Both the position numbers and the translations under genes were made by a program. This document shows positions 1 to 64,000 of a DNA stretch of 64,000 bases, in pieces; position 1 is the first letter of the stretch, and each line of letters starts with the position of its first letter. The notes beneath the pieces are model-generated. The model ran no database searches, was not told the DNA's origin, and saw only the letters and a program-made list of their open reading frames with translations. Source of the DNA: Phlebopus portentosus. Taxonomy: Eukaryota > Basidiomycota > Agaricomycetes > Boletales > Boletinellaceae. Where the stretch lies: contig JAYXKI010000003.1 of NCBI GenBank assembly GCA_037892935.1, forward strand, positions 2,294,001 through 2,358,000, in the 5' to 3' direction.

Positions 1-2101
1 GAAAACCTACCGCAACGAAGAAATATGGCTTTGAGGGATGGAAGAGCACGAGCTGAACGGAACCCTTAACTTTCTTGAACGGCGCTTGCGAATGGCGGCG
101 AGTGACCTGGTGTATCCAAACAGCACCCTGGTCCTTTCCAGCTATTCTGGAAATCAGCGACCTGAAGCAGTTAGCTAGGGGAGAAACAGTAGCTTACACA
201 CTGATGCAACGTAATCTCCACGTTTATGCCAGACGATTTGTTTCACAAGGCCAGAGGATGGAGGAAAATCAAGGCTAAGAATTGGAAATGATGATGAAGA
301 GTCAAAGTTTCCCGATGAAGTGGAAGACCATTTGACTGGAGATGGTGTGGAAGGAGTCGGAGGGAGAGTTGCCGGGGAAAGTACATTAAGGGTGGCAGAA
401 AGCACGTTGGGTGATAAACTTGGTGGTATAAGGAAATGAACATGATCCTCGCTAGATCAAAGGAAACGTCATTAAGCTCAGCGATGTTTTGCAAGAAATA
501 TGGACTTAGGAAAACTTACACGCCGACGACGAAGTAGCTGACATCCGTCTGCGGACACCACTGAATTGCGCCAATCTGACTATCGAATTTCCATCTCTTT
601 ACTTCGCGACCAACCAGGACTTCCCACAGGCTGACTATACCTCGCTCGTCGCCACTAGCCACCCATGCCCCGTCCGAACTGATACTCACGCAGCGCACAG
701 CTGCATCGCCATCGTGTCGGAAGCGCAAGGCACGGTAGTTCGGGAACGGCTTCAGACTACTTGGACTAGGTAATTTCGGGATGAGATCATCTGGGTTCAT
801 GTCTAGTCTCTTGCGTTGTATTCGCGGAGCAAGATACAGATCAAGCTGACGAGAGAAACGCTCCTGAATGAACTGATCGTATGCTGGCACGAGTCGTAAC
901 GAACTATATTTCTGCGGCAGGAAATCACGTTCTCGGTCTTCCTTGTCGGTTTCTTCCCATTGTTTTCGTTCATCCTCAGTTGGAAGGTACTCTTCTGGAG
1001 GGTTATAGGATTCGGCGTTTGTCGGTAGGCGCGGCTTCGGAGCAGGAAGAGCGGGAGGATGGTCTGCGGAAGGCTCTGACCAGACATTGTAGAATTGAGG
1101 TGTAGCAGTTTTTGGTTTGTTTGGGACAATGCGTCCCTGGCGAATGGCACGAACGATTTTCATGACCTACGAAAAAGACTTTCAAATACGTTCGAGCAGG
1201 TTCAAGTAGCAAGCTAACTAACCTTTTGCTTTTCCCATTTACTTGGCACCCACCTACGTTTGGGTTCAGGCGCGGCAGATAGAGGCATTATTTCTTGCTT
1301 TCCTTTGCCAGTGAACCATTCAATTGTAGGCTCGTATGGATCGTACCCTGCATCAGGATTTTCATTTTTGTATAACCTCTGAATGATATCGAGTTCTTCC
1401 GAAGTCAAAGGTCTATCAATTTGTAGTGACTTATCAAAACCAGAAGTCCTGCATTCCGGAAATGTTAAACAGAGAAAGAAAGAACTAAGTTAAATCGACC
1501 TACCAAGCCGAAGGATCCTCTATGGTCTTTAGGAACTTATCGAGTTCATCTCCTTTGGCAGGTCTAAAAACCTTCTTGCCATTCATATCATAACCTATGT
1601 GCGGGAGGTCGTCATACCAATGCACTGGTACATTTCCTATTCGATTCGGGTCCTGATCGAAGGTTAGAAAATAAGAAATACAGTACGGACGCAACTCACA
1701 TCTTCTGTTGATGTATCTGAATCATAATCAGGCTCAATTTCTGGATACACCTTCTTCGGTCGCCCGGTGATTCCAGATTTGATTGTCTTTGCGCGAGGGA
1801 ATACATGCAAACTGTCGTCCGACCCGCTTCCTTCATCCAATTCGTCCTCTTCGCTCTCCTCATCCTCCTCATCCTCCTCATCCTCCTCATCCCCTTCGCT
1901 TTCCGTGTCACTTCCAGAATCTATTCCAGGAAATTCCTCCGCTTCCTCGTCGTCCTCGTCTTCCGAATTCTTCACAGATCCTTCACTTTCATCCTCGCTT
2001 TGCATTTCAAGTCCTACGTCCTCCGATATTTCTTGTCTTTCTTCGGCATCCTTGGTAACATATTTCCGCTTCTTGGTCCCGTTCGTGGAGATGCCAACCA
2101 T
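1..2101 (-). CDS. ERB1: Ribosome biogenesis protein ERB1/BOP1 (3' end outside window)
   Basis: ERB1/BOP1 is a nucleolar scaffold of the PeBoW complex (with Nop7/Pes1 and Ytm1/WDR12), needed for 27S pre-rRNA processing and 60S assembly. The start at 2101 gives [14 protein letters not shown] followed by a very acidic Glu/Asp/Ser tract, as usual for the family. The BOP1-NT domain follows, with recognisable blocks [32 protein letters not shown] and [23 protein letters not shown]40 repeats then begin ([28 protein letters not shown]). Spliced exons can be followed across introns near 1655-1700, 1440-1500, 1165-1215, 451-515 and 135-215. The reading frame runs off the left edge inside the beta-propeller ([17 protein letters not shown]), so the C-terminal repeats are not visible. 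It is divergent from ARP4. Confidence 0.93.
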
Positions 2102-2193
2102 CAGCTTGATGCAGTGAAGGTTTAAAAAGAAAGATTAGAGATTCAGAAACTTCGGGTCTGAAAAGTTTGAAATCCTGAAAATATTGATCGACG

Positions 2194-2219
2194 GTCACGT
2201 GACTCAGTTGACGCGTCAA
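2194..2219. promoter_or_regulatory. Paired palindromes in the ERB1/ARP4 divergent promoter
   Basis: In the 176-bp gap between the two start codons lie a perfect 10-nt palindrome GTCACGTGAC (2194-2203) and, four bases on, a perfect 12-nt palindrome TTGACGCGTCAA (2208-2219) containing ACGCGT. CACGTG is the core bound by bHLH factors such as Cbf1, and ACGCGT is the MluI cell-cycle box bound by MBF in yeasts. Use of either site here is inferred from sequence only. Confidence 0.5.
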
Positions 2220-2277
2220 ACTTTAAGTTAAAGGCGCGATCCGATCCTGGACTGGAACTGGAACTGCTAAGTGCAAG

Positions 2278-4180
2278 ATGGTCAACTACGGAGGTGGTAA
2301 GTGCAGCAGCAATACGACTCGTCGGACGGTTCCTGAGGAAACTCTATAGATGAGGTCTCTGCACTAGTGCTAGACATTGGCACTTCTTCAATACGCGCTG
2401 GTTATGCCGGAGACGATGCTCCAAAAGCTATAATACCAACATCATTTGGATATACGGAGGATGTAAACGAGGAAGCAGATGTTTCAATGACGGATGCAAA
2501 CAAAGAAAGCGAGGGTACAGCAGGTGATGCTAGTGTGGGTGCGAATGCGCCCTCGTCCAGCAAGAAAGTGAAGCTGTATATTGGCCAGCATGGACCTTCA
2601 CTGTTTCGGCCTAACATGCAAGTCGGGAATCCAATCAGCAATGGCTTGGGTATGTTTTTTCTTGCAGTGTTTAATAACGAGTCACTTCTTAAATTCTTAC
2701 GATGCTCAGTCGAGGACTTCGCGCCTATACCTGCCCTCGTCAGAAACGTGCTTGAAGACAATCTACGCTGCAATCCCGCCGAACACCCTATCCTCGTTAC
2801 TGAACAGGCTTGGGACACGGCCGACCGCCGTGAGCGGATGGCGGAGATCATGTTCGAAGAATTCCAAGCTCCAGCATTCTACATTGCGAACACTGGCGTA
2901 TTGAATGCGTAAGTATCTTTATTTAACATACAACCTGCACATTCTGATGGTCGTAAAGTTTTGCTGCAGGAAAAGGAACTGCGCTTGTAATAGATATCGG
3001 ACATTCTGAAGCAAGTGTAACTCCAGTGGTAGACGGATTTGTCTTGCGCAAAGGTCAGACATGTTCCTACCGAGTTCTTCGTTTATTTGATTGTTTTTCG
3101 CGCCACAAGGTCTTGCACATTCATCTTTGCCACAATTCGTACGCGCGCATGCGAAGCACATGCTCTCGACTCCTACCCAATCGCGACAAGCGATCCAGCT
3201 TCTGCCGCATCAACTAATCGCGAACAAACGAGTGCGTGGCGTCTTGCGATTATCAATGCAATCTACTTCTTGAACTCACCAACTTGAATTCCTCTCTAAT
3301 TAGCCTGTGGCTGACACGGTACAACCGATCTTTACTTTGCGTGAGGATCGTGTTGCCGCTGTAACACCCACTTGGCGACAATGGTACGAAGACCATGAGG
3401 TCGATGAATGGATAATGAGCGTCGCAGCCGTGGTTGATCAGGGTTGGAATGAACAGTACGTCATCTTCTCCGTTCACTTCAATAACAAGCTACAAACCTG
3501 ACCCCACGATCGCTATAGACTTGTTGCGCAGCGGCCGCAACGACCCTACGAGTTTCCGACAGGGTACAACCAGTGGTTTGGCGTCGAGCGGTTCATGGTC
3601 GGAGAGCAATACTTTACCCATGCTCCTGGATTAGTTGTGAGCTTCCTTTAAACTGTGTATTCAGCAATTTTGACAAACTGTTATGCAGCAATCAAACCCG
3701 AACATCCCGAAAACGATTCCCAACCTCATCGCCCAGTCCCTATCTGCAAGTGATCCTGATCTTCGGGCGGTACTTCTATCAAATATCGTCCTCTGCGGTG
3801 GAGGAAGTCTGTTAGCCGGCCTAGGCGACCGCTTGCATAATGAACTTGCGCGAAACTTTCCACACGTCAGTATTTGTTTTATCTGTCGATTCTGGTTAGG
3901 CTACTGATACTTGAGGACTCTTATCGGCCTCTTCTGACTATCACAGATGAAAATCCACGCACCTGGAAATCCGACTGAGCGCCGTTATGGTGGTTGGCTC
4001 GGCGGCAGTATACTCGCGAGCCTTGGGACGTTCCATCAGCTCTGGATCAGTCGGGAAGAATGGCAGGTAAGTGACTTTTCCGGATGTGTATCGTGACAAT
4101 GGCTTAAAGGCATATTACATTACTTTTTCATTGAATTTTAGGAACATGGACGGTCTATCGTAGCACAAAGGTGTAAATGA
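2278..4180 (+). CDS. ARP4: Actin-related protein Arp4 (BAF53-type)
   Basis: Nuclear actin-related protein, a shared subunit of NuA4, INO80 and SWR1-type chromatin complexes. Exon 1 encodes MVNYGG and joins exon 2 to read [21 protein letters not shown], the ARP4-type N terminus with the actin phosphate-loop fold. Later blocks are [78 protein letters not shown], the glycine-rich [18 protein letters not shown], and the C terminus [20 protein letters not shown]. About ten exons with short introns rebuild a protein of roughly 445 residues ending at the TGA at 4178. One intron near 3051 uses a weak GTCAGA donor. An acidic Ser-rich insert near residues 40-75 matches the usual ARP4 insertion position. 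Confidence 0.95.
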
Positions 4181-7100
4181 GTGGTCCGGCCCATTTGTCC
4201 TTCCCTTTCCAGCCTGTCCTTTATCAAAGACACGGGTATCCGGCGGGGACCTCTGACCGTCTGGGAGCATGTAACTTGGCCTATTGTGATTGCTGCGCGC
4301 AGAGAATGTATTTTTTTGTTTTCACTACAAATTCAGCGTGATTGGTCTGGGCTCTGACTGCCGTCTTTATCGAACTTCCTGGTCTTCGTAGGGTGCGCGA
4401 TGCCTTATCAGTAATCAGAGGAACTGAAGGAATTGGAAGTCTCATTTCACTTTCATCTCCTGCATATCTCAAAGGAACTCTCGTAAACCGGGCTTTCGTT
4501 AAACATCGTAAGCTGTGAGAGGAATTTGTAGACGCGTGGGCTTTGATGGGTTCTTTCTTCTTCCTTCTTGCAGTCGGGAAGTCCATCAAAGAAAATTTCA
4601 CTAGACTGTGCTGCTGGCTTCAATATCAATGTTCCATTTGACCTTTTACTAACTTCCTATTGGACTTCTCCGCTCTGGCTAAACAATTATTCTGAGATTC
4701 TATGTGGACGTGGTGAGAGCCTCCAAGACTTATTGAAAGGAAGACGGAACCACGGAATCATACTGTTTACAAAAAACGTCGACAATGACGCTTCCTTCGA
4801 GGGCTTCAATACTTAGTAGTGTCTCCGTCGTCCACATGTGCAAATTTAATTGGACGAGAGATCGACTAGGATCGACAGAGGGCATGAACTGGTGTCAATG
4901 ATCGAAAAGTAGTAATAAAATCTGTTGGATTGCACGCTTCTGAAACGTGCGAAGACGGTGATGAAAAAGAAGGAAAGATGTCGGATAAAGGAGCAGACGA
5001 AGAGAACCAGGAAAGCTGACTCGGAGGTAATCATCCAGCAACGTGTAGTCGTTCTTCTTTCTGCCATGTATACGATACATTTATCGTGATACAATACGAA
5101 TGGCGAAAGCTTCCGTCCACGAGTTGTTGTTGGTGCAGGCTTCCCTTCTGAGGCACTCGTAATTCCAGTCAGCTTCGCTTCTTCGATAACTTCAGTGAAC
5201 GGTGTTTCGAGATAAGGAAGGGGAAATTGAACCGACCGTTCTTTCATAACCGATTAAATCCGTACGGGATTTCAAGTACTCATCATTGTCGGCGGTTGAG
5301 CACGTACTTTTCCGCTTCACAGGTGGTCATGGTATCATGGTATCATGAAGGAAGTTGAGTGGACCCTGTGCCAAGATCGACGTGAGAATCATCTGGTGAT
5401 CCGCGACTGTTTGTTTATGTTGATCTATTTGGCAGTTTCACTTTAGCGCGGCCCACGCGATTGCCAGCATCTGTCCTTCTCTCTTCTTGCATCGCTGGCA
5501 ATGTTAATTTCGACAGCGGACACTTTGGAATCTGTATAGGATGACGGTCGACATAACATAGCGTACATATCGTACGTTGGTCTATTACTTGTCCTTTGTC
5601 TTCCGAGACGAACGCACGCCGGACACGGCTATTTACTATTTGAATTATGCCTATTGCTGATACCGGAGTCTCCGTTTCATCTATCAGACGCTGTGGTACC
5701 TCCGAAGATCCTCGGACACGAGCAACGTCTATACATGTGGCGTTAATCGTTGGTGTCGGCAGATTGGCTTGAGCCCGCGATCTTCTCTTTTGGTACTCCT
5801 CCTCGAGACAAATTGCAAGGCCCTCCCGAACGGTGGTAGCGGGATAGTTTTTCAATCGTTTTTACTTACGAAGGTTCCCGATAACCCTGCAGCACGGGGA
5901 CCAGTGTAGTGTGCCTCGAGAGCTAAACTCTGGCCAGATCCAGGGAGGTGATTCCGCCATCTGGAGGTTCTCTGCCTTTTAGCCGTGCTGGGATCAGATC
6001 TAGAGTATTTGACATTTTAGCAGCGGCCGGTGTCACGATCAAACGTGGCCAGTCTTGTTGATCAGAGCCTACTTCGGGCAGACTCGGACAAATTTCTGCG
6101 TATATTTTACGTGCTTTTCTTTTCAAGCATCTGCTACATTCTGTTGTGTTGTACTTTGTACTTGGGCGACCGACGGCGCTCTATGTGCCCGCGGCTTCTT
6201 CCGGACCAAGGGGCACCGCGTATAGGTAGATTGCCAAGCTCACTAGATTGGCGTTCCTACCATCCGGCATGTCGGATGACATAGAAGGGACAATATTTTA
6301 ATTCCTGTCCCGTAAGGAGCGAAGATTTAGGCGGTCTGCATCTGATTCGATTACCAGATTGGGAATCATGACCAACTTGCATCAACTTCATTTGTTTATT
6401 ACAGCCGTTTGCATTAGTAATGGCACTCCCAAGTGTTTTTGAGTGAAGTAAAGTCATATTATAACACGTGATGAGTGGACTTAGTGAAAAGATTTGGTCG
6501 GATTCGAGGGTCAACAGCATCACAAAACCATCAGTTCCGACTCTTCTTCACTGAAACTTGATTTACATGTGTTACTCATAGAAAGAGAAAAGCAGAATTT
6601 TTCTCAATTGCAATATCTGATGTAGATCTCCTTGGGGTGACTTTCTGTCCACTACTACCTCAAGATTAGAAGACATTCAATTATATTCTATAAATCAATT
6701 CTTTTCTTTCAAATTTTGACAGACAGTAGACGGTCAATAATTAATTTAGGAACTTCTTCTGAGCAATTTGGTTGAGAATTGAGCTCGGGACAAAATGGGT
6801 AGTACCTGAGAAAAGGTGGAAGGCATGCCAGATGTGGAGTTTTTACGGCGAAGTCCATTTTCCCATCTGCTTCCGAAACAAGTTTTCTTCGCTCAAAAAA
6901 AGTCCAGAGTGCCATTACTAATGCAAACGGCTGTAAAATATATGCAGCCTATACGTCGAGTACTCGTACTCGTAACTTGCATCGAACTTCCGTGTCTGGT
7001 TTTTCCCCTCCTTCGTTTGGTCTTCCATCAATTTCCGTCCTTCTCGCGTCTCCAAAAGGCTTGCTGACACGGAAGGTCGCGTATGCATGCGCTTCCTCGG

Positions 7101-7257
7101 CGTTTTCAATTGCTTTCTTGCGCGAAGCCGGGCTGCTTCTCGACATCTCTCCAGCCTTTTAATTCACCCCGTCCCTGCTCTTGTCCATCGAGTGGTATCT
7201 TTCCTCTCCCTCCCTCTCATTTCTCCTTGAATCCCGTTCACTCTGCAACTTCGTACC
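4181..7257. other. 3-kb stretch without a convincing gene
   Basis: Between ARP4 and the seven-TM gene I find only short open frames with no recognisable domain. The best is a minus-strand series (described separately). A short tandem CATGGTAT duplication lies near 5329-5346. The last 150 bases are pyrimidine-rich (CTTTCCTCTCCCTCCCTCTC) and look like the promoter/5' UTR of the gene at 7258. No transposase, tRNA or long repeat was seen. Confidence 0.5.
5415..6126 (-). CDS. Possible hypothetical protein, very uncertain
   Basis: Two neighbouring minus-strand frames could be exons of one small gene. One starts at 6126 (MKRKARKIYAEICPSLPEVG, 67 codons). The other (146 codons, ending at 5415) contains EEEYQKRRSRAQANLPTP and a Cys-containing stretch TICTLCYVDRHPIQIPKC. 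A GTTTAG..CTGCAG intron could link them but the phases do not give a long continuous product. Nothing resembles a family I know. It may be a lineage-specific gene, a remnant or chance coding potential. Confidence 0.15.
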
Positions 7258-9192
7258 ATGGCTGACTGGAACTCAGAAGCCGAGATCAAGAAAGATCAAC
7301 GTGAGTTATCGACCGCGCAACTAAGCTTAACATCCACTAATCTAGCATCTCCTCCACAGGTGCATTTGAGAGCTTGATCTATGCTCTTTTCGGTCTCTAT
7401 GTCTGGGAGATGTGTCAGACTTCGAGCATAGAGTGGTCTCTCATTACACGTCGCCGCAAGTTCAGGTGGCCAATGGTACGCTTCAGTTCTTTGAATAAGC
7501 CTCCAAGCTCAACCTTTACTGATTATTCTCTAGAGTACGTAATTCAGAGCCAGTTGGTCTCTGAACTATCCTTTAATGACTGAACTCAGCATTCTACTTC
7601 CTATGTCGATACTGCATGCTGTGGGCACTTATTGGCCTGTAAGATTACACTCCTTCCAGCTGTAGTCTGTGGACTGACCCTCTATTATCAGTATCATATC
7701 CTTCAACGTAACCCGAGAGGTGAGTTCGAACTCTTAAAGTTTACGATGACAAAGAGTCCGAACAAGTCTTGGTTTGGTCAGATTAACTGTGGAGTAAGCT
7801 TCGTTTTCGTATTCTTCATGATTTAATTCTTAGGCAATCTTCACGAAGGCTCTATACACCTTCAATTCTTGGACGGGAAACATGGCGATTCTCAGCGCCT
7901 CCACATCTTTGATGATCCGAACGTACGGATGATCAACAGTGCTATTCTTCATGCAAGTCTCATCGATATTTTATTTTATGTTTCAGGATAGCCATATGGG
8001 AAAGGAAGCTCACAGTCGTTATCCCCTTACTCATCCTATGCTTGGGTCACTGGGGTCTATTGTACCACGGCATCATTATCGTCCGAGCAACTTGGGATCC
8101 AGATACAGGATCCTGCGCCGTGAACCAGACGAATTCGGCTATCCTCAAGTTCACCTTCTTCGCTAGTAGGTTTTTTCACTCCAGACTGGATTCTATGATG
8201 ATCACGATCTGATCGGTAATTCTTGCTCTGTTCTGGTGATGACCAGCTATGGGATTTGATCTTATTATTTTCGTTTTTACGTCCACTGCGCTTCTCAGGA
8301 ATTCTACGAGATCTGGGCTCTGGCATCTTCTTTTCAGAGATGGTCTTATTTACTGGGCTGTGACCTTCTCGGTGAACTCTATTCCTGCAGTAAGAGTGTT
8401 TAACATTCACATTAATTTTGATATTTTCTAAAGACATCGAAAACATTTAGGTCCTGGACAGCTTAGATTTGAATAGTGAGTATTTGGTTCTTGATATCCC
8501 TCAAACATAAATTCTAATGTTCTGATCTAGCTCCAATGAACATGTGAGGTGTTACAATGTCAACAGACTTATCTGAAACTGATGTGGCTTCGCAGTATTG
8601 CCACCGTCCCAGCTGCAACTGTCTCGTAAGTCCTCATCACAATTGCTTAAACCGAATTGGATTCTGAATAAAGCCCAACAGTGCGATCGCCGCTTGTCGC
8701 TGCGTCGTTCGTCTCCAGGAATACGGAACGAGCGATGTTTACGTCAACAACGCGAGCGGTATCGGCTCAATGGACGGCCGTGTGCGATTCTCATCGACGG
8801 CGAATATGGGTATTACCAGCTTTGGGAAAACGTCGCGTATTGTCCAGCGTCCTGAAGTGCACATCCGCACCGATCAGATCACGATGGAAAACCTTGGGTG
8901 AGTAGGCCTTGTGGCGCTTCTTTTACTCCTGATTTTTTCATCACCTGCCTCTTCTGCATACTCGGTCCGAGCTCTGGCTTCTTTTACTCTGAGTCTGATT
9001 GGATTTGCGAAGGAGATGCTAACAAACTTGATTCTTCTTCTGTGATGTGATGTAAACAGTACTATCGAATATGAGGACACGAACGTCGGTTCTGCGATCA
9101 CGACGGATACATTGAAGACTCCGCGAGACCTTGAGGAAGGTCCAGTGAGAGGGTTCGTACATTATGACGATAAGTTCGGTCATCGCGTATAG
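7258..9192 (+). CDS. Agaricomycete-type seven-TM membrane protein of unknown function
   Basis: A rebuilt protein of about 357 residues with seven probable membrane helices: SLIYALFGLYVWEM, FYFLCRYCMLWALIGL, a helix after NSWTGNMAILSASTSLMIRT, LTVVIPLLILCLGHWGLLYH, FDLIIFVFTSTALL, GLIYWAVTFSVNSIPAVLDS and a last helix near NIIATVPAATVSAIAACR. Conserved family landmarks are WSLITRRRKFRWP, INCGAIF, IAIWERK and SGLWHLLFRDGLIYW. The family is abundant in mushroom-forming fungi; its role is unknown to me. The roughly 110-residue tail is soluble and acidic. Start ATG 7258 has a good context and a CT-rich leader. At least eleven introns are needed; two flank a candidate one-base exon at 7534. Confidence 0.8.
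7534..7534 (+). other. Candidate one-nucleotide exon
   Basis: The exon ending RWPM stops at 7475 in phase 0, yet the next conserved exon (7590, encoding FYFLCRYCML) needs one extra base. Between them TTCTCTAG|A|GTACGT supplies an acceptor, one base and a donor. This divides 114 bases into introns of 58 nt (7476-7533) and 55 nt (7535-7589), both typical for this genome. The codon becomes A+CA (Thr). A missing base in the assembly is the alternative. Confidence 0.45.
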
Positions 9193-9851
9193 GTCATCAC
9201 TGTATGTCCTATACTACCATACCCCCGATTCCTCTCTTCGATGTGCACTTCGGCGCAATTTAGTCCTTACCTTCATATTGTTTGTTTAAGGATGTGCTTT
9301 TTAGAGTGAAGAAAACAGATCTAGTACATAGTCATTTTTGGTCATAGCCTAAATTCTTCGCTTTTTGTGTACGTATGTACTAAGCAATAGGTCTGTTTTG
9401 ACATGTTTTGGACTGTGGCTGTTTCTTTGCCCTTCGATCTGATGGGAGGATCGTGTTCACCTGGTAAGGTAACGAACTTGGATCGCAATAAGCTCAGATA
9501 TTGATGGTTCGAAAAGTCAGAACCAAGGGTGTCAATTTGCCATCGACTATATTGGGGGGGGGGGGGAACATCAGCTCTTCAAAATACGAATCTTTCCAGA
9601 TTTCTCCAACACCAAGGTATATTGTCTTACTAAGGTGTCTCTAAACCAGAGTAACGAAATATCTATTGTAACATGATTCAAATCTAAGGATATGCTCATC
9701 GTGCAAACCTATGGAAAACAAGAACTTGTAAGTACCGTTCTTTATCGGCTCGAGGGTCAGACGGATATAAGTAGCGCGAACGAAGATGTTTCGCTTTTCG
9801 TTTTGGAGGCGTGAGGCGGTAGGCGAGAGCAAGAATGACTTCATGGGAGAG
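9193..9851. other. Convergent 3' region
   Basis: The 3' ends of the seven-TM gene and the LLP gene face each other across about 660 bases. Apart from a run of 13 G, I see only low-coding AT-rich sequence that is probably 3' UTR. Confidence 0.5.
9554..9566 (+). repeat. Homopolymer run of 13 G
   Basis: Thirteen consecutive G residues follow ACTATATT in a non-coding stretch. The run could form a G-rich structure and is a likely site of length error or polymorphism. Confidence 0.9.
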
Positions 9852-10578
9852 TCATCTTCGGCGTTGAGCTCGACCTGCTCTTGATTTTGCTTTGATGCCG
9901 CCTTGACGATTCATACCTCGCGACTTCGGTCGTGCTGGCAAGCCCTTGGACATCCGCCATTCGGCTCGGCGTGACATGCGCATCCCGTGAGTCGATATCT
10001 TCTTTTCCGGCTTCGGAGCCAGTGAAGAACTGTCCAGTTGCATGGAGTCTGGTTGTAGTATGAGATTTGGGGAATAAGGAAGGGTGTATACATAGCATAC
10101 CTGGATTCGGAGGATTCCCTGAGGAAATTTGGTCTGGATGACATAGACAAAGGCGATGTTAATCCCACTGAACTTCCAAAGACTCCAAAACCAGAAGAGG
10201 ACAGAATAAGAATGCGAAGAAAAGGAAGATGAGGAGAAATATGGGAGAGAAAAAAAGGTGATACGTATCGCTTGGTCAATACGCATCGAGAAGAGGGTAA
10301 TTCAAAACTTGGTTGATTCGTTCAAGGCTCTCAAGGTTGACATCGCTATGATCGACGAGGCCAAAGAGGAGAAACCAAGACGAACCTGGCACCGGAGTGT
10401 CTTCCTCGTCTATTACGTCTGCGAGCTCCACATCGCCTTCCTTGTCAGCTTCGCGGATGGCTCGTAGCTTGGATGATAGTCTTTCTAATCGAGCGGCTTC
10501 GATTGCAGCGTATACGCTGTCTTCGCGTTTCTTCGCTCTGTAAGCGCGCTTGACCTTGGAGCGTGTGGATTTGGCCAT
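9852..10578 (-). CDS. LLP/LAPS18-like (DUF2423) nucleolar protein
   Basis: Exon 1 starts at 10578 with MAKSTRSKVKRAYRAKKRED, the hallmark of the small basic LLP/DUF2423 family (yeast YBL028C, human LLPH) linked to nucleolar 60S biogenesis. It continues into EAARLERLSSKLRAI and an acidic piece DVIDEEDTPVP. The C-terminal exon reads KKISTHGMRMSRRAEWRMSK then GLPARPKSRGMNRQGG and a basic tail RAGRAQRRR with stop at 9852. Joining exon 1 (G|GTTCGT) to the acceptor before ACTCCATGCAACTGG restores the frame through DSMQLDSSSLAPKPEKK. The intron would be about 340 nt, long for this genome, so a further small exon may be missed. Product about 125 residues. Confidence 0.8.
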
Positions 10579-11114
10579 TATTGTTCGTCGTGCGGGTTGG
10601 AAAGAGGGCTGCTGATGGTGAGAAGTGAGAAGAGGTCGATGTTAAGTAGAAAAAAGTGCTGGGGATGCGATTGCTGCGCAAACCGATGCGCGATGACGAG
10701 GTTGGCAGAAGCAAATTGTAAAATGCGAGTCAGTTCATGTCTGAATGATGACTTTGCAGACAGACACATATAGTTTAGATTTCTCACGGGTTACCAACCA
10801 ACCAACCAATCCGTCGCGCGCGGCGGCGCGCCACTGAACATGTTCACCTGGTGCATGTTCTGTTTTTCGTCTTTGACATTGACATTAATATGAATCTGCG
10901 CTCGGCTGGCAGAAGGACCAATGGAATTCTCGGTCTCGGTCATCTTGCCGCTTCCAGCGGACCTTTCGTGTTCAGTTTCACGCATCATGGGAGCCTCTCA
11001 TGGGAATCGCTCAAGAGCCGCATTAAATGGATATGTGTTTAGCCTGATTCCGTGTTAAGTAAGTATAAATCAACTGGAGGTCCTACGGGCATCGTCTGGT
11101 GTCTGCTTTCAGCC
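10579..11114. other. Divergent promoter region of LLP and P450 genes
   Basis: About 535 bases between the two start codons. A short (ACCA)n tract near 10792-10807 sits next to a GC palindrome-like stretch (GCGCGCGGCGGCGCGCC). A GTAAGT donor at 11059 and a CTTTCAG acceptor at 11112 suggest a spliced 5' UTR for the P450. No coding function is apparent. Confidence 0.4.
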
Positions 11115-13150
11115 ATGTTGCTCTCCCAGCATCCGTTTCTCTCTGAGGCTCTCCCACTGGCAGTAATTCTTGTACTTGCTTTCTGTGTGAAGTGGCGCAG
11201 AGAACGCTTGTCGAAGCTTCCCCTGCCACCAGGCCCCAGAGCTCACTGGCTTTTTGGCAATGAGCTACCAAAATCTAAGTTGGTATTTCATGTATTTTAT
11301 GGTTCTATGTCCATAATGATCGACGAAGTGTACCGAAAGTCTTTGCTCAGTGGGGAAAGGAATATGGTCCTTTGTTCAGCCTAAGGAAGGGAAACACGAT
11401 CTTTGTTATTATTTGTGGACAGCAGGTGAGAAGCATCGCTATGTCAGTCGGCTTACAATTGTCATTGAGTCTTCCTTAGGCGGCTATTGACATTATGGAG
11501 AAACAAAATGCATTTCTCGCAGACCGACCTCGCAGCATTGCTGCGGGAGATATCATGTCTGGTGACAAGAGAATCCTTATGGTCGGTCATGGAAACAGGT
11601 TTCGTAAGCTGAGAAAGTAGGTGTATGCCTCTTTGAAGGGTTTACTCTCTGATCATTCTTTCAGAGCATTGCAGTCGCAGCTGCACATAAAGACTGTTGA
11701 AGGACATGAGCCTGTACAGACTCGTAATGCGAGAAATGTGATCTTGGACATACTCAACCGACCTGAGAGACATATTGACCATGCAAAAAGGTTTACTTAG
11801 CTTCCGGAAAGTGTCTGGGCTGCATCAGCTCACACCGTTAATAGATATGCTGCTAGTGTCATTATGACTTTGACGTACGGGAAACAAACGCCCACATCGT
11901 ACTCTGACCCGGAAGTCCAAGCGGTCAATAAATGCCTTTCCCGTTTGGGAAAGGTAATGATACCAGGATCATACCTAGTCGATGCATACCCGATAATGCA
12001 GTACATCCCTGGATACCTTTCCGAACTCCAGAGGCATCATGAAGAGGAACTCGCCCTGTTCAGGTCTCAGCTGGATGGCGTCCGAGAGAAAATGGTTCGT
12101 CTTCCGAAGCATCAATCCTCGCGAAGATTACTAACACGATGCACAGAGAAGGAATGAAGCGCAACCATGCTTTGCGAAGTATCTCTTGGAAAGACAGCGA
12201 CAACTGGAGTTAGACGACGACGAACTTGCTTATCTCGCAGGTTCAATGTTTGGCGCCGGCTCAGATACAGTTAGTCTTCGGTCCATTCTTTGCTAGATCG
12301 CGCTAGACAATCGCGCTAAACATAACGTCAGACTGCAGCTGCTATTAGTATTGTGATTATGGCTGCTGCGTTAAACCCTGACGCACAACGTCAAGTCCAG
12401 GAGCAGCTTGACATGATATCTGGACGTGACAGAAGTAGGTGCCTTCATGATTATAGCACGGAGCTGAGCGATGCTTACGATACTCCAGTGCCGTCCTTTG
12501 GCGATATGGATGTTCTGACATCGGTGTGTATATATTCTAGTATAATCCAGTGTGTCATCGCTGACACGATACTACGGCGCAGGTCACTGCCTTTTATCTG
12601 GAGACATTCCGCTGGCGCCCCGTCAGTGTAGGTGGTTTCCCACATAAAGCAACCAAGGACATCATACATGGCCCTTATGTCATTCCGAAAGGTGCTACCG
12701 TCATAGCGGACCATTGGTAGGCTACTTTTCTGAACGAAAGCCGTGGCATTCTTGACGGTCGACGGTATCGATTAGGGCGCTCGGAAGAGACCCGGAATTC
12801 TATCCAGAACCAGAGAAATTTGATCCATCTCGTTGGATAACTGAAACAGGTCAGATAAATGAGAATATCAAGTTCTACAACTTTGGATTTGGTCGTCGGT
12901 AAGTGCAAACCCTGTTGTTTATCGTTTCATTTCGTGTTCATTTTCTTTTAGTGTATGCCCTGGACAACATGTCGCAAACCGTTCTTTGTTCATAAATACA
13001 GCGTTTCTACTATGGGCATTCGATATTTCTCAGGATCCATCGTCTCCAATAGACTGCCGCGCTTTCACGGATACAGCAAATTCGCATCCACTACCTTTCC
13101 GCGTCAAGTTCGAGCCTCGCATTCCGAATTTGAGGGAGTTTGTGGAGTGA
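11115..13150 (+). CDS. Cytochrome P450 monooxygenase
   Basis: Membrane-bound haem monooxygenase of about 500 residues. The start at 11115 gives an N-terminal anchor (LPLAVILVLAFCVKW) then the proline-rich hinge LPLPPGPRAHWLFGNEL. The C-helix region is GHGNRFRKLRKALQ. The I-helix oxygen-binding motif is AGSMFGAGSDTTAAA, the K-helix motif is ETFR (AFYLETFRWRP), the PERF-type region reads DPSRW, and the haem loop is FGFGRRVCPGQ with the axial Cys. The protein ends in PNLREFVE at 13150. All catalytic motifs are intact. It resembles the many basidiomycete P450s often labelled O-methylsterigmatocystin oxidoreductase-like, but I cannot assign a CYP family or substrate. No other secondary-metabolism gene is adjacent. 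Confidence 0.93.
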
Positions 13151-13418
13151 TCAAATTAGTGATATCTCGATCTTCTAAATTCAACCGTTATTATGCTACT
13201 CCATTTGCTGTATAATATGCTCTCAAGAGTCAATAGTGGCATGTACTGGTACTGGTAGTTTGCTTGCTTAGACTCTTACGCGAAGTCTTGTGGAAAGGAA
13301 GTTGCTTTATTTTTTTCGGAAATTCGCCTATAAAAGCAATGATCGACGTGATCGACGCACATCTCGCCTCAACTGAAAGTTCAACGTCTTCAATTTGACC
13401 TCAGACGTCCCAAGCATC

Positions 13419-13940
13419 ATGCTTTCAAACCTCACGAGGTGGGCGGCTCGACGAATGTCGACAGCTGCCTCGCCATATCCGTACTCTAAAGTTGCTACAG
13501 TCATTGATGACCCGGTACCTCCGACCGACGCGCTTCGGAAAGGCAAAGGTCTCATGGACCACCTCCGTAAAACGCTCATCGCTCCGGAAAAGCGACACAT
13601 GGTCGACGTCCTCTTCAGCAGACGACATCCAGATCGCCTCCATCCAGGCTCAGTCCTTACCGTTCACACTAACCAGGCACCGTTTTCGTTCTCCGGCGTG
13701 CTTCTTGCTGTGCGACGACGTGGGCCGGATACGAGCTTCACTCTGCGAAACGTGGTGCAGAAGATTGGTGTCGAGATGCAGTTCTTTGTCAACTCGCCGG
13801 ATTTGAAGAGCATCTCTGTCGTTCAGCGCGCGGGTGGTTCCGGAGGAAAGAGTGGTAGACGGACGCGGAGAGCGAAGCTGTTCTATTTGCGAGATCAACC
13901 GGAGAAGATGACTGCTATTTCTGCTGGAGTACGAGGGTAA
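13419..13940 (+). CDS. IMG1: Mitochondrial ribosomal protein bL19m
   Basis: Single-exon frame of 173 residues when started at 13419. MLSNLTRWAARRMSTAAS is basic, lacks acidic residues and suits a mitochondrial presequence. An in-frame ATG at 13395 would add MTSDVPSI in front, which is less likely. The body matches bL19: LHPGSVLTVHTNQAPFSFSG, GVLLAVRRRGPDTSFTLRNV, VQKIGVEMQFFVNSP and the end RRAKLFYLRDQPEKMTAI. bL19 lies on the mitoribosomal large subunit near the subunit interface. It follows the P450 in the same direction after about 270 bases. Confidence 0.92.
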   Translation: MLSNLTRWAARRMSTAASPYPYSKVATVIDDPVPPTDALRKGKGLMDHLRKTLIAPEKRHMVDVLFSRRHPDRLHPGSVLTVHTNQAPFSFSGVLLAVRRRGPDTSFTLRNVVQKIGVEMQFFVNSPDLKSISVVQRAGGSGGKSGRRTRRAKLFYLRDQPEKMTAISAGVRG

Positions 13941-14217
13941 AAATAGTGTAGGCGAGGCGTAAGTGCTGGAAATTCGTCAAATTTTCCCCAAATTAAAAAA
14001 AAAAAGAATTTCAGGATTTCGGGTAGACCATCATTGGCGTCATACCTATCAGCGCACTCATTTTAATGGCTTGTCGTTCGTCATCGTCGCTTTCTCGGCC
14101 CTTCTCTTAGTATCACGACATGACTCTTAGCATGCTTTCAACATACAAACGCGAATTTCTAGATTTCCGGGATGTGCTGCGTTTGATTATGTTTCGGGTA
14201 TTCGAATAAGCTGTTCT
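13941..14217. other. Downstream region of bL19m
   Basis: Non-coding; includes a 10-A run near 13997. No gene is seen. Confidence 0.4.
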
Positions 14218-14310
14218 TTGATCCGAGTTACACCTGTCCGTTCTCTCGCCAACAAACAGCATGTTGCTGCGACTAGTCCAGGTCCACCTTCTCACACACT
14301 CCCTGAGGAA
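14218..14310 (+). pseudogene. Decayed fragment of the IVY1-like gene's first exon
   Basis: Bases 14237-14309 align without gaps to 16020-16092 of the intact downstream gene, at roughly 70 percent identity by eye. They share TCCGTTCTCT and CCAGGTCCACCTTC. The encoded peptides correspond: RSLANKQHVAATSPGPPSH here, RSLAIKHNVTTIAPGPPSP there. The codon aligned with the paralogue's ATG is TTG at 14218. Similarity fades after codon 31 and the rest of the BAR gene is absent. I read it as a truncated, start-less duplicate. Confidence 0.6.
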
Positions 14311-14997
14311 GTGAGTCTTGCTGAATCAAGTGCAATCTGCAAGGCCACGGTTGTCGCCATCCGGCCTTCCCAGTATTCATTCTTCTGCCAAACAATTCTG
14401 GTATGACACTTTTTCCAGAGCACCTGAACTGAGAAGGCCTTTGCTTACAGGAACCTATCACTTCAATATAACCTCCGGCAGAACTTCCGACAACAATTTC
14501 TTCTCTTGGTCTTTCTTGGGTCTCGCTGATCAATCAAGCATTTCCTTGACAAATAACTAGATCGCAGAATGGATTGTCATTGTCCTGTCGGATCCCGATG
14601 GAACAGAAAATATCGACGACATTAATGGGACTGCAATTGTCACGAAGGATACATCCGTCTTGTGTTCTGTTTTGTGATTCTTACATGAAGTCGGGAGCCG
14701 TACAAATCCACGCCAAGCACACCGAGTTCAAGTTCAAGGTGTCTACCTACTTCGATGGATGAGATAGATCTTCCGTTAACAGCGCGAATACAAATGCAAG
14801 GTCACTAGTACTCACGCTTGGACAGACTTTCAACGGTATTGCGTATGATACAGACATTGTCGTAGCACAGAAACAAACAAATAACCCAACTGAGCTGCCT
14901 TGTGACTGAAGTTCTCTTTGGCCAAATGACGGACGGTGCCCCTGAAAACGATGTATATACTACTTCCAGTTGTATGTTCCACCAGAAAACTTTGATA
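14311..14997. other. Non-coding stretch between decayed exon and inverted-repeat element
   Basis: Short broken frames only. One plus-strand piece (near 14561-14660) reads EWIVIVLSDPDGTENIDDIN before a stop and could be debris of a lost gene, but I cannot link it to a family. Confidence 0.3.
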
Positions 14998-15613
14998 AGG
15001 TAGGGAAAGTATAAACCGACCAACCGTGACGCGACGCGCTTACCCCATTTGGTCATCCACCTTCCCACAACATTTCAACAGAAATACGCACAACACAACA
15101 CCTCAAATGAAAATTCTGACTCCGTACATTTGTAGGGGGGATCCATACCTACATTTTGTTGGTCTTATTTCCTAAAAATATGGCTATTTGAGCTTCCTAT
15201 TTAAGGAAGAACCCTGACCTTATAAATTTACTCAGAATGTCATTTTTGCATGTTTTGGCACAACTTGAAAATTTTCGACTTAGATTTTTGCCGCTTACAT
15301 GTGCAAAATTATTATGTAAAACATGCATTTGTCATACATTTGTAATAGCTTTGTCATATTCAAATCAAGTAGTTTTACTTGAAAGACCAGAAAAGCATAG
15401 AGTAGTCAACCACAAACCAGCTCTAGGAAGCTAATCTACATTTGCAGAGCTTAAAATTTATGAGTCTCAAGGGAAATAAAACAAAAGTCCTGGGTTGGGT
15501 CAACCAGACCTCAGATTTTTGCCGCAGGGTCCTTCCAAATCGGGTTAAATCAGGGTCTGTCAGGGTCATCAGTCACATGTGACAGGTTGGTCGAGTTTAT
15601 ACTTTCCCTACCT
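14998..15613. mobile_element. Non-autonomous inverted-repeat DNA transposon (MITE-like), 616 bp
   Basis: The ends are inverted repeats: 14998-15025 (AGGTAGGGAAAGTATAAAC then CGACCAACC) and 15585-15613, which is its reverse complement with one extra base after the first 19 matching positions. Both ends are flanked by TA (14996-14997 and 15614-15615), as expected for a TA target-site duplication of the Tc1/mariner kind. The interior is AT-rich, has no transposase frame, and contains a repeated word AGATTTTTGCCGC near 15282 and 15511. It would need a transposase supplied in trans. Confidence 0.75.
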
Positions 15614-16000
15614 TATCCTATTTGTTCTTGCGGACAGAATTTTTAACTCTGTACGTTGAATGGTACTGTATTGACTGGTAGTTATGTTTAACCGACAGAT
15701 TATGCGCGAGATTACGCGTAGCTCGATTACCGTTATGTAAATGTCTTGTGAAGAGACAACAAATATAAGTCGAGATTATATTGAGAGTGTCACGGTCATG
15801 ATGTGACGTAGATCTCTTTGGGTCGTCGATCGGTAGTTCCAAAAAAGTAGTTACATGTATTGATGGCCGCCGATCTCTACCACTACCAAGCTTTGCTTGG
15901 GAGCGGACACTCGTCGTACGTAGTTGTACGTGTACATAACCAACTCCTCCTCAACGCGCAGAGCGCTCTCGACATCACCTCACCTTCCATCTTTCCGGAC

Positions 16001-17942
16001 ATGCCAAAGCCACGTTCTCTCCGTTCTCTTGCGATCAAACACAATGTGACTACGATAGCGCCAGGTCCACCTTCACCCACTCTCTCCGAAGCTACCCAAG
16101 CTTCACAAATGAACCTTGGAACTGACGGTCCGGAGAGAATTATCACTAGGGCAGACCTGAAAATGAGCTTGCAGTCATATGAAAATGTGAGTTTACCTCT
16201 TTTTTTTGGTGTGTTCATTTGGGATTTGAGCCAGTCGCGTTTCAATAGCTCCTAAGCACTTCAGCTGCCTATCGAGACGCGCTAATGCACATGTCAAAGG
16301 CTACTGCTGACTTTGCCGATGCGATGGAGGCGTGTGCGAGGTGAGTGATAATGATATGTGCTCAAGCATGCTCAGGTAGGATTGACAAATGAGTTAGTTT
16401 GAAGGGCACATCTTACCTGTCTGGATCTCGCTTGTTGGCTGCTTCCGGTCTACACCATTTGATGGGTAACCATTGGCACGTTCTCGTGGGTCTCGGGAAA
16501 CTTGATACATAAGCTTTTATATGATATTGAAGGCTCATTATACAGAGTGATACTATCGACAAGCAGGTTGAATGGCCGTTACGGCAACACCTTGAGTCGT
16601 ATCGTGCCACTGTAGCGGTAAGGATCCTTTCAGAAATTTCTATGTCCCTGAGAGCTGATGAGATGCGACGCTGTTAGGCACGGTCTGCGGCATATGAAAG
16701 GGCTCTGCGGGAGAAGAGTAGAATAATCCGGCAAACAGAGATGGAGAACATGAACCTCGCTAGGAAAAAGAATAGAAGTGAGCGTGAAGCAGCTTCTTGG
16801 TATCTGGACGCTACTAATTAAAGATGATAGACCTGCAAAGCTTCCGGGAGGCTCTTGCAGTGCTTCAGCGGCAGGTCGAAGAGCTCGACGAGCTCAGAGT
16901 GAACTATTACCAAGAGATTCTTGAGCATGAAGAAGCGGTTTGGGACTTCGTTCAGGGAAAAGTAAGAAAATTGTATATCACATCCCGTTTTGCAAACTCA
17001 CAGTTTATTAGGTTTCCTTAGTGGTCCGCTCAACTTTAGATGTTATCGACAGATTTTCCGCAAAAGCGTATGCTCCGCCTACATTCTGCTTGATTCTTCA
17101 GCGCTCAAACCAACCTTGTATACATTAGGTCTGATCCCGTGATAGAGCCGATGCTTCAGTCTATTCCGGATCCATTTGACTCATACGGTCCTCCAAAAAC
17201 GGAAGATCAAATATTCAGTATCCTGGCGCCGCTGTCTATATTTAATGCTTCTCCATCGCCCACTCCCAGGGCGCACTCGGAAGAACCAGAACCGTCTTCA
17301 AGCTTCGCAGCTAGTCCAGGTGCGATGTCGTGGACCAATGAGCAAGATGATGCAATAGATAACTCAGCATCGCAATGGGCTGACGTACACACCCCCGTGC
17401 CGAGTCCTCCGCCGTCAACGAAGAGCACGGCAACTGTAACGGTGGACCGTTCCGTTTCACCTCCTAGTGCTTCTCGCAGGTCAACATTTCCAATTGAGTC
17501 GGGAAGCTCGGTTCTCTCACGCAACAAAAGTCCTAGCGGGGTACTCAGAACCGAGGTAAAACTGCGAAAATCTTTATCTGCTATCAGTGAGGCTTCGTCA
17601 TCAGGGCCCGGCCATGTTGGACCAACCTTGCAAACCGAATCAGGTTCGGAGTCGCCGCCTGGGATGCCGGATTTCTCGTTCGATTCCCATAAACGTGACT
17701 CGAGCTCGGAGACTGTGCGTCAGGCCGACTTAACTGCGAGCATGGGCACCAATGGTCTTCGAAGCACGTTTGCCGATGAACCGGTTTGGGGCTCGCAGGA
17801 GATTGCAAGTCCGACTACATCGCATGGTGAAGAGGAAAGAAGAAGAGAGTCGTCATCGAGTACTGCTACTGGATTTGACGAACGTGTCAATAAGGCGGGT
17901 CCGGAATTATCGGGCCCCGAGGTTGAATCCGGGCAAAGATAA
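16001..17942 (+). CDS. IVY1-like BAR-domain protein
   Basis: About 510 residues. The N terminus (PRSLRSLAIKHNVTTIAPGP) precedes a long helical region: RADLKMSLQSYENLLSTSAA, YRDALMHMSKATADFADAME, SLKGTSYLSGSRLLAASGLH, HHLMGNHWHVLSDTIDKQVE, WPLRQHLESYRATVA and LQSFREALAVLQRQVEELDE. This pattern matches the fungal family of yeast IVY1, an inverse-BAR protein that binds phospholipids on vacuole/endosome membranes. The tail after SDPVIEPMLQSIPDPFDSYG is about 270 residues, disordered, rich in Ser/Pro/Glu. The start at 16001 fits the family; a longer in-frame extension to 15860 lacks similarity. Seven introns restore the frame cleanly. A decayed copy of its first exon lies upstream. Confidence 0.75.
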
Positions 17943-18311
17943 CGACAATCCGAAGGGCTCTCATGACATCAAAAAGACCTGACACGACCGCGGACTACCT
18001 TTACTTTTTGAGCCTTTCCGAACTCTTTTGTACTTGTTCTGTTTTGCGTGTATACCGGCGCCTAACTTAATCATCTATTCCACCTTCTATCATTTCGTTC
18101 GATCGCTTCCTCACACATTCCCCGTTCACTTCCGCGGTAGGTATAATGCCATGTATATGTCTGAAGTGAGTTGGGTCTACAGTACATAGTCTATTCGGAT
18201 GAAGGTGGTATTAAATCTTATTTGTCTATTGTATCTCCTGTCAATGCATACTTCGACTATTTCATCCAGAAAAAAAAATCTCATCCAGAACGAAAGCGCT
18301 TGATGCAAAGG
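17943..18311. other. Convergent 3' region
   Basis: The 3' flanks of the BAR gene and the AspRS gene; pyrimidine-rich and AT-rich, with no gene seen. Confidence 0.4.
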
Positions 18312-21300
18312 CTAAATTTTCTTGATGCCATACTGCGTTAGGACGTCATCGTTAACCGCCGAGGGGCTTTTGAAGAAAGGATCTGTTCCGGCACCAGTCT
18401 TCGGGAACGCAATTACGTCCCGAATCGTCTGTGTACCACACAGCATGGCCATGAGACGGTCGAAACCTGTTCCGCCGATGAGAATACAAGCCCAAAGTAA
18501 GATTCAATTAGCGAAGAAGGATGCCTCAGCTTGATACACGTACCTAGCGCGATGCCTCCGTGCGGCGGCGCACCACAGCGTAATGCATGCAGAAGGTGGC
18601 CGAATGAAGCCTTTTCGGCTTCAGTAAGCTGATTAATGGAGGAATGTTAGTTATCTAGCAAGCGAATAGACCTTGGAAGGCGACGGACGTACCTGGAGGA
18701 CTTTATCAAAGACAAACTCCTGCATAAGAGGGTCGTGCACTCGGACGGACCCGCCGCCGATCTCCACTCCGTTCAGGACCAGGTCGTAGTGCTGCCCGCG
18801 AACCTAATAGCACACAGTTCAGCCAACCTTCAAGGTCACGGACTTATGCGGTTTCATGTTAGAATAGGAAGAGTCATTAGGGGAGCTTGAGGTTGGCAAG
18901 CCCATGTCACATGCCGTGTGGCATACGAGTCGAGACACAAGATACGGAGTAAACGAAGCCCAGACCGGCGCCGATCCCGAAGCCACCAGATTGGCGAGAG
19001 AAAGAGAAGATACATACCGAAGCTATATCGCCACTATAGAGCTTCTCGATGTCTTGCCACATCGGGGCAGTGAAAGGATGGTGCGAGCTGCTCCAACGAC
19101 CTTTGGCTAGGAAGTTCTTGTCGTCGTCTGCTCGTGTGAACAGCGGGAACTCCGTGATCCATAAGAAATGAGGTTCATTTGGCGGCGTATAAAATCCTGT
19201 TTGTGGATCAATGTGACGGGAAAACAGCGCAGGTTCAATCAAGACTCACCAAGTTCTTCCGCGATTTGGGCTATTCGGAGGCGTGCCCTGCCTAACCTTG
19301 TTGCCCCACCCTAGATGAAGATTACTACTTGCTTTCTTCCCGATCATTGATACGCACAGGCACTCACCTCGGCAATAGCCTTCCTGCGCGAAACCCACAC
19401 TAAATCACCGGCCTTTATGCCGAGAGCCTCATTCAATGAGGACATGTCAGTATCTCCTGACCTTGAATCCTGTAATTCCTTTTGTAAAAGTGTGCTCCTC
19501 TTCAACCAATCGGATCTGTTATTCTCCGTGACGCGAAACGCTTCCTTAACAGATAGACAGATATTTAAATTTCAGTATTCGACGTCAAGAAGGATGGAGG
19601 TGAGTAGATGAAGCCATACAACACCGTCTAGGTCCTCGGACTGGCGCGAGCGTGCCGCCTTCGAGAACGAAGCGTCTGTGGAGCGAACAATGAAGAATTC
19701 AACGATCTCGCCTGCTGACGAGATTGTATCACTGATAGCAGGTGATAGAAGAGATGTCATGTCATTAATCTGGTAAACTTCGAGTGAGTACAGCTTCCTG
19801 TCGATCCCAGGAAGGTTGGAGTGATCACCTCCAAGCCAAAACGTGTATCAGGCTTGTCCGAGCCAAACTAGCTCAAGAAATTATAAGTTCCATTTCAACG
19901 GCTTGAGTACATGAATGTGAACGTACTCGAGCCATTGCATCAGCATATTTCATGACAGGAAAGTGAATGGGCAGATCGGCCCTTTGATCTGCACTTAGAG
20001 CGGCGGTCCATATACGCTTCATGAGACCTTCAATAACGTCTCGAACCTCTTGTCCGCCGATACGCCAGCTAACTCCGGAGTCTTTAGCTTCGTCCAGTAC
20101 TACGGTACTACTACCCCAGGAAACGAAGGCCATCTCCAGGTCTACCTGAGTGAATTCGGGTTGTCGGTCCTTTCGCCCGTCTTCATCGCGGAAACATCGC
20201 GCAATCTGAAAATATCTGTCAATTGCTCCAGAACAGATGAGAAGCTGCTTCGGCTGCTGAGGTGACTGAGCCAGTGAGTAGAATTGAGGCTCTCTCCTGG
20301 CGTCTTCGTGGCTTCGCAGCTCGTGCTGGGATAAACGCGTCGGGACAAGGAATTCCCGCGCACCTTCAGGAGTCGATCTCAAAAGCATGGGTGTCTCGAC
20401 TTCTATGAATCCTGAGAAAGGGAATATTGTAATTGAGTTAAGCGTAATTAAAAGCGGGCGAATTCCACCTTACGGTGTCAGCTAACCTTCTCCATGCAGG
20501 AAATTGCGAATTTCCTGGGCGACTCGACTCCTGCTACGAAGGTTCCTCGTCAGGTGCTGTCGCCGAAGATCGAGGTGACGGAAGCGTGCTCTCAGTTCTT
20601 CGTTCGCCTAAGAATAAGAGAGAGAAGACGTCAAGTTTACACCCAGCAGCCGGTTTGCCCCAATGGAAAGTCCCTACGATGTTTTTGGAGTCCGATGGCA
20701 GGAACGGCATCGACATATGATCGGCCGGATTGAGGAGGGTGAAGTCCTTCACAAGAACCTCAATCTCACCCGTACGATCCTAGCATATGAATAGATGGTT
20801 AATAATACTCCTGAAGTTGCGTGGATGAACTCAAAAGTATGTAGACAATGTTCGGAATCGTAACACGGATCAGAAGAGCAGCGATTGCCAGATATAACTG
20901 CGAAGTCGGAACTCTCGATTGGCGAAGATGCTGCGTGAGATCGCACATTAATTCACATAGCCGTTCAGGAAGGGCTTCTCTCGGTCAATTCTTAGTCACT
21001 CGGCCAGGCTTCGCGACTTCTCCTCGCAGATATGGGATGTCCAGCCGCTAGCGGAGCCAAAGTCTTGTAGGGATTACGTGTCCCTGCAGCTCGGACATAG
21101 TAAAAACGGGGCTTTGACGAATAACTTACAGACTTGCGCTGAGCCTTCTGGGGGCGTAGGCGGACAGAACCGTGGACGAGGACGATTGATTCCACAGGAA
21201 CATTGGCCAATTCATCTAGAACCCTGGAGGTCTGCGGAGAATCCCTATTGACTACGAGTTGTGTTGTTCCACACGAGTCCCTGATAGAGAAAAATGAAAC

Positions 21301-21707
21301 GGAGTTTGATATTTTCCTAGTGCAAGACAGATGAAGGATTGAGTTGGTGAATAGAATGTGGATAAACAGAGTCCGGACTGAGCAGCACGGCAGGAACGAA
21401 CCTCTCCGGAAGAATCCAGCCAGCTAACACGACACATTTCTCAGCATCGGAAGTGCTGAGAGAGCCGCAGTCATGTGTGCGAGACGGATAGATTCCTGAA
21501 GTTAAAAAATAAAGAAGGCCGCGTAGAAGAGAACTTGAGAAAAGAAAAGAAATAATAGTAATAAAATGAATGATTCATGCCTGCAAACGCGCTGTGCGCA
21601 GGAACTGATGATCTTGCGGGTGAATTGAAGAGACAGGAGGCGATAAATGGGAAGCGAGATACACGAGGCCGTGGCTGAGGGCGAACGAGCCTGACTGAGT
21701 GCAGCAT
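18312..21707 (-). CDS. MSD1: Mitochondrial aspartyl-tRNA synthetase
   Basis: Bacterial-type class II AspRS, charging mitochondrial tRNA-Asp. The N-terminal OB-fold is visible ([40 protein letters not shown]). Motif 1/2 regions read [59 protein letters not shown] and [16 protein letters not shown]. Motif 3 is [10 protein letters not shown] then [20 protein letters not shown], where GFDR replaces the usual GLDR. The C terminus is [17 protein letters not shown], stop at 18312. The 5' end is uncertain: an Arg-rich frame beginning [20 protein letters not shown] at 21707 looks like a mitochondrial presequence, but its donor is weak (GTTTGC or a GC donor). About ten introns. Confidence 0.88.
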
Positions 21708-21880
21708 GGCAAGAGCAAGAGGTTAAGAAAGAAACACAATAACAAGCGTGCGTACATAAGCAGGATATAAGCATATACGTTTCAAGTAGATCAAATAACT
21801 TATTTAGCCGTCCCTCTCTTCCGACTTCCTACTTAAGTCCAGCGCAGGCTCGTCCATCCCTCCTCACCCCTCACCTCACA

Positions 21881-22980
21881 ATGCCACTCCCCGACCTTCC
21901 CCTCGACGTCCTCGACCTCGTCTGTGACTTTCTCGACCAGCATGAACTCGTCACCGTCGCTGCTTCTGCTCCTGTTTTCTACCCTTTTGCACAACATCAT
22001 CTCTACCGTCGCATTACCCTCGCTAACCCCAAAGACGCTGTCCGTTGCTTGAAAACTTTACAAAGGAGTCCGCATCTCGCTCGTCATGTCCGCTTCCTGT
22101 CGCTCAGAGTAGACCCATGTACTCCTGTCTTCAGATCGTTTGTCGATTTACTCGCCTCAGCTCTTGCACTTATGGTCAACTTGGATACCCTTGATGTGGT
22201 GGTCCCGCATAATGCCAGTCGCGCCTTCTTTGCTCCCGAATTATACGGATCACTCTACATGCGCCTTACCCATTTCTCTTGTAACCTCCCACTTGACGAC
22301 GCCATTTGCTCCTTCTTGCAGCGCGTCCCCGCTGTGAAGGAACTTCAGCTTGGCGAATATGAGGCAACTTTACCCGCGTCGACGACCTTGCAGTCCGTTC
22401 CCGTGCTTCCAGCGACTGCGCTTCCCAGGCTCGCGTTCTTCATGGGACCGGGCGATGCTGCCACAGTTCTTGTTCCAGGCCGTCCGCTTGAGAGCGTGCA
22501 CCTGTATCCTGGGGACCTTTCGGACGAGGTTCTCGACGCGCTCTCGCGTGCTTCTTCTCCAATTACCGTTTTGGGCGCCTTTACGCACTCGCTATCCCCA
22601 TCCACCTTGCAGTGCCTCGCGGACAGCCTCCCACACCTCCACTTTCTTCGCATCATGACCATGTATCATGCCTCTAATCCTCCCGACGAGGTGAGCTTAG
22701 TTCTTACCAAATGATGCTTGATCGTCGGCGTTTCTAATTCCAGATTTGTCACTGTCGTGCCTTGTGGTGCCAGGCATTTTATGCACAGGTTGTTCAAATT
22801 CTTTCCGCACTGCCCGATTTGGTCGGTGCTGAACTCGCTGGTTTCCGATGGTTCTCTTGGAAAGACACAGCGTCGGCACAGAGCCATACCAAACCAACTT
22901 CTTTCACAGCACCACCCACGCCCACCGTAACACAAGATGAATTATTTGACGAAGATGCCGTTGCCATCGGTCTGTATTAG
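21881..22980 (+). CDS. F-box domain protein
   Basis: 348 residues in two exons (intron 22691-22743). The N terminus LPDLPLDVLDLVCDFLDQHE followed by LVTVAASAPVFYPFAQHHLY and RRITL is a typical fungal F-box, which binds Skp1 in SCF ubiquitin ligases. The rest (leucine-rich, for example PHLARHVRFLSLRVDP and SLPHLHFLRIMTMYH) is probably a degenerate leucine-rich substrate-recognition region. The second exon adds CHCRALWCQAFYAQVVQILS and ends DEDAVAIGLY. Such genes are expanded in basidiomycetes and the target is unknown. CT-rich leader directly upstream. Confidence 0.75.
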
Positions 22981-23119
22981 GTTCTGTTGTTGTAGTCTTT
23001 TGGTCGTGGGTTCCTGTTATCCGTCTCGCCCGCTTTGCTACATTAAAAGTTGCTATATTCTTGTCTAATGTATCATACCCTTTAGTAGATTTACACAGAT
23101 TTCCGCGAACCTTCCGCGT

Positions 23120-24257
23120 TTATTTCTCATTACATTCCGCTATCCGAGTGATCAGATCTTCTGCGTCATAGTGCACAAACCAGTCTAACGCGTCTGCAGT
23201 CTTGTCCACACGACCCCGCACATCCACATGCCCCCAAATATATCGTGTTTCACAGCCTCTATCACCTGTGAACCGGGCAATCGCAACTTGATACTCGTCT
23301 CCTGACTGTGATTCAAGTGAGAAAGCCCTGAACTCCCATCCGAGAGGCAGACTCCCGTCAATGTATATACGGGAAGCGGAGATATCGACCTCAATACGTT
23401 TGAAATTGAATCCAAGACCAAGGCCGAGAGCCTTTGTATATGCTTCCTTCAACGTCCAGACCAGATAAAGCCGCCGCAATGCGTCATTGGCCTCGGAGTG
23501 CTCCAGTAGTGAGTGTTGTTCGAGCGAAGTCAGCTGACAAACGGAGATCAGTCTAACAGCTGGGATCCAAAGGAACAATAGTTGATAAGATCATGGCATG
23601 CATTGAGGATACTCCGACAGGTCAGACCGCGGAAGAAAAGCACCAACTCAGTCGCGTGTTATAGTCGGGCATGAAACGCACCGTGTCGGAGATACTGTGT
23701 ATGAAGGACCTTAGATTCTTTTCGTATTTCGGAAGGGCGACCTTCATGACATCAACACCGATAGTCGTTACGTCCACATCCTTGTCGTACGTTTGGGGTG
23801 CCGACTCGCTCGGAGGATCAACAGAAGGTTGGCGGATCTGGAAAGCCATAATAATATATTCGTTGTCATGAGAAACGTTGAATCCAATCGCGTGTTCTAG
23901 GGAAGGATTCTTCTGGGTAAGCGGACAAGGGCCGTGATAAGAGCGAACAAAATAGAAAGAACACGAGACATTAGGAGCGGCCGACGCGCCGTCGTATAGG
24001 TGAGTTCGATGACGGCAGGAAAGGCTGCTGCCACTCACGACATAAGGCTTCCCGGATGCAGTACGGCCGAATGCGGCCTCCTTCGGAGGTATACCGTACT
24101 GCTTGAGAAGCAGACGGGGAAGTAGTCGGCCAAGTAGGCACCCTACCGATTGCGCAGCACGACATCGTCGTGATTCCGGCGACCATTCAGCCAAGCAAGT
24201 AAATAGAGTGTCCAACAGCTCACGGGACAGATGGGCGTATCTTACGATAAGAATCAT
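23120..24257 (-). CDS. 4'-phosphopantetheinyl transferase (Sfp type)
   Basis: Transfers phosphopantetheine from CoA to carrier-protein serines (fatty acid, polyketide, NRPS or alpha-aminoadipate reductase). The start at 24257 gives MILIVRYAHLSRELLDTLFT. Conserved blocks are YGIPPKEAAFGRTASGKPYV, AIGFNVSHDNEYIIMAF (the FN.SH motif), TTIGVDVMKVALP (Mg-binding GVD) and LYLVWTLKEAYTKALGLGLG (W..KE..K). Stop at 23120 after TRIAECNEK. The exon joining SDT to LTSLEQHSLLEHSEA requires an intron of about 150 nt or an unseen small exon. Divergent from the MAK32-like kinase with a shared 411-bp spacer. Confidence 0.88.
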
Positions 24258-24668
24258 TCTTGAAGTAACAGCGCTTGATTCGAGCTTGAGACTCTGTGTC
24301 GACGAGCACAAGACCAGCCTTGTACAGCTTTAGAAACGGACAGAATACCAATCAGCGGATAAACAAAAGCAATACGAATGACTGGCTTGTGACCAATGCG
24401 CACATCTTCCGTAAAACTCCTGTCGGAGAAGGAGACGGCCCAGATACTCATCGTCGTCATTCGTTGAGAAAGAAGTGCTGAAAGTTCGTCTCATACCATA
24501 CAGTAAAAGAAAAGAACGAGACCTGTTCAAGTTCGTGTCGGTGCTGCGAGAGTCTGACCCCGATTTGGACGGATGATCGACGCCACTCCATCTTTGGGCA
24601 TGGCCATTGCCCTCCAGGCAGCATGAACAGAATCTATCTTCTCTGACTTCACAAGTCAGGAGACGGGC
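24258..24668. other. Shared promoter region, PPTase / MAK32-like
   Basis: 411 bases between two divergent start codons. An open minus-strand frame crosses it but overlaps the MAK32 first exon and has no recognisable domain. I see no clear motif. Confidence 0.4.
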
Positions 24669-26148
24669 ATGGCTCCCCATTTTGTCACGCTCGGGCTCTT
24701 CCTCATTGATGAGTTCGAATATCTTGACGATCAAGGCAATCAGACAGGAAGATCCCAACAGCCTCAAGTAAAGTCCTCCTTATACTCAAAAAAAACAATT
24801 TATAGTCTAGCCTGTTTATGTTTCCGTAGATAGGGGGTGGAGGCATCTATTCTGCAATAGGGGCGCGGGTTTGGTATGTCCTACACATTTATTCATCTAG
24901 ATCTGCGTATGTTTATCCTCAGTTTATTCCATCAACTTGCCGTGGGCTAAGGTTATCTCCCGACAAGATAGGAATGATTGTTGACCGCGGAATGGACTTC
25001 CCACAAGACATAAAACAGTCCCTGGATACTTTTGGGAAGGAGATGTGGCTGTATAGAGACAACCCGGATCGTTTGACCGCTCGCGCAATCGATAGTTATC
25101 GAGGGGACAACAGGAGGTGGGAATACGTCTTTCTTCTGTCTTCAATATGTTGAAAGAGAAGCTGAAATTATTCTTAAGCTTTAAATATATCACACCGAGG
25201 AGAAGGCTGACGCCAACTGATCTTCAAGACACGCGTCTTGAGCGCCCAGCGAACTTGCATTTCATATGTTCACCTTCTAGAGCGATTGCAATTAACTCAG
25301 AAGTGCTTGCTGTTCCGGATTGGAAACCTCTCACCATTTACGAACCTATTCCAGTGCGTATCAATTCAATCAATTCTATATATCTCCATCCTGTTGGTTC
25401 CTTTGGACGTAAACTCTGACATAAACGAATGTGCAAGGATAGATGTGTTCCCGAGGAGCTTGCGTCCCTTATAGCCGCACTTCCGCACATTGATATACTC
25501 AGGTTAGTCTGGCTGCTACACTTCATTTTTATATGCGCTTTCTCAATTATTATTCGTGCATTCGTGCAGTCCGAACTCAGATGAAGCTTTGTCTCTTCTG
25601 TCCATGCGGCAGCCACCTACCAAGGAGACTATCGAGGAAGCTTGCTCACGGCTTCTCAAGCTCGGCGTTGGGACGGATGGAATGGGATATGTGATCATTC
25701 GCAGCGGCGCCTTAGGAGCGTACGTTGCGAGTCGGGCGCACTCTGGTCGCTGGGTGGACGCTTACTGGTCTGCGGCGGATGTTCAGAAGGTTGTTGATGT
25801 AACAGGTACAGTCTATACCGAGGTACTTCTGATTTGCTCAACTCACTTTGCATATTGCCAAGGCGCGGGGAACAGCTTCTTAGGAGGCTTGTCTGCCGGG
25901 CTTCTTCTGACCAATGGTGATGTCATGGAGGGTACGATTTTAGTTCATTCCGAGAGCCGGAAATTATTGTAACACGTTTTCTTCGGGCTTCCAAAATAGC
26001 GGTCAAGTATGCTACTGTGTCAGCGTCATTTACGATCGAACAATTCGGCCTACCGAGGCTCACAAAGACGGCCGACGGAATGGAATTGTGGAATAATGAC
26101 AATCCATCTCGAAGACTTGAGGAACTACGAGCGAGACATTCAATGTAA
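24669..26148 (+). CDS. MAK32: MAK32-like PfkB-family sugar kinase homologue
   Basis: Ribokinase/PfkB-fold protein of the fungal MAK32 group. Exon 1 is MAPHFVTLGLFLIDEFEYLD. The glycine-rich IGGGGIYSAIGARVWLSPDK and GMIVDRGMDFP follow, then YITPRRRLTPTDL. The C-terminal PfkB signature is VVDVTGAGNSFLGGLSAGLL, with the DxxGAG anion hole and catalytic Asp retained (DVTGAGNS). ATVSASFTIEQFGLPRL matches the family end; stop at 26146. In yeast Mak32 supports maintenance of the L-A killer dsRNA virus; the natural substrate is unknown. The intron between VVDVTG and AGNSF includes apparent in-frame sequence and was set by the motif. Confidence 0.82.
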
Positions 26149-26446
26149 TCTTTCCCTGGGTCGACAGACGAGCTTGACCACTACTCCAGGAAGCCAACAC
26201 GAACCAGAAGTTATGGCTTGTATTATCGGCGACGTCAGAGCGGTAGAGTGGCAGAATCTTGTTTTATTTTGAATCTGGAACAATGTTCGGGACCTTTAGA
26301 CTAGTCCTATGTTGCGGATATAGAGCGTAATAGAAATACATACATTCACTGCGAACTTCTTGATAAAATAACATTATAATGAGAACAGCACGAGAGTCAA
26401 AACAAAGCACGGAAAAAGGCACGTGTCGGGAAAAACAGTAAAAGTC
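26149..26446. other. Convergent 3' region
   Basis: Just under 300 bases between the MAK32-like and NC2-beta stop codons; AT-rich, no gene seen. Confidence 0.4.
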
Positions 26447-27133
26447 TACTGGTTGGCTTCAAAGCGTGCTCGACTAGCGGCGAACAAAGCTTCTTGCTGT
26501 GCTAGCAGTTCCTCCTCTGTCAAACCGGATTGCTCGAGCTTTGAGACTTTCTTCTCCCGATCCTGAGACAGGCAATAAGCAACACAGTTCACTTACAACA
26601 AGAGCTTGCGCACCTTTACTAGTTTCTTGTGATCCTTTAGCACGTCCTCGACCTCCGCCGTGAACTCTTCAAACCCGAGTCGCTGAATATTTCGCCCTTC
26701 AATAGCTTGTCTCCACGAGTAAAAATGACACAGACCTTGAGTGCGCTTATGATATGGTCTGGTGCGATGGTCTTCTTAGACTCCTGTTCGCAGATCTCGT
26801 TCGCTTCGGAAGATATTAGGTGAATGAACTCTGGCCACGAATAACCATAAGAACGTCAGTTTGGCGAACTTGATGAGCGAACTATGAGCTGAGTACGCAC
26901 CGACACAGCATTCAATGATAAGGTCTCGCGTCTCCTTTGCACAGGAAACATCGTTCGGTAGCAGCTCTGGCTTACCATAAGTACAATGGGTATGAGCAAC
27001 AAAAAACTAAATATGCGATCGAGGAAAGCAAGAAGTGCGCCGTACCGCTGATCATCTTCGCTACAGTAGCTTTTGGCAGAGAAAGTTCATCATCCATTGC
27101 GGCTGCGCCGCTTGCACCTTCACGATCAGACAT
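26447..27133 (-). CDS. NCB2: Negative cofactor 2 beta (Dr1), histone-fold TBP regulator
   Basis: About 145 residues. After MSDREGASGAAAM the histone fold reads DDELSLPKATVAKMISELLP, NDVSCAKETRDLIIECCVEF, IHLISSEANEICEQESKKTI and APDHIISALKRLGFEEF, which is NC2-beta/Dr1. NC2-beta pairs with NC2-alpha (Bur6) and binds TBP on DNA, blocking TFIIA/TFIIB. The C-terminal helix is basic (DHKKLVKDREKKVSKLEQ) and ends SRARFEANQ. Start ATG at 27133, stop at 26447. Several short introns, one directly after KMIS. Divergent from SmF across 197 bases. Confidence 0.92.
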
Positions 27134-27237
27134 TATAAAGAATACAGTGCGAAAGCAAACGGCAGTGGGTGAATGCGCAAACTTGAAGGTGCCGCCTCTG
27201 TGGCGGCGCCGCGGCGAAACAAACGTGAACATGACCT

Positions 27238-27252
27238 ACGCGTTACGTAACG
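27238..27252. promoter_or_regulatory. MCB-like box overlapping a TTACGTAA palindrome
   Basis: In the short NC2-beta/SmF divergent promoter ACGCGT (27238-27243) overlaps the perfect 12-nt palindrome CGTTACGTAACG (27241-27252), whose core TTACGTAA is a bZIP-type site. Function is inferred. Confidence 0.35.
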
Positions 27253-27330
27253 TATAGCCACTTCGAGTAACTCAGCGTCAACAGGAAATCTTGACTCTTA
27301 ACTGTGATCTCTCAAAACAAAACCTACGAC

Positions 27331-27830
27331 ATGGCTACTGTACGTACGTATCCACGGGCCAGAATAGCATTATCTGACTGCCCCTTGTGCTTTATTGAAG
27401 GTCACCCCGACAAATCCGAAGCCATTTCTGCAAGAGCTGACAGGGAAGTCGGTTTGCGTACGGCTGAAGTGGGGATTAGAGTACAAGGGCCTTCTGGTTA
27501 GCACGGATGGATACATGAACCTCCAGGTAGGCATGCGTTATTTTATCATGAACTCTATTTCGATGTACGTTTGGTGCCAGCTTGCAAACACGGAGGAGTT
27601 CCAAGACGGAAAATCAAATGGCACATTAGGAGAGGTGTTCATCCGGTGTGTTGTAGTGCCTTTTTTATCTTGGTTTTCAATCATCGACTGACTCACCTTC
27701 TATTGACCAGGTGCAACAATGTTTTGTATATTATAAGTATTCTCCACAAGTATGTCTTGCGGGATTGGCTGACAACGTCCTTTGTGTTATTCACAGAGAA
27801 GCTCCTTCCGACCTGAAGAGCGAAGAGTAA
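27331..27830 (+). CDS. SMX3: Small nuclear ribonucleoprotein SmF
   Basis: About 85 residues, a core Sm-ring subunit of spliceosomal snRNPs. Exon 1 is only MAT. The next exon [20 protein letters not shown] begins the Sm1 motif ([20 protein letters not shown]), and Sm2 follows as [15 protein letters not shown]. These are diagnostic of SmF (N..LY.R). The end is APSDLKSEE, stop 27828-27830. Introns lie after MAT (GTACGT), after MNLQ, after FIR and within the last codons. Confidence 0.95.
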
Positions 27831-28239
27831 CCAGCCTAGTTTTGTTTTCTGAAGCACGATTATTTTATGTTGTCTGAATACTCATTGTCATGTATGATTG
27901 GACAACCGTGGGGGAGAAGCGTATGCACTTTGGAACATGAAATTTTGTTGATCGGCGCATGTACTACCTTAGCCCACGTCACAGCACACCATGAATGCAA
28001 TTCACCGCCTTCAACCCATACGGCTTATTTTAGAGAGAAGCAGTGACTGCAGTCTCAAACGGGTTAATCGCAGTTCACTGAGCAATCGGAATTGGCACAT
28101 TATTAAATAAAATTGTCCTGAAACAGCGATACGGACAAACGACGACTACAGCATATGAGAGCCTTTTTCAGAGGAGAGTATAAAATAGAATGAGAAATGA
28201 ACGGAAGCAGAGCGTATTCTACTTGACGACCTGTGGTTT
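27831..28239. other. Convergent 3' region
   Basis: The 3' flanks of SmF and the PABP2-like gene; no gene or repeat seen. Confidence 0.4.
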
Positions 28240-29144
<905 letters not shown>

Positions 29145-29703
29145 TATATTGGACTTGTTTGAGAACAGGTCAATGAGTGAGAAAGGATGGCTAAGTTCGT
29201 CATGTGGTTGACTTTATTTGTGCTTTGTTTACATATGGTAAGAAAATCATTATTACATAATCCCACCGGGGTTTCTAGCTGTTTCTTCTTAAATCCTTCC
29301 CACAATACACCGATATTTCAAACTTAATGGAGAGAATATACCAGGGTGTGGAAGGCAAATGCACACGAATCAATAAGGGAGAATAGCCCCCCAAAGTTGA
29401 GAATCTATTATTTATCTAATCAACCAATCAAAAGATCGGTCTTGCCGAGGTCTTTTCTTACTTTAGGTACCGTCGAAGCCAAGGAAGGATCACATTAAAA
29501 ATCGCGACGATTTCAGTGGTAGACTGCATATGAAGAGCATAGACTTGACAATCATCCATTAGTGGCCGCATAATGTGTGTCTCCATTCCAATTTCACAGG
29601 GAAATCAGGAATCAGCACGTGGCTTTCCCACGAGTCTACGTCCCTCCGTGAGCGTAATTATGCAGACCATCTTTGTCCAGACACTTACACTCTGACCCTC
29701 ATC
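29145..29703. other. Divergent promoter region, PAB2 / Zn2Cys6 factor
   Basis: About 560 bases. An in-frame upstream ATG at 29575 would extend the transcription factor by 43 residues (MCLHSNFTGKSGI); the extension has no similarity and is more likely 5' UTR. Nothing else is seen. Confidence 0.4.
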
Positions 29704-32700
29704 ATGGCAGACAACAATGTTGCATCCTCCTCGATGAACCAGCCTCCGAAGAAGAAACGCGCTCAAGATCCTCCTCTACCTCCAGACGCTGGTCAAAGGC
29801 CAATTCAGCTTCAACGAAGACGCGTCTGGCGTGCATGCGAGAACTGTCGGTACGTGACGATCTCTCGCCTACCAAGAATGGTGCTTATCCCTTCTATCTA
29901 TAGGAGAAAGAAGATAAAGTGCGATGGGGTCGAGCCCGTCTGCTCTCAATGTGCAGCCGGTGGTGCAGCATGCACATGGCTTCAAACGAAAGATCGTGCT
30001 GCTCTCAGTCGACAGTAAGCCTTTTCGTCCTTTGTTTTGCTGTGCTCTAATTGTATCACCCTTAAGTTATGTTCAGGAGCTTGAAGCACGGCTTATGCAT
30101 ATGGAGGAAGTCTTTAAGCAAGTCGCTCCGATAGTAGAACTGATCGAAAAGTCTCCAAATGGAGGGCAGGCGCCGATAGAAGGGATTGTAGAAGCACTGA
30201 GGAGGCAGAACGGAGTTTCACAACCTCAGCCTTTGCGCGGTCAACATAGATCTTATCCAAGCAGAGATAGCGCGGCATCCGAGCACTCCAGTTCTCCTTT
30301 GCCTAAATCTCCCTCCGTGACCTCAAGCAAGGAGGAGGATGAAGTATCCGAGGCATTCGGACAGCTTGCCTTGGACGAGCATGGGCATCTACGATGGATA
30401 GGCGGTTCCTCAACGATGTCTTTAATCCAGTCCTTTCGTGCTTTGACATCTTCACCGCTTCACCGTGTTTCTCCAGCAGAAGACGATCCTCAGTCACCTG
30501 GACCAAGCGCGAATAAGCTCTATTTTCCCGCTTCTGTCTTCTTCGGAAAAGTGCATGCGTTGCCTGGACCGGAAGAGGTTGAATATCCTGACAGAGATCT
30601 GGCGGACAAGCTGGTACGCTAAACTATCTCAGTTGATTTTTGGTACTCACTTAAAATGTAAAGGTCGACGCTTATTTCCATCGACTGCATTTTCTGCTTC
30701 CAGTTGTTGACAAGACTTCATTCCTCACCGCTTACAAGAATCTGATGGACCTCAAGCATGACGTAAATGTTGTGAGAGCCCAAACACCTTTCATTGCGTT
30801 GGTGTTTGCCGTCTTTGCGTGCGCATCTCGAGTAGTGGACGACCCTAGATTGAACGACGAAGACGATGGCGGTCTTGGAATGGTGTACTATGAAAGGTGT
30901 GTAGTGTTCAATACTACTGCATAGTAAGGAAAGCTGACTTCATATCTCTCAAAGATCATTAATTCTCCATTACATCAGCCATCCTCTCGTCCAGATGGCT
31001 CACGTGCAATGCATTGTTCTTCTTTCCTCGTTCCTCTGTGCAGTAAACTGTCTGCCCCAGGCCTGGTTGCTTGTAGGACAAGCAGTTCGTATGTCTCAGG
31101 ATTTGGGCCTGCATGTACGTCACAGGTTCTTTTTTTCAGAATGTGTCACTTATGATCTTGTTATAGAGATCTACTCGTCACGTAAATATGACTGCGCTTG
31201 AAAAGCACGTACGTCGTAAAGTGTTTTGGAGTGTTTATTCTCTAGATCGCATGTTGGCCCTGGCACTTGGACGACCACTGGGCATTGAGGATTCGGATTG
31301 CGATGCAGAATATCCCTTTGAATTTGATGATGAAGAGTTGCCCGAATTTTTCGCAGGCTCAATAATCCAAAAGAGCCAGCCATCATTGGTGGTCGGTTTT
31401 ATTGCTCTATGCGATTTGTACAGGATTGCGGGAAGGGTGTGCCGACAGATATATGGCATAGGCAGCTTTAGAGAGCACCTCGAACCTCAGAAAGTACAGG
31501 AGCTCACGGAACAAGCAGCTAGTCTTGACGCTGAACTGGTGGAGTGGTGTAATAGACTCCCGGCCACATTCAAGTCGGCGCCAACGGATGATGCCCAAGT
31601 GACGATGGGCGCCGTCTTATGCAGTCACTATTATTCCATCCTCACAACCCTTCATCGAAACTTCCTTCCGCTCAAAGGAAGCCAGTTCGCCGGTTTAGCT
31701 TCCTCGCTGAAAGCCGTTCATACAGCACGGTCTTGCATTCGGCTAGCACCATCCGTCAAGAACGTCGTTCCATCCTCTCATCACCTGGCTTTCTTTATCC
31801 AGCATCTCTTCAGTTCGGCTGTCATTATACTTCTCTATGCAATGCATATTTCAGACAGGGACGCAGCAAATGCTGCGATGGCGGAAGCAGAAAGCTGCTT
31901 GGGTGTGGTCAGTTCTTGGGAAGGGATTTGGCCTGGCGCGCGGAAGTGCAGAGAACTTCTTTCCGATCTGGCAATTACGGCAAGGGAAGCCATTAATAAA
32001 GGACCAGTTGTAGCCCGCTCCCAGGATGCCTCTCCCTTCGGAGGTGCAATCTCTCCATCGTCGCCAACGTCGCAGTCAAGTCTACAGAGGTCACTCTCCG
32101 GTAGGATGTTCAGAGCGAAACAATCAAGAGCAACTTCTCGGGATGCCCGTGAGCGAATACGCAGGCGATCACTATCACTGCAAGGTTCTCGCTTGTCCGG
32201 ACCCTCTGGACTAGGTTCGTTCCTTTATATCTCACCCTCTCTAAGCCTTCTAACTCGCAGAATCAAGCACGTAGAGCCATGTCTCAGAAGCGCGCGCATG
32301 ATGAGATGGATCCAGCGGAGCCGGGAGGATCCTTTTCTTCTTCTCCTCATGCGTTCCATCGGTCTTTCGCGTCAGCTTTTGCTGCGAGTAATCAGCAACA
32401 AGCATTCCCCGGTAGTACACGAGACACGGGAAGCGGCAGTGTCGAGCGCCAAGTCACTTTCGCGCAAAGTTCTCCTGTCTTTGGGCCTTCTCTTCCTACG
32501 TTGGGCGATCCGAACTCAGTAAATTTCTCATATAACCTATCAAGCACGCCGGGGAATTGGAGTTCTCCTACCCAGCAAGACAATAATGGGATTCGTAATC
32601 TTTCCCAGGATTCCGATACTTCCAGCGCAAGCTTACCCTCTTATAATCCACTTGCTCAGGGCATGATGGATCAGAACGTTGCGGCGTATGGTCCTACACT

Positions 32701-32938
32701 TGATTCATTGCTAGGCCTTCAACAACCAATGGCAGCTCAAGGAGATTCATTTCCTTCTTCGAGTTTCGACACTGCTGGCCTTCCCTTTGCCGGTCTTGAC
32801 TTCATCCGAAATTACACTCCAGGACTGTATGAAACCGGACAGGATATGCCTTGGCAAGGATTCGATGGAGCGGAGTTCCAGTACGATCCTGACTTGCCAT
32901 TCTCATTTGGGGAGATTACTATGAATAATGACCACTAG
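29704..32938 (+). CDS. Zn(II)2Cys6 fungal transcription activator
   Basis: Large regulator, about 950 residues. The binuclear zinc cluster spans an intron: CENC then RRKKIKCDGVEPVCSQC and the sixth Cys in AAGGAAC, spacing CX2CX6CX6CX2CX6C. A coiled coil follows (YVQELEARLMHMEEVFKQV). The fungal_trans domain occupies the middle (LVDAYFHRLHFLLPVVDKTS, AWLLVGQAVRMSQDLGLHRS, RRKVFWSVYSLDRMLALALG, RPLGIEDSDCDAEYPFEFDD). The C terminus is Ser/Pro/Gln-rich and ends SFGEITMNNDH. The intron near 32217 fits only if the acceptor is GTAGAG|CC rather than the earlier CGCAG. It belongs to the xylanolytic-activator-like class; targets unknown. Confidence 0.9.
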
Positions 32939-33269
32939 TGGCCTGGGTTATTTCTGTTGTCCTTTTCCTGTTGTAGTTTTTCGTTCTCAACCAAGGGACT
33001 ATCTATAAGCGCTATACGGACAAGCTATCTGTACATCATAAACGGCTGACTCTCTCCATACGTAGATTTCTTTCCTGAATCATGAGTTAATCGTACGTGT
33101 ACTGTACACCACCATCAACCGTTGATTATGTAGTCTTGAATTTATGTAATCGATGTTCAAATAAATAGCACCTAAGTTATATACCGGGTATCGGCTGCAT
33201 GTTTCAGCCGGCAGTTCATGGCATGGAATTACCAGACGCGTCGAGGACATCACTTCCTCACGAACCACC
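32939..33269. other. Spacer between transcription factor and acyl-CoA dehydrogenase
   Basis: About 330 bases holding the 3' end of the regulator and the promoter of the dehydrogenase. AT-rich; no motif stands out. Confidence 0.4.
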
Positions 33270-35337
33270 ATGCCGTCTCATCCAGTCGAAGAAATAACGT
33301 CTTCTGCAAGCTGGTCTCTTGTAAGACATAATCTAAATCCTGATGGAAAGAGCTTTACCCTTCATGATTAGGTTGAAGACAAATTCTCTCCTTACGCCAA
33401 AGAGACACTTGCGAAGCTTATTACTTTCGTAAACGTTAGTAATGGTCCAGTGTACCATCTGACCTTAGAGCTGAAAAAAATGCTTGACCATAGGAAGACT
33501 GTGTTCCAGCGCAGAGAGTAGCGCGTGCGCAACTCCCCACAGACCCTGAGAAGCGATGGAAGACAGCCATTCCTATTGTTGAGGAGTTAAAAACGAAGGC
33601 AAAAAAGCTTGGACTCTGGAATCTCTTCTTGAGCAAGGCTCATTATCCTGAGTTCGGCGTGCCATTGACAAACTTGGAAGTGAGCATTTCATCAATTATG
33701 AGGTAAATCATGTGTCGTGAAACAATCGAACAGTATGCTGTAATGGCCGAGATTCTTGGAAGAGCCAGTCCTCTTGCCCCAGAAGCGTGCAACTGCTCAG
33801 CTCCAGATACAGGAAATATGGGTAAGTAGGTCGTAGCTTTTATCCGGCTTTGATACTCACTATAGTACTCAGAGGTTCTTGCACGCTATGGTTCTCCAGA
33901 ACAACAGAGGCAATGGTTGGTTCCTTTGCTAAATGGCGAGATCCGATCTGCTTTCTCGATGACAGAGCGTTTCGGTATGTCATGTTCTCTATATTTGTCT
34001 CTTTGTCTAAGCATTTCTTGTAGTGGCATCTTCGGATGCGACAAACATTCAGACATCCATACGCCGCGAGGGAAATGAAATTGTAATAAATGGGCATAAA
34101 TGGTCACTTCATATGGTTACCTGGCACGAGAACATATCCTGAAGATTCTCCTACATCCAGGTATATAAGCGGTGCCGGAGATCCTAGGACGCGAGTACAC
34201 CTTGTTATGGGCAAAAGTGATCCCTCGAACCAGAACACTTACTTGCAACAAAGTGTCGTGATCGTGCCAGCTGACACTCCTGGGGTCAAGGTTGTTCGCC
34301 CAATGTGCGTGTTCGGGTACGACGACGCTCCGGAAGGTCACTGCGAAATCATTTATGAGAATGTGCGGGTTCCTTTGTCGAACCTCGTCCTTGGTTGGGG
34401 CCGGGGCTTTGAAGTATGTGTTCATTCATTGTTTGATTCGAGCATACGTCTGACTACTTTCGTAGATTATCCAAGGCCGTTTAGGGTAGGATTCAAAGCA
34501 AAGTTCTGAGAGACGCGTGCTGAAACAATCATAGGCCCGGGAGGATTCATCATTGCATGCGTTCGATAGGCGCCGCTCAGCGAGCGCTGGATATTATGCT
34601 CCAGCGCGTTACAGATCCATCGAGAAAAACATTTGGGAAGTTCTTGTATGAACATGGTGAAAAAGCATTGCTCTGTATCCTTCTATTCCCAAGCTGAAAT
34701 TTGTACGCTAGGCACTGTGATTTCCAATATCGCGAAATCACGAGCAGAAATTGACATGGCACGTATGCTGGTTCTCAGTGCTGCTATCCAAGTACCTTAC
34801 TTCCTAGCTTTCCTTCTTGTTGATAAGGCTAATCGAATTATTCCGTAGATCGACAAGTACAAAGCAAAAGGTGCTCTTAAGGAAATTGGCATGGCCAAAG
34901 TTCGTTCAATCGATTCTCTTTTCTTGGTACATTGCTCTCAGACTTGTCCTGTCTAGTTCATTGTCCCCTCCATGGCTTTGCAAGTTGTAGATCGCGCCAT
35001 TCAGGTTTTCGGTGCTGAAGGTGTGAGCCAGGATCAAATTCTGGCTGAACTATGGGCTGGTCTTCGTACGCTTCGGCTAGCTGATGTGAGTATTCCATCC
35101 AAAGCTCAGATTACATTGCGTTTACTGAATTGGTTTTCAGGGACCCGACGAAGTCAGTAGCAAGCACGACTCGGCGTAAAGCTGATAGACTAACATTTGC
35201 TTACTATGCAGGTTCATCTTCAACAAATCGGTCAGCGCGAGCTGAAACGGGCGCCAGCACTTCGCAAACAAGCGGAGGCTGCAAAGAAAAAAGAAACAGA
35301 GTTGTTCAGCAAGTATAATATCAAGGCACATCTGTGA
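33270..35337 (+). CDS. Acyl-CoA dehydrogenase (ACAD10/11-like)
   Basis: FAD-dependent acyl-CoA dehydrogenase, about 430 residues. The N-terminal helical domain has [20 protein letters not shown] and [19 protein letters not shown]. The middle beta domain has [40 protein letters not shown] and [20 protein letters not shown]. The C-terminal domain has [40 protein letters not shown] and [20 protein letters not shown], ending NIKAHL at 35337. This pattern matches the ACAD11-type group that oxidises branched or hydroxylated long-chain acyl-CoA in mitochondria or peroxisomes; the tail is not a classical SKL. One intron (near 34100) uses a GTCACT donor. About ten introns. Confidence 0.9.
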
Positions 35338-35711
35338 ATCTAGCTTCAAATATCAGTGGAACTCGTTTCTTGTTGTTCTTGGGTTTAATCGTGCCTTAAA
35401 CACATGTATACCGGATTTATTGCAATGAATTCACCGGTTCTCGGACGGCAGTAAAGTGCATGTTTTAGCTCTTTGCGAGTATATGTCGGAACAATGGAGA
35501 GATCCCAAACAATGAGAAGGCGGCAAGATGCTAGTACCAGCGAAGGTCTCATCAGCTGGCAAACTGCGGTATGATCGGCATGGATTTATGCTGTCCTGTG
35601 AAATGCAATACACGAAACGTGGAGAATATTTGCTTTGCGGTTTTGTCCGGTTTTGCCCCTACATCGCTCAGGGATATCCACACTTCAACACACAACATGA
35701 TGAGAATAGCT
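35338..35711. other. Convergent 3' region
   Basis: The 3' ends of the dehydrogenase and REX3-like genes face each other. Short open frames only. Confidence 0.4.
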
Positions 35712-37717
35712 TCAACGGGCTACGGGCACGGAAGAGCTACTGGAGGTAGCCTGGACGGCCGTCTTAGGCTTCTTCGTCCCGGGATTATTTAGCACAAACC
35801 AACGAACAAGATCCAGAGTAGCTATCGAGTCTTCAACTGAGGAGTGTCCGGATGTGCCCCCTCCTGTCTGGATGGACCGCCCTAGTACTTCTCGAGTCCT
35901 GGAAATCGTAAACTTCAGCTAAGAAAGCCCTGAACACGAGGAACGAGATCACTCACAGCTCACGTAGCGCACGGCGGTAAGGCGGTCCAGAACGATGCGG
36001 AAAAAGGACTGCGGTGTCAACACATCGCAGATGGACCATACGTAACGTCTTGAGGTCGTTTTCTAGGGCATGCCCAACTATGATAGTATTGGAGTTGATG
36101 TACGCGTCTAGAGCTCTCCGTATAGATTTCAAAGGTAACAGGGCCTTCTTCTGATACTCTTCCTCGGTTATGCCGGAGAATCGAGTGTTGTAATCGCTGT
36201 ACGACCAAATCGTATTGAAGATAACCTGAGTCAGTGACAGTGAAGATATAGGCACGAATGACGACTGACATGACCTCCACCTCATCATCCATTTTGACCA
36301 GCTCGTCGAATATTTCTTTTCCAGAGCCATCGACGACGGATATACGAGCAACTCGTGCTCCGCCAGTGGTATAAATCATTTCGCAATCCAGACAGACTAC
36401 GTCTAGTGCGGTATCGAGGGTATCGGGTTCGTCTTTGGCAGATCTTGTGAATGAAAAGGCATGTCGGGCGTGGAGCTCTTCCGGTGAAGTTTCATAAAAC
36501 ACATGAGGCCCTCTGCTGCAACCTTCTGCATCCCCGACTATTTGAGAACAGCAGCTCCACACTTTAAGCTTTTCTCCTTCCATCAATTGCTTAGTAGAAT
36601 ATAGCTCAATTGCAATTTGGGGTTCACATACCGTTTATACGTTTCGCAGATACCCTGCCCCAATGATGTACACACACATCCGCATTCTCCTTGCGTTTGA
36701 CGGCGAAAGACTTACTGCATCTATCGCATTGTTTGATCTTTCCTTCATCACTTGGACTCTGTCCTCCAGGACCATCCGGTATCTCCGTCATGAAGCCCCA
36801 AGTCTTCAATTGTTCGAGATCCATGATATGAGCGGCGAGATGCCCGGACGAGAGTCGTAATGATCGAAGCTTGTCATGAGATTCGCGACGTTTCAGAAGG
36901 GTGCCTTCAGTTCCAACGGATTCGTGCAGTAAAGAAGTTGGTTTGGAGCGTTTTTTCAGGGACGCCACGGAAGATATGACAGCCTTGAATGATTTTCATA
37001 AGCTTAACATTAAGTAATGGTTTGATGTAATTTCCATACATTGCGATATGTAAGTTTCGAAGATTTGTCATAAAATTCCTGTTCTTGAGCAAGCGCATGC
37101 TCAGATGCCAGAGTCGGGCGGCTTTCCAGAATTTCCGAATATAGCTCTGTAAAACATTCATATAAAGTTTTGAGCATCGCCTGAAGGTGGATCTGTTAAC
37201 TACCTGAAATAACGGGAACACATTGTGACGCACCTGTCGTACGGGAATAGCTACTTGAGACTTGGCCGGGTTTACTCTCAATACAGGCACACCAACCTGA
37301 TGGACGGGTATGCAATGAGCAGACCATGCTAAGGAAAGGATTACTTACCGTGCGATGGTCGGAAGGCGGCGCTGTAGACTTTGCTGAGGCCCCGAGTTTC
37401 AAAGTCTTTCTTGGTGGTTCATTAGACGAATCGCCCCACGATTGCGCGTAAGACCTTATTGGAAAGGAAGCTGGTCGCTTTGAGGGAACAGCGTCTGCTC
37501 CCGCGCTTGGCGGATTCGGGTGAGGTCTCTTTGGCTTTGGGGAATTGTTTGTCTCGTTGGAAAGTCTTGACGGACCAGCAGTTGGTACGGAAACTGGAAT
37601 ATGAGGCAGTATGGGTTGCTTTGCGGTAGGCGAGTGAGAGAAGAGGCAACGGGCGCGCTTGCAACGATCTTTATCTGGACATGGGACATTGTCGAACAGG
37701 CCAGACGAGGAGAACAT
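35712..37717 (-). CDS. REX3: REX3/REXO1-like DEDDh RNA exonuclease
   Basis: RNase D/T-superfamily 3'-5' exonuclease processing small stable RNAs. The start at 37717 gives MFSSSGLFDNVPCPDKDRCK and RARCLFSHSP, a CCCH zinc finger. A second Cys/His unit lies mid-protein: KQCDRCSKSFAVKRKENADV then CVHHWGRV and WSCCSQIVGDAEGCSRGPHV, typical of REX3. The exonuclease follows: motif I LDVVCLDCEMIYTTGGARVA, motif II IIVGHALENDLKTLRMVH and motif III with HSSVEDSIATLDLVRWF (H..x..D). The conserved catalytic residues D, E, D, H and D are present. Stop 35712. Exons in 36.9-37.3 kb are small and their boundaries less sure. Divergent from the ceramide synthase. Confidence 0.88.
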
Positions 37718-37978
37718 AAGTCGATTAGGCGCGAATTGAAGATGAAGACCAAGACTCAAGAGACTCAACTCTGGAGTTGTAACTATACGCCGATCATGAA
37801 TGACGATCATGATCATCTGATTTCACCCCAAACATATTCCCCGGAGATTTTTTTTCTCGCGTTTCAACGCGGCACGGGTTGGTTGTGACCCATTACCACC
37901 TCTTCCCCCTCCGCTTCACGCACCCTTGCGCTTCTTGATCACTTCTGCTACGAGTTGTTTTCGCCGAGGATGACTAGG

Positions 37979-39728
37979 ATGAATGGCGTCAAACACACCT
38001 CCTCAGTGGTGGACGCGCTGCACCACATAGAGTATGCCCCACATTCTTATGGCCCGTCACGGTCATTGACTATTCCTCGCGCAGACACGACAAACGTCAC
38101 CATCTTACGAGCGCGTTCTTGGTCCAGACGTATACCGTTCAACTTTTTCTTAACGGAATTCTCACGTTGACTTGTTATAGGCCTCCCGACTCGAGAGCAA
38201 GCACCCCGAGTCAGTCACATTTTCGAGTCCACGATGATTTCCATGAATCAAAGGGCTTTGGTCTGATATCAAGACTCTTCGATGGATGCGCGTTCCTTGT
38301 GAGTTTCTCATAAATATCATTATTCGCCAGACGATTGATGTCACCGTGCACAGCCTCTTCTTTCAAGCTCCTGTTTATTCCAGTTTTTCTTTATGGCATC
38401 TGTGAAGCGTTAGCCATTCGTCCCAACCCTTTTGAGCCCATGCTTTTCATTTCCTATCCGATAGCGGACTCTGCTGCCGATGATACTCGCTATGCGAAGG
38501 GGTGGCTGGACCTTGTTTTTATTGGATATCATATCATCGTCTTCTCGTTCATTCGTCAATTCCTCGTTCTCAAAGTCATCCGCCCTATCTCGATTAGGCT
38601 AGGTATCAAGAAACAGACGAAATTGGACAGGTTCGGTGAGCAAGCATATGCTATGATTTACTATGGTGCGATGGGAGTCTGGGGAAGTGTAAGTTGTCCC
38701 TTTTCTGAACGTTTGATAATGTATAACAGAATGTCCATAGTTCATCATGAGGGTTCTTCCAACATGGTGGTACAGGACGGAATACTTCTGGATTGGTAAG
38801 GAGATGTTTTCCATATGGCCGAGTAGTCCTTACTGTGTATTCAGATTATCCTCATTGGGATATGAAGCCCCAGCTGAAACGTTATTATCTGATGCATCTA
38901 TCATATTGGATTCAGCAGCTCGTAGTACTTGCCCTGAAAATTGAAAAGCCGCGGAAGGACTTTCAGGAACTCGTAGCTCACCACCTTGTTACACTCTGGC
39001 TTATTGGGTGCGCATTTTCCTGGAATTACAGGAACAATTTACTGACTCCGGGCTGTAACAACCAGTTGGAGTTACGGCATCAATCTGACATTGATTGGAA
39101 ATGCAGTTTTTATCAGCATGGACATTCCAGACGTGTTCTTGGCTGTAAGTAACTAGAATTTATAGGATAGGGACCTCATTGTTGAGTGCCCTCTTCAGCT
39201 CTCTAAGATTTGCAATTATCTCAACTTGACCAGAACGAAAATTGCGGTATTCGTCGTTTTCTTTGCCTTCTGGTCGTAAGTCGATTGCTGGGCTCCTTCA
39301 CATCAAGAACGAAGCTTTCTAAACCTGGATTCTCGCAGATACTTCCGCATCTGGTTAAATATGGTCATTCTCCTTTCCGTCTGGACGCAGTATGATTTGA
39401 TGCCGTATGTGTTGAGTCTGACCAAAGTTTCGTTTTGGCCATTAATTTCCCATGCATTTCTTCAGAGACACTTCCAAGAGATGGGCACCTCCAGAGGGTG
39501 TTTGGATGCTATGGTGGATGAAGTACCAAATATTCACGCCCATCCTTCTCCTCTTATTTCTCAATTTATTCTGGTACTACCTCATGTTACGCATTGGCTA
39601 TCGGTGCGTGCTATCTTGATGCATTCCATGCTTCGTCCACGACCTCACAATACATTCACAGTGCTCTCACGCAAGGGAACACCACTGATGAGCGGAGCGA
39701 CGACGAGGATGATGGGAAAGATGAATGA
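37979..39728 (+). CDS. LAG1: Ceramide synthase (Lag1/Lac1 family)
   Basis: ER multi-pass acyl-CoA:sphingoid base N-acyltransferase. Recognisable blocks are LWSDIKTLRWMRVP joined to SSSFKLLFIPVFLYGIC, RYAKGWLDLVFIGYHIIVFS, then the Lag1 motif LVAHHLVTLWLIGWSYGINL (catalytic His pair) and TLIGNAVFISMDIPDVFLAL. The last exons give YFRIWLNMVILLSVWTQYD and an acidic tail DERSDDEDDGKDE, stop 39726-39728. The frame around 38291 works only if the acceptor is TGCACAG at 38360 rather than CGCCAG at 38329. The 5' end is uncertain: ATGs at 37970-37983 are candidates and the exons between 37980 and 38260 were not resolved. Confidence 0.87.
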
Positions 39729-39972
39729 TCACTCTCGTTTCCTGCTGTTCAATAAGAGGGTTGAACAGGGAAATAGGATACCCGCTTTTTCTGATCTCGA
39801 ATCTATTCGGATTACTAGTATATTCATCCGTAATGGTGATAATTGACACAGTCACGTTAGAACAGGAATCTTAATTATACGAAGTTGGGGCCGAGAGAGC
39901 TATGCAGTTCCGAAGCACGTAAACGGTAAAAGACGCGCAAGGCGGATTATCAGATGATGGATATGTCACTCC

Positions 39973-41474
39973 CTATTCTTCATCCTCTGATGGCGAGAAG
40001 TCAGAACACTCGTCGTCTGGTGAATACACGGCCTTCAGATCAGAGCCAGAATCCGAAAAGCCCAACATTCGACTCGGCCATCGCTCTTCTCGCTGAGCGT
40101 TAACTTGATTCCCAGACGCCATGGATTTCAGAGCAAGTAGTGTGTACTATCAAGATGCGATGGGTCGTTTCCTTCAGACATCTTTTTCAAGATAATTGAA
40201 CTGGCGTACATGTGCGTCATTGCCTGCATTATGCAAATGCTGTGTTTGGATCTGCAGCAATCGACACATGTCTGCAAGGGACCTCTTTTCTCGTATGTCT
40301 CCTTCAAGAGCGCTGAACAGCTCTGTCGTATCAATTACGAATGTACCTTCGTCAGGTATCTCTTTGGGAGCGAGCATTCAAGCTTGCTGGTGAGATCATC
40401 AGCAAAATACTCGGTGTTCTTTAGGAATCTAGAGAGAGGAGGTCATCAAGGACTACGTGACGAACGAGAATGAGAATTGGCTTGGACCTACTCTATATCT
40501 TGGCGACAGTCGTGAAAGACAAGGAACAATGGCCCTGACTCCTGCAACTTGCTGAACAGCCCTCTGACTGCCTTCTTGAAGTCTTCTGTCTCTAGCTCGA
40601 GACTTGTGTCAAAATCATATTTCTTTCACCATTATTAGTATCGGACACTCTGACTCGTTGGTGAACAACTTACACCTTGCGCATCTGCTACGTACTGCCC
40701 ATTCCTTAGGTTCCTATTTTTCTTTACGATGTAATGACCCTGTTCCTGCACTTCTCCGCCTCCACTCGTTCTGAAATAGGCCCATCCAAACTCCGTTATT
40801 TCAGACTGCAGTAACGTCCAGGCTTCGATATCGATGGCTAGCCAAGAACCTTTCTTGCACGCGAACAAGTTGCGGACTTTTTCGAAGTTGTAGCGATAAG
40901 TGGCTAATATCGCGTCGTTTCTCACTTTCCTGCTGTTCTTTCGAACTTTCTGGGGATGATGAAATCATATTTATTCAGAAGTCGGAAAACACTTTGTGAA
41001 TAAACAAAGCACATACGTCGTACGCTTTCTTGATTTCATCTGGAGTTTTTAGATAAACAGTAGTTACATTCGTCAACTTTGATTCCGTCAGAAGATACTC
41101 GGACGATGGAAGAGGTAGAGGTTTCTTAGTGAATCCCATCGCATGAACCAGATAGCGTAGATATTCGACTTGTCCGTAGGAGAACATCAAATGCGATTGT
41201 CCGTTGGGTAAGGTTCCTGAGCGCTCATTCAGGTCAGAAATTGGATCTGTGCTCGTAGGGCGTAAATGAAGCACTGGTCCTTACCGATGAATAACTCAAG
41301 CCCTCTGTCATTACCTGCACGCAGTGGATGAGATGGATCTCCAAGTGCTTCGTGGTGAACGGCCAATTTCAATGCTGTCGCCTCTTGGAGATCTACTATC
41401 GCTTTTGGATAATGAAATTTAATATCGGTATATCTGTAGTATCCTGTACACGCTGGGGCGTTATTCGTACTCAT
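39973..41474 (-). CDS. Gfd2/YDR514C-like DEDDh nuclease, copy A
   Basis: About 420 residues. The N-terminal part (TGYYRYTDIKFHYPKAIVDL, HLMFSYGQVEYLRYLVHAMG) is shared with copy B and unknown to me. The C-terminal half has an RNase H-like fold of the Gfd2/YDR514C type: motif I WLAIDIEAWTLLQSEITEFG, then HYIVKKNRNLRNGQYVADAQ, motif II GPLFLVFHDCRQDIEY and motif III HLHNAGNDAHYTLLALKSMA (H-x4-D). All DEDDh catalytic positions are present. The tail is acidic (CSDFSPSEDEE). An intron sits directly after NAGNDAH, as in copy B, which supports tandem duplication. Yeast Gfd2 is a multicopy suppressor of an mRNA-export mutant; a role here is not known. Confidence 0.75.
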
Positions 41475-41946
41475 GACCCCTATGTACTTGCTGCGGCCAC
41501 TTGTCACGGAATTCTAGCGAAATATCAATACGAGATTGGAGCTGTACTAATGGCTTACGAGGTAAGCTCGTCGAGATGTAACCGTTTCCTTGAAAGGACT
41601 GCTTTTCAAGCAGCAAAGCTCTGTCAAAGCAGGTAGTTCCCTAAGAGACAAAAGTGATATTCGGATACTTATAGTCAGGTTGTTGACGCCTATTTGTCCA
41701 TGATTGACCCAATCGGGTTTATACCGAATTTGTCGCGCAGATGCAACCGATGCGGATTGAGCCATAAATGAATGCCAGAATGCAATATCTCTACGTCGAT
41801 ATTGTAAAACATACATCATATAGAATTGCACTCTGCAGTATCTGAAGGTATACAAGATAGCAACAACAGCATCGTAATACATTTTATTCTCAGCAGTGCC
41901 CGTTATGAAGGCATCACAGAGATGTGCCTTGAATCACGGAGGGCTT
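41475..41946. other. Spacer between the tandem nuclease genes
   Basis: About 470 bases holding the promoter of copy A and the 3' flank of copy B. A minus-strand frame of 111 codons here has no family features. Confidence 0.4.
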
Positions 41947-43513
41947 TTACCAGTAATAATCGTCTTCTTCATCTGATGAGTTTAGTCCTGTCATGTGCTT
42001 ATTGATGGCTTCAGAGTCTACCGGTCGGCCGAAGGCACCCTCCATGTCGGAATAGTCAGAGTCCAGATCCCACGGCTTGTGTTTGACCTTGAAGGACGAG
42101 CCAAGTAAGGCCGAAGCCTCAGTCTGACCAGGCCAACGCTCTTCACGTTGCACATCAATCTGGTTGCCAGATGCCATTGATTTCAATGCAAGTAGCGTAT
42201 ACTATGGGACCAGCAATCAGGACGCACGAAGACGGTATTAAAATGCTGCACTTACATGTGCGTCGTTACCTGCATTATGGAAGTGTTCTGCTTCTATTTT
42301 GAGTAACCTGCACATAGTAGCGAGGGAGCGCTTTTCTCCGGAATCTCCTTCCAGTGCACTGAAAAGCTCTGTGGTATCGACCGCAAAGATCCCCTTTTCC
42401 AGAAGCTTGTCCGGAAGGACGTAAGCAAGGCCATCGAGAGGAGCGTCAAAGTAAGGTCCCCTCAAATATCTACGAAAGGAATCGAAATATTGCTTTGGCA
42501 AAGATACATAAACGTTACTTACGAAACATCTTGGCTGGAGTCATGAAATATCAAAAATAATGGACCCGAGTGTTGAAAATTGACGACCATGTCATGGAAA
42601 GCTTTCTTAAAGGCGGTCTTGTTCAAGACTTTGCTCTCTCCAAACTTAAAGTCCTGCCTTCCGGTACCTGCTAAGTACACTTTCCCACTGGGTGCAGAGA
42701 AGGAACTCACGTCTCTCGCATTTGCTACGTACTTTCCGTTTGTATAAATCATGTTTTCTTTGACTATATAGTGGTCGCGACCCGCGATTTCTGCGTCGCC
42801 ATCCCATCGTACATAGCTCCAGCCGCATTCGGTAACGACGGTGTGGTCCATCTCCCACGCTTCAATATCAACTGCAAGCCATGTAGCTTTCTTGGATGTA
42901 TAGAATTCGCGAACTTTCTCAAAGTTTGTTCGGAAAAATGTCAGGGCAGAGTCAGTTCCTTTTAGTTTCCTGTTGTTTTTCTCGAGATTCTGACAATCGC
43001 GAATTGCATATGATTAGTTGTCATGGTCAATGAATAATACATAAACTACAGTAAAACGTACTCGGAGTGCATACTTGACTTCATCTGCAGTTTTATAATA
43101 TGCCGAAGAGCAATGTTTCAGAACCGATTTAGTTATCAAGCTATCTGACGATGGTAACGAGAGGAGCGTCTTGGTCAACCCCATGGCATGCAACCAGTAT
43201 CGCGCGTATTCGATCTGGGCAGACGAGAACATCAAGCGCTGCTGGCCTGCTGGAAACGTTCCTAGCAAGCTTGTGAACACTAATCGCTTCCGATCGAGTC
43301 AGAACTCCGAGCATGTAGCATACCAATGTATAGCTCGATACCCTTGCCGTTCCCAGCGCGAAGCGGATGGGCAGGATCGCCCATCGCACTGGCAGATACG
43401 AAGGCTTTGAAAGCAGATACATCAGCAGGATCCTTGATTGTTTTATGGTACTCGAAGAGAATGTCAGTGTAGCGGTAAAATCCAATTATTATAGGAATAT
43501 CGCTCGACTTCAT
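41947..43513 (-). CDS. Gfd2/YDR514C-like DEDDh nuclease, copy B
   Basis: Tandem paralogue of copy A, about 440 residues, starting MKSSDIPIIIGFYRYTDILF at 43513. Shared blocks: QRLMFSSAQIEYARYWLHAM and DPAHPLRAGNGKGIELYIG. Nuclease motifs: WLAVDIEAWEMDHTVVTECG, DHYIVKENMIYTNGKYVANA, SGPLFLIFHDSSQDV and HFHNAGNDAHYTLLALKSMA. The catalytic residues are conserved, so both copies look active. The C-terminal tail is longer than in A and acidic, ending NSSDEEDDYYW. A short optional intron near 42665-42715 would remove the stretch around SSFSAPSGKVYLAG. It is divergent from the CENP-A gene with a 237-bp shared spacer. Confidence 0.75.
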
Positions 43514-43628
43514 GGCGCCAGGTGGTGAGGGTTGGCGTCAAGAGACATCGATCGCGGCGCGCGCGATCAATTGAAGAAATATATTGCAGAACCATAATAT
43601 ATTATATACTTGTTACATGTCGCGTTTG

Positions 43629-43685
43629 ACGCGTGATTCAATTGATTATGTAATCGAAACGATCGTCTTTGGCCACCAGACGCGT
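43629..43685. promoter_or_regulatory. Two ACGCGT (MCB-like) boxes upstream of CENP-A
   Basis: ACGCGT occurs at 43629-43634 and 43680-43685, 66-122 bases before the CENP-A start codon and on the divergent side of nuclease copy B. In ascomycete yeasts ACGCGT binds MBF and drives G1/S expression, including of replication and histone-related genes. Use here is inferred. Confidence 0.45.
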
Positions 43686-43750
43686 CTCTTGTTTTTGAGA
43701 CCACGCCCTCAGTCATCTCCCCCAGCGAGACTATTCTGCTGCTCCCTATC

Positions 43751-44399
<649 letters not shown>

Positions 44400-44941
44400 A
44401 ACAGCTCATCTTTCTTTTACGCATTGCACGGCATTTACCTATGATCTATTTGTTTTCTTTGTCTTGTAATCCCTCCATTCATTCCTTTATCCGCTTTCGT
44501 TTTGTATTCCGATCAGCGATACCTCCTCTTCCTGCGACACTTTGCAACTTACTACTTACATCTAGCATCAGGCAGAAATGTGGAATAATGAACATAATCC
44601 TCCGACTCAAAAGGCATACATGAAGGCTCTAGCGTAACATTATTGTAAGGAACGTGTGAATTAGCGAATGTGACGAAACGATGTACTAGACGTGTCTTCA
44701 AGACGTGATGGTCATATTGAGATTGTGGTTGTATGCTTGCACCCCGTTTTGCAGTAAAGTTGAATTTTCATTCAACTGCTTTGATTGGCCAGGGAGGCTA
44801 CAACTGACGAGCAATGAATTCTGGAAATACCGCCGGACATACTCCTTTGCCTTTCGGATGGTCATCTCCGGGTAATAAGCTGAAAAGAAAGAAAATTATT
44901 AATCTTGTGCAAACATCACGCGGGAAGGCATACTTACGAAT
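44400..44941. other. 3' region of CENP-A and of the PPxY protein
   Basis: No independent gene. On the minus strand 44700-44886 encodes YYPEMTIRKAKEYVRRYF after a TTTTCAG acceptor and could be a last exon of the neighbouring minus gene if its frame is corrected by one base near 44971. Confidence 0.4.
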
Positions 44942-46670
44942 TAACAGCCAGGACTTCCTATCGGCCGATTGACTGAAACCAGCGTCATTGGCTCAACAGC
45001 ATCAAGAATGTACGCCTTGACAACTTGTTGAGGTAATGACTGCTTTTCCTCCACGATAATCACGGTCGGCTTTGTTTCTCGCGGACAAAGTAATAGGACA
45101 TGGTTGTATTCCGGTCTCGGAAGATCGGATAATTCTGGTTGATTCGTGCCTTCTGCGTTCTTATGAGCCCTTGATTTGATGAGCTGGAGCTTGTCGCGCT
45201 GAGTTGGTTCTACAGGCCAGCGTCAGCATAAGATGATGTATTAACGAGAACAACCAAATATACCGAAGGAATCCAGGGATACTGCAGTATCGAATGCCCT
45301 GCTCTTCGGGAACAGGCACATCTCAACAAGAACTCTCGTGTTGATCTTTCCAAACTGCCCTATCGTCTTCATCAACGAGAAATTGTTAATTTCCTTCCGC
45401 TTGAGTGACTGTCTCACTCTTGACAGGGGATCATCCGGAAGCGGCTTGTCTTCTCTACTTGCCAGACCGGGAGAAGAAGGAGTCACTTCGGGAGAGCCGA
45501 ACGACACGACAGCCTGAGTGGAACTTCTGGATGTTGTAGGTTGGTCAGGGTTTTGCAAGTTGCCTTCCATGCGCTCATATGCAGCCGTGACTTCGTCTTC
45601 CCAGCTCAAGGCAGAATAGGGCGGTGGAGGATCGTCAGGAACCTCGGAGTCGGAGAAAACCTCGTCGTTTACGTGGGACAGGGGCGATGGTTGATGGGAC
45701 ATATGCGACTGGACCAGCGGCGAGGGAGCAACGAGCGGAATGTGCGCTCGGTATCGAGGCTGCACTTCACATCCAGCAGAAAACGGTGGTGCAGGGAGTG
45801 TTGGCCTCGTTCCGCCAACCGAACTTCCTTTCCTACTGACGCCAGTATCAACCGTACCTGCCGTTTCTGGGGGCAACGCTCGATCGAATAGCGAAGCGAT
45901 GGACGGTCGTACACTCGCCGGTGAAGACCATGACCGCCCGCGAGATTGGCTCGCACGAATCGGAATCTCCGGAGCAACAGCAGATGAAGCATTCACGGGC
46001 GTCACAGGTTCACCAAGCTTCTTTGCCATTTTCTCAACGACTTGAGTGAGCTGGTCTATAGTAGAACCGTGACTCGCCAGTCCATTGTCCAGGTCTACTT
46101 TCAGTCTTCGAATCTCCCTTCTGACATGCTCAAACTCCCTACGAACGGTCATCTCATTTTCCTTCTGCCAAGCAGAGACGTCGATGATCGTCTCGAGCTA
46201 GTAAATTGGTAGATCGGCAGAATCAGCCAGAACGCTACTGGAATACAGAAAGATGAATTACTCACAGACATAGTCGTAATAAGCTCCGTGAGGGCCCGTT
46301 GGGCGTCCTCGATTAACGCAGCATTTTCCTCTGTGTTGAGCAAAGAAGTGACATACCCCTGCTGACCCACCTTCGTTATCGTATCTGCTGTCTTCTTAAA
46401 TGCCCTTAAGATGAAGCCCAGTCAGAACGGCGGTACGCAGTACTCACTCACTCGAACAAAAATCACTCACTTCTCCAAGTCCCCGATCCTACTAATGATC
46501 CTCGCATCGTTATTCACCGTGAGAATCGCCTCCAGCCGCTTTGCGATCACCTCACATCGGTCGACAAGCTGCTTACATCGATCCTTGTTCGACTTGATCA
46601 AGCTATAGGCCGTATACACGGTCGATAGCGCGCCGAGAACGTTGAGAAGTGCCGAGGTCTCGACTACCAT
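44942..46670 (-). CDS. Protein with MLKL/Cbl-N-like helical bundle and PPxY motif
   Basis: About 500 residues, unknown function. The N terminus (MVVETSALLNVLGALSTVYT, SLIKSNKDRCKQLVDRCEVI, KRLEAI) is an all-helical bundle resembling the fungal domain often annotated as MLKL N-terminal / Cbl adaptor N-terminal, which in some fungal proteins acts in regulated cell death or as a signalling adaptor. A predicted coiled coil follows (MTVRREFEHVRREIRRLKVD). The middle is disordered, Ser/Pro-rich and carries DDPPPPYSALSWEDE, a PPxY motif for WW domains of Rsp5-type ubiquitin ligases. The C-terminal part is more ordered (FGKINTRVLVEMCLFPKSRA, HVLLLCPRETKPTVIIVEEK). The frame stops at 44942 after SVNRPIGSPGC. 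One base earlier in phase the reading continues to a further exon, so the end may be mis-sequenced. Confidence 0.6.
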
Positions 46671-47685
46671 GGCGCTATTGCCAAAGAAAACGAGTGTGGG
46701 ATTTGTACGTGAGTGTGTATGTGTAGAGCCTTCAGATGAGAAGTATCACGCAAAGGGAAAGAGCAGGAGGAAGAGTCGTCGGCAGTGAGGAGCAAGAGGG
46801 ATGTCGTGTACAAAAAGAGCGTAGGGTTGCAGGAGCTTCATGTTGCTTGGCTTGAAATGTACTAGTACTGCTCAAAGATTCCATAATGCGTGAGTATAAC
46901 ACGGGAGTCGAAGCAAAGTGAGACCGTCGAGCCTGATAGCAACCAAAGTGTACTCGCAAAAGAGGCCATCAAGCTGTTTCTGGTCCGTGCAAACTTGTTG
47001 TGGTGTATAAGCCCTCCCAGTGGTGGTGGTCAAGAGAAGAGCAAAGTTGAGGTCACAAAATACCAATCTCAAACATATGCACGATCTGAAATGTGAAAAT
47101 TCGCATCAGCGTTACGCCACAATCCACTATATTGAGAAAAGGAAAGGTAAGACATGATGGATGGAGGCATCATCCGTTCTTGAAGATCCTCGGGTTGAGA
47201 TTTTTGAAGTGGTGATAGCAACAGAGAAAAGAATTGAAACGAGGTGATTCCGGAAAGAAAAGAAAAATATGCATGCGTGAATGCGTCACCCAGGAACCAA
47301 AGACAAAAAAATAGAGTCCATTGAAGGAAGAAGAAGATGATGATTGTAATTGAGCACGGAACAGAATAAGAAATGCACATGAGGTAACGATGAACAAGAT
47401 GGAGCGGTAGCACACAATAGATTAAAGTCCGTAATGAAGAACGTGGCAATGAAGAAAGGCAGAAAGGACAGAGCGCAGATGGAACAATGATAGTATTATT
47501 CGAGTATAAATTGCGCACGTCATGAGATGAGGAGAGAAAAATCCAGGAGAGCCAAAGAGTGGACAACAGGTCCGCAATACCACGCCAATACCAGAGAGTA
47601 TGACAACATTTTGGGTAAAAAATAAAATAAAATGTAGAAGCAGAGAGATGAAAGAAAGAGACAAAAGAGTTCATGCAACAAATGT
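46671..47685. other. 1-kb spacer, purine-rich on the plus strand
   Basis: Holds the promoter of the PPxY protein and the 3' flank of the coiled-coil gene. A 201-codon minus frame (47069-47674) is rich in Phe/Ser/Leu only because the strand is pyrimidine-rich. No gene is supported. Confidence 0.45.
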
Positions 47686-49930
47686 CTACATCATGGAAGT
47701 TCGACGGTTGAGGTCCATATGAGCAAGGTTCGTAGAAGATCCATAACGGGACTTCTGTGACCTGTCATCACGATGGTTCGCCTGCGGCACAGATTGTTGC
47801 AAGGTTATATTGCTGGTAGATCGTGCAGGGCGCTGAGAGGTGACGTTGCTCCCCCTTCTGTCCGCTGGATGCTGAGAATGATTATTGTCTCCGCTGGGGT
47901 GACGCGAATATACTGGCCTAGATGGACTTGGGCCAGTATGTTGCGAACGGGAAGGCGAAGAGGACGAGGAGGAGTGTAAGTTAGACTGCCGACGTGATGG
48001 AGAAGAGGAAGGAGAGTGGTTTCGGGAATGCGGGTTAGAGCCCGGTGAAGAAGACCTAGAATACTGCTGCATCATAAACGGTGCACTGGGCGGCAGCAAT
48101 GGCATATTCCACATTGGCATGTGCGAGACAGGCGGCACGGGTGAAACAGGAAGTGCAGGCATCTGAGGAATCATTGGCATCGCCGGAACCATCGGATGGG
48201 CCATAATTGGAACTTGATTAGGAGCACAGTGTACCCGAACGGAGACTGGCCTTGAGGAGGACGAGACGATCGAAGGTGGACGAGAATGCTGCTGCTGCTG
48301 CGGCCGCTGAGAAGCTTCTGACAACCGCCGGTGAGATGCGGAGCGGCTGTCGTCGTTGAGCTGGTGACCGGGATTGTGCGATGGAGCAGCAAGACTGCGA
48401 CGTTTGTCTCCGGTTGACTCTGCAAAACTATTCGGCCTTGAGCTATTCGAAGACCCATCTGCCATTGATATTCCTTGGCCATGGGCTGCGAAGTCGGAAG
48501 CGCTTCGCCTTGGAAGCCTAACAGGAGAGATGGTCGGGTCATAGGAGGGACGAGTGTATGTCCGCCTATTATCCACCTGATGCGTTTCTCGTATATTGAG
48601 ATAGCTCTCCATCCCTAGCCGAGCACTTTCTCTCCGCTGCCTTGAAGCGGCAATTTCTTCGTTGTACTTCTCCCTCATCCTTTCCTCACGTGCCCTTCTC
48701 TCTTCGTCGATACGTTTCCTTTCCTCTTCCCTCCGTCGTCGCTCCTCTACTTCACGACGCTCTTCAATTTCGTGCCTCTGCTTTTCTAGAGCTGCAAGCT
48801 CTCTTGCACGCTTCTCCCGTTCGGCTTGAAGGAACCGTGCCTTTTCCTCGCGGCGTTTCTTCGCTTGAAGTGCGTAGCCCAGAGGAATAGACTCATCGGC
48901 ATCGGCATCGTCGCGAATGGGGCTTGTGGGAGGTCCACCGCGCTCTGCACTTACGGATGGTCCTCTGGATGCATCTGAGGTCTTGGAGTCAAGTGCAGGA
49001 GCGGAGGACTTGGCGTTTGGTATGGCCGATGATAAGGGCGAAACGGCTGACAATACTGGATCAGCGGGAGCAGCATAATCAATTCGTAATGATGACGGGG
49101 TACGATTGAATGACGGCTTTCGAGGGGTTCCAGGAGGTGAAGACTGCGTGCGAGGTGCTGAAGGAAAAAAAACATCAGAAAGGGTGAATAAAGAGCATTA
49201 GAAAAGCACGAACTTAGTCTTAGGGTAAGCTTCTTTGGAGGAGGTAGAATAGGGAAGAGATTTTGTTCGAATGCTTCATCATCCAAATCAAGCCCAGCTA
49301 GAGCCTCTATGCCCTCGGAGAACTCGAGTTCACAGACGGCTAGCCCTCGTACGCCGACAACACGTTTACAGACAAAGGTTCCCCTTTCATCAGGCATCCA
49401 CACGGAGAAGCGCTGTTCAAAATTCGGACGTAATGCCCATTTACGTAGCCCGCGACTGTACCGACCAACACGCATTGTCGCGTAGGCGATAATGTCATCA
49501 TCGGATCGTTTTTCGATCCTGTTCTGCGATGAGGCGTCTTTCGGCCGCGGTCTCTGTGCAAGACCAAGAATGGAATCCGCCTCAACACCCGACAGGGTCT
49601 GATGATCTAAGCGCCACAGCATTTTGCGTACGTGCATGGACGACTCTAGCGAGAGTGCAGGCTGCTGGGAGGAGGAATTACCCGCCGTTGCGCACGAACG
49701 AGGGAAAAGCGTAGATGATGTCTCCACCAACGGAGGAAGAGAGGGAGATCGACTGAGCGTATTACGAAGCAAAGTTCGCATGTTTGCCCGTGCCTGAACA
49801 ATAGCTGAGCGTGGTGGAACGAAACGGCGAACGATCACCGTGGAGCTTTCATGAGAGTCTGACGAATCGGACGATGTCAGATCATCGTCGTCGGAGTCCG
49901 ATGCACTCTGTCTAGCTTCGCGTCGCGTAA

Positions 49931-49961
<31 letters not shown>

Positions 49962-50378
49962 CTGCTCGCCGCCTCTGGTGTTTGTGGTAGCCACGGCTTG
50001 TGGCGGAGAGTGGTCAGTCCTGAGCGGATCGTCAGGAACCGTGTCCTTCTCTGACGGTTTGCGTCGGCCAAACCAGGTCGACCAGCGTTTCTTCTCATCG
50101 AACTTGGAAAAGGGAGGCATCAACGCTTCATCTTCAGGAGTCTGCAAGCTCGTAGAGCCATCGGAGGAACAAGAAGAGCCTGGAGTAAGTGCCGGACGCG
50201 AGAGAACAGATGTAGCTGTCTCAACTGGCGTCTTTGGGGCTTTTGCGAAGAGAGAAGTGGAGCGAGACTTGGCCAGGCGCGGCACAGGAGCAGGAACTGA
50301 CTGAGCAGAGGATGCAGGGGCGACGTTAGACTTGCCGCCGCCACGACCAAAAGATAGGGCGGAGGCAAAGGAGGGCAT
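47686..50378 (-). CDS. Large disordered coiled-coil protein of unknown function
   Basis: About 870 residues in two exons (intron near 49155-49215, A|GTTCGT..CTTCAG). The N terminus (MPSFASALSFGRGGGK) is Ser/Pro-rich, with an 11-Gln tract and an acidic D/S run (SASDSDDDDLTSSDSSDSHE). A folded-looking middle follows: MHVRKMLWRLDHQTLSGVEA, YATMRVGRYSRGLRKWALRP and FEQRFSVWMPDERGTFVCKR. A long charged helix (KKRREEKARFLQAEREKRAR, REVEERRRREEERKRIDEER) is a strong coiled coil. The C terminus is a low-complexity Ser/Pro/His tail ending LNRRTSMM. I do not recognise the family. Confidence 0.75.
49932..49964 (-). repeat. CAG/CAA repeat encoding 11 glutamines
   Basis: Eleven consecutive Gln codons (mixed CAG and CAA) in the coiled-coil protein gene. 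Such tracts are commonly length-variable between strains. Confidence 0.9.
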
Positions 50379-50846
50379 TATTTTAGAGGCACAGAGAGGA
50401 AGCGGGCGCTAGCAGGAGAAGATGAATGAGGAGTCAGACCGAGATAATGTATTGTTGGGTGAAGTGACTATGATTGCGACGACATGGCATGGAAGGGAAG
50501 GGAGAGAAGGGGCAAGAAGCGGGAGAGAAAGATGAGGAAAAACAAATAAAAAACGAGAGTAAGCAAAAGTGCGTAATTAGTAGTAGCCTGTGTGTAAGAC
50601 ACGAGGGGTTAGGAATGCAGTGGTCGCACACGGAATCCTTACTCGGAACACAGCTTTAGGTATTACTAGTGGGGGTAAGTAAGAAAGAGCGACGTGTGTC
50701 CGTCCGGGATGGCTCAGCAAAGCAGCATACATATAGCATGTGCATGCCTATGAAAGAGAAAGTATATGATATAATATATATGGTCGATCCAGGTCAGGTG
50801 CACTTCGTGGGATATTCTGCCATTATTATCTCGCTATCGATCTCTA
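50379..50846. other. Promoter/5' UTR region with purine tract
   Basis: Plus-strand purine-rich sequence at about 50488-50570 is a CT-rich tract on the strand of the downstream gene, as in many fungal promoters. No gene is seen. Confidence 0.4.
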
Positions 50847-53367
50847 CTACTCCCCCTCCTCCTCATCGATGTCGTGCTCCAATTTATCCCGACGCTGCAA
50901 TCTCACAATCCTCCGTTCAAATCTCTCCACTACCGCACTCAGGTCATTTTCGCTGACGCCACAAAATCCCACACCCCGACTCAGCACGATCGCATATATG
51001 TCCGGGACCCTGCCGAGCTCGTCATGCCCGCTGTACATGGCGTATGACTCCCTTCCCCGCTGCATCTTCCTCTCTTTCGCCTCCTCAGCCTTCAATTCAT
51101 CGCCCATCAAATGTGCCGCATCCAGAACAGGCAACACTTCATCTCTGCTGCTAGCCCCGGCGCTGCCAAGTCTGGCAGATTGAGACGATCCAGTCCCCTC
51201 ATCATTAGCTTCCATGCATGTTTGCAGCACAGGGTAAAACTCCCCTATCAGATCATTATTCCCTGTGGTTTTTGTGAAGTAAATTTTCGATGAGATGAAA
51301 TGTCTTCCCTTATTCCAGGCTGGGCCGAAAGAGAAGAAGACTCACCTGTTGCTTTGCTGTCACGCCCGGCTCGATCCAGTAACGCACGTTCGCAAAAGTC
51401 CAAGTAGGCGTCTAAACTCTGTTCATCCTCGGTTTGGACTGGCATGTCAGCCCTATGTAGCAATATTTTAGCAGCAGCCGGTTAGCTCAAGCGACTACTT
51501 GTCAATAATCTAAACAGACACGCACGATGGAGGTGACAAATTTCTCCGGCTACTTTTGGTCTCCGAGGTAGCCAAGGTTTGCAAGTGGTCGATGTACACC
51601 TCAAGTGCCGGCATCGTGTGTGCTGGATCCCAGTCTTCCTTTGGGGTCCTGCATTGGTATAATTAGCAATAGTCCATCATCAGCACCCGTTAGTTGCCAA
51701 GCCTGGATGTAATAAAATAACCATGCCGTACACTTGTTTTCCACCATCAAATCCATAGATCAACTTCAATGCAATGATGACAGTCGCGACGAGTGCTAAT
51801 TCCGGCGGAACATTGTCGCTTTTATGTGATGTAGGGTCCCTCCTGGACTGCTTGAACAGCGGCGGAGCCATCATCCTATTGATAGTCAAAGGAAGCTCCA
51901 AATACTGAGCGAGGGTCTTTGAGACCGCATATAGACTGGCTGGATCACGAGAAGCATGCATATGACGACATATGTTTAATATAGCAATGATTTACGGTCA
52001 CAAAAGTACTCACGGGGACCACCCATATGACATACCGCGCGCCATAGAACTGGCGCTGCATTCAGCTCGGGTGTGAAAATTTCAAACAGTCCGAAGCACC
52101 GTCCCGCCAGTCGAGAGGTGATTGTGTGTAAGAGAATAGGAGACGGCGCGTGCTACCGCCACCACCGCAGAGATCAGCCTAACAGCTTAAGGAATATGCA
52201 GTGTGTACAGCGCTGAAAAATACTCACATGTGGAAAGAGGGCTTGTTTCGCGTATTTTGTCAGGTGTCGAGTCAATGACTGGGGGAATAAGCGTATGGGA
52301 TCCAGGTATGGTAATGTGTAAGTTTCTATGAGGCTGAATCGGCGTGGCCATGAGATCTAATCTGGGGGGAAAGACATACGCTAGCGAAGCGAACCTTATG
52401 AAGTCCTTGTAAATGACGGGTATTCTCATGAGCCAGCATGAGTGAACGAGAACGCATATGGTCGCTGCTGGTGAGTCATCGTCTCCACGCCAACGCATCC
52501 CTGTTCGGCGCTGTGAAATTCCTTTTGCCTGGCCATGGGAAGGACCTCGGCCTCGATCCTCTTCGTCGGATTCAGAAGCCTCGGCTTCAGACGCTTCTTT
52601 CATGAGGTCGTCCATTCTTGGAGACTCCTCGTCGCTACCCTCGTCGTCAGGCGCGGACGAAGAGTCGGTGTCAGGAGATTTTGAAACATTCTCCGCTTCG
52701 TCAATATTTCGGTCTTTCTTTGTTTCTTCCCTTGGAGAAGACTTGGCTTTCTGGGCAAAGTCCGGTTTCTGTACATCATCATCATGCTGCTGCGCATGAA
52801 TGAAAGGCTCCGGCGGAGGAGGGGAAGGCAAAAGACTGAGATGCAAAGCCCATGTATCCCGACAAACGATCTACGCTCTCCTAAATTAATAGTCGAAGAC
52901 CCTTTATTAATTGGAAGCTCACTTCGAAGTCAGGAGGCAGTTTCCATATCTCTGTTAGCTTCGCGATTTGCATACGGAGCAGGACTTGGAGACATTGAAA
53001 ATAATGGTATCGTGCACGACCTCCATGATACACTTTATCGACGTCCGACTGAGTGTTAATAATTACAATCAGCAAAACTTAATCATGGAAGCTTACAGAT
53101 GGGATTAGCACCGCTCCTCTTCCCAATTGTGGCCCTCGTAGACTTGAGAGTCCGTTTGCGCACTGTATGCTGTCCAAGAGAGCCACCTTCGGTCGTTTCA
53201 TTTCGATAATCCTTTTGCGACATTTTCAACGTTTAGAAATCATTAAAGTTGACAAAGGCCCGGACCTGCAGCATACGGTTACAAAAAGTACAAGTTAACA
53301 CGCCAGTCCCGGGCTTCTTCTTCCATTTCCTCTTTCCGCAGTGTGTACACTTGGGCTTTGGAGCCAT
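50847..53367 (-). CDS. RRN7: RNA polymerase I initiation factor Rrn7 (TFIIB/TAF1B-like)
   Basis: Core-factor subunit of Pol I pre-initiation complexes. The start at 53367 gives the N-terminal zinc ribbon APKPKCTHCGKRKWKKKPGT then GVLTCTFCNRMLQ (CX2C..CX2C). The B-reader-like segment follows (DYRNETTEGGSLGQHTVRKR then TLKSTRATIGKR). The central cyclin folds are visible in pieces (IRFASLAYVFPP, TLAQYLELPLTINRMMAPPL, ALVATVIIALKLIYGFDGG, DAYLDFCERALLDR). An acidic insert (SSAPDDEGSDEESPRMDDLM) lies between. Ends in DKLEHDIDEEEGE at 50847. About ten introns, several exon borders unsure. Divergent from ERJ5. Confidence 0.85.
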
Positions 53368-53447
53368 AAGACAAGATGGAAATTTGAAGAGCAGTAAGAG
53401 GCCAATTAGAATGGAGGAACAGGCAAATACGAACAAACAAGGTCGCT

Positions 53448-53461
53448 GCGTCACGTGACGC
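53448..53461. promoter_or_regulatory. 14-nt palindrome with CACGTG core in the RRN7/ERJ5 promoter
   Basis: GCGTCACGTGACGC is a perfect 14-nt palindrome, 81 bases from the RRN7 start and 165 from the ERJ5 start. The TCACGTGA core is the same as in the ERB1/ARP4 promoter. A bHLH factor of the Cbf1 kind is the natural candidate; this is inference. Confidence 0.5.
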
Positions 53462-53625
53462 CTGAAGTTCTGATTCCGTCAATGAATGATATAAGCATAT
53501 TCCGGACATTGCCGAGTTACATTGTTCTGTTCTGTTCTCAAATAAATTCCAGGGTCTACTGTACTGTACAACTTTACTGGTGAAACAGCGAACTCCGGTC
53601 TTCCTCAGTCTCTTCATAGGCAGCA

Positions 53626-55201
53626 ATGAGGCTGCTTATATGGCTTGTTTGTCTCGGTACCTTGGTTGCATCCGTTCTAGCGTGAGTATTATTCGCTCTT
53701 TGCGCGCCAGCTCATAGCTGAGGCAATAACCTTGTCCTCGATCTGTAGATGGACCAAGGTGAGTTCTGGTGCTATTTCACGCTGTTTTCTGATTTAACTG
53801 ACACAGACGCACTCTAGGAGGATTATGAGATCTTTGATCTTGTGAGCGCTATCGAGGCTGCCGAAGGTGCGCTCAATTTTGCATGTCTTTTGTTACACGT
53901 CCTAATACTGAACGGACACGCGACGTCTTTTCGCGTGACAGGGAAAGGGACTACATTCTACTCGTGGCTCAACGTACCTCCGACCGCGACGTCTCAGGAG
54001 ATCTCGCGCGCCTATAAGAAGAAGAGTATACAGTTGCAGTGCGTTATAGTTTTCGAAATCTCTGTGCCACACGGATTTCATGAAGCTAACGATTATTTTG
54101 GCTAGCCCGGATAAGAATCCTGGGCGAAAAGATGCACACGAAAGGTTTGCACGGCTTGGTATAGTTGCCCAGATTTTGAGAGATAAAGAAGGGAGAGAAC
54201 GGTAAGGATAGCTTCTGGTCTATTGATTTCTCCCTATCATCTTGGCTGATGACGGAGTTTCAGCTATAATTTCTTTTACAAGAATGGTGTACCTCGCTGG
54301 CGTGGTACAGGGTATTATTATTCAAGATATCGACCTGGACTTGGCGTGCGTTTAGTTTTATCGACGTTCGGAGCGCTAATATTTTCTCTGATCCTATGTT
54401 AGTTCGTCGTGGTCTTTCTTCTCTTTGTCACGACTGGGCTCCAGTACTTCATTCAGCGAGTCAACTACAAGAATGACTTGGGTCGCATAGAGAGATTTGT
54501 GAGAGAAGCAAGGCTTGCAGCGTGGGGTCCTAAAATGGTTCCGTTAGAAGGAAGACGGAAGGTATGTTATCTTCAAGGTTCAACGATATATCGGATCCAG
54601 GGATGACGCGGCTCCAGGTTAAGGTTAATCTGGGTGGACGTCCATACATAGACGAGGAGGGGAATGTCGTACAAGGAAAGCAAATTGATATGGTGGTTGA
54701 AGGAAATGATGTTTTTATTGTAAGTTCATTGTCAGACAAACTAAAGATTGATTCAAACTACTCTTCTAGCTTGAGCCCGATGGCTCCTTACTTCCACTCG
54801 ATGACGGCGCCGCATCTCCTCCATCGCTCAAACGGACATGGTTCATCTCCTTAATGCGTTCTTTCGTCTTAAGAAAGAAGCAGGAAGATGTTAGTGACTT
54901 CAGTGAAGCTGATGGTGATGAAGAAGAGGAAAATTTGCAGACGCCTGTCGGGAACAGGAAGCAGAGAAAGGCCGCGAAGAAGGCAAAGAAGCAGATCGAG
55001 AACGATGATCTCGATGAGTCTTCAAGTTCTGAAGCGTTAAGCAGCGGCGTGGCGACTCCTTTAGAAGCGACTGGAAAATCGTCGGCGCGGGGACCGACAG
55101 TAATGGCTGGTGGTCGAAGACGAAAAGGGCGCCACGCAAGGCGCCAAATAGAAAAGCAAATGTACCAACAGAGGATAGTTGATAGCAGCTGTGATGAATG
55201 A
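53626..55201 (+). CDS. ERJ5: ER membrane DnaJ protein, ERJ5-like
   Basis: About 340 residues. [20 protein letters not shown] is a signal sequence. The lumenal J domain reads [20 protein letters not shown] and [16 protein letters not shown], with an intact HPD motif spanning an intron; [20 protein letters not shown] closes it. A membrane helix follows ([18 protein letters not shown]). The cytosolic part is basic/acidic: [40 protein letters not shown], ending [20 protein letters not shown] at 55201. The layout matches ERJ5-type ER J proteins that assist Kar2/BiP in folding. Divergent from RRN7. Confidence 0.88.
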
Positions 55202-55934
55202 CGGCCGTAGAGGTTCATTTTCCTGATGCGAGATGATCGGTGATTTCGAAAGTCTGACAGCAAAAAGTGCGCCCACACATCCAAAGGCACTGTTCGCGAT
55301 AATTTTGGCGAGAGATGAGCCTGGTTCTCTGCATAATAAGAATTGGGGACACCTCTGGGCGGCTGGAATCTCGATCCGAATAGACGGAGGCACTCCACAC
55401 GCCAGGCTTCGGTGGTCTACATCATTGACGAGCCGTGACCAGCTCGTGTGAATAAAAAAGAGAACATATGACATTGAAATTAAACCGAAACTGGCGGAGA
55501 GCAAAGGATCCCGCTTGATACATCAAAGGTCCGAAAAGCAATTAATTAATATCAATTGACTGATATCGGTATGAAGCTTGGCAAGGCTCTGTCAAAGGTA
55601 GAAAAAATGAGAAAAAAATGCTGTAAAATGGAGAAAAAAACAGCGGGAAAAATATGATGGGATTATACATAGAAGCCGTCGCCTCCATACGGGATTTGTA
55701 CAGGGAGACTTGGCCGAGACGCGCCCGCAGAGGCGAGGACTTTCGCGGTGGTCAGGAATCAGGAACCCTTGCCCCAGCCGTTCCGCTTATCATCCAATAG
55801 GAGAGCTTATCTAACCCGATGATGTACTCTTTTTATACCCCGGTTCCAATTCGTCTCGTGCACATCTTTCACTCATACCCTCACCCTCCTCCGTCTTCTC
55901 TCCTCTATCCGTTCACGTTCATCACATCGTAGAC
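55202..55934. other. Intergenic region upstream of glutamine synthetase
   Basis: About 730 bases: the 3' flank of ERJ5, an A-rich stretch near 55600-55650, then a promoter with GATA, CCAAT, TATA-like and CT-rich elements (annotated separately). Confidence 0.6.
55787..55840 (+). promoter_or_regulatory. Promoter elements of glutamine synthetase: two GATA sites, CCAAT, TATA
   Basis: TTATCA (55787-55792, reverse TGATAA) and TTATCT (55807-55812, reverse AGATAA) are two GATA-factor sites exactly 20 bases apart. CCAAT lies between them at 55794-55798. A TATA-like TTTTATACC is at 55831-55839, followed by a CT-rich leader to the ATG at 55935. GATA factors (AreA/Gat1) control nitrogen genes including glutamine synthetase in other fungi. 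Confidence 0.55.
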
Positions 55935-57253
55935 ATGGCTGTTCCCTACAGACCTGATCTCCTCGCTCCCTACCTTGCTCTTCCACAAGGAGAGAAAGTA
56001 CAGGCTGAGTGTATGCGTCTTTTGCGCCCTTCGGCCGACTATGAAAACTTCTAACATTCTGTTTTTGATCTCTACAGACGTCTGGATTGATGGCGATGGT
56101 GAGCTGCGCTCGAAGACTACGGTGAGTGCGAATATTGTTCTAGCGTAGCAGTGGCACATATGATACTAAATATGGACGTCGATCTCTCGTAGACTGTCGG
56201 AAAGAAGGTCACCGACGTGAGCGAGCTCCGTCAGTGGGACTTCGACGGTTCGTCAACGAACCAGGCCGATGGTCACGACTCCGATGTCTACCTCCGTGCC
56301 GTGGCAATCTTCAAAGATCCCTTCCGCGGTGGTGACAACATCCTTGTCATGTCCGAGACGTACAACAATGATGGCACGCCAAACAAGACGAACCACCGTG
56401 CGGCAGCGAAAAGATCATGGAGGCTGCGGCCAGCGAGCATCCCTGGTTCGGTATTGAGCAGGAGTACACTCTGATGGGCATGGATGGCAGGCCTTTCGGT
56501 TGGCCAGCGGGCGGTTTCCCTGGTCCTCAGGGTCCTTACTATTGCGGTGCTGGTACGTAACGCGAACATTTGCTGATTTTGGCTTTCTGCGAAATGCAAA
56601 TTTACGCTACTCTCAGGTGCGGGAAAGGTCTTCGCGCGTGATGTGGTCGAGGCTCACTACCGTGCCTGCTTGTATGCGGGTATCAACATCTCTGGCATTA
56701 ACGCCGAGGTCATGCCATCGCAGTGGGAGTTTCAGGTCGGACCTTGCGAGGGGATTTCGATGGGTGACCACCTCTGGATGGCACGTTACCTTCTCATCCG
56801 TATCGCCGAGCAATGGGGTATCAAGGTTTCACTCCACCCGAAGCCTCTACCGGGCGACTGGAACGGTGCTGGTGCCCACACGAACTACTCGACCGAGCTC
56901 ATGCGCAAGCCTGGTGGTATTGATCACATCAAGAAGGCGATTGAGAAGCTCTCAAAACGGCACGCGGAGCACATTGCCGTCTATGGCGCCGACAACGAGC
57001 TTCGTCTCACGGGTCGTCACGAGACTGGTCATATCTCTCAGTTCACTTTCGGTGTTGCCAACCGCGGTGCATCGATTCGTATTCCACGCCATGTTGCACA
57101 CAACGGCTTTGGGTATCTTGAGGACAGGCGTCCGGCATCCAACATTGGTATGCGTATGCGAGTTGATTGTCAGTTCTTGATGCTGATCAACATTGTCCTA
57201 CAGACCCCTATCAGGTCACTGGTATCATCGTCGAGACTACTTGCCTTCAGTGA
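55935..57253 (+). CDS. GLN1: Glutamine synthetase with one apparent frame break
   Basis: Eukaryotic GSII, ATP-dependent glutamate to glutamine, about 355 residues. Blocks: [158 protein letters not shown] and EDRRPASN; catalytic Glu/Asp/Arg residues are present. After NHRAAA the frame is lost: GCGGCAGCGAAAAGATCATGG (56400-56420) needs one more base to read AAEKIM. No intron can explain it. A dropped G at 56407-56408 is the simplest reading; a true mutation would stop translation after about 30 more codons. Confidence 0.9.
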
Positions 57254-57452
57254 ATGGTTGATGGTTACAGTCGTTTAGAAGTACTCCGCTCTCTGTATCA
57301 TCTGGGATATCCAAATTGCGAAAACCAAATCCAAGCTATATTATGTTGAGCTAGATATCTGGTGGACTTATGTCTGATGTAATCACTGTTTGTTTGTATT
57401 TCGATCATAATATGAGTCAAGCATCCGCTCTTCGTTTCCGTTGGTAACTGCC

Positions 57453-59000
57453 ATGTCTTTAGATACAGACACAAAGCTTGCTCTGCCTGCATTCCTCAAG
57501 GTCTTGACCAATGCCAACGTCACTATGCAAAAGGCAATAGCCATTGCAGGCAAAGTGTTAGTGAGTATATTCCACGTCTTGGAATGTGAATCATCTAACA
57601 CGCCGGTAATCTTCGTCAACAGTTATAAAACACATAACACACCTTCAGCGCTCGGTAATCTAACAGATGCGAAGCTAAAGTCGTTAGGCATTGAAAGCAA
57701 AGAAGACAGGAAGGCAGCGCTTGCGGCTTTCAGGAAAGCGGGCTACAAGTCGTCTGGCCCAGGTGCGGCTGGCGCGGCCGCTAGACCTCGCGCTATTGGT
57801 GGGAGTGTTGCACAAACGAGTAGTGCGGGCGCTGGACCGTCAAGATTGGGAAAAGTACGTGATCTTAGACTCGGGATTCTGGAAGTGGGGATTGATGAGA
57901 TCTGAATAACGTAGAAGTCGACTCAAAGCCCGAGGAAACGGAAACGCGATGATGACTTGAACGAACCCTTACCGAATGGCCCGGACAATGAAAGCACGAG
58001 TCTCGGCAGCCTGGACTTTAATGAAGTTCTGGACGAGGAGGTGCGTTTCGGCAAGATAGTGGCGTACTATTCCTTTCGCTCACGTTCACGACTAAAGACA
58101 TTATTAACGAAGGCTGCCGTGGTGAATCGCGCACCTGTAATGTCCGTATGGGCTACTATCGTCGCGGAACGCTTGGGGTTTAAGCGTGAGGAAGCTTTGA
58201 GTATAGGTGAGGAAGCCTCATTTCTGACGTCCAGGCTTTCGATTTATGTTTCTAAAGCTTCAGCGTACACGGAGATGAATGCTATCTCGAAGGGAGTTTC
58301 TCTCGGCATATTTGAGAGGAACAAGGGGAAGGGTGTGGAACCTGTCAAGGGCGAGTCCCAGCCATATGTGGATTTGATGGGTCGACGGTATGTCTTTGCT
58401 CAATGGTTTTGCTTGCTCATTCTCATTATTCACAGCATGTATGTTTGCCTTTCTGCTGGCAAATTTCAGTCTTTCTTATCGTCATCATTCTGATTTCAGA
58501 CCATTATATGAAACACAGACAGGGGAATGGCGCGCACTTGTGAAAGGAGAACCTGTACATCCAGGCTCTGCTTTTTCTTACGTCTCGCGTGCTTTTCGGC
58601 AGACATTACCGCATGTCGCCGGTGCGATGAGAATACTCGCCGCGTCCTTCCCGCCTGCAGAATTGAATGAAAAGGGTTTGGACTGTACGCGGAGTTCAGA
58701 CCTGATGTAGGCGGGTGGGGACAGCGCGCTGAGATACGATGCGCGAATATCCTTGGACTGCGCAAGACCAAGTCGAATGACAGCAAAGATAGTTCGGATC
58801 AAAGACCAAGTCCAAAAATCGAGAAAGTCGGAGAAGACGACAAACTGATAGCACCGGACGCGACGGAGCACGGTGCTACGTCTTCAAATACAGGTGAACC
58901 TCCGACGAAGAAAGCAAAGGGCATGACCATCGAAGAGTACGAAGCTGCCCTCGACGCATCCACGGATTTTGACGAACTTATTTATAACGGCGATTTCTGA
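57453..59000 (+). CDS. Conserved basidiomycete protein, probably nuclear, unknown function
   Basis: About 430 residues. The N terminus (DTKLALPAFLKVLTNANVTM, NLTDAKLKSLGIESKEDRKA, ALAAFRKAGYK) is a small helical region with a SAM-like look. A nuclear signal KSTQSPRKRKRDDD follows an intron. The main block is EEVRFGKIVAYYSFRSRSRL, APVMSVWATIVAERLGFKRE, EMNAISKGVSLGIFERN, WRALVKGEPVHPGSAFSYVS and RAFRQTLPHVAGAMRILAAS. The frame is then interrupted: GAAAAGGGTTTGG at 58669-58681 must gain one base to continue into FGLYAEFRPDVGGWGQRAEI and the end IEEYEAALDASTDFDELIYN, stop 58998. I do not recognise the family. Confidence 0.6.
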
Positions 59001-59166
59001 CTCATGAATTACCTCATCGAGATCGAACAAGTGCGCAAGTAGGCCAAGAAGAAAACAATTCCATGGATTAATAATAGGTATTATCCAGTTTCTATGTGGC
59101 GTGCTGAGAAGGCAAAAGATTCTATGATGTATGCAGGAAAGAATCTAGCAAGAGTCCAGCAGCTGA

Positions 59167-60800
59167 TTACAGCCTTTTGATGATGGCGGAGGTGAATTCG
59201 GATGTTGTTGCGGAACCTGTCAGGAATAAAAAAAAAAGAATGAACACGTTCACTCGTAGCAAATAATACTATAGAAGGATACTAACCGCCCATGTCCAAC
59301 GTGCGAACTTTGCCTTCGTTAATCACACCGAACGTCGCACTGGCAATAGCGTTTGCGAGATGGTCGAGGCTTGATAGAATGGTCTATTAGTAACTGGACA
59401 TCAAGATATCAACGAGTGTACCAAGCTTACCCGAGGTGACGAAGCATCATCGTGGCACTCAAAATCATGGCGGTCGGGTTGGCCTTGTTCGTGCCCATGA
59501 GGTCCTTTGCAACGTGTCGGCATCCAGGCTCAAAAAGCGCATATTCCTAAGCGAAATATGAGAGTACGAGTTTAGAAGGAAAACAATGGATTTTTTTAAT
59601 AGACATACACGGCCAACGTTGCACCCCGGTACAATGCCGGGTCCGCCGACAAGTGCTGCACCGATGTTGGAGACGATCGCTCCATAAAGGTTAGGCATCA
59701 CCATCACATCAAATTGGCCAGGCTTCGCAACGAGTTGCATTGATCTAACACGTAACAGTAAAAACAGCTGCCATACAAACGATCGAGAAATGGGACAGAC
59801 GTGTTGTCAACAATCATATCGTTTGCAGTGATACCGGAGCTCTTGTATTCTTCTGCCACTTGACGGAACGTGTTCAAGAACAGACCATCGCCAAGCTTCA
59901 TGATGTTGGCCTTATGCACGCAGGTGACTTTCTGAGATATGATTTCAGCCTGTGAGTTGATTCTGCCAGGAAAATAAGGAAAGAACCTTTCGGTTGTTTT
60001 TCAACGCGAAATCGAATGCGAATCGGGAAATGCGCTGAGCTTTTGCGCGAGTCGACACCTTCAAGTTCTCGACAACACCAGGATAGCTCTGGTGCTCAAG
60101 ACCAGAGTATTCACCTTCCGTGTTCTCACGAATGATGGCAAAGTCGACATTCGAGTGGCGGGTAGGAACACCCGGTAGTGACTTGCAAAGAACGACAGAG
60201 GCGTAGATGTCGAGCTGCTGGCGCATAGCAACATTCCAGGAGATATGTCCCGTCGTCGAGATAGGAGTGAAGAGAATCCCTGGTGAGAATAGGTAAGACG
60301 AAGACTTCACACGGAAACGGAATAAACGCACCCTTCAGGCCGACTCTGTTACGCTTAAGACTGTCCATCGCCTGCTTGAACAGGTCCTCGCCGGTTGAAG
60401 ACATTCCAGAGACATTATACTGGTCCCATTCAATGGGTGCATTAACGGCCTCAAATATCTCCTTGACAGAGTCGGTAATCTCTGAGCCGACGCCGTCACC
60501 TGGAATGAGCGTGACCTATGGATCTTCAGTTAGACGCAATGCCATGTTGATGATACATTACTCACGGTGTATATACCGCCGTATTTGGTCGGTTGCTAGT
60601 GTAGTCTTAGAGTCCAACGTTGAGAACATGTCGAATGTGAATACTCACCCTCGAGGCGACCTTCGGGAAACCTGCCGAGAGTGTAGTCGCGTAACGCTAT
60701 TCGACGATGTCAGTTAGCAATGTCAACCGACGAGATATGCGACTATACTCACCGCTTGAGTCGCCGGGCGGCCCACCCGAGAAACGGCAGAGCGCAACAT
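59167..60800 (-). CDS. IDH1: NAD-dependent isocitrate dehydrogenase, subunit 1
   Basis: Regulatory-type subunit of the mitochondrial octameric NAD-IDH of the TCA cycle, about 375 residues. The start [16 protein letters not shown] is a mitochondrial presequence. Then [119 protein letters not shown] and [20 protein letters not shown], ending [13 protein letters not shown]. Residues around the Ile-Ser-Thr-Thr-Gly loop ([18 protein letters not shown]) diverge from the Ser-Arg catalytic pattern of subunit 2, which places it with IDH1. About nine introns. Divergent from the hydrolase. Confidence 0.94.
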
Positions 60801-60886
60801 GCTTGGACGGGAACGAGGGGCGGACGGAACGGAAAGAGAAATTGAATAATGAGCAAAAAAGTTGAGGTCAATCATTACTTAATACT

Positions 60887-60960
60887 TATCACGTGCTCTC
60901 GGAGATTGCCGCGTATCTTATCTTCGAAGACCCCGAAAAATCAGGGATCTATCACGTGCT
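60887..60960. promoter_or_regulatory. Two identical TATCACGTGCT motifs in the IDH1/hydrolase promoter
   Basis: The 11-mer TATCACGTGCT occurs at 60887-60897 and again at 60950-60960, 63 bases apart (about six helical turns), with TCTTATCTTCGA between. Both hold the CACGTG core seen in two other divergent promoters of this window. Confidence 0.5.
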
Positions 60961-61070
60961 AAAACACTTTATTTCAACCTTTGCCACCGCACTTCAAGTT
61001 CTTTTTTAAGGCTTCGGTCGGGTCGGGACAAGTACGATTTTGCCTTGCTCCGTATCTCTCACTCGCCACA

Positions 61071-62918
61071 ATGGCGGAGGACATCTGCGAGGAATTACCA
61101 CCTTCGCGAAGGCGAGACTTCACATTTTATCTTGCCTTAGTTTTCTTTGTCGGTCCTGTTTGGGGTGTCGTTCCAGCTTCATGGCTTTATGTCGTGTATA
61201 GCATCGCTTACTGGAGGTTCTCTCGTATTCACACGCAAATCTGATTTTGCTTGCATGCGCGTTTGTCGAGGTACCGTGCCCCGAATGATTTTGTTTGGGA
61301 TCTCCAATTTACATATTTCAAAAGGTACTTTTCAGCATTTATTATAGCTATTTATCGCGGAAGATTTCTGGACCGTCTCCGATTTCTCCCTCCGATCTAG
61401 ATGAACTGCGACTGGCATTCAAGCGTCTCCTTCAGTCTGGCCTTGTTCCCCTTCCCGAAGACGGTGGCGATGAGGAATATTACTCGACAGATCGGCCGTC
61501 AAGTCCAGATGCAGTCATCGAGAGACTTGAACGCGACGACCCAAGAGCCATCGACTATAGGAATAGATCAAGGACTTGGTGATTTTGAACTTCTCATCAA
61601 ACCGTCAGACCTTCTCAAGATTAATGCCTTCATGTCAAGGTTTAGAAAGGTTCCGTGGTCTAGAGTGCGCAGTGTTCAATTCCGTCAGTGGCTTTGTTGG
61701 TCCGTTTTCAATGCGGTACCTCCTCCGGAAGACCAGCTTCATCAAACGCATCGTATGCTCCTCGACGAAGCTACCGAACTGATGGAGAAGCGAATCGGGT
61801 GCAAGATTCCTGAGGGTTCTGATCCTTCAGTTCAACCATTACGACTGTCTCTCGATCCAGTGAATGTTGTCCACAGACCTCTTATTTGGTACATTTTCGT
61901 AAAAATCGCTAATGCGTATATACGCACGAAATACGAAATGAAGTACGGCTTGGTCTACGGGAGATTTAGAGATTTGGAGTAAGCGCCTTCATGCTGTTCG
62001 TTCACGGGAACAATAGGTAACAGGACGCGTTCTAGATATCTTTTCCGGGTCCCGCCAGGCTATAATAGAGCAAAGGGCCCCGACCCGGTTGTCTTTCTAC
62101 ACGGACTTGGGCTTGGTATTTGGCAGTACCAGCATATTTTACGCCACTTCCTGGATGAACTTCCCCATACACCAATCTTAATTCCTATTCAGCCACAAAT
62201 ATCTCAAGACATTTTCCACCAACGTTTCCTGAGGCCTATGCTTCGGCACGAGAAGGTTGAATGTCTGGCTGGAATCATTGATAGGTTGGGCTGGGCAGGT
62301 CCTTCTGTTGACGAGAGGTACGGTGTGACGCTGTTAAGTCATTCGAAGTAAGCTTTGAATTCCCGACTCTTGGGCTAAATATGCCGAGATCGCTGATGCT
62401 TTTGCAGTGGATCGTACAATCATGCATGGATGCTGAAGACATTCCCACAAATGGTCACCCGCTCTTGCTTCGCCGACCCTGTCACGTTCTGCTCTTGGGA
62501 CGGCGATGTGTGCTATAATTTCGTCTATCAACCATGCGCAACCGGGGTGGAGCTTGTCATCCGCTATTTCGTAGGCACTGAACTCGGCGTTGCGAATGTC
62601 ATTCAACGTCACTTTGACTGGCTAAGTAACACGCTCTGGTTTGAGGAAATTCCTAATGCACGCGATCCCACCCATTCTTTGTTCTTGCTTGGAGGGAAGG
62701 ATTCGATTCTTGATGCTCAGGTAGTTCAATACAACATGTATGGTTTCTCGTTGCTGACATATATAATTTAGCGAGTCAAGAAATACCTTATATCTCATGG
62801 CGTCAAGAAAGGTCTTTGGTACGATCCGAATGGGCGACATGGGCAGGCGTTGCTCGTCGGTGAAGCGGGTGTTAACACAGTGATCTCTTGGATAAAGGAC
62901 TGCAATGTCAAGAGTTGA
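61071..62918 (+). CDS. Membrane-anchored alpha/beta hydrolase
   Basis: About 490 residues. N-terminal membrane segment FYLALVFFVGPVWGVVPASW. A fungal-specific region follows (SDLDELRLAFKRLLQSGLVP, RKVPWSRVRSVQFRQWLCW). The alpha/beta hydrolase core is DPVVFLHGLGLGIWQYQH (oxyanion HG) and VTLLSHSNGSYNHAWMLKTF, where S-x-N-G around the nucleophile (SHSNGS) replaces GxSxG. The C-terminal piece has FLLGGKDSILDAQ (acid) and PNGRHGQALLV (His). Stop 62916. Between YFK and YLSRKISGPSP the frame works only with a 23-nt intron (61323-61345) or a one-base correction. Substrate unknown. Confidence 0.75.
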
Positions 62919-63146
62919 ACACAAACCTGATTGGACTTCCGATTTTTTACTCTAGATCGTTCTTATTGCCTACGTAGCTTTTCCAGTTCTGTATCCAAAT
63001 GGATATCCTCGTCATGCTCTGTATAAATTCTCCTCTCATGACAGTACAAACCGTATTGATATCATTCATCTAGAAGAGTGTACAAGCAGCTTAATTTCAC
63101 GCTCTGTGTACGATGTTTGCAAGATATTATTTCTCTTCAGTAGTGA

Positions 63147-64000
63147 TTATGATCTTCTGAATTCCTTACACTCTTCGCCATCCCAGCTGATGAATTTTCC
63201 GCGCAAGGACTTAGATGCCTTCAAAGAAAGAGACGCTATTACGTAGCCGGACTCCTCGGGCTTCACCAGTTTGCCTTCTTCGTGAGCACGGATGAACTTC
63301 CGTACATCCTCGTCAGACATCTTGGATGGTCCACTTGTACGGATTAGTTCTTGCATCTTCAATCCACCGAAAAGGTCAGCTCGGGAAAAGAAACTGGTAT
63401 GTTATCATATGAATGCTTACAGAAGTATCGACCATCCCAGGACGGAGAGCGACGCACACTATATCTGGTTCCTCGTTCGAAAGCGTGCTAAAATCGTTTT
63501 AAGATTGTGAATTTTGTGGTGCTTCATTTATTACAAAGGCACTGACCGACAGAAGCTGTTCATAGCGGCTTTGCTTGCGTTATAAGCACCCCATGTCGGA
63601 GTTCCGTTTACCGCCGCACCAGACGAGACAAATATGACTCGACCGCCATTTTCACTTGCACGTAGAGCCGGAAGCGCGGCTTGGACTGTATAAAGCAGAG
63701 AGAAGAAGTTGACGTCGAAATGCGCGCGCCAGGAGTCGGTGGTGATTGCTGGAGAGTCTATTCGTCCGAGAGGTTCTAGCACGCCTGCATTGAGAACAAG
63801 TGCATCTATGCGTTGGTATGTTTGAAGCGCCAGAGCTATTGCGTCGCGTGTTGCAGCTTCATTCGCTCTGAATACAGGTTTCGTGAGATGAAGTAAATGC
63901 AAGACTGAGATAAAGCCGTTACATGTCCACTTGGATAGAATGGAGATTTGATGGGTGCTTCTCGAGGAGCTCGAGGAGTTGCGGTGAGCGTGAGCGAGAG
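63147..64000 (-). CDS. Short-chain dehydrogenase/reductase (5' end outside window)
   Basis: Classical SDR, N-terminal Rossmann part partly beyond the right edge. Visible: LLELLEKHPSNLHSIQVDM, then ALALQTYQRIDALVLNAGVL (NAG motif), DVNFFSLLYTVQAALPALRA, RVIFVSSGAAVNGTPTWGAY with the catalytic Ser and YNASK (Tyr/Lys), VALRPGMVDT, and the end RGKFISWDGEECKEFRRS at 63147. The pattern matches the fungal group of yeast YIR035C-like NADP-dependent reductases (sepiapterin reductase-like). Substrate unknown. Confidence 0.88.

What the first reader, a model, noticed from the sequence alone, without database searches (positions are those of the whole stretch)
7476..7589. Candidate one-nucleotide exon in a seven-TM gene
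The conserved exons before and after this 114-base stretch are out of phase by one base. TTCTCTAG|A|GTACGT offers an acceptor, a single base and a donor, and splits the stretch into two introns of 58 and 55 nt with good sites. One-base exons are extremely rare. The competing view is a missing base at the exon edge plus one 114-nt intron.
Basis: partly seen in the sequence, partly recalled or inferred. Interest (0 to 1): 0.75.

Follow-up and report, generated by a model that had tools for sequence, protein, structure and literature searches.

The report
One-nucleotide exon in mushroom membrane gene
A mushroom gene for a seven-helix membrane protein appears to contain an exon of a single base, the smallest exon possible, and related fungi seem to share it, which would explain why computer annotations of this gene often go wrong at exactly this spot.

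Summary
The exons ending at 7475 and starting at 7590 are out of phase by one base. The 114 bases between split into two canonical introns, 58 and 55 nt, around one A at 7534. With that A the gene is one open 353-aa frame over 14 exons; without it the frame breaks. Of the splice patterns enumerated, only this keeps the conserved RWPM-x-FYF motif. Three further lines support it. (1) A paralogue in the same genome has one phase-0 intron there, ending exactly before an intact A-- codon. (2) In 32 of 32 transcript-like homologues spanning the site exactly one codon lies there, against 25 of 144 genome annotations; 45 of the 144 carry an extra valine codon that points to the same one-base mismatch (recounted). 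(3) The S. weigelae protein implies the same second intron. No RNA of this gene was seen and no orthologous DNA could be read. One-nucleotide exons are known in plants (APC11, VPS55) and Fusarium (CYP621A). This is a new member of that kind, in a basidiomycete, and probably old.

The parts
7258..9192 (+). whole coding region of the seven-TM gene, 14 exons, 353 aa (7258-7300, 7360-7475, 7534, 7590-7638, 7692-7719, 7782-7793, 7849-7922, 7987-8165, 8247-8389, 8451-8475, 8531-8543, 8596-8625, 8682-8897, 9060-9192)
   Evidence: conceptual splicing, all GT-AG, open frame of 1062 nt with stop; homologues
7360..7475 (+). exon 2, ends in phase 0 after ...RRRKFRWPM (ATG|GTACGC)
   Evidence: motif conserved in homologues
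7476..7533 (+). intron 2, 58 nt, GTACGC...CTGAT...TCTCTAG; same position and phase as the single intron of the paralogue
7534..7534 (+). one-nucleotide exon, A; first base of the Thr codon A|CA
   Evidence: paralogue codon ATA; homologous transcript-like proteins
7535..7589 (+). intron 3, 55 nt, GTACGT...TTAAT...ACTCAG; the additional intron relative to the paralogue
   Evidence: an intron at the same place is implied by the S. weigelae protein
7590..7638 (+). exon 4, starts with the last two bases of the split codon; encodes (T)FYFLCRYCMLWALIG, in the second helix
7782..7793 (+). 12-nt micro-exon (INCG) in the same gene; another of 13 nt at 8531-8543

Best explanation
The A at 7534 is a one-nucleotide coding exon. 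The spliceosome removes 7476-7533 and 7535-7589 as two separate, canonical, intron-defined introns, most likely one after the other; after either removal the remaining intron still has its own donor, branch-like site and acceptor. The A joins with CA from 7590 to make the codon ACA (Thr) at the start of the second transmembrane helix. It most likely arose when a second intron was gained one base downstream of an older phase-0 intron, inside the first codon after it; the paralogue keeps a one-intron state. The arrangement is probably shared by many orthologues in Agaricomycetes. Shown here: the sequence layout, the frame, the paralogue structure and the pattern among homologous proteins. Inferred: splicing in vivo, constitutive use, order of removal, direction of evolution, and the exact base layout in other species.
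For: Full-length frame with the A, broken frame without it. Of 7 single-intron (GT or GC, at least 30 nt) and 5 two-intron (GT, each at least 40 nt) in-frame patterns, only this one keeps RWPM-x-FYF. Sites of this quality at an allowed place: 18 of 20,000 shuffles. Paralogue L013 has one 72-nt phase-0 intron, TTG|GTATGT...GCGTTAG|ATA TTC TAC TTC. Of 36 transcript-like homologues 32 span the site and 32 of 32 have one codon there (24 I, 3 T, 5 V). Of 144 genome annotations, after recount by eye: 25 one codon, 45 one codon too many, 32 other inserts, 30 with exon skipped, frame shifted or otherwise disturbed, 12 without the upstream exon. The extra residue is V in 45 of 45; the next one (I 22, L 14, F 5, T 2, P 1, V 1) is what results when the donor is moved 4 bases downstream to mend a one-base mismatch (implied fourth donor base A 24, C 15, T 5, G 1; this gene's 13 donors A 9, C 3, G 1). 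Pairs: P0065 WPL-I-FFF against Rhodonia placenta WPL-VL-FFF, 177 of 181 identical; P0021 I against Armillaria borealis VI, 335 of 347; P0008 I against Gloeophyllum trabeum VRVISLPTIV, 347 of 361. The S. weigelae protein equals exon 2 + intron 2 + A read through, then intron 3 removed: 31 of 37 residues, no gap. Junction broken or absent in 111 of 144 annotations, 0 of 30 transcript-like proteins tested (30 of the 32).
Against: No transcript of this gene or species was available. That the short-contig proteins come from RNA is inferred from long uninterrupted frames on contigs of 1.0 to 7.5 kb, not from metadata. No DNA of another species could be read, so the AG-A-GT layout elsewhere is inferred from proteins. 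25 of 144 annotations have one codon without visible trouble, 15 of them V plus one more, so some lineages may have another structure. The S. vaninii annotation (WPM-VRFTSSNKPLSS-TFYF) is disturbed at the spot but does not itself show the one-base exon. Other junctions of the gene are broken or absent in 1 to 38% of annotations, and the divergent C-terminal one in 75%, where 12 of 29 transcript-like proteins are broken or absent too. Intron 3's best branch-like motif is TTAAT, not CTRAY.
Confidence: 0.9

Rival explanations
1. A base is missing from the assembly (or from this strain) at the exon edge, and a single 114-nt intron is removed.
For: The phase problem alone would look the same; one other intron of the gene is longer than 114 nt (162 nt).
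Against: The same one-base mismatch is implied in independent genomes: S. weigelae and 45 annotations with the +4 donor signature. 114 nt is about twice the gene's median intron, and good acceptor and donor sites sit at its middle.
Confidence: 0.04
2. A single intron with an unusual donor mends the frame, for example GC at 7480 (RWPM-VP-FYF), GC at 7456 (GCAAGT, loses KFRWPM) or GT at 7486 (RWPM-VRFT-FYF).
For: Such patterns stay in frame (7 found). GCAAGT at 7456 matches the usual form of a GC donor (recalled). 45 of 144 public annotations of other species use a donor 4 bases downstream by inference.
Against: Transcript-like homologues show one codon in 32 of 32 and never the extra V. W51 and P52 are at least 90% invariant in the aligned family. 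The hexamers GCTTCA at 7480 and GTTCTT at 7486 match the gene's other donors poorly.
Confidence: 0.04
3. The gene is a decaying copy with a real frameshift.
For: The frame is broken if the A is left out.
Against: All other exons join in one open frame of 353 codons with GT-AG sites, and the protein matches its orthologues over its length.
Confidence: 0.01
4. The 114 bases are a nested intron (stwintron) removed in two steps with nothing left behind.
For: Stwintrons occur in several fungal groups (abstract of PMC5639578; listing); two-step removal is expected here too.
Against: Removing the whole stretch breaks the frame. Taking out 7476-7533 first leaves A before a complete donor GTACGT, so these are two adjacent introns rather than one interrupting the other's signal (sequence).
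Confidence: 0.01

Closest known systems
Arabidopsis APC11 single-nucleotide exon (Guo and Liu 2015, PMC4674806; parts 1 and 2 of 3 read)
   Same: One A between AG and GT, needed for the frame, wrong in public annotation; the authors favour intron definition combined with stepwise removal.
   Different: Plant gene, a 422-nt intronic stretch, proven by cDNA and reporter constructs; here the two introns are 58 and 55 nt and there is no RNA proof yet.
Fusarium CYP621A one-nucleotide exon (Nelson and Syed 2026, PMC12940212; parts 1 and 2 of 3 read)
   Same: Fungal nuclear gene, one-base phase mismatch, a 139-nt stretch, conserved among orthologues, found by the same reasoning and backed by 18 RNA reads.
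   Different: Ascomycete, base G as the central base of a Gly codon. The authors suggest origin by base loss and rescue by a cryptic exon; here the paralogue points to gain of a second intron next to an old one.
Plant APC11 and VPS55 1-nt microexons (PMC8831610; 12 of 19 passages shown)
   Same: Well conserved among land plants and missing from reference annotations; in flowering plants one VPS55 clade has the microexon and the other has not.
   Different: Plants; RNA-seq and RT-PCR proof across species.
Stwintrons (nested fungal introns; Flipphi et al. 2017, PMC5639578; abstract and outline read)
   Same: Two short fungal introns side by side, removed one after the other.
   Different: A stwintron is two nested introns in which one interrupts a splicing signal of the other; here one coding base stays between two complete introns.

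Membership tests
single-nucleotide exon | one base flanked by AG upstream and GT downstream | tested here: met
   CTAG|A|GTACGT at 7530-7540, the only AGNGT in the stretch
single-nucleotide exon | the base is required for the reading frame | tested here: met
single-nucleotide exon | both flanking introns are complete and of normal length | tested here: met
   58 and 55 nt, GT-AG, CTGAT and TTAAT near the acceptors; median of the other introns 59 nt
single-nucleotide exon | conservation in orthologues | tested here: inconclusive
   strongly implied by protein evidence but no orthologous DNA could be read
single-nucleotide exon | the base is present in mature mRNA | not testable with these tools
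   no RNA of this gene; related transcript-like proteins agree
stwintron | an internal intron interrupts a splicing signal of an external intron and nothing is left in the mRNA | tested here: not met
   removing all 114 bases breaks the frame
GPCR-like seven-TM proteins | seven transmembrane helices | tested here: met
   predicted model of homologue P0007 has seven long helices; best PDB matches by Foldseek are GPCRs but weak, E 3.8e-4, TM 0.47
GPCR-like seven-TM proteins | sequence match to a known family | tested here: not met
   Pfam: DUF485 E 0.069 and DUF6533 E 3.9, both below cut-off, with the older 358-aa model; no PDB sequence match

The most novel reading that the evidence does not exclude
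An ancient one-nucleotide exon conserved in this seven-TM gene across Agaricomycetes (Hymenochaetales, Polyporales, Agaricales, Boletales, Jaapiales, Gloeophyllales), formed by gain of a second intron one base beyond an old one, kept ever since, and the cause of wrong gene models of this gene in many sequenced species.
Probability: 0.75. Interest if true: 0.72.

Novelty: new member of a known kind. Interest (0 to 1): 0.63.

Why it matters
A one-base exon is the limit of what splicing can handle. The nuclear cases I met in the held library are APC11 and VPS55 in plants and CYP621A in Fusarium. A basidiomycete case shared by many species, with a paralogue that shows a state without the extra intron, would let the origin, persistence and splicing order of such exons be studied in mushrooms with short introns. 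It would also explain a recurring error in public gene models of this family.

Tried and rejected
The 114 bases have no other copy in the genome at E <= 1, so no sign of a mobile intron. A first gene model used the acceptor at 7833 and gave 358 aa with five extra residues; the homologue alignment showed this to be wrong and the acceptor at 7848 was used from then on. Searches used the older version; the junction studied is not touched by the change. Two control patterns (FFxTM and DGL-PA) were badly set (wrong anchor, wrong expected length) and are not used. The pattern gave 23 one-codon, 41 extra-codon, 32 other and 48 without anchor; reading the 48 by eye moved P0120 and P0175 to one codon and P0168, P0170, P0172, P0173 (RWxW in place of WPL) to extra codon, and found 12 without the upstream exon and 30 disturbed. 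An earlier count on the first 120 proteins is superseded. Stwintron, decaying gene and single-intron readings were put aside for the reasons given.

Full report
What was checked. The window lies in an unnamed 38.4-Mb genome of 23 contigs. The closest proteins are from Sanghuangporus vaninii (93%) and S. weigelae (86%), so it is most likely a Sanghuangporus or close kin (inference). The gene runs from 7258 to 9192 on the + strand. Conceptual splicing with 13 GT-AG introns gives 1062 nt, 353 aa and a stop when the A at 7534 is kept. Without it the frame is lost at 7590 and meets a stop in the next exon.

The one-base exon. The 114 bases from 7476 to 7589 hold one AGNGT, at 7532. It splits them into 58 and 55 nt; the other eleven introns have a median of 59 nt (52 to 162). 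The two donors, GTACGC and GTACGT, resemble others in the gene (GTACGG at 7923), the acceptors are TAG and CAG, and branch-like motifs CTGAT and TTAAT lie near them. A site of this quality at an allowed place appears in 18 of 20,000 dinucleotide shuffles; any AGNGT there in 10.7%. In-frame alternatives enumerated: seven with a single GT or GC intron and five with two introns of at least 40 nt, this one included. Only the one-base exon keeps RWPM-x-FYF at its conserved length.

The paralogue. The same genome has one clear paralogue on contig 7 (48% identity over part; L013); a weaker match on contig 12 was not pursued. In L013 the same place reads TGG CCT TTG|GTATGT ... GCGTTAG|ATA TTC TAC TTC, one 72-nt phase-0 intron followed by a whole codon ATA. 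The first intron of the window gene matches it in position and phase, its acceptor also stands before an A, and the second intron cuts the codon after that A. The simplest history is a second intron gained one base downstream of the first; loss in the paralogue is the alternative.

The homologues. Three protein searches, each listing its best 120, gave 182 distinct proteins. I divided them by source: 36 from short environmental or archive contigs only (taken as transcript-like because they hold long frames without introns), 144 other records taken as genome annotations, and 2 in both. Counting residues between WP[LM] and RY: of the 36, 32 span the site and 32 of 32 have exactly one codon there (24 I, 3 T, 5 V); 4 begin downstream. 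The 2 in both also have one codon (I, V). Of the 144 the pattern gave 23 one codon, 41 one codon too many, 32 other inserts, 48 without anchor. Reading the 48 by eye gives the final tally: 25 one codon, 45 one codon too many, 32 other inserts, 30 with an exon skipped, a shifted frame or other disturbance, 12 without the upstream exon. In the 45 the extra residue is always V and the next is I 22, L 14, F 5, T 2, P 1, V 1. That is what a gene finder produces if it moves the donor four bases downstream (GTNN|GT), since four bases mend a one-base mismatch; the implied fourth donor bases (A 24, C 15, T 5, G 1) resemble those of this gene's 13 donors (A 9, C 3, G 1). A control junction in the same proteins (RT-xx-W, intron 7923-7986) is right in 137 of 144 annotations and 34 of 36 transcript-like proteins.

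A second count used pairwise alignment to the nearest transcript-like protein and asked whether 13 residues around each intron position align without gap. At the one-base exon 33 of 144 annotations are contiguous, 103 broken, 8 absent; of the 30 transcript-like proteins used (of 32), 30 are contiguous. Other junctions are broken or absent in 1 to 38% of annotations. The last junction, in a divergent tail, is broken or absent in 75%, but there 12 of 29 transcript-like proteins are broken or absent too.

Pairs from the same or near species are telling. P0065 (transcript-like) and Rhodonia placenta P0085 share 177 of 181 residues, but one has WPL-I-FFF and the other WPL-VL-FFF. P0021 and Armillaria borealis P0026 share 335 of 347: I against VI. 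P0008 and Gloeophyllum trabeum P0041 share 347 of 361: I against VRVISLPTIV. Not every pair differs: P0047 and Thelephora terrestris P0048, and P0044 and Auricularia P0110, both have I. In the first three pairs the I codon begins with A, which the flanking exons as annotated do not supply, so it should come from between them (inference). Their orders are Polyporales, Agaricales and Gloeophyllales; the extra-V signature is also in Coniferiporia (Hymenochaetales), Serpula (Boletales) and Jaapia (Jaapiales). The S. weigelae protein P0002 matches the window read through the first intron and the A with the second intron removed, 31 of 37 residues, no gap. That implies a donor straight after the homologous base in an independent genome. 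The S. vaninii protein P0001 is disturbed at the spot but does not show the exon itself.

The protein. No Pfam family reaches its cut-off and no PDB sequence matches. A model of homologue P0007 has seven long helices (7-34, 53-75, 82-111, 116-138, 158-185, 191-219, 231-260; mean pLDDT 76.9); the best PDB matches are GPCRs, weak (E 3.8e-4, TM 0.47). The codon completed by the A lies at the start of the second helix. What the protein does was not studied.

How it works. Fungal introns of this size are thought to be recognised across the intron (general knowledge). Removing either intron first leaves the other with its own donor, branch-like site and acceptor, so two ordinary rounds of splicing suffice. 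This is the kind of model that Guo and Liu favoured for APC11. The order is not known here.

Known cases. Single-nucleotide exons are reported in Arabidopsis APC11 (PMC4674806, parts 1 and 2 of 3 read), APC11 and VPS55 in land plants (PMC8831610, passages), Fusarium CYP621A (PMC12940212, parts 1 and 2 of 3 read; its abstract calls it the first for a fungal gene), and in mitochondria (PMC5436844, listing only; PMC12308204, passages). My searches listed no basidiomycete case; they cover only the held open-access library, and searches listed only 30 of 189 and 15 of 699 papers. The kind is known; the place, the breadth and the visible one-intron relative appear new.

What remains open. There is no RNA for this gene, no DNA of orthologues could be read, and lineages whose annotations show a single V or I codon may have another structure.

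Noticed in passing
6399-6936: A 538-bp element with 54-bp terminal inverted repeats (87% complementary) lies about 320 bp upstream of the start codon. The genome search scored 37 candidate places; five others cover at least 510 of 546 query bases at 96-99% identity, so it looks like a recently active MITE-like family.
   Followed up: partly
7782-7793, 8531-8543: The same gene has micro-exons of 12 and 13 nt and others of 25, 28 and 30 nt; public annotations are broken there too, though less often.
   Followed up: partly
L013 (G000:C7:801500-806500): Diverged paralogue of the seven-TM gene with one intron where the window gene has two.
   Followed up: partly
9554-9566: A run of 13 G's downstream of the gene.
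   Followed up: no
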